Source: a virus. From it: a stretch of DNA of 25,927 bases. A model generated the notes under the pieces. That model was given only the letters and a program-made list of their open reading frames with translations, searched no databases and was not told where the DNA came from. Made by a program: the position numbers and the translations under genes. Where the stretch lies: the IMG/VR virus record IMGVR_UViG_3300012931_000070, positions 1 through 25,927 of that record; one strand, written 5' to 3'. Shown here one piece after another: positions 1-25,927 of this stretch; the stretch's first letter is position 1, and each line of letters opens with the position of its first letter.

Positions 1-1030
1 ATTCGGTCTGCGTTGCTCCATTGGTGGTCACGTAGTCCCCCATCCGTATCCCATGCGCCGTCAAAGAGAACGTGGCAACGCTCCCCGACCTGGTTACCTG
101 GGCCGTACAGGTTTTGCTTTTGGCCGAAAAACATGCGTGACGAGCGGTGGAGAGGCGCTTGAGCCACGTCGGCGAAATGTACCCGGTGGAATCTGCCTGC
201 GGGACGTGGTAGGCCTCGGCGGTCAGGGAAACAGCCTGCCTCTCGCCGATAGCCACCTCAACCCAATCGACCCCAACACGTTGCAGGGTCAAAACCTTGT
301 CCGTGTCGTCGAGGACCACGTCCTCGCCGTCAGCGGTGTGGATCTCCCCGGCCCCCGTCGCCTCATGTTTCACCGTAACGACTCTGGCGGCGTCCGCGCA
401 GCGAATGTACAACACCCGGCCCTCATCCAAGTTTGTGGTGACGATGTTTGAAAGGTCATCAGCGGCGGCGTCAGCCTCGGTATCAACGGTGTGGACCGAT
501 CCTGTCGGAGTCACCGATCCCGAAGAAATTGTCAGTTCGGTTGGCGCTATATGTCCAGGGAGCAGGTTCAGTTTGTCCTTGAACCACTCGGTGAGATCAT
601 AGAGAGCCCGCAGGGGCCAGTTGATCCACTCGGCCGGTGGTTTCTCCCCAGGGACCGTAGCGGATACCGCCGACAAGTTCGTTCCAGGCGTCAGAGTAAA
701 GGGCTCCCCAACAAGCGTGGTCGTGACGTAAAACGAATCGGCTTCATTCGCCTCGGCCTCGAAATCGGTCGATCCGTTGATCTCGGAAATCAGCCCGTCT
801 CGGATTTCCCCGGCTGTCGCGGAAGCGTCGGAGGTGTAGGAGTAAGGCGTTGCATCAATGGTGACGGTGTACTCCGTCTCATTCAGAACGGTTTCAACCG
901 TTACCTCCTGAGCCAACCGCGCAGGAGTAAACCCACGGTCCAGTTTTGCGGCGGGGGGTTCGGAAAGATAGGCCGTGTCGTCGTCTGTGGCCCACTCCGT
1001 AGTTTTGCTCGGCATCGTTGGCTCTGACAT
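1..1030 (-). CDS. Tail fiber protein, N-terminal part (runs off the window)
   Basis: The frame is open from an ATG at 1030 to the window edge, giving 343 residues and no stop. An AAAGGGG ribosome site lies 8 bases before the ATG. Residues 1-45 are a linker-like head. Residues about 50-127 form a small domain with the motif YSYTSDASATAGEI that also occurs in the sheath protein. Residues about 131-155 contain PPAEWINWPLRALYDL, a pattern I know from phage tail fibers. Residues about 165-265 resemble a fiber module that ends in LTLQRVGVDWVEV. The position directly after the DUF2612 baseplate gene is where tail fibers usually sit. The function, host attachment, is inferred from position and modules. 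The receptor-binding end is outside the window. Confidence 0.75.
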   Translation of the reverse strand, partial: MSEPTMPSKTTEWATDDDTAYLSEPPAAKLDRGFTPARLAQEVTVETVLNETEYTVTIDATPYSYTSDASATAGEIRDGLISEINGSTDFEAEANEADSFYVTTTLVGEPFTLTPGTNLSAVSATVPGEKPPAEWINWPLRALYDLTEWFKDKLNLLPGHIAPTELTISSGSVTPTGSVHTVDTEADAAADDLSNIVTTNLDEGRVLYIRCADAARVVTVKHEATGAGEIHTADGEDVVLDDTDKVLTLQRVGVDWVEVAIGERQAVSLTAEAYHVPQADSTGYISPTWLKRLSTARHACFSAKSKTCTAQVTRSGSVATFSLTAHGIRMGDYVTTNGATQTE

Positions 1031-1048
1031 TTTTAAAACCCCTTTGAG

Positions 1049-1621
1049 TTACAGTAGTCCTGCGAGATTTCCGCCAGAAGTTAAATCCTCAATCCCCGAA
1101 AAACCTTCCCCTTCGTCGTCACCGTAGAAAGCAAACGGGGTTTCCGGTGGGAGGAAAATGTCATACCCAACCCCCGCAAGCTTGGCCCCCTCGATGGCCT
1201 GGCGGACCTCGCCGTGTGAAACGATAGGGTCGGGTGAGGTTGCGATGAGTCGAAAGTGCGCCGGGAAGCTTTCCTCGAACGTCACCGCCGAAGCCCCCAT
1301 CAAATATTTGAAAATGGCAATGATGTCCTCGCGGGTCCCCTCGGACAACAATTCCGTGACTCGGAACTCAAGCCACGCCTTATAGGCCGTGTCGTCCTGG
1401 TCGGTCCGCCTGGGTTGCCCAAGCACACGTCCGATGTTGTCCAGTTGCACGCCTTCGGCGTCGTCGATAGACAACCGCTTCTCGAAAGTCCCAAGTGCAT
1501 TTTCGATTACCTGAACTCTGTCTCCGAAAACGGTGATAACACCAATTAGGATTTCATCGTCCACCGACTGAGACCGTAAACTCGCCAGGGCGTCAGCGGT
1601 ATGTGTGGTGATCGCGTCCAT
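1049..1621 (-). CDS. DUF2612-type baseplate/tail protein (gp48/gpI-like role)
   Basis: This 190-aa protein contains VQLDNIGRVLGQPRR followed by DDTAYKAWLEFRV and a TREDIIAIFKYLMG helix. This matches the DUF2612 family of contractile-tail baseplate proteins, which sits between the J-like wedge protein and the fiber and is thought to connect them. The C-terminus, GFSGIEDLTSGGNLAGLL, is glycine-rich and typical of the family. The start is the ATG at 1621, whose A is the last base of the TGA stop of the J-like gene (TGATG). A TTG three bases upstream is possible but less likely. Family recognition is by eye. The exact structural place in the baseplate is inferred. Confidence 0.8.
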   Translation of the reverse strand: MDAITTHTADALASLRSQSVDDEILIGVITVFGDRVQVIENALGTFEKRLSIDDAEGVQLDNIGRVLGQPRRTDQDDTAYKAWLEFRVTELLSEGTREDIIAIFKYLMGASAVTFEESFPAHFRLIATSPDPIVSHGEVRQAIEGAKLAGVGYDIFLPPETPFAFYGDDEGEGFSGIEDLTSGGNLAGLL

Positions 1622-2814
1622 CAATCCCTCACAACCGTGATGCGCGAGGCGTCGTATTGCGGGATCTCGTTGGGAGCCATGGTGAGGACGGCACCGGAGA
1701 TCGGGGGGTCGGAGATTCCGACCAAGAGCGTCATGTTGTTGATTCCTGCGACGGAGGCGGCGGCTCCGGCAGCCAGTTGGAACGGAACCACGTCCTCGCC
1801 CAGGGCGGCGTTATCGGTGCCAAATTCCTCAAGCGCATCGGCCAGTCGCGTGTCGCCATCGGATGGATAGACAGCACCCTCGCGTGAGTCCGTGTTGGCC
1901 GTCACGTTGGCGATTATGTAGATCGGCACGGTTGTGGGGCGCGAGAAACAAATGACTTGTTCCACGCCCTCGGAATCCTCGACTGTTACCTCTGTGTCAC
2001 CGTGGGTCTCAATTCCGCCTCCGACCGAGGACGCTATCGCCTCGGCAATGTCCGTGTCGTCGCCACCCGTGACGTAAATCTCGACGGAGTGTGGAGGCAG
2101 ACCGTTTTCGTCGGTCGTGTCGAACTCGTTTTCCGCTCCCCCGGTGAGGGTGACACCGGTCACGGCATCCACTGCAGAGATAATCCCGTTGAGGGTTCCT
2201 GATCCTGTGCGACGGAGGCTGCGAAGCCGACGTTGACGAAAAGCTTCCGAGGTCTCCGTGTCTTGTCCTGGCATGGCATCGGCGGCATTGGTTACGGACG
2301 TGATCCCTGATTTCGGGGTTGCGATTGTCGTCAACGTTCCGGCAGGGGCCAGGACAGGCCCGGTATCGTGGGCCTGCATTGCGACCTCCACGGTCCCCGT
2401 AGGACCGATGGTGTGCTCGGCCAAGGCCTCGAACAACGCCGTGGAGTCCCCGTCCACCGACGCCCCAAACGGATTCGGCGGACCGTCGATTACAGTGCCC
2501 TCGTCCCCGGTGACGGTGGCTGTAACCGTGGAGTACGAAGCGGCTTTGCGCTCGGCGTCATTCAAACGATACAGTCGGTCCTGGGCCTCATCCTCGGCGG
2601 AATCGGGGTCCATGGAGTTGTAGATGTCCTCCATCTTTTCCCACAAGGTGTCCTCTCGGGCGGCCAGGATCGCCGCCAACTGTCCGAGTGGTGATGTTTC
2701 GGTCAGGTTGATGGCATCACCAAAAGCCGTCCTGAATGCGTCCTGGATTTCCTCCAGGATGTCAGCCAACCTCGGGCGCGAGAACCCCGTGGAAAGAACT
2801 CCGTAATCAGCCAT
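1621..2814 (-). CDS. Baseplate wedge protein, J-like (P2 gpJ / Mu gp47 family)
   Basis: At 397 aa it has the usual length and layout of baseplate J-like proteins. The N-terminal region has FSRPRLADILEEIQDAFRTA and the SPLGQLAAILAAREDTLWE helix that opens the family. The middle has repeated acidic beta-rich segments. Residues about 180-215 contain GQDTETSEAFRQRRLRSLRR followed by GTLNGIISAVDAVTGV, the conserved core of the family. In P2 and Mu relatives the protein forms the wedge ring around the hub. It overlaps the end of the gp25-like gene by 8 bases, and its own stop overlaps the next start, so the three genes are probably translated in concert. Confidence 0.92.
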   Translation of the reverse strand: MADYGVLSTGFSRPRLADILEEIQDAFRTAFGDAINLTETSPLGQLAAILAAREDTLWEKMEDIYNSMDPDSAEDEAQDRLYRLNDAERKAASYSTVTATVTGDEGTVIDGPPNPFGASVDGDSTALFEALAEHTIGPTGTVEVAMQAHDTGPVLAPAGTLTTIATPKSGITSVTNAADAMPGQDTETSEAFRQRRLRSLRRTGSGTLNGIISAVDAVTGVTLTGGAENEFDTTDENGLPPHSVEIYVTGGDDTDIAEAIASSVGGGIETHGDTEVTVEDSEGVEQVICFSRPTTVPIYIIANVTANTDSREGAVYPSDGDTRLADALEEFGTDNAALGEDVVPFQLAAGAAASVAGINNMTLLVGISDPPISGAVLTMAPNEIPQYDASRITVVRD

Positions 2815-3157
2815 TACCTACCTCCAGGGCTATTTCGCCGTCAGAAGTCGAAACGCGGATTTGGACCGTGGCCGTCCTGGTCTCAACGTCCTGCTCGAAA
2901 GACATTTCGAGAAGATCAAGAACCCCAGGAGTCTCAAGGACCGCCCTGGTGAGGATGGCTTGGGCGTTCTGCGGATTTTTCTCGAACAACTCCGTGAACC
3001 ACGGCAAGCCATCCGACCGATCCATGAACCACTCGCCCTGGACCGCCAACAGGCGCTGCCGAATGCGTTGTTTAACCTCATCGGCTCCCGTGACGATGGG
3101 GATGGCGTTGTTTTCAAAAACGAGGAGGCCGTCGTCGTCTTGTTTCAGATCGGACAC
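2807..3157 (-). CDS. Baseplate wedge protein, gp25-like
   Basis: This 116-aa protein contains GADEVKQRIRQRLLAVQGEWF and DRSDGLPW followed by a VLETPGVLDLLEM segment. These are the hallmarks of the T4 gp25/DUF2634-type baseplate family, in which the protein joins the wedge to the sheath and helps start sheath polymerisation. The start is a GTG at 3157, with a GGGGGG ribosome site immediately upstream. That site lies right after the T-run of the terminator at 3174-3226, so this is the first gene of a new transcription unit or of one reached by read-through. The J-like gene follows with an 8-base overlap. Confidence 0.88.
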   Translation of the reverse strand: MSDLKQDDDGLLVFENNAIPIVTGADEVKQRIRQRLLAVQGEWFMDRSDGLPWFTELFEKNPQNAQAILTRAVLETPGVLDLLEMSFEQDVETRTATVQIRVSTSDGEIALEVGNG

Positions 3158-3164
3158 AGTTCCC

Positions 3165-3227
3165 CCCGGAAATAAAAAAGGGCCCCCCTCCTTGCGGAGA
3201 AGGGCCCTCGCGTTGTTCGCGTCAGGC
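3165..3227 (-). repeat. 63-bp terminator cassette, copy A
   Basis: These 63 bases are identical to 11907-11969. The repeat holds, in minus-strand order, CCTGACGCG, a CGCG/CGCG mini-hairpin, a 12-bp terminator stem with GCAA loop, six T, and the beginning of the next gene's ribosome site. The flanks outside the repeat are different, so the cassette was duplicated or is kept identical as a unit. Confidence 0.95.
3174..3226 (-). terminator. Intrinsic terminator before the gp25-like gene
   Basis: On the minus strand a 12-bp stem (GGGCCCTTCTCC paired with GGAGGGGGGCCC, with two G-T pairs) closes a GCAA tetraloop at 3180-3207 and is followed by six T at 3174-3179. A smaller hairpin, CGCG-AACAA-CGCG, sits just ahead at 3209-3221. 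It follows the OB-fold membrane protein gene and precedes the gp25-like gene. Confidence 0.9.
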
Positions 3228-3275
3228 TTCGTCTAAGAAAATACTACCATGACGTGTAGGTTTTGGACGACTGGG

Positions 3276-3704
3276 CTACTCGACCCGGACCAGTGGAACA
3301 CCTAAAGTCATTCCATCCCCGATTCCTTCAATCGTGACCAAATCGCCTTTTTTTAGCGTGGACAACCATTTCACGTAATTGTCGTTTTCGTAACTGACTA
3401 TAACCACCCGAAGAATATCACCTCTGGCCTTGAGAGAAATCTGTGGTTTACCAAAGATGTCCTTTTGAATATCGACCATGACCCCGGTGACTTCCAAAAG
3501 TTTTCCCTTGTATTTGTCGTCGGCCCCGACCTCATTGTCGTGGTAATCGTCGTAAAGTTGGATGGCCGTCGCGGAGATTGGAACGACTTTCTTTTTCTCT
3601 TTGTTGCAATTCGAGCCGCCTAAAAAAAGAAGAACAAAAACACCAAGAAAAACCCACATAATCTTGTTGAACGCCGAGTCCTTCTTCGGTTGATCTTGGC
3701 TCAT
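3276..3704 (-). CDS. Membrane-anchored OB-fold protein (tRNA_anti-like)
   Basis: This 142-aa protein has a charged N-terminus, one membrane segment at residues about 15-32 (IMWVFLGVFVLLFLGG), a Lys-rich stretch, and then an OB-fold-like domain at about 43-142. The domain has the signature ATAIQLYDDYHDNEVGAD, KYKGKLLEVTGVM and LKKGDLVTIEGIGDG, which I recognise from the tRNA_anti-like family of envelope proteins. The family's exact role is not known. Here the domain would lie outside the cytoplasmic membrane. A Cys follows the membrane segment but does not form a proper lipobox. A strong AAGGAG site precedes the ATG. It sits in an AT-richer stretch between fiber-like and baseplate genes, so it is probably an accessory (moron-type) gene rather than a virion part. 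Confidence 0.75.
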   Translation of the reverse strand: MSQDQPKKDSAFNKIMWVFLGVFVLLFLGGSNCNKEKKKVVPISATAIQLYDDYHDNEVGADDKYKGKLLEVTGVMVDIQKDIFGKPQISLKARGDILRVVIVSYENDNYVKWLSTLKKGDLVTIEGIGDGMTLGVPLVRVE

Positions 3705-3733
3705 GGTTTCTCCTTGAGGCGAATGTTACAAGA

Positions 3734-4663
3734 TTACAAAATAATCCACTTTCCAGATTCGTAATCCAACAAAAGCATTTTTTCCCATTGGGAGATGACT
3801 ATATTTGCGCTTCCATCAATAGTATCGGAACTTGATCCTTCGATGGTCACGGAACCAGCACCAACACATTTGTAGTATTTGTACTCACCGCTCCCTGTTG
3901 CGGATTGGAGTGTTATGGCTCCAGCAGAGGCATTATCGAAAACAATAACTTTCATGGATACTGGAGCAGCACAACTTGAGGTGATTGTGGTTACAGCCAT
4001 AGCATCACGATCAATTTTACCGCCATTGAAATAAGCACCAGCAGAATTAAATAAATTTAAACCAATGGATTCATCTGTAAAAGAAGATGATGCATACGCT
4101 CGACACGTGACAAACCTTTTGGTTTTATCATCATGATCGACGGTTTTCCACCCGAGACCAGCTCCGGTTAATCCTCCACCGTAGGATATTGGAATAACGC
4201 TAAAAACAACTCCACCATCAACATCAATATCAAGATACCCAGTTGATACTATGCCTCCACCTTTTGCAGTTGGAGTATTTGGAGTTGTCATAGAAAGATA
4301 CGAAACAGTTTGAAGTGTTTGATTTGGATTTCCCAGTTGAACCCACAACGGAGAAGGACCACCATAAAAAATACTTGCAATCGCATAATCACCAGCGTAA
4401 AGACTTCCAGTGGAAGGAAGGTGCAGATCATTACCGTTCATCGTGACGGAAGAATTTGTAACGGCTCCATATGATGTCCATTGCGCGAGTGCGTTGGCGG
4501 ATCCAGCACAGATTCTAGACCCACCACCTGGAGTAGTAACAGCCATAACACCAATCCTATTCGTTGGCGTGTTTCTTGGAGTGGGTGAAAATGTAGGTGT
4601 CTGAGCAACCGCCTCGGAGACCATGAGCAGGATGGTGTAAAAAAATATGTTTATCTTTTTCAC
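3734..4663 (-). CDS. Secreted or surface fiber-like protein with signal peptide
   Basis: This 309-aa protein begins at GTG 4663, with AAGGAG 7 bases before it. Residues 1-21 look like a classical signal peptide: KK, then a hydrophobic core (INIFFYTILLMVS), then an AVAQ cleavage site. A Thr/Pro-rich linker follows (TPTFSPTPRNTPT). The remainder is rich in Gly, Ser, Thr and Val with short beta-type repeats, and the end (SSDTIDGSANIVISQWEK, then LLLDYESGKWIIL) resembles the last module of phage fibers. The DNA is much AT-richer than the surrounding genes. A signal peptide is unusual for a virion protein. It may be an exported fiber-like protein, a lysogenic surface protein, or a bacterial acquisition. 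I do not assign a function. Confidence 0.65.
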   Translation of the reverse strand: MKKINIFFYTILLMVSEAVAQTPTFSPTPRNTPTNRIGVMAVTTPGGGSRICAGSANALAQWTSYGAVTNSSVTMNGNDLHLPSTGSLYAGDYAIASIFYGGPSPLWVQLGNPNQTLQTVSYLSMTTPNTPTAKGGGIVSTGYLDIDVDGGVVFSVIPISYGGGLTGAGLGWKTVDHDDKTKRFVTCRAYASSSFTDESIGLNLFNSAGAYFNGGKIDRDAMAVTTITSSCAAPVSMKVIVFDNASAGAITLQSATGSGEYKYYKCVGAGSVTIEGSSSDTIDGSANIVISQWEKMLLLDYESGKWIIL

Positions 4664-4665
4664 TT

Positions 4666-5304
4666 TTATTCTCCTTGGTTAATCAGGTTGAAGGAATCGA
4701 TCCAGTAGGTTTGGCCACCATCACCGTAATATGATAAACACAGAACCGACCCCCTGCCAAGCGTCAAAGAATTATTGTCGTCTGAAAAATTGAATCCTGG
4801 TGGTAGTGTCAACGTTGCGACATGATCCGCTTTTTGGATTATTTTCATAATACTACCTTCCGGCATGGTCACCAAATGGCTCGAATCATCCGCACAATCC
4901 AATATATTCACGGTGTTTGTCAGTTCTGCGTCAATTCCCGTCACAACCTCCACAGGGCCAGATGGCAGGTAATCAGACGGCCCAAAACCAGAATCTTCAA
5001 GCCCGGTACCGGTGTCGTCTGAAAAAACAGGGAAATTACCCTCAATAACGGCGACCCCTGGAACGTGGACGTTATATCGCCCGCCAACCTGAAACCAGTC
5101 AGCGCCGTCATAAACCCACAGCGTTCCCTCGTCGAGGCAGAAACCAGCCATGCCCTGCAACATCGTCGTGCAGGAAGAAAGCTCGGTTTCGTCCTGAAAA
5201 ATAAATCCAAGACGATGCAACTGCATTTTGTTGGCGTCGGTTGGGTTGGCCCACCAGTCCGCGTGTTCATTACTGGTTTCATCCGGCGTGATCAAATCAG
5301 GCAT
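4666..5304 (-). CDS. Probable fiber or virion-surface protein
   Basis: This 212-aa protein has an N-terminal part with Trp- and Asp-rich segments (ADWWANPTDANKMQLHRLG, then GTLWVYDGADWFQVGG). The middle segment NFPVFSDDTGTGLEDSGFG is a pattern frequent in phage fibers at the junction between head and shaft. The C-terminal part, LTLPPGFNFSDDNNSLTLG, ends like a fiber module. It starts at ATG 5304, overlaps the previous gene by 8 bases, and ends where the signal-peptide protein begins. It is probably a short fiber or adhesin subunit. Motif similarity is by eye only. Confidence 0.6.
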   Translation of the reverse strand: MPDLITPDETSNEHADWWANPTDANKMQLHRLGFIFQDETELSSCTTMLQGMAGFCLDEGTLWVYDGADWFQVGGRYNVHVPGVAVIEGNFPVFSDDTGTGLEDSGFGPSDYLPSGPVEVVTGIDAELTNTVNILDCADDSSHLVTMPEGSIMKIIQKADHVATLTLPPGFNFSDDNNSLTLGRGSVLCLSYYGDGGQTYWIDSFNLINQGE

Positions 5305-5578
5305 TGGAGACCATCCTTTTCAGGCCAACGGAGTGGGAACCGCGCATTACCCCGACCCTTCCGTCTGACGTCAACATGAGCCGGTCCACAGTCTTTTCAG
5401 CCGGATCGGCGAGTTCGTTTTCCTGCGTAAAGTTGTCCAACATCGTCTGAAAAAGCGCCGTTGCGTTCAGGGCCATCGAGGAAAGCTGTTCCGGTGAAAT
5501 GGTTGGGTCGAGGACCAAAAGATACCCAACCCACTCCTGGGCAAGTTCCTCGTAAGTTTTCACGAGTACGGTTGCCAT
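5297..5578 (-). CDS. Small protein of unknown function in the baseplate region
   Basis: This 93-aa protein is mostly helical in its first two-thirds (KTYEELAQEWVGYLLVLDP, then QLSSMALNATALFQTMLDNF) and has a short basic C-terminal end. It has no membrane segment or recognisable motif. The ATG at 5578 is a few bases past the stop of the spike gene overlap zone, and its own end overlaps the following fiber-like gene by 8 bases. Its place between spike and fiber suggests a small baseplate or chaperone-type helper, but the sequence does not prove it. Confidence 0.6.
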   Translation of the reverse strand: MATVLVKTYEELAQEWVGYLLVLDPTISPEQLSSMALNATALFQTMLDNFTQENELADPAEKTVDRLMLTSDGRVGVMRGSHSVGLKRMVSNA

Positions 5579-5581
5579 GGC

Positions 5582-6232
5582 TCAACCTTTCATCAACGAA
5601 AGTAGTATTTTGATCCTGGTCAATTGGATCTGCGCCCCAGGCCCCAGGGGCTGTGGACCGATGGCCGTCATGGTTGTCGCGCCTTGCAGCGCAATGATCA
5701 GTTGGTCGATGATGTCCAGTAGTTCCACGGCACTGTTTTTTAGGATGATCTTCCCTGCTGCCGTTATCTCGATCCACGCGCTCCCGTTGCAAATCTCCAG
5801 GCTGGTATCTGCGCCCTTTGATGAAATTTTGTTTACCTTCGACCGGCCGCCAGGGATGGCAAACGCGTCCGTCATGTCGTGGTGGCGCTTGCTCTGCGTC
5901 TCCTCAACTGACCCGGACTCGTACCAATCGTCGATGGACCGCTCTGAGAAAACCAAAAGCACCTCGTCGCCCTTGGCGACTGGCAGCCGCACGTGGGCCG
6001 AACCCATGGAAGGAAAAACCAGTGGGACCTTGTTGATGGGGCGGACCTCAATGACTTGGTCGTCGGAGGCATACCGCTTTTTGAGCATTGGCTGCACGTC
6101 AACGGTGTAGTCCGAGGAGTAGTAGGCGAGAACCTTCCCCGGCAGGCAGGTGTGCAGGTCCAAGGCGCGGGAATCGAAGTGCCCGTCCAAAATCTCAGAG
6201 AGGGTTGGTGTCCGGCTATCTTTTCGGGACAA
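5582..6232 (-). CDS. Baseplate spike protein, gp138-like (gpV/gp45 role)
   Basis: The protein has an OB-fold type N-terminal domain (residues about 24-127) with LHTCLPGKVLAYYSSDYTVD, VQPML, VPLVFPS and KGDEVLLVFSERSIDDWYESG, then the conserved RHHDMTDAFAIPGG. This is the pattern of gp138/gpV central spikes, which pierce the outer envelope at the tip of the tube. The C-terminal end (ICNGSAWIEI, then KIILKNS) fits the short beta-helix of these spikes. No ATG exists near the expected start. I choose the TTG at 6232 because GGAGGG lies 5 bases before it and because the protein then begins LSRKDSRTPTLSEIL, as the family does. This gives 216 aa and a 17-base overlap with the hub gene. Confidence 0.85.
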   Translation of the reverse strand: MSRKDSRTPTLSEILDGHFDSRALDLHTCLPGKVLAYYSSDYTVDVQPMLKKRYASDDQVIEVRPINKVPLVFPSMGSAHVRLPVAKGDEVLLVFSERSIDDWYESGSVEETQSKRHHDMTDAFAIPGGRSKVNKISSKGADTSLEICNGSAWIEITAAGKIILKNSAVELLDIIDQLIIALQGATTMTAIGPQPLGPGAQIQLTRIKILLSLMKG

Positions 6233-7052
6233 GGAAACCCTCCGCGGTGGTGCTGAAGTCACCCTCTTGGGAATCAAAATCAAACACAGCCCTTGATACC
6301 CTGATCCAAGCGGACCCGCAAATTGGTGAAACAAGATTGACCAGACGCCCAGGGATGATCTCTTTGTTCAGAAGGCTTTTGAAACTCCAGTCATACCCCG
6401 CATCATCAGATTCGGTCGATGTCCCTTTTTGCGGGTACTCCAGCAACCCGGTCGAAGCCTGAAGAACAACCGCCACCTCGCCTGTGCTCTCGTTCTCGGG
6501 TACGACCTGGATCTCTCCGTTCTGGACGCTCCACGTGTATCCGACATCCCGGAGGATCTGGTTCATTGCCTTTCGGGCCTGGCCGCTGAAGTGGTATCCC
6601 CTGTTGTATTTGATCTCGCGGAACTCAGTCATTGCGGTCGAGGTCATTCCCAACGCGTCCTTGATGCGCTGGAATGCCTGTCGGTTCGTTGAACCCGGTC
6701 CCAAGGAAATGTCAACGTGGCTGTCGGACAGTGACCTCTCGCCATCCCCTGCCTCGATGCGGCACACGTCCTCGGCCTTGTCCTTCTTGTTAAGGACTTT
6801 TGAAATATCGCCAAGGAAAAGCATTCCGGTATCGCCGCCGTATCCGACGTCCACCCTCACGGCCATTCCTGGGCTTTCGACGAATCGTTGTGAGTCCGGG
6901 CTCAGGTTCAACAGTTCGATCACGGCCTTGTTTGCGAAAAAATCATCCGTCTTTTCTACCTGCCCTCTGGCGCGGACCTTGAACTCCTTGGAGCCCAAGG
7001 CAAAACCAGGCTTTCCAACCGTAACTATGACCGTCCGGTTAAAGAGGATCAT
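6216..7052 (-). CDS. Baseplate hub protein (gp27/gpD-like)
   Basis: This 278-aa protein begins MILFNRTVIVTVGKPG and continues with FKVRARGQVEKTDDFFANKA, NLSPDSQRFVES and a VDVGYGGDTGMLFLGDIS strand-rich stretch. The next part has RQAFQRIKDALG and YHFSGQARKAMNQILRDVG, with WSVQNGEIQVVPENE after it. This succession is typical of the tail hub proteins of simple contractile tails (gp27-like, Mu gp44/P2 gpD relatives), which form the central ring holding the spike. It overlaps the plug gene by 4 bases and the spike by 17 bases. The family is assigned from sequence pattern and from its place between plug and spike. Confidence 0.8.
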   Translation of the reverse strand: MILFNRTVIVTVGKPGFALGSKEFKVRARGQVEKTDDFFANKAVIELLNLSPDSQRFVESPGMAVRVDVGYGGDTGMLFLGDISKVLNKKDKAEDVCRIEAGDGERSLSDSHVDISLGPGSTNRQAFQRIKDALGMTSTAMTEFREIKYNRGYHFSGQARKAMNQILRDVGYTWSVQNGEIQVVPENESTGEVAVVLQASTGLLEYPQKGTSTESDDAGYDWSFKSLLNKEIIPGRLVNLVSPICGSAWIRVSRAVFDFDSQEGDFSTTAEGFLVPKR

Positions 7053-7375
7053 TCCGATTCCTCATACCAGAGCTTGAAATCTTTCCCGAGCCCGGTCTCG
7101 CCCGGCGTCCGGCCTTTATCGGCCATGTCCAAGAGATAAAACTTCCCAAGTGGGAATCCATCGACTCTCCCTGCCGCTCCACGGAACAGAGGATAGCCAG
7201 GGAGAAGCATCTGCCCGAGCCGGAGTGGATTTCGGTCGATGTCGTAGATGTCGAGCGTCCAGCGGTCGGCGCGTTCGTTGTACTTCACGATGCAGATATA
7301 ACCGACTTCCTCAAGGTCCACCCGGAACTCGTAACAGGGATACTCATCGGTGAGTGGGACGTTTACCGTGCTCAT
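7049..7375 (-). CDS. Baseplate plug-like protein
   Basis: This 108-aa beta-rich protein has YPCYEFRVDLEEVGYICIV, YNERADRWTLDIYD and then GQMLLPGYPLF followed by DGFPLGKFYLLD. This is the layout of the small baseplate plug protein of simple myophages such as cyanophage Pam3, which closes the tube end near the hub. The ATG at 7375 overlaps the stop of the Dit-like gene (ATGA), which decides the start over a GTG at 7384. The assignment is by pattern and position and is moderately sure. Confidence 0.75.
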   Translation of the reverse strand: MSTVNVPLTDEYPCYEFRVDLEEVGYICIVKYNERADRWTLDIYDIDRNPLRLGQMLLPGYPLFRGAAGRVDGFPLGKFYLLDMADKGRTPGETGLGKDFKLWYEESE

Positions 7376-7986
7376 ATTCCCCACCCAGTGGCGTCAATTC
7401 CTTTTGCAAGGTATGACTGTAGTTTCTTTTCCTCGGCGACCGTTGGAGGAGGTGCAGGTTTTTTCCCTATGTCCTGTTTCGCAGGAGCACCCTTTTTATC
7501 CTGGTGTTCCTGCGGGATGGTGACGCTAGAACTCGAAACGTAGCGGATTTCCTCGAACAGCGAAGTGAATTGGAGGACGTTTCCGGTCCGAGCGTTTCGG
7601 CTTGGGGTGTAGGAGACGAGGGTCATGGAGGAATAAACCTCGAACCCAGCCACAATATCCACGACCTGACCGCGAAGGGATTTCATGGTTTGATGGGCGC
7701 GGCGAATGGAATCCGGGATACCACCAAGGCCTGAAAGTTCAAGCCCGGTGGCCTTGTACAGCGGAACGGCTGGGATCAGGACATCGAGCATGAGTTTGAT
7801 AGGCTCGATGTTGATGTGGTCGGTTGCAGAGCTTCCGTCCTCCAATGGGGACCTGGACGGCGTTGCGGTGAATTCGGGTGCTTCGTGGATAACCACGTCG
7901 AAAACAAAACCGATTGACCCGTCGCCGTTATTCGCGGCGCGTGAGGACGGGAGGATAACACCTTTGGTTGGAGAAAATCCGAACAT
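7372..7986 (-). CDS. Dit-like baseplate protein
   Basis: This 204-aa protein contains SIGFVFDVVIHEAPEFTATP and HINIEPIKLMLDVLIPA, then SIRRAHQTMKSLRGQVVDIV and SMTLVSYTPSRNARTGNVLQFT followed by LFEEIRYVSSSSV. The combination of an early 'test sequence' strand, a short helix and an 'effective treatment of parameters' strand pattern is known from Dit-like (distal tail) proteins of contractile phages. Its C-terminal third (KKGAPAKQDIGKKPAPPP) is Lys/Pro-rich and probably flexible. The ATG overlaps the stop of the tape measure gene (TAATG). It would form the ring that joins tube end and baseplate. Confidence 0.75.
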   Translation of the reverse strand: MFGFSPTKGVILPSSRAANNGDGSIGFVFDVVIHEAPEFTATPSRSPLEDGSSATDHINIEPIKLMLDVLIPAVPLYKATGLELSGLGGIPDSIRRAHQTMKSLRGQVVDIVAGFEVYSSMTLVSYTPSRNARTGNVLQFTSLFEEIRYVSSSSVTIPQEHQDKKGAPAKQDIGKKPAPPPTVAEEKKLQSYLAKGIDATGWGI

Positions 7987-9476
7987 TAGGTCGCCTCAAT
8001 GGGTTTCAGATCCCGGCCGGTATCGCGGAGCATTTGCGACAGGGCGTCTCGGACTCCAAGTTGCACGGCCTTGGGTACGGCCTCGGGGGGCGTCCCAGGC
8101 GGGACGTTGACTGTCACCGGGGAGTTGATTTGAACCGCTTTTTTTGAGTTATTGACCGAGGCCATGGCCGTGGGACTCAGCCCGATACCTCGCAGAGAGT
8201 GGGCGTTTCCGCTTTCACCGATCCCAAGGGAGCCGAGGCCAGAACTTATTTTTTTGTAGAACCCATAACCAGGGATTTTTCCGAGTAGGTTAAGAAATTC
8301 TCGGAGTGCTAAGCCCATGTCTTGAAAAATGTACAGAAGGTTTTTGAATATCCTGCCGGTCGCCGAATCCCCGCCTTTTGCAAAAACCCAAAAATCCTGA
8401 ATCCACAATGCGGCGAGCATGAATGCAAAGGCGAGTTTTGAAAAGATAATCTTCAAAGCCGTTCCGAGAAAAGAGAGGGTTTTCATCAGGACGGACATCT
8501 TCATGAGGGGCGCAACAAAAAGCCAAGCGTTCCTGGCCAACTGAAAAAGGAATGTTCCGATTTTGAGGCCTTTAAACGCAATCCAGCCCCACAGAAGAAG
8601 TTTTGTTACGCGTTCCGCACCTCCGAGAATCTTTACGACGGACATAGTTCCCTTAACGACACCAGATATTACGGGGATGGCTCCTTTGATCACTTCCACA
8701 ATTCCATGGACAGTCCCTTGGATGTTTGTCCGTATGACCTGCCTGTTTTCAACCGCCCATTTGATGGTGGCCCTAACAAGATTATCCATTTCTGGAATTA
8801 ACGCGTTTCCGACAATGTTCCGAAGTCCGGCACCCGTGAACTGTAACCGTTTCAGGTTGTCGTTGAATCTCTCGGCCGCTTCGGCGGATTCACCGCTCAT
8901 CACATATCCGACATCGACAGACTCCTGTTTTAATTTTTCCAATTCCTCCCTACTCATGTTGGCGACGTTGATGAAACCGTCACCTCCACGGCCAAAAATG
9001 GATCGCGTGATTGACGCTCGGTCTCCAACGTCCTTGACGTTGTTGAGCCCGGCCATCACATCCATGAAAAACGCGTCGTAGTCCTCCCTGGCCTTCCTGG
9101 GATCGACACCGATGCGGCGAAACGCTTTTGCCGTCTCTCCGGACATTTTTCTTGATGCGTCGGCTGCGTTCCTGGCCATGAAAAGGAATCCGGTGCCGAA
9201 CTCCTCCGTTCCCATTTCTGCCAGACCAACCATATAGATATATTTCTGGTAGGCTTCGGTTGCGAGGCCGAGTTTTTTTCCGCCTTTAACCGCTGCCTCC
9301 CCGGCGTTGGCCGTGAATTTTGCGAAACCGAACATGGTGGCCAAGCCAAGACCAACCGTTTTAAAGGTGGATTTCAACTCCCCCTTCAGGGCCCGGATAT
9401 TGCCTTCCATTTTTTTCAGTTGGGTTTGATCGACGTCGAAACCCCACACCGTAATCAATTCTCTTACGGTCGCCAT
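7986..9476 (-). CDS. Tape measure protein
   Basis: This 496-aa protein starts with MATVRELITVWGFDVDQTQL and continues with long helical segments, including GKKLGLATEAYQKYIYMVG and GESAEAAERFNDNLKRL. Hydrophobic segments lie at residues about 265-385, and the WIQDFWVFAKGGDSATGRIF motif is one that I know from tape measure proteins. Tail length scales with tape length at roughly 0.15 nm per residue, so a tail near 70-75 nm is expected, which is short. The ATG overlaps the stop of the frameshifted chaperone (TGATG). No lysozyme or peptidase domain is visible. Confidence 0.9.
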   Translation of the reverse strand: MATVRELITVWGFDVDQTQLKKMEGNIRALKGELKSTFKTVGLGLATMFGFAKFTANAGEAAVKGGKKLGLATEAYQKYIYMVGLAEMGTEEFGTGFLFMARNAADASRKMSGETAKAFRRIGVDPRKAREDYDAFFMDVMAGLNNVKDVGDRASITRSIFGRGGDGFINVANMSREELEKLKQESVDVGYVMSGESAEAAERFNDNLKRLQFTGAGLRNIVGNALIPEMDNLVRATIKWAVENRQVIRTNIQGTVHGIVEVIKGAIPVISGVVKGTMSVVKILGGAERVTKLLLWGWIAFKGLKIGTFLFQLARNAWLFVAPLMKMSVLMKTLSFLGTALKIIFSKLAFAFMLAALWIQDFWVFAKGGDSATGRIFKNLLYIFQDMGLALREFLNLLGKIPGYGFYKKISSGLGSLGIGESGNAHSLRGIGLSPTAMASVNNSKKAVQINSPVTVNVPPGTPPEAVPKAVQLGVRDALSQMLRDTGRDLKPIEAT

Positions 9477-10122
9477 CAGTCGCCCCCGTTATGACTCATC
9501 CGCTGTATTTGATGCGCCTCGGCATCCTCTTGGATGTCGAGGACTTCATGCGCGTCTACGACATCGACGATGGTCCACGAGCGGCGCATTTCCTCTAGAG
9601 TCACCATCCCCTTGAGAATCGGCCGCCAGATGAACCAGTCGATGTTGACGTTGCCTGGGTCGAAAGGAGGGCCCGAACCTTGGCGGTCCGAGGTGCGTTC
9701 CCTTAGCCTTTGGACCCTGAGAAAAAATCCTGGTAGTTGAAAACGATGGCTTCCTTCACGACCATCAGCATTGCGCGGGTTTTGCCGAGGAATTGAGATT
9801 CCATCTGCAAAGGCATCCCGGTCCCCATGCGAACGGAGGAAAGCAGGTCCTTGATGATCGTCCAAACCACGTCCTCGTCGAGATGGAAAGCCAAAGCCTC
9901 GACGATGGGACCGATGGCTTTTTCGATCTCCATGTCCAGGACAGAAACCAGACTGACGGATTTGAGATCGGTGAACGTTCCTTCCGAAGCGTTGGAAAAC
10001 ATCTTGGCGATTGAAGGCCCACCGATCTTGATGAGCCGGTTTAAAACTCGGATGGACTTCTCCGGATCCAGGTAGTGGAGTTCGTAGGCCTCACCTTCGA
10101 TGGTTGTTTTTCGTGGGTCCAT
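9476..10122 (-). CDS. Tail assembly chaperone, -1 frameshift product
   Basis: This is the extended product predicted from a -1 slip at the T TTT TTC heptamer at 9721-9727. The first 134 residues are those of the shorter chaperone. After the slip the next 81 residues read LRVQRLRERTSD, GPPFDPGNVNIDWFIWRP, LKGMVTLEEMRRSWTIVDV and a helical acidic end (VLDIQEDAEAHQIQRM). The total is 215 aa, ending at a TGA that overlaps the tape measure start. This copies the lambda G/GT and P2 E/E' arrangement, where the long form bridges tube subunit and tape. The downstream frame has no start codon or ribosome site of its own where needed, so it depends on slipping. The frameshift rate is unknown. Confidence 0.85.
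9703..10122 (-). CDS. Tail assembly chaperone, short form
   Basis: This 139-aa helical protein begins MDPRKTTIEGEAYELHYLDP and contains SIRVLNRLIKIGGPSIAKMF and VLDMEIEKAIGPIVEAL with a C-terminal NYQDFF. It lies between tube and tape measure genes, as expected for the short form of the tail assembly chaperone that keeps the tape soluble and guides tube subunits. The ATG at 10122 shares its A with the TGA of the tube gene. A TTG at 10125 is possible. The stop comes only five codons after the slippery site. Confidence 0.85.
   Translation of the reverse strand: MDPRKTTIEGEAYELHYLDPEKSIRVLNRLIKIGGPSIAKMFSNASEGTFTDLKSVSLVSVLDMEIEKAIGPIVEALAFHLDEDVVWTIIKDLLSSVRMGTGMPLQMESQFLGKTRAMLMVVKEAIVFNYQDFFSGSKG
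9721..9727 (-). promoter_or_regulatory. Programmed -1 ribosomal frameshift site
   Basis: On the minus strand the zero frame reads GAT TTT TTC TCA, which contains the heptamer T TTT TTC in the correct X XXY YYZ register. Slipping by -1 joins the short chaperone to an open frame that ends exactly at the tape measure start. Both frames are long and in the order seen in lambda, P2 and most siphoviruses and myoviruses. Confidence 0.85.
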
Positions 10123-10550
10123 CAAAGGCCTCCGGCGATCATGCTGAGGCTGTGGGTTTTAAAGACCCACGTGATCTCGGTCGCCTTGTCCGCCCAGTCC
10201 ATTTCGGGGGGGCGAACGATGCGGGCCTGATCGGCGAAAACCACGGAGGTCCCCTTGGCGTCTCGGACGTTCACGGGGAGCGTTCCGGCACCAGTCAGTT
10301 CGTCGACCTGGAGAAGACCGGAGAGGTAGGGGTTCGACTTGGATCCGTACATGAGACGGACCTCGACCTCTCCGGAGCGGTCGTTGTTCTTGCTCCAACC
10401 GCCCTCGCCGTCACCGCCCACGTCTAAGCTGAAGGAATCCTCGTTTCGCTTGGCTTTCACTTTCGAGCCCTTGGCGAAACCGTCGAGGGCGACACCCCCG
10501 ACCGTCACCGAAACCTTGGAAGAATCGTAAGTCGTCTGGCGTTCGGACAT
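10122..10550 (-). CDS. Tail tube protein, DUF3277 type
   Basis: This 142-aa protein contains TYDSSKVSVTVGGVALDGFA and RSGEVEVRLMYGSKSNPYLS, with NVRDAKGTSVVFADQARIV and a C-terminal ATEITWVFKTHSL. These are features of the DUF3277 family, the tube subunit of contractile tails of the KPP10/Leptospira-prophage type. It forms the inner hollow tube through which DNA travels. A TAGGAGG site lies before the ATG and overlaps the end of the sheath gene. It sits between sheath and chaperones, as in nearly all contractile tail clusters. Confidence 0.88.
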   Translation of the reverse strand: MSERQTTYDSSKVSVTVGGVALDGFAKGSKVKAKRNEDSFSLDVGGDGEGGWSKNNDRSGEVEVRLMYGSKSNPYLSGLLQVDELTGAGTLPVNVRDAKGTSVVFADQARIVRPPEMDWADKATEITWVFKTHSLSMIAGGL

Positions 10551-10565
10551 CTGGCCCTCCTAGGC

Positions 10566-11897
10566 TCAGTATTTCAGCTTCACGTCGATGGCGAACTCGT
10601 TCACCGCGCCCGCCAGTTGGCAGACGCACTCGATGCCGTTCAATTCCCGGGCCACCTTGTCCTCGTCCGTGATGTCAGCTTCCTTGGGCGCGAAGATGGT
10701 GTACCCCTCGGGGTATTCCTCGGTTTTGGCCAGGAGTTTGTTTTGGACTCCCAGGCGAAGGACTCCCTCGATTTTTCCGACAGCACCGGCAATTCCGGCG
10801 TCGGTGAAAATCACCTTCTCGTTTTCGAGGAGGTACTCGAAAAGCGCCTCCTCGATTTTGGCCTTGAGCCACAGTTTGCCCACGGAGATGTCGAACCACG
10901 TGCCATCGGCCGTCTTGACGTTCTTGGCGATCCCGGTTCCGGCCGTCAGTTCGTACCAGCCGCAGTTGTCGGCAGAGAGGTTGTTTTTGTAGGTGGTCGT
11001 CAGAGAGTCCGTGTCCACTCCGTCGCACGACTTGTAGTCGTAGTTCGACCCACCGGGATCCTTGGTGAACTGTTGGCCGAGCAGGGCTGCGTTCAGGTAC
11101 GCCGTGGTGTCTGCCGAGTAGACGATGCCGCTTTTCTCGTAGCTTTCGGCTTTGAGGGCGTAGGCGGGGTTGGTGTTGGCGTCATCGGTGCCAGCCAGCA
11201 TGGCGGCCTCTCCGGCCACGGCCAGGAACACCTTGTCGAGGGTTTCAATCTTCGCTGCAGCGGCAGCGATGTCGGCCACCGTCCGAGAGGTGAGGATCAG
11301 GCCGAACCAGTCATCCCCGGTATCGCCGGAGTCGATGATCGTTTGGATTGTGGTGGCGATATTGGTGGTCGCGTTGGCCGTGGTGTGGACCAGCGAGAGG
11401 TTGGCCGAAACCGTCGTCGTGAATGGAGTGCCAGCCACGTCCGCCGTCAGGATGAGCGTCGCGGTCCCCGAGGCCGTCACGGGCTCGGTTCCTGCGTTGA
11501 TCAGGGCCAGGAGACCGGCGACGATCTCCGCAGTGGTGGCCGAGGCATCCGAGGTATAGGTGAAGGTCGTGGAATTGATCTTGCACTGGTAGGCGGCTTC
11601 GCCCTGGACGATAGGAGTGCAAGTGTCCACCTGGGCAACGGTGGCGGCATCACGCCGCCCGACTGCGATCTGTTCGGGGACGTAATCCTGGTCGAAGATG
11701 GACTTGGCCGCGATGTATTCCTCGTCGGTGGTTAGGAATCCGGCATCCTCCATTTCTTCGAGGGATGAGTAAAATTCGAGCCGTCCCACAAACCTTGAAT
11801 GGACACCGATGATGAGGGGAGTCCCGAACCCGGCCCTGTCAAACGGTCGGTTTTCGACCGAGACGTTTACCGTCACCAGCTCGCTGATTTTCCCCAT
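10566..11897 (-). CDS. Tail sheath protein, DUF3383 type, with inserted domain
   Basis: This 443-aa protein begins MGKISELVTVNVSVENRPF and ends NEFAIDVKLKY, both typical ends of DUF3383 tail sheath proteins, the contractile outer layer of the tail. The C-terminal part, with WLKAKIEEALFEYLLENEK and GAVGKIEGVLRLGVQNKLLA, is the family core that packs on the tube. Residues about 93-172 (bases 11382-11621) hold a separate domain with FTYTSDASATTAEIVAGLL and LTADVAGTPFTTTVS. This domain repeats in the fiber at 1-1030 and points outward in such sheaths. The ribosome site GGAGG lies 6 bases before the ATG and directly after the terminator cassette at 11907-11969. Confidence 0.9.
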   Translation of the reverse strand: MGKISELVTVNVSVENRPFDRAGFGTPLIIGVHSRFVGRLEFYSSLEEMEDAGFLTTDEEYIAAKSIFDQDYVPEQIAVGRRDAATVAQVDTCTPIVQGEAAYQCKINSTTFTYTSDASATTAEIVAGLLALINAGTEPVTASGTATLILTADVAGTPFTTTVSANLSLVHTTANATTNIATTIQTIIDSGDTGDDWFGLILTSRTVADIAAAAAKIETLDKVFLAVAGEAAMLAGTDDANTNPAYALKAESYEKSGIVYSADTTAYLNAALLGQQFTKDPGGSNYDYKSCDGVDTDSLTTTYKNNLSADNCGWYELTAGTGIAKNVKTADGTWFDISVGKLWLKAKIEEALFEYLLENEKVIFTDAGIAGAVGKIEGVLRLGVQNKLLAKTEEYPEGYTIFAPKEADITDEDKVARELNGIECVCQLAGAVNEFAIDVKLKY

Positions 11898-11906
11898 CGT
11901 CGTCCT

Positions 11907-11969
11907 CCCGGAAATAAAAAAGGGCCCCCCTCCTTGCGGAGAAGGGCCCTCGCGTTGTTCGCGTCAGGC
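11907..11969 (-). repeat. 63-bp terminator cassette, copy B
   Basis: This copy is base-for-base identical to 3165-3227. It includes the CCTGACGCG box, the CGCG mini-hairpin, the terminator and the edge of the ribosome site. It lies between the tail terminator gene and the sheath gene. Confidence 0.95.
11916..11968 (-). terminator. Intrinsic terminator before the sheath gene
   Basis: A 12-bp stem with a GCAA loop at 11922-11949 is followed by six T (11916-11921) on the minus strand, with a CGCG-AACAA-CGCG mini-hairpin just upstream. The stop of the tail terminator gene precedes it and the sheath's ribosome site follows it after a few bases. Confidence 0.9.
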
Positions 11970-11971
11970 AG

Positions 11972-12814
11972 TTAAGGTTTTTCGACTTCTATTTCGACTA
12001 TTGAATTATCCGACAAAATGACATTTCCCGCAACCGTCTCAATGGTGCTCGGGTCATAGACCATTTCCGATGGAACAAAGATGTCGAATGCGAACTGCGT
12101 CCGGCGCTCCCATCCGGTATCGGATGCCTGGGACAAATCCTGCGCCTCGGTGATTTCCCCGATTGAAATATCACCTTCCAGGTATGGTTCCAGGGCCACA
12201 TTATTCATGAGCCCACATTGCAACGCGGCTGCAATTTCGACCGAATCCGATCCCCAAACGTTGATGTTTACCCGGAACGAACGCGTCCCGACGAGCGTGA
12301 TAACCCCATCAATCACTCGTGTTTCGTCCCTCTGGCCGTCGAGCCCAGGGCCGGACATGGAATAGGTGACGTAAGGTTTTGACGGCCTGGTTCCTTTTTC
12401 CTTCTCTGGTATCACAGGTGCCGTGGTGCCACATATCGCGGAGGCCCAGGCCTTTACGGCGCTCTCTATCGCCAGCATGGAGAATGGTGCGGTAATGGTG
12501 CCTCGAAACACCCCCTCAATGGCAATGGACTGGTCCGATTCGACTCCACCAGTGACCCCTGTGACCCTCCACTGGTATCTCGTGCCGGCCACAGGATCCA
12601 CGGCGCTGTTGGCGGCATTGTCCGTGAAGGTACGCAATGATCCGGTGATGGTCGAGGCGTTCAGCTTTTCCCACACGTCCCACGAGGAGGCCCCTGTTCT
12701 CGCGCAACGGTAGACGTTCCAGGACGTTGGGGATGTTGCCGAAACCCACGTCAATACTGCGTCGGTTGCGTTGATGGAGGTGAGAACAAGGCTTGTGATG
12801 GTTGATGCGGCCAC
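11972..12814 (-). CDS. Tail terminator/neck protein with N-terminal fibronectin III domain
   Basis: This 280-aa protein starts at GTG 12814, with GGGAG before it. Residues about 3-105 form a fibronectin type III domain (SLVLTSINATDAVLTWVS, then SWNVYRC, then RYQWRVTGV). The rest, about 112-280, contains LAIESAVKAWASAICG, SKPYVTYSMSGPGLDG, RSFRVNINVWG and WERRTQFAFDIFVPSE. That part resembles the neck/tail terminator proteins of Leptospira-prophage-type tails, which cap the tube and bind the head connector. An FN3 domain on such a protein is uncommon and probably decorates the neck surface. The stop is followed directly by the terminator cassette. Confidence 0.75.
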   Translation of the reverse strand: MAASTITSLVLTSINATDAVLTWVSATSPTSWNVYRCARTGASSWDVWEKLNASTITGSLRTFTDNAANSAVDPVAGTRYQWRVTGVTGGVESDQSIAIEGVFRGTITAPFSMLAIESAVKAWASAICGTTAPVIPEKEKGTRPSKPYVTYSMSGPGLDGQRDETRVIDGVITLVGTRSFRVNINVWGSDSVEIAAALQCGLMNNVALEPYLEGDISIGEITEAQDLSQASDTGWERRTQFAFDIFVPSEMVYDPSTIETVAGNVILSDNSIVEIEVEKP

Positions 12815-12816
12815 GG

Positions 12817-13020
12817 TTATCTCCCGGTCTCGATGCCCTGGACCTGATCGACTGGAACGGGGTGGCCCTTGGCGAGTTCAATCGCCGGGCCTAGCCTGTA
12901 ATCACGGTAAACACGAAATCCAGAGTTCATTTTGCAAACAAAACCGTTTTTAAACCTAATCCATGTCGGGTAACCGCTTTGCGACGCCAGATGCAGACGA
13001 CGCTCCATGGTCTCAGTCAT
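12817..13020 (-). CDS. Small neck-region protein of unknown function
   Basis: This 67-aa basic protein (MTETMERRLHLASQSGYPTW, then IRFKNGFVCKMNSGFRVYRD) has no motif I can name. The ATG at 13020 lies inside the last codons of the joining protein gene, an 8-base overlap. A second ATG at 13008 is possible. The next gene starts 2 bases after its stop. Its position suggests a minor neck component. Confidence 0.55.
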   Translation of the reverse strand: MTETMERRLHLASQSGYPTWIRFKNGFVCKMNSGFRVYRDYRLGPAIELAKGHPVPVDQVQGIETGR

Positions 13021-13369
13021 CGGTATTTTCTTCCAAAAAAGCCACGGCTTCGTAGTGAGGGATGATCCCTGCGCTTCGATTATCCACACGCTTCACTCGG
13101 TAGGTTCGACCGCCCCAGGTGAAGGTGTCCCCCCGCCGCCCGGTGGCCTCGTCACCACCGCTGATGGCACCGTGGGAGAATATCGAAACGCCTTCTTTTC
13201 CGCGCTCTCCCTCGGGGACGTTGGCCAACTCGTAAGAGGTCAGCGAACGAACTGTCATTTTGGAAGTGAACGTGGTGGCCGCGGCTTCTTCCCACGACCC
13301 GGTATCCTCATTGCGGCTACCCACGGCAGGGCGGGTGATGGTGTAATCCACTCCAAAAAAGTTACTCAC
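13013..13369 (-). CDS. Probable head-tail joining (neck) protein
   Basis: This 118-aa beta-rich protein starts at GTG 13369, with GGGAGG upstream. It begins MSNFFGVDYTITRPAVGSRN and ends with FTWGGRTYRVKRVDNRSAG and HYEAVAFLEENTDD. Small proteins of this length and strand pattern between a DUF4054 connector and the gp10-like and terminator proteins act as head-completion or joining proteins in many tailed phages. I recognise the type rather than a named family. It overlaps both neighbours by 8 bases. Confidence 0.6.
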   Translation of the reverse strand: MSNFFGVDYTITRPAVGSRNEDTGSWEEAAATTFTSKMTVRSLTSYELANVPEGERGKEGVSIFSHGAISGGDEATGRRGDTFTWGGRTYRVKRVDNRSAGIIPHYEAVAFLEENTDD

Positions 13370-13904
13370 CCTTCCCTCCCATGCGTACCTCGAACCCGGT
13401 CGACTGCCTCATCTGACCTGTGTCGATCAGGGTTGTCACGGACCCAGCGGCGTCTTTTCCGCCATCGGTTGCGCCAGGAACGACCTTGAAACCTGCTTTT
13501 TTCAGCTTTCTCAGGATTGTATCGGGGTCGTTCGGCGGCGGGACATTGGTCCCTATAACCTCTTTGATCTGCCCGACGTGGGCCACACCGACGCGCTTGA
13601 GGGCCTCGGCTACCGTCAATTTCCCTTCGCCGATCTGTACAAGTAGACCGTTGATCATGCCCCTCATCTTCACCCTGTTGGTGGTGTAGGCGATCTCCAT
13701 GAACGGCCTAGGGGGGCTGGTTTCGGTCCCGAACTCGTTGAAAATTGCGATCTCTGCGTTGGTTGCCCCGCCCTCGGTTCTTTCCTCCTCTGCCTGTTCA
13801 CGCGGGAATCCGGTGGCCACCACAGGTCCACGGGCAGCGACACCGATCTCATGGACTATTTTTCTTCCGACCTCTGTCCAGGAGTCGGACGTTTCGCCTC
13901 TCAC
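13362..13904 (-). CDS. HK97 gp10-like neck/tail completion protein
   Basis: This 180-aa protein contains NAEIAIFNEFGTETSPPRPF followed by MEIAYTTNRVKMRGMI. This motif (N-E-F-G-T, then P-P-R-P-F) is the mark of the HK97 gp10/virion-morphogenesis family, which takes part in tail completion and head-tail joining. The C-terminal half, DTILRKLKKAGF then LIDTGQMRQSTGFEVR, also fits, since LIDTGQMRQS is common in the family. The start is a GTG at 13904 overlapping the DUF4054 stop as GTGA. Confidence 0.88.
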   Translation of the reverse strand: MRGETSDSWTEVGRKIVHEIGVAARGPVVATGFPREQAEEERTEGGATNAEIAIFNEFGTETSPPRPFMEIAYTTNRVKMRGMINGLLVQIGEGKLTVAEALKRVGVAHVGQIKEVIGTNVPPPNDPDTILRKLKKAGFKVVPGATDGGKDAAGSVTTLIDTGQMRQSTGFEVRMGGKGE

Positions 13905-14278
13905 GAATAGAATCCCAATGGCATGATGGCCGTCGAACGAAGTTCAAGAAATTGTCGGCCGTAATTGGTGGTCTCAAACTCGTTCAGATTCGAGGAATTG
14001 GGCGTTGCGTAGGAAACGGAAACGTCGCCCTCTTTTTTTGACGTAACCGCACCCCCGCCAGTGAGTAGGTGTGAATCCTTTTCTTTGGCGATCTTGTGGG
14101 CGATCACCAGGGCCTTGGCGTATTCGGCCGAGTCCCCCCATTGATCGTCGTCAACGAACAATGCGGCAATCGTGTTGAGGACCTCAAGGCGATCCTCGAA
14201 CGCATCCTCCTCGGCCTCAGTCGGGGCCAGCTCAGGGAATGCGTTCGAGAAGTATTCCAGATCGACTTCAATCGCCAT
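13901..14278 (-). CDS. Head-tail connector protein, DUF4054 type
   Basis: This 125-aa protein reads VDLEYFSNAFPELAPTEAEE, then a helix AALFVDDDQWGDSAEYAKAL followed by VIAHKIAKEK, then a flexible Gly/Ser segment, and ends NYGRQFLELRSTAIMPLGFY. The FPE near the start, the A-x-x-L-v-i-A-H-k helix and the terminal YG-x-x-F motif are those of DUF4054 adaptors, which sit below the portal ring. A TAAGGA ribosome site lies upstream of the ATG. The stop overlaps the next GTG. Confidence 0.88.
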   Translation of the reverse strand: MAIEVDLEYFSNAFPELAPTEAEEDAFEDRLEVLNTIAALFVDDDQWGDSAEYAKALVIAHKIAKEKDSHLLTGGGAVTSKKEGDVSVSYATPNSSNLNEFETTNYGRQFLELRSTAIMPLGFYS

Positions 14279-14287
14279 TTCGGATCC

Positions 14288-14794
14288 TTACTTGCCCGTT
14301 TTCGCCAGCTTGGCGTCCACGGCGTTGATCTTCTTGATCTGGATCTCCAAGGCCTTCAGGATTTCCTGGCGAGGCTTGTCGGCCACTTGCTCGGAATCCA
14401 TCCAAGGTTGCAGATCCGAAACCTCCATCGTGTTGTCGATGAGTTCAAGGGCCTTCACGACCGAGAAATCCTTCAGGCTCTTGATTTCGGTGACGTCGTT
14501 CACGACCTTGGTTTCTCCGGATTTTGATGCGACCGGCATGGTGACGATGGACAACTCGCCATTTTCCAGCCGCTTCTTGACATCCGGGTGTTCCTTGATC
14601 TGGTTCCAGATCTTCTCCGGGATGTTGTTGGACCCACTCACGAGGTTGATGGAATTGGTGGGTTGAACCATCCTGCGCCCACCCTTGATCATCGACCCCT
14701 TCTCATACTTCCCGTAATGGATGCGCCAGCAATTCCCGCGAGGCTTTTTCCTCGTCGGCTTCAAAACTAACCGCTTGTAAATCACCAGAGGCAT
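14288..14794 (-). CDS. Head-associated protein of unknown function
   Basis: This 168-aa protein has a basic N-terminus (MPLVIYKRLVLKPTRKK), a middle with VQPTNSINLVSGSNNIPEK and then IWNQIKEHPDVKKRLENG, and a helical end (ILKALEIQIKKINAVDAKL). It has no named family that I recognise. The ATG at 14794 is preceded by GGGAGGG. It is the first gene after the terminator that follows the major capsid gene and is followed 9 bases later by the connector gene, so a minor head or neck role is likely. Confidence 0.6.
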   Translation of the reverse strand: MPLVIYKRLVLKPTRKKPRGNCWRIHYGKYEKGSMIKGGRRMVQPTNSINLVSGSNNIPEKIWNQIKEHPDVKKRLENGELSIVTMPVASKSGETKVVNDVTEIKSLKDFSVVKALELIDNTMEVSDLQPWMDSEQVADKPRQEILKALEIQIKKINAVDAKLAKTGK

Positions 14795-14819
14795 ATCGCC
14801 CTCCCGTTTTTGAACTGAT

Positions 14820-14851
14820 AAAAAAGGGCCGGGACCGGATGGCCCCGACCC
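14820..14851 (-). terminator. Intrinsic terminator after the major capsid gene
   Basis: On the minus strand an 11-bp stem (GGGTCGGGGCC with GGTCCCGGCCC, two G-T pairs) and a four-base loop at 14826-14851 are followed by six T (14820-14825). It lies between the major capsid stop and the 168-aa gene. It has the same overall design as the other three terminators but not the CGCG mini-hairpin. Confidence 0.88.
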
Positions 14852-14884
14852 TCGTTTTTTGACACTGCACAACTCGACCGAGGA

Positions 14885-15817
14885 TCAGATGCCGGAAGCC
14901 CAAGCCGCACTGTACGGCTTCTTCCAGATCACGCCGCCCGTCCGGCCCTCTCCGACCACCACGAACTCGCCGATCATTTCGATGGGGTTGTGCGTCTCAA
15001 ACTCCATCGGGATCGCAAGTTTCACCTTCTTCGGATCACGGGTGTAAACCATGATCACGTCCGCGGAGCTGTCCAGACCGTTCATCTTCGAGAACGGGAG
15101 GACTTCCTTCACGAACGAGGTTTTCTTGAAGAAATCCAGGACCGTGATGTCGGTGTCGGGGATACGGAGGGTCGACACCAACCGGAACTGCTCCAATGGG
15201 AGCAGCATGGTGTCAGGCTTCTCGATCTCCCCGGTGTTGGTCCACGGAGCGTCGTCCACCGCGTGCATGTCGCGGAGGATTTGATCGGCGTCCTTGGTGG
15301 CCCAGGTCTTGCTTGAGCCTTCGCCGTCCGCCAGGAGGGAAACCTCCGGGATGATGGTGAGGTCCAGGAACCCGTCCAGGTCGAATTCGGCATCGCCGTC
15401 CCAGGCGATGTCGTCCTCCAACTTGCGATAGGCTTCCTGCGCGGCCTCGGCCTTCATCGTGTCCAGGGACCGACCGGCTTTTTGGGCCGCTCGGATGTCC
15501 TGGTAGGTGTAGCCGTATGAATCCCCACCGCTGCGGACCTTGGAGGTCTGCTCGGTCAGGAACACGTCGACGCGGGGATAATCGGCACCCCGGTTCGCAA
15601 TGATCTTGGCCTCGCCCACGCGGTCGGACTCGTAGTACACGATCGATTCCGTGCCGGGATCGTAGTTCGTGTCCACTGGGATCAAAGTGCGGGCTTTGAA
15701 CCCCGGATAGTCGATCTTCGAGATCTCGGCCTCGACGGTCTCCAGTTCGCGCTCGAAAAACGCGCCCTCGGACTCATCGAGATTCGGCGTCGAGAATTTC
15801 TTGCCCTTGTACGGCAT
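14885..15817 (-). CDS. Major capsid protein, DUF2184 type
   Basis: This 310-aa protein starts at ATG 15817, which has AAGGAG 7 bases upstream. A longer reading upstream has no site. The N-terminal half has RELETVEAEISKIDYPGFKA, IPVDTNYDPGTESIVYYESD and EQTSKVRSGGDSYGYTYQDI. The end has DVIMVYTRDPKKVKLAIPMEF followed by FVVVGEGRTGGVIWKKPYSA. Such order is that of DUF2184 HK97-fold capsid proteins. It is followed by a strong terminator and preceded by a decoration-like gene, which suits the highest-expressed protein of the set. No processed N-terminal domain is obvious, although the upstream protease could trim the scaffold only. Confidence 0.9.
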   Translation of the reverse strand: MPYKGKKFSTPNLDESEGAFFERELETVEAEISKIDYPGFKARTLIPVDTNYDPGTESIVYYESDRVGEAKIIANRGADYPRVDVFLTEQTSKVRSGGDSYGYTYQDIRAAQKAGRSLDTMKAEAAQEAYRKLEDDIAWDGDAEFDLDGFLDLTIIPEVSLLADGEGSSKTWATKDADQILRDMHAVDDAPWTNTGEIEKPDTMLLPLEQFRLVSTLRIPDTDITVLDFFKKTSFVKEVLPFSKMNGLDSSADVIMVYTRDPKKVKLAIPMEFETHNPIEMIGEFVVVGEGRTGGVIWKKPYSAAWASGI

Positions 15818-15882
15818 GGTCGTCTCCTTTTCCCCTCGCGGGGTCATGCTTTGGTTTTTTTACTTCTCAGCCCCGCGCCCCG

Positions 15883-16377
15883 TTAGGGGATCGCATACTC
15901 CACAGGCACCAACTCACCGGCTCCGCAGGATTTCAGGAATCGTCCCGAGGCCAGCAAGGCAGCCTTGTCGGTATCCACATCGATCCGAACTTGGCCGACC
16001 AACTTCCCGGCCCCATTGGCCGTGTATCGCACGTAGACGGGATCGGTGACGTTGGCGGCCTGTTCGCACACCACCACCACGCGGCCCTTCTGCACGACGG
16101 CCAGAGCGGCCTTGGCTTGGTAGGTGTCCGGGTCCGCATCGGGATCGTTTGGGGTCAGGTTGCGGATCGCAACGCCCTGGATGAGTTTGATGTCCGTGAT
16201 GTCGGCAGCCGCAGCGGGGAGTTTCACGAGGTTGTCGGAACTCGTCCCATCCTTGGTAACGAACCTACCGAACGGGATGGCCGCTGAGGCCACACGAGTC
16301 ACGGTCGTTTTCGGGCTGTTGTCGTAGACATCCCCCGCCCGGAAAGAATCCATGGAACTGGGATAAGAGGTTTGCAT
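15883..16377 (-). CDS. Decoration-like head protein (DUF2190-like)
   Basis: This 164-aa beta-rich protein contains IPFGRFVTKDGTSSDNLVKL, PAAAADITDIKLIQGVAI, VVQKGRVVVVCEQAANVTDP, VYVRYTANG and a C-terminal DKAALLASGRFLKSCGAG. The layout fits phage capsid decoration or stabilising proteins (DUF2190-like, cement role). It is paralogous to the next-upstream gene, without that gene's inserted domain. An AGGAGG site precedes the ATG and overlaps the end of that gene. The stop is 65 bases before the capsid start. Confidence 0.75.
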   Translation of the reverse strand: MQTSYPSSMDSFRAGDVYDNSPKTTVTRVASAAIPFGRFVTKDGTSSDNLVKLPAAAADITDIKLIQGVAIRNLTPNDPDADPDTYQAKAALAVVQKGRVVVVCEQAANVTDPVYVRYTANGAGKLVGQVRIDVDTDKAALLASGRFLKSCGAGELVPVEYAIP

Positions 16378-16392
16378 TTCACTTCCTCCTGG

Positions 16393-17223
16393 TTAAAGGT
16401 CCAAATCCACGATGGCGGTGCCACCACTGACACCCGCCGTCACGTAACGCGCACCCGAAAGGAGCGCAGCTTTGGCATCACCCGAGCCCGGATCGTCGTC
16501 GTCCGCCCGGAACATCCCGACCGTGTCCTCCTGCGTTTCCTCGCCGGGGGTCGTCTCGGCCACGGCGACCGTTACGTCTCCCTCGCCGGAATCCTTGAAC
16601 GTGCAGGATTCGACCGCGATGGCTTCCATGGGGGTGGCTTCAAAGTCACCGCCGAAAGTGGCCACGACGGCCGTGGCGAAAGTACCGGTGCAGACGATGT
16701 TTCCGGCCCCGATGGTGGTCAGCGCTTCGAGGGCGGTGGTGATCTCACCGGCCGTGGCGTCGTAGGCAATGGCGTCGGTGGTCTCGCCGTCGTAGGAAAG
16801 GACGATCTCTCCCGACGCCGGGGCGGCAGTGGGGGTTAGGGTTTGAACCTCATCCACCCCTGCGTTTTCAGAAAAACGGACATAGACGCTGTCTGTGAGG
16901 GCCACGTTCTGGTCGAGCGCGACCCAAATCTTCCCTTTTCGGAGAACACTGAAAGGCGTGTCGACGGGATGGGAAGGCGAATCGCCGTCTGTCAGGTTGG
17001 GCTCTTGGAATGCGGCAACCACGACGCCGGAAACCTTTCCCTTGGTCGTGATGTCTGCGGCAGCGGCGGGATGGAATTTTTCCCCACTCGAATCCTGGGA
17101 CAGTAGGCGTCCAAAATAGGCGACGGCATCGGAAACGACGGTCTCGGTGAGGACGTCGTTCAGGTCCGCGATCAATCCGGCTCGGCCTGCGGCAGGGGCA
17201 GAGAGGTAAGTGCTCTGAGGCAT
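16393..17223 (-). CDS. Decoration-like head protein with inserted surface domain
   Basis: This 276-aa protein is a paralogue of the 164-aa decoration protein (AYFGRLLSQDSSGEKF, PAAAADITTKGKVSGVVV, VLRKGKIWVALDQNVALTD, SVYVRFSENAG, DAKAALLSGARYVT). It has an insertion at residues about 123-233 (bases 16525-16857). The insertion has the motif GEIVLSYDGETTDAIAYDA and continues EITTALEAL, GNIVCTGTF and VVATFGGDF, a small domain often found on phage surface proteins. The probable role is capsid decoration with an extra surface domain. Start is ATG 17223, with a TTG at 17229 possible. The upstream 65 bases hold no terminator. Confidence 0.72.
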   Translation of the reverse strand: MPQSTYLSAPAAGRAGLIADLNDVLTETVVSDAVAYFGRLLSQDSSGEKFHPAAAADITTKGKVSGVVVAAFQEPNLTDGDSPSHPVDTPFSVLRKGKIWVALDQNVALTDSVYVRFSENAGVDEVQTLTPTAAPASGEIVLSYDGETTDAIAYDATAGEITTALEALTTIGAGNIVCTGTFATAVVATFGGDFEATPMEAIAVESCTFKDSGEGDVTVAVAETTPGEETQEDTVGMFRADDDDPGSGDAKAALLSGARYVTAGVSGGTAIVDLDL

Positions 17224-17288
17224 TTTCAAATCTCTTTCCGGCTAACCCCCCCGGACTCAGCACCAGGGGGTGTCGCCCTCGGGGTCGG

Positions 17289-17897
17289 TTACTTCTTTTC
17301 GCCGATGGGTTGTTTCCAGCGCTCGTTGAGCGCCTTCTTGCGTTCCTCTCGCGCTGTGGCGCGGGCAGCCTCGTCGCTCACCGCTTGGCGGGTTTCTCCG
17401 AGGATTTCCGAGATCTGGTCGTCGACCTTCCCGGCCTTCTTGCGGAGGTCCACCAACGCGTCGAAGCGGGCCTTCACGTAAGGGGCCTGCTTCATGTCCT
17501 CCTCGGAGGTATCGGGGGAATCACAGGCCACGACTTTCCGCATGATTTCGAGATCCGAAAGCTTGGAAAGCCCGGCGTGTTGGTCCTGCGCCAAGATTGA
17601 CTTGGCGGTGGAGATGATGCGGAACCGGCTTTCGGCGGCCTTGTGGAGCACCTCGACCGGGACAGAATCGAGGCTGGGGGTCGAAGAAGCCTTCGCCTCG
17701 GCGGCCTGTTGGGCCTTGAGGGCGGCGTCGGCCTTGCCCTTTTCCTCGGCGGCTTTGTTCACGGCGTCCAACCGGGAAGCCTCGGCCGTTGCGGCCTTGG
17801 TCTCGGCGGCGGTTTTTTCGGATTCCAGCGCGTCCAACCGGGCGGCGACTTCGTCGACCGCATCGAACTCAACCCCACCGACCTTGACCTTTTTCAT
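17289..17897 (-). CDS. Nested scaffold protein (internal start within the protease gene)
   Basis: An in-frame ATG at 17897 (residue 212 of the protease) is preceded on the minus strand by AAGGAG with 8 bases of spacing, much better than chance. It would give a separate 202-aa scaffold that begins MKKVKVGGVEFDAVDEVAA and continues with the coiled-coil part. This is the lambda C/Nu3 plan, where a protease gene also makes a free scaffold from an internal start. The ribosome site and frame are seen. The use of the start is inferred. Confidence 0.75.
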   Translation of the reverse strand: MKKVKVGGVEFDAVDEVAARLDALESEKTAAETKAATAEASRLDAVNKAAEEKGKADAALKAQQAAEAKASSTPSLDSVPVEVLHKAAESRFRIISTAKSILAQDQHAGLSKLSDLEIMRKVVACDSPDTSEEDMKQAPYVKARFDALVDLRKKAGKVDDQISEILGETRQAVSDEAARATAREERKKALNERWKQPIGEKK

Positions 17898-18530
17898 CTT
17901 TAAGGCTCCTTGCCGTTTTTGAACTGGTTCCACTTCCACTGCGTCCAGGTTTACTAGAAACTGAACGTCCTCCGAATCCATCATCAATTTCACGAGCGGG
18001 CCCTGGCGGCCTTGGGCGCAGGTGACAACGTGGTTAACGCGAATGTCGCGCTGAATCGCGTCATAGGCGACTTTCTTTCCTGTTCGCGGGTCCGTCCATT
18101 CGCCGGGCGTTACATCCAATCGCCGGAGGTAACCCGGAGAGAGTGCGATCTTCCCGTCCTTGGCAGCTTGAATCTCGTCGGCGTCGAAGAGTGTTATCGT
18201 ACCTTCAACCACAGCCACTCCATCGACCTTGGTGCCCTTCACCGAATCCCCGACTACCCCGACCATGTGCTTCCGAATGTTTTCAGGGAGCAGGAGTTGG
18301 GAGGGTTCGTCGTAGGGATGCCTACCGGCAACGGGTGCTCCCTCGTAGGATTGCAGGCTGTCGAGTTTCACTACCTCGTCGGCAGGGCGATATTCCCGTC
18401 GAACCTTTCCGCCAGGCAACTTGTAGGTGACCACTCCCTCGGCACCGAGGCGGGCATTGGTTCGGAGAAACCCGAATGGGGTCTCCTCAAACTTCCCGCA
18501 GACAGCGGCATCCAGAAGGATTTCCGGCAT
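17289..18530 (-). CDS. Prohead protease with C-terminal scaffold (DUF2213 family)
   Basis: This 413-aa protein has two parts. Residues about 1-185 form the protease, with GAPVAGRHP (His71), IALSPGY (Ser131) and VNHVVTCAQGRQGP (His167). These are the conserved catalytic-type positions of DUF2213 head proteases. Residues 212-413 are helical with a coiled-coil run rich in Ala, Lys and Glu (LDALESEKTAAETKAATAEA), as in phage scaffolds. An ATG at residue 212 has its own strong ribosome site (see separate entry). The start ATG at 18530 has GGGGTGA upstream. The gene follows a promoter-terminator leader. The protease is thought to cut the scaffold after prohead assembly. Cleavage sites are not predicted. 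Confidence 0.85.
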   Translation of the reverse strand: MPEILLDAAVCGKFEETPFGFLRTNARLGAEGVVTYKLPGGKVRREYRPADEVVKLDSLQSYEGAPVAGRHPYDEPSQLLLPENIRKHMVGVVGDSVKGTKVDGVAVVEGTITLFDADEIQAAKDGKIALSPGYLRRLDVTPGEWTDPRTGKKVAYDAIQRDIRVNHVVTCAQGRQGPLVKLMMDSEDVQFLVNLDAVEVEPVQKRQGALKMKKVKVGGVEFDAVDEVAARLDALESEKTAAETKAATAEASRLDAVNKAAEEKGKADAALKAQQAAEAKASSTPSLDSVPVEVLHKAAESRFRIISTAKSILAQDQHAGLSKLSDLEIMRKVVACDSPDTSEEDMKQAPYVKARFDALVDLRKKAGKVDDQISEILGETRQAVSDEAARATAREERKKALNERWKQPIGEKK

Positions 18531-18548
18531 TGCTCACCCCATCCGTGC

Positions 18549-18605
18549 AAAAAAAAAGGCCCGGCCCCCTTTCGGGAACCAGGCCCTCGCGTTTTTCGCG
18601 TCAGG
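18549..18605 (-). terminator. Intrinsic terminator in the leader of the protease gene
   Basis: A 12-bp stem with GAAA loop (18558-18585) is followed by nine T (18549-18557). A CGCG-AAAAA-CGCG mini-hairpin (18588-18600) precedes it, and CCTGA lies before that. The design and upstream box match the 63-bp cassettes, but the stem sequence is different. A good promoter lies upstream (18628-18658), so this is a leader terminator and not just the end of the previous operon. Confidence 0.88.
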
Positions 18606-18627
18606 TTCTTCTTTTTGCGTCAAATAA

Positions 18628-18658
18628 AATATATCACGTTGTAGCGCAAAACTGTCAA
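18628..18658 (-). promoter_or_regulatory. Candidate sigma70 promoter for the head gene operon
   Basis: On the minus strand a perfect TTGACA (18653-18658) is followed by an AT-rich -10 region, GATATA with 17 bases of spacing or TATATT with 19. The -35 lies over the stop codon of the 83-aa gene. The region is clearly AT-rich between GC-rich genes. The exact start site is not known. The leader that would follow carries the terminator at 18549-18605. Confidence 0.6.
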
Positions 18659-18906
18659 GCCCTCACGTCCTCCGGCTTTCTGGCGTCCTCGATCTTTCTC
18701 AAGACGGACTTGTCCAGCACCCGAAGCACATGCCCATCAACCATGTGGCTGTCGTTGAACCGGACGAATATCTCAGCGAACCGCTTTGATTTTGCCTCGT
18801 TCCCTAGGGAGATCAGGAGCGCGGCTTCTTTCACCGTCAGGCATCCGAGCGACCCAATGAGAAGCGCGTATTCCTCCTGGGATGTTAGAGGGAGATCGGT
18901 CTTCAC
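18655..18906 (-). CDS. Small protein of unknown function next to the MuF-type gene
   Basis: This 83-aa protein begins with a GTG at 18906 that overlaps the stop of the MuF-type gene as GTGA. It reads TDLPLTSQEEYALLIGSLG followed by LTVKEAALLISLGNEAKSK and FVRFNDSHMVDGHVLRVLDK, then a charged end. It looks helical. No family is recognised. Its close coupling to the minor head gene suggests a head role. Its stop lies within the -35 box of the following promoter. Confidence 0.6.
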   Translation of the reverse strand: MKTDLPLTSQEEYALLIGSLGCLTVKEAALLISLGNEAKSKRFAEIFVRFNDSHMVDGHVLRVLDKSVLRKIEDARKPEDVRA

Positions 18907-19760
18907 GCCTTGTCCATCCACTGTTCGTATTCCTCGACGGTGACCGGGATGGCCACGCACCTGCACTGGTAATCCTCGCCGGGGTGCCCTGTTTCGGGTG
19001 GGTCGTCCCACAAGAAAATCTTTCCCTCATTCTCGGCGTGGGAATCGCGCACACGGGCATCATGTGACGTTGACCACCGATAAGCAGGAAATCCGGCTTC
19101 CGTCTGCCGCAACCGGGTCAGGTCGCCGTTGAATTTTGAAATCTGATCTCTGGCAATCAGGCGGGCACGACTTTCGCTGGCGCTGATCGCGCCATGGATT
19201 TCTTCGACGAGGTCCGCAGCCCGAACACCTCGCCTCGCGCCCTCAAACACAGTGGTTTCGATCTTCTGGCGGGCCTGGGTTCCGATGGACTTGATCAGTT
19301 TTACGTTCTCTCGGACGAACAACCCCATTTCCTGGGCCACCCAGGCCTCTCCACCGATGGGGTCGATCCCGATGAGAGCGGCCATCACACGACCCTGGTC
19401 ACGACGGTTGAATCGGTTGATGTCGTAGGCACGCCCACGAACAACCTGCTCGATGGCACTCTCGCTGGCCTCGGTCTCGTAGGCGGTGCTTACGGATCTG
19501 AGTAGGTTTCCCATGTCGTCCTCAACCGAGTCAACGAGCACTGGTTTCGGTCGAAGCATTTCTGCGGATCGGAGAATTGACGGGATGGAAGGGATCAGGA
19601 TACGGTCAACGGCGGAACGGAAAATTGAAACGAATCGTGCCAGATCGGATTCATACCCTTCCATGATGCCATGCGGGAATATGGGACGCGGAGCCCGCCG
19701 AAGCCTTCGGCTTCCCGGTTTACGGTACAGGCCTCGGAGAAATTCGAGGCGAGACGGCAT
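18903..19760 (-). CDS. Minor head protein, MuF type
   Basis: This 285-aa protein has the MuF/SPP1 gp7 motif in its C-terminal part: ARLIARDQISKFNGDLTRLR, then FPAYRWSTSHDARVRDSH, then HPGEDYQCRCVAIPV (two Cys at 266 and 268). The proteins of this family sit near the portal and enter the head during assembly. Start is ATG 19760, which shares its A with the TGA of the portal gene. A longer upstream reading starts inside the portal and is rejected. No toxin or extra enzymatic domain is fused to the C-terminus. Confidence 0.9.
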   Translation of the reverse strand: MPSRLEFLRGLYRKPGSRRLRRAPRPIFPHGIMEGYESDLARFVSIFRSAVDRILIPSIPSILRSAEMLRPKPVLVDSVEDDMGNLLRSVSTAYETEASESAIEQVVRGRAYDINRFNRRDQGRVMAALIGIDPIGGEAWVAQEMGLFVRENVKLIKSIGTQARQKIETTVFEGARRGVRAADLVEEIHGAISASESRARLIARDQISKFNGDLTRLRQTEAGFPAYRWSTSHDARVRDSHAENEGKIFLWDDPPETGHPGEDYQCRCVAIPVTVEEYEQWMDKA

Positions 19761-21403
19761 CAGCCTAGTTTCCCGTAAAAGATGCGAGTCCCTCGGAGGG
19801 GGGAATAGGTGCGGTTGGATGATTGTGAAAGTTTTCCAAAAACCCAGTACTTCGTGGAAGGCCAGGCTTCGTCGAGAGAAAGAGTGATGCCACAGTCCGC
19901 CACAAACTTTTTCGCATCGGTGGCCGTGGTGAAAACCTTTCGGTCCAGAACGGTGCATGTGACCGTTTTTCCTTCGGCCTCATCAAGCATCACGTCCAAC
20001 ACGTTCTTTGCTTCCTTCGCGGCCTTGGCGGCTTCCTCTGGTTTTACTGGGGTCAAAGGTTGAGGTTCAACCTCCTTGAAATCTCCCGGCTTGAGGATGA
20101 TCTCCTGTTTGTAATCGTTCCCACCGAACCGCTGCTGGATGATGGCCTTGGGGTCCGCGCCCATGTCCACGTAGATCTGGTCTGCCTCGGCGTTGGTTTT
20201 CTTCGTGACTGCCTCGTCCTGAGACGACGGTTGTTTCAGCGGCGGGAACCGATAATCCCATTCCTCGGGTTCAGCGCCATTGAACGGGTTGTCCTTGGCT
20301 GAGAAGGCCACCTGGAGGATGCTGTCCAGCTTCGAGGTGACGGTGGTCTCCTGGTATCCCTGAACCGTGTCGTAAAACGTGTTCTGCTGACTTTCACCTT
20401 TTCCGCCTAGACCGTCCTTGGGGGACTCGTTGAGCAACGCGGTGTGCGGGTACTCAGTCAACGAAACCAGATAGGACGTCAGGCGGTCGATCATCTCATC
20501 GAGGCCGGTCACATTTCGTGCCTTCACGTCATAGGTGTCGCCTTCGCGCATTGGCATGATTCCGATGACGCTTTTGGCATATGCCTGGATTTTGAAAAAA
20601 GCCTCGATGTCACTCTCACGGTGCGAGGCTATGTACCCCTCAAGGTTTTTGAGTGTCATCACCGCGACGTTGAAATCGTGGATCAGCGTAGCGACGTTGG
20701 AATGGGACGAGGAGTAATCCTTAAGCGCGTCCTCCATCCCAGTGAGGATCGAATCATTCCAGTAGCCATTCAGGCTGCGCTTGCGGGGCCCAACGTCGAC
20801 GCCGTCGAACCGGACCAGTCTGGAGTAGTGAATTTTTACTCCGTTGTCGAGCACGTCCTTCGGTAGCCGACCTTTTTTGTCGTAGGTCGGTGCCATCATT
20901 CCTCGACGGTTCAGGAGGGTGTAGTAACGCGGCCACCCATAGTCGGGGTCCTTGTGGTTGTTGATGCGATCAGTGGACTGTGCATAGAGTTCCCACCTGG
21001 AAAGGACCAGGATGGACTTGAGGGATCGGATCCTGGTGAGATCGAGGGGTTGGTCCGGCGTGAGCCCGTCCTCGACACAAAACATACCCATGGCCCCACC
21101 GTACTTGCGGCCCCACTGCAACCCGAGCTTGAGATTTTCGAGAACCTTGAGGCCGTAAATATAATCCTGCATATCCTGAGCGTCGTCGGGTTCGATCCCG
21201 GTGAACTCGATCCCCCTACGCAGCGCTTCCTCTGGGAGTTTATCGACGATCTTGCGTGCCATGGGAGAAGCGGAGTAAAGGTCGTCGACCTCTGTTTCGG
21301 TGAGTGGGTAGTGGGTGAAGGTCGTAACGACGCGCTTGTCCCTGCCCTCGATGCCCAGGCCTGTGATGATGTTTTCCAGCCCGTCCAGGTTCGGCTTCTG
21401 CAT
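19760..21403 (-). CDS. Portal protein, DUF1073 type, with C-terminal extra domain
   Basis: This 547-aa protein begins MQKPNLDGLENIITGLGI and contains SASPMARKIVDKLPEEALRR, QWGRKYGGAMGMFCVEDG, SRLVRFDGVDVGPRKRSLNG, the clip-type helix GLDEMIDRLTSYLVSLTEYP and TALLNESPKDGLGGKGESQQ. These are hallmarks of DUF1073 portal proteins, the ring through which DNA enters the head. The start at 21403 overlaps the terminase stop as TAATG. An ATG at 21418 would add five residues. Residues about 478-547 form an added small domain (VFTTATDAKKFVADCG, then TKYWVFGKLS, then SPLRGTRIFYGKLG) that is not part of the portal core. Confidence 0.9.
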   Translation of the reverse strand: MQKPNLDGLENIITGLGIEGRDKRVVTTFTHYPLTETEVDDLYSASPMARKIVDKLPEEALRRGIEFTGIEPDDAQDMQDYIYGLKVLENLKLGLQWGRKYGGAMGMFCVEDGLTPDQPLDLTRIRSLKSILVLSRWELYAQSTDRINNHKDPDYGWPRYYTLLNRRGMMAPTYDKKGRLPKDVLDNGVKIHYSRLVRFDGVDVGPRKRSLNGYWNDSILTGMEDALKDYSSSHSNVATLIHDFNVAVMTLKNLEGYIASHRESDIEAFFKIQAYAKSVIGIMPMREGDTYDVKARNVTGLDEMIDRLTSYLVSLTEYPHTALLNESPKDGLGGKGESQQNTFYDTVQGYQETTVTSKLDSILQVAFSAKDNPFNGAEPEEWDYRFPPLKQPSSQDEAVTKKTNAEADQIYVDMGADPKAIIQQRFGGNDYKQEIILKPGDFKEVEPQPLTPVKPEEAAKAAKEAKNVLDVMLDEAEGKTVTCTVLDRKVFTTATDAKKFVADCGITLSLDEAWPSTKYWVFGKLSQSSNRTYSPLRGTRIFYGKLG

Positions 21404-22851
21404 TAGCGTTTCCCCCATCCACCCAGTAGCACCGAGAGATCGTCAAGCGATCCCTCCTGAAAATGTATCAGGGCAAGCGACATTGTGTCCACTTGGTCGT
21501 CGTGCTCGTCTTGGTCCCCACCGGAGAACACCCGGCATTCCTCGATGAATTGTGCGACGAAAGGATGTGCAACTTCATCGGCGGGGATCAGGACATTACC
21601 AGCTTTGAGGCATGGCTCGCACGCCAAAACGCGAAGAGTCTTTGAACCTTTTGGTGGGATCAGAATTACCCCGGGGATTTTCCGTTTGACGAGATCCTGC
21701 AATGCAGGGCCATTGGCTTTGTCTTCGATTCCCTTCCCCATGACCATTGGGTGTTTTCGGCAAAATCTCGCAAACTGGTCCACCTGCTCGGTAATACCCA
21801 TCACGCCCCTGACCTGATCGAGGAGGTAATATGCAGCGCCCCTTCGGCCCCAATGCTGGAAAACGGTGAAGTCGTGCTGTTCGCCTTCGTAGGAAACATC
21901 GGGGTCCTCATCGGCCATGTTGAGATCAGCGAAAATCCACTCCTCGTCGAACCGATCAGGGAGAACCTTCCAGCGCCGGAACCATGCCGGGTTGATCAAC
22001 CGGCCGCCAAGGGGCGTTGGGTTACCCTGCCATTGTGCCGACCAAAAATATCCAGATAGACCACGGATGGGTGGCTTGGCATCGGGGTCACCGTCGCGTT
22101 TGCGAACAAGTTTTTCAATAGGCCATTTCCACGGCCACAGGGCCTCGCCTGGTTTCCGCCCCAAGACATCATTGGTCTCGGCTATCGCAGGGAAGCACAC
22201 ATAATCGAACCCACGCTTGACGAGTGTCCCTGATATATCGTCCTCGTGCCACCGCTGCATCAACAGCACAATGTTGGCGTCAGGTTCGAGCCTTGAATCG
22301 GCCACGCCATCAAACCAGCTGATCAGTTTTGCCCTTTCTTTTTTTGAAAAAGCGTCCTCGGCTGTTCCAATGGGATCGTCGATAATGAAATCGTTGAACC
22401 GACGCCCCATGATGCCAGCGCCCACGCCTCGTGCTGTCCACTCACCTCCATCGGCCGTCTGAAACTCCCTGGCAGCCGACATATGCGATCTCAGCCGCGT
22501 GGTGATGTATGGGTTGTTGGCCTTCAACGCGTCGATCAGTTTCCCGCCCCAATAACCTGCATACTGGTCTGAGTGGGTCGCAAACCCTATTCTCCGGGTT
22601 TTAACCATCCTCCAGAGCCACAGGGGAAGGTAGTGTGAAATCAGCGTGGACTTTCCTTGGCCAGGCGGCATGTGGATCACCAACCTGGCGTTCCCTCGCA
22701 TCATCTTTTGAGCCAGGAGTTTTGAAAGATATTCATGCGCTGGTCCGCAATGCCAGTTTCCTCCGCTGGCTTTCATGGCTAGTGAATGCGGGAACATGCC
22801 GTAGGCTTGGCCAACAATGGCTTGCTGTAGTGGTGATAGGTCAGGAGGCAT
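21403..22851 (-). CDS. terL: Terminase large subunit
   Basis: This 482-aa protein carries both domains of TerL. The ATPase part has a Walker A motif PPGQGKST (residues 62-69), Walker B FIIDDP (155-160) and a coupling motif LMQRWHEDD (198-206). The nuclease part has EWIFADLN (Asp309), IEDKANGPALQDLV (Glu377) and HDDQVDTMSLALIHF (Asp451-452), which are the expected metal ligands of the RNase H fold. It powers DNA packaging and makes the cuts at the start and end. No gene break is seen. It overlaps the small subunit's stop by 11 bases. Confidence 0.95.
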   Translation of the reverse strand: MPPDLSPLQQAIVGQAYGMFPHSLAMKASGGNWHCGPAHEYLSKLLAQKMMRGNARLVIHMPPGQGKSTLISHYLPLWLWRMVKTRRIGFATHSDQYAGYWGGKLIDALKANNPYITTRLRSHMSAAREFQTADGGEWTARGVGAGIMGRRFNDFIIDDPIGTAEDAFSKKERAKLISWFDGVADSRLEPDANIVLLMQRWHEDDISGTLVKRGFDYVCFPAIAETNDVLGRKPGEALWPWKWPIEKLVRKRDGDPDAKPPIRGLSGYFWSAQWQGNPTPLGGRLINPAWFRRWKVLPDRFDEEWIFADLNMADEDPDVSYEGEQHDFTVFQHWGRRGAAYYLLDQVRGVMGITEQVDQFARFCRKHPMVMGKGIEDKANGPALQDLVKRKIPGVILIPPKGSKTLRVLACEPCLKAGNVLIPADEVAHPFVAQFIEECRVFSGGDQDEHDDQVDTMSLALIHFQEGSLDDLSVLLGGWGKR

Positions 22852-23464
22852 CGGATTTGAACCCGAGCGATTTTATGAACTCGAACGCCGCCTCAGCCTT
22901 TTTGGGATCCCTCAAGGCTTCCCGCTGTGCCTCAAGTACTTTTGCGTCCAGGTCCGCCTGGGTCTCTGTGGTGCTTGGGCCCGCGCCCTTGAGCGCGTCC
23001 GCATTATCGGCAGTTGGCGTCCCTGTCGTTCCCGTTGGGGATAATCGCTCAAGGGCCAGGGCTGCCCGGTATTCCGCGTTAATCCCGGTGTGCAGGAGTC
23101 GTTGGACATCACTCGCGTGCATATCTTCCCGGAGCTTTTTCTTCCCGGTTTTAACCCCGTTCTCGTCCACCACATCCACGAACAGGTTATTGAGCCCCAC
23201 GGCCGTCAGTTCCCGGCCCATCTTCTGGTGGCGCATGAGCACCTGGGCGGCCGACTCGGCCCCTCGTTCGATCAGTTTTTCTTTGGCGCGTTCAGATATT
23301 TTCTGCCGGTGGACTTCCTGATCATGGTCCCACGATACGTCCGCGTGCCGCTTCCAGGTTGTTGTTTTAATCCCTTTTTTCTTGAAAAAACGCCTGCGGG
23401 TGAAATCGGAATTTATAAACTCGGTATGTAATTTATGCCAGTTGTGTTGGGTTTTACCGGACAT
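22841..23464 (-). CDS. Terminase small subunit (probable)
   Basis: This 207-aa protein starts at ATG 23464 (MSGKTQHNWHKLHTEFINS). No clear ribosome site lies upstream, and a TTG at 23491 is an alternative. Residues about 20-42 (FTRRRFFKKKGIKTTTWKRH) look like the helix-turn-helix that terminase small subunits use to bind the packaging site. The middle, RAKEKLIERGAESAAQVLMR followed by LTAVGLNNLFV, is helical. The end is a low-complexity Ala/Asp/Thr tail then EFIKSLGFKSDAS. Immediate upstream position to TerL supports the role. The assignment is by fold pattern and context. Confidence 0.75.
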   Translation of the reverse strand: MSGKTQHNWHKLHTEFINSDFTRRRFFKKKGIKTTTWKRHADVSWDHDQEVHRQKISERAKEKLIERGAESAAQVLMRHQKMGRELTAVGLNNLFVDVVDENGVKTGKKKLREDMHASDVQRLLHTGINAEYRAALALERLSPTGTTGTPTADNADALKGAGPSTTETQADLDAKVLEAQREALRDPKKAEAAFEFIKSLGFKSDAS

Positions 23465-23530
23465 GATTAATATTTTGTTCCAACATCGCAAATATCGTCA
23501 ATGATGTGCTTCGGCCGCCTAAATCACAGT

Positions 23531-23755
23531 TCACGGCCAAATATACACTCCAGCATTGAAAGGTATCTTTTCACCAACCACTCCGATGGGATTTGGAGAG
23601 AAAGCTTTTCTGGGATTAATAGTTGCCTCACCATTTTTTTTGACATACACCTTGTCACCAGGCGCCGCATCTTCTTCGAGCTTCATCTCAACCAGACCTC
23701 CACTACATTTGATCGAAATGAATACCCTGCGATTCTTCAGATGGCATGTTTTCAT
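23531..23755 (-). CDS. Small beta-rich protein of unknown function
   Basis: This 74-aa protein starts at ATG 23755, with AAGGGG upstream. It reads CHLKNRRVFISIKCSGGLVE, EEDAAPGDKVYVKKNGEATI and NPIGVVGEKIPFNAGVYIWP. It looks like a small beta-barrel. The phrase GDKVYVKKNG is vaguely like decoration proteins of the DUF2190 type, but the length is too short to claim this. It lies just before the small terminase gene and in the AT-richer accessory region. Confidence 0.5.
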   Translation of the reverse strand: MKTCHLKNRRVFISIKCSGGLVEMKLEEDAAPGDKVYVKKNGEATINPRKAFSPNPIGVVGEKIPFNAGVYIWP

Positions 23756-23839
23756 CCTGACATCCCCTTAACCTGTTTTTTTAAGCAAAGCCTTTAAAAG
23801 TGTTCTTTTTGCGAGAGGTCAATTAGGAGCGATCTGTCC

Positions 23840-24169
23840 TTATCTAACCAACCTCCGCACCATTGCCTTCCATCCAGGAAGCGGGTGGATCGTGATGGAC
23901 AACGAGTGCTGACCGGCGTTATTGCGCAATTCCAACTCAACTCGCGAGTCCTGCGCTTGCCCAACCATCTCGGCAAGCCCGATATTGAATGGGACTGTGA
24001 TTATGAGAGAGGGCTCTGGGTCTCTGGGGGGAGGGGTTTTAAAAAACCGCCTCATGCTATCTTTAAAGCGATAACTAAAGGGCATTTCCAATGACTCGCG
24101 GATGGAGAACTCGTACATTTCATTTCCGCACACCGAAACTTGCAACTTTTTTTGATCATTTGATTTCAT
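23840..24169 (-). CDS. Small protein of unknown function
   Basis: This 109-aa protein has a strong ribosome site (AGGAG, 7-base spacing) before ATG 24169. It reads KKLQVSVCGNEMYEFSIRES, then a basic patch FSYRFKDSMRRFFKTPPPRD, then LIITVPFNIGLAEMVGQAQD and a C-terminal basic end (WKAMVRRLVR). No family is recognised and no membrane segment is clear. The AT-rich composition matches its neighbours. Confidence 0.55.
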   Translation of the reverse strand: MKSNDQKKLQVSVCGNEMYEFSIRESLEMPFSYRFKDSMRRFFKTPPPRDPEPSLIITVPFNIGLAEMVGQAQDSRVELELRNNAGQHSLSITIHPLPGWKAMVRRLVR

Positions 24170-24404
24170 TGCTCTCTCCTCTTTCGGCCCTGTAGTTCCT
24201 AAATGCTTGGCTTTTCTTTTTCCCAGTCTCTCTTTTCAAAGAATTCAATCTCTTTTGTGGGGGGAAGTCTCCCCCCTGGCCCAAGCCGCCGAAAAGGAAC
24301 GTCCGGCGTCCCGGGCACACCCCCCTCCACCTACCATCCCCTCAAAAATGATGAATCTGTTTCGCTGGTGAACGCTTCTTTACGACTGTGGGAAAATCAT
24401 CACC
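24170..24404. other. Intergenic region with GC-rich hairpin
   Basis: There is no gene in these 235 bases on either strand that I accept. It holds an inverted repeat at 24259-24276 with six G and six C around a six-base centre (the inner A-T pair extends the stem to seven), without a T-run on either side, so it is not a standard terminator. The ribosome site of the next gene lies at its low-coordinate end. I see no convincing promoter. Confidence 0.5.
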
Positions 24405-24740
24405 TCACCATTTTTCCGCAGATGCGAGGTGTACCGCAATATTCATTTGTCTACACTTTTTTTCGGCTTTGTTCTTATCTCTCAGAATATCCACCGGTTT
24501 TCCATGAGGATTCCGATTTCTTGGCTTGGTATCCCAAATCATAAAAACGGGATTGTGTTGTGGTTGATCGCCGGGATATTGGTTATTTTTCTTTCCTAGA
24601 AGCAGTCCGTTTACCATACAGACGATGAAACGCTCTTTAAACTCCGGTGGAAGTGTTTCTCCGCATCCAAATTCGCAGAGGTAATCAGCAGAATAAATCT
24701 CCATCCCACACTTTTTGCAGCATAAGGTTTCACTTTTCAT
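24405..24740 (-). CDS. Zinc-ribbon-like small protein
   Basis: This 111-aa protein starts with MKSETLCCKKCGMEIYSADY and continues LCEFGCGE. The Cys pairs (C8-x2-C11 and C22-x3-C26) could bind zinc. The rest is unlike any family I know; it has GNQYPGDQP-type loops and a basic end. A strong AAGGAGG site precedes the ATG. Its role is unknown. In phage accessory regions such proteins often bind nucleic acid. Confidence 0.6.
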   Translation of the reverse strand: MKSETLCCKKCGMEIYSADYLCEFGCGETLPPEFKERFIVCMVNGLLLGKKNNQYPGDQPQHNPVFMIWDTKPRNRNPHGKPVDILRDKNKAEKKCRQMNIAVHLASAEKW

Positions 24741-24774
24741 TCCGCTCCTCCTTCTCTCCCTCGGTAGGGGACGG

Positions 24775-25437
24775 TCAGTTTAAAATTCGTTCCAGGTTGA
24801 CCTTCTTGCGTATCTCGATCTTGTATTCGCGCAGGGCTGAAACGAGTTCCAGAATCTTTTCCTTCGGCGGTTCGGGTAGGTTGGAGTGCTTGGAATCCGC
24901 TCCGATGTTCACAAACAGTGGTTTTATTTTTGTGATCCATTCGGCCAAAACTTTCACGTCAAAGTCCATGATGGGCTCAATGGTGATAAAAGTTGAAATG
25001 CTTGGATGAAGCCCCATCATGCCCTCGTATCTGCTTATGGGTGGCGCGGCCTTTGAGTGTTCGGGGTAAAAACGGTTGCTCTCGATGGTTGTCCCGAAAA
25101 GACAAACCAGGGCTTCAAACTCAAATTTATTGGCTCTGGATGGGTTCTTGGATTGAAAAACGTATTTGTTTAAGTGTTTACGACAATGCGCGAGTATTTT
25201 TTTAATCCACTCGTCGGGAACATTGGGGGCCCCCTGTGTGGACTTGCTGGCGGCGTCTGCGAAGGCGGCTTCCCAAGAATCACCGGACCCAACCACACGC
25301 TCATTTATGCCGATGGGCGGCCCGGAATTGTAGGTTTCCCATATCCGGTGTGAAACGGGTCTATCCGAATCAAACGTGATACGGGCTCTTTCTCCGAACA
25401 ACTCTTGAGCTTTTTTAAGCGCTTCCTCGTTCGTCAT
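24775..25437 (-). CDS. Chimeric protein: phage small N-terminal domain plus C-terminal half of a DUF5131/Gp37-type family
   Basis: This 220-aa protein has two parts. Residues 1-68 (MTNEEALKKAQELFGERARI, then VVGSGDSWEAAFADAAS) form a small domain seen in other phage proteins. Residues about 72-215 (VPDEWIKKILAHCRKHLNKY, VFQSKNPSR, GTTIESNR, FITIEPIMDFD, FVNIGADSKHSNLPEP) match what I know as the C-terminal half of a phage radical-SAM-like family (DUF5131/Gp37). In that family the half before VPDEW carries a Cys-rich CxxCxxCY-type motif. Here it is missing, so iron-sulfur chemistry is unlikely. The frame is intact. It starts right after the methyltransferase stop. Confidence 0.7.
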   Translation of the reverse strand: MTNEEALKKAQELFGERARITFDSDRPVSHRIWETYNSGPPIGINERVVGSGDSWEAAFADAASKSTQGAPNVPDEWIKKILAHCRKHLNKYVFQSKNPSRANKFEFEALVCLFGTTIESNRFYPEHSKAAPPISRYEGMMGLHPSISTFITIEPIMDFDVKVLAEWITKIKPLFVNIGADSKHSNLPEPPKEKILELVSALREYKIEIRKKVNLERILN

Positions 25438-25438
25438 G

Positions 25439-25888
25439 TCATCCCTCGCTTCTCATACTGCGGTTGGCGATTCGGTCATACATCACGATGCTTCCAGCCA
25501 CCGCGACGTTGAAACTACCTCCCGTCAGTTGGATTATGTGCTGACACTTTTCCATGATCGAAACCGGAAGCCCTGAATCCTCCGCTCCAAGCAGATAGAC
25601 CGCGCACTTTGGATGCGTGAATCCTGGTATCTTTGCGGCCTCATCCGACATCTCCACGCCAACCAATTCAGCACCGAATGGCCTAGACTCTTGGAAGTGA
25701 TCGAAGTCTTTGAAATGAAAGAGCGGGAGATGTCTCTCGGTTCGCATGGTGTCGCTGGATTGTTTTTGATAACGAGCCCCGATGGTGAAAACAAAGGCTG
25801 CGCCCAACTGATTAGCTGAACGCCAAAGGGTTCCAACATTTGCCTTTGTTTTCGTGTGGTAGATGCCCACTCCAAAAAATCCTTTCAT
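25439..25888 (-). CDS. SpoU/TrmH-family RNA methyltransferase
   Basis: This 149-aa protein has the three motifs of the SPOUT/SpoU family: KANVGTLWRSANQLGA (Asn17 and Arg23), LLGAEDSGLP (99-108) and GGSFNVAVAGSIVMYDR (123-139). These form the knotted S-adenosylmethionine site used for 2'-O-methylation of RNA. It is short, without an N-terminal substrate-binding domain, as in the compact TrmL-like group. ATG 25888 has a good AAGGGG site and overlaps the stop of the preceding gene (ATGA). It is an unusual accessory gene next to phage terminase. The RNA substrate is unknown. Confidence 0.88.
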   Translation of the reverse strand: MKGFFGVGIYHTKTKANVGTLWRSANQLGAAFVFTIGARYQKQSSDTMRTERHLPLFHFKDFDHFQESRPFGAELVGVEMSDEAAKIPGFTHPKCAVYLLGAEDSGLPVSIMEKCQHIIQLTGGSFNVAVAGSIVMYDRIANRSMRSEG

Positions 25889-25927
25889 CTGCCCTTCCCC
25901 TTCGAGGCCTTCTTGGTGCGGGAGGCC
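25885..25927 (-). CDS. C-terminal end of an upstream gene (basic protein)
   Basis: On the minus strand the window's edge reads ASRTKKASKGKGR and then a TGA that overlaps the methyltransferase ATG as ATGA. The close overlap and the basic, Lys-rich tail suggest a real gene, for instance a nucleic-acid-binding protein. Only 13 residues are visible, so the identity cannot be said. Confidence 0.5.
   Translation of the reverse strand, partial: ASRTKKASKGKGR

Follow-up and report, generated by a model that had tools for sequence, protein, structure and literature searches.

A phage open reading frame that joins a small phage domain to the C-terminal part of a radical-SAM-like protein is most likely a one-off accidental fusion

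How did a phage gene come to carry the C-terminal part of a radical-SAM-like protein behind a small phage domain, and is its product a repurposed non-enzymatic protein, as a sequence-only reading had proposed? The window analysed here, 25,927 bases long, is the complete IMG/VR record of an uncultivated phage, and the features of the locus are collected in Table 1. The stop codon of the SpoU-type methylase gene was located 1 nt before the ATG of the chimera and, given this position and the GAGGG upstream of it, the chimera appears to be translated from the start of its small part. The open frame, a putative ribosome site and the conserved motifs noticed in the sequence-only reading were all in place. 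No in-frame ATG, GTG or TTG was found near the VPDEW motif, so a separate internal start for the C-terminal part was rejected. The downstream gene matched no Pfam or NCBIfam family and its best PHROGs match had an E-value of 0.16.

Table 1. Features of the fusion locus and the evidence for each of them
Feature	Position	Strand	Evidence
Chimera ORF, 220 aa	24775-25437	(-)	
Small phage domain, ORF residues 1-67	25237..25437	(-)	Homologues in L082 and L083; profile; GDSWEAAFA motif
Junction codons QGAP, with palindrome GGGGGCCCCC at 25225-25234	25225..25236	(-)	Alignment to intact members
C-terminal two thirds (residues 72-220 and stop), DUF5131/phrog_2045-type radical-SAM-like, without the CxxxCxxC part	24775..25224	(-)	Profile, identity, invariant positions
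Shine-Dalgarno-like GAGGG, 5 nt before the ATG	25443..25447	(-)	Read from the sequence
Upstream gene, SpoU-family RNA 2'-O-methyltransferase	25439..25888	(-)	Pfam SpoU_methylase, E 2.1e-16
Downstream gene, 111 aa, Cys-rich N terminus	24405..24740	(-)	ORF list

The whole 220-aa protein presented no Pfam match at E<=1 and no NCBIfam match, and its match to phrog_2045 was weak and below the model cut-off (E 0.057). In the five intact relatives tested, DUF5131 (PF07505) scored above the Pfam cut-off and the Radical_SAM model below its own, and the same five matched phrog_2045 with E-values from 1e-12 to 1e-16. A profile of the C-terminal part of the family, built without the window, matched the chimera with an E-value of 1.4e-54. 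The identity of the C-terminal part to intact members reached 54% (L007), and it retained all of the 25 positions that were invariant across 20 diverse members. These results indicated that it is homologous to the DUF5131/phrog_2045 phage family, a radical-SAM-like family as the sequence-only reading had recognised, and both share the FQSKNP, GTTIESNR, IEPIMDFD, NIGADS and LPEP motifs.

Intact members of this family begin with a GNMY...CxxxCxxC part, whereas the chimera does not carry it. The CxxxCxxC motif, by which a radical SAM enzyme is recognised, was absent from the chimera ORF, and the N-terminal family profile found no match at E<=10 in the six frames of the whole window. The cluster-binding half said to be missing is therefore absent from both the ORF and the window, but it amounts to about one third of the protein rather than one half, as residues 1-76 of L007 (229 residues) were lost and residues 77-229 were kept. 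Judging from its sequence, the chimera would be incapable of binding a radical-SAM cluster by itself and would be dead as a radical-SAM enzyme. Alignment to intact members, which set the breakpoint to within a few codons, showed that the window protein enters the family just before VPDEW and past the family's DLFA/DMFA motif. The place of joining agreed with that given earlier, but neither Pfam nor PHROGs treats the proposed second half as a unit: in intact members the DUF5131 and phrog_2045 models span the cut position, and no known domain border lies there.

One explanation for the absent part is that a radical-SAM gene was interrupted by an inserted or inverted stretch, its N-terminal part lying beyond the contig end, from where it may complement in trans. 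As the contig stops 0.7 kb past the junction, it may simply not reach the missing part, but this part was absent throughout the 25.9 kb and no relative carried a gene split into two complete parts, the frame breaks of L155, L078 and L147 being of other kinds. We consider such an interruption very improbable. A split gene inside the window was rejected because there was no N-terminal profile match.

Residues 1-67 were 40% identical to a 72-aa protein of L082 (E 2e-6, entire domain covered) and also matched a segment of a 137-aa L083 protein. A profile of three small-domain members recovered an extra copy in L083 (6504-6719, E 2.1e-8) that had not been used in building it, indicating that the first 67 residues constitute a genuine, recurring phage domain. 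This confirmed the small phage domain of the sequence-only reading, which had counted 68 residues, and each part of the ORF, when searched separately, was matched by its own profile. The small-domain proteins have the GDSWEAAFA motif in common. In L082 (72 aa) and L083 (137 aa and the second copy) the domain is whole and carries this motif, as in the chimera, but it stands alone or with another C-terminal part and never with a radical-SAM part. Members were few; an alignment-based scan with the small domain returned the L082 contig again and nothing else, and none of the radical-SAM loci among those fetched contained it. In L083 the domain was present as two adjacent copies (5848-6261 and 6504-6719) on one phage contig.

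In order to establish how rare the fusion is, we surveyed all loci fetched, the scans listing the best 80 of 92 and the best 80 of 229 relatives. The best 80 of 92 relatives from the viral-contig scan with the whole protein matched it mostly from residue 30-78 to about residue 219, and the ORFs at these loci were mostly of about 215-260 aa, nearly all with CxxxCxxC near the N terminus. The C-terminal profile matched 138 distinct ORFs among the loci fetched, and 128 of them had CxxxCxxC, using a pattern that tolerates small spacing variants. The remaining ten comprised the window, ORFs cut by contig ends (L146, L142 and L159), broken frames (L155, L078/L079 and L147) and Cys variants (L068, L076 and L154). 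The others were rejected as further cases for these reasons, and the window was the only complete ORF with a different N terminus among the 138 listed. No second fusion was found among the matches listed in viral contigs, genome contigs, phages and plasmids, in scans that may omit records very near the window and that rarer or distant cases may escape. The exact 36-base junction sequence was not found in other viral contigs, and our literature search returned no paper naming DUF5131 and nothing on such a fusion. Further genomes should share a new protein that is maintained, and the repurposing proposed by the sequence-only reading was therefore not supported.

Altogether, these findings are best explained by a single recent event, either an in-frame deletion or an illegitimate recombination, through which a small phage protein acquired a catalytically dead radical-SAM tail. 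We hold this explanation to be probable, with modest confidence. This would account for a C-terminal profile match as strong as that described above in a window where the N-terminal part is matched nowhere, for a small domain that occurs without the radical-SAM part in other phages, and for a single case among the 138 family ORFs. The position of the cut points the same way, with the small domain cut at its end, the predicted barrel between one strand and the following helix, and the frame open. In the proposed event, deletion or recombination in a phage would have fused the full length of the small-domain gene to an internal point of a radical-SAM-like gene. Translation would begin at the start codon of the small gene and yield a product with about 150 residues of partial barrel, any function most likely residing in the small domain and the radical-SAM tail being probably a functionless passenger. 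Of this account, the two origins, the missing Cys part, the open frame and the retained motifs are shown by the data, and an event within a genome, its recent date and the lack of function in the tail are inferred. Against this explanation, the parental order, with the small gene beside an intact radical-SAM gene, was found in no relative. No homologue with the same junction was found either and a deletion is the simplest event, but an undeleted parent was not found. A TerL search for close phage relatives gave about 33% identity at best and thus provided no syntenic parent for comparison. A search of viral contigs confirmed no relative of the SpoU protein, although profile comparison gave one, in L033. 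This phage region carries an intact radical-SAM gene (175-843) and a SpoU-like gene (2644-3045, with a tentative start) 1.8 kb apart, which makes it plausible that both kinds of gene occur in one genome, though their order differs.

The existence of the join in a real genome rests on one contig, and the junction has no second copy to prove a biological origin. A chimeric template or a wrong assembly path could have linked the SpoU and small genes to the middle of another phage's radical-SAM gene. This artefact would be consistent with the lack of a second instance, with a contig end only about 0.7 kb from the junction and with the palindrome GGGGGCCCCC at the breakpoint, noticed post hoc, which is one of 15 perfect palindromes of at least 10 bases in the window and the sole one of that sequence. 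The GC content also shifts from 0.56 before the junction to 0.45 after it, but that of the neighbouring genes already varies between 0.42 and 0.55. Moreover, orientation and frame are preserved, for which the chance is about one in six, and the trinucleotide make-up past the junction does not stand out from the contig, as 57% of equal-sized windows were equally far from the rest, although 0.7 kb is a small sample. We regard an artefact as possible but rather doubtful, and the ordinary trinucleotide make-up also argues for the one-off fusion.

We also addressed the age of the join and the constraint on the C-terminal part. In the tree of this part, the end branch of the window measured 0.98 changes per column as compared to 0.92 for L012, 1.00 for L015 and 1.03 for L007, the four sitting in one weakly supported group. 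By our own estimate, the probability that all 25 invariant positions would be kept if free to change is about exp(-25t), which is less than 5% for any t above about 0.12 changes per site. Retention of all invariant residues together with a branch as long as those of its siblings, as if little time had passed, suggests that the fusion is recent; alternatively, selection may be continuing or the join may be an artefact, which would have undergone zero evolution since joining. These sequence comparisons do not separate the three possibilities, which weighs against taking full retention as an argument for the one-off fusion. There was no sign of altered constraint on the C-terminal part of the chimera.

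Structure prediction gave a model of intact L007 with a mean pLDDT of 93.5, whose top fold matches were the solved radical-SAM folds of spore photoproduct lyase, viperin and lipoyl synthase, at only about 9-16% identity. These proteins all bind a cluster, in which the chimera differs. The model of the chimera, which leans on intact members, had a mean pLDDT of 75.9 and kept the later barrel strands, the first strands and the cluster loop being gone. Residues 71-220 reached about 78-97 by blocks and the small domain about 31-53, low values that say little because the model alignment set unrelated family N termini against this domain. A fold search with this model gave no match at E<=0.001; the third match was 3can, a solved 161-residue domain of pyruvate-formate-lyase-activating enzyme (TM-score 0.67 on 3can's own length).

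That 3can is among the best fold matches suggests that such a part may fold. Together with the block pLDDT values of the C-terminal part and the retained invariant residues, it is consistent with a repurposed non-enzymatic protein in which the small domain would direct a partial barrel that binds SAM, a substrate or a partner, as an adaptor or decoy. However, the barrel part would appear in the prediction regardless, as this used an alignment of intact members, and the small domain obtained no confident model (pLDDT mostly about 30-53). Besides, no second case was found among the loci fetched and constraint showed no change. Repurposing is thus possible but unsupported, and we consider it improbable. 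Slightly less probable still is a maintained two-domain phage protein in which the cluster-stripped radical-SAM barrel would act as a non-enzymatic binding module steered by the small domain. A one-off accidental fusion remains the most likely account of the chimera, in preference to a new kind of protein. Were it biological and maintained, it would show that a radical-SAM barrel can be useful in part even when the cluster is lost; in its most likely form, it illustrates the chance joining of phage genes and warns that chimeras on single contigs need read support.

Other members of the family presented variations of their own. An association of the radical-SAM-like family with DNA methyltransferase genes was rejected (16 out of 76 loci compared to 4 out of 34, p 0.29 in a crude motif test). 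L068 (5824-6489; L177 is the same contig) carries an intact-looking member with CPHGYTYC, in which the second cluster Cys is replaced by Tyr. In L155, from a Methanophagales MAG, the radical-SAM gene (5840-6519) lies in two frames and is split just past CxxxCxxC, which looks like a frame break through a small indel or sequencing error. A 530-aa ORF of Dysgonomonas (L135, 5818-7410), in which a second region with a DGQHR motif comes after the intact radical-SAM part, is a family fusion at the opposite end. Elsewhere in the window, a 142-aa ORF within the tail region (3276-3704, minus strand) is likely a moron: Pfam placed a tRNA_anti-like domain in it with an E-value of 2.1e-18, and in PHROGs it matched an entry annotated as superinfection exclusion Sie-like (E 8e-12). 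A 309-aa ORF at 3734-4663 on the same strand had a third-codon-position GC of 0.32, clearly below that of the neighbouring genes.
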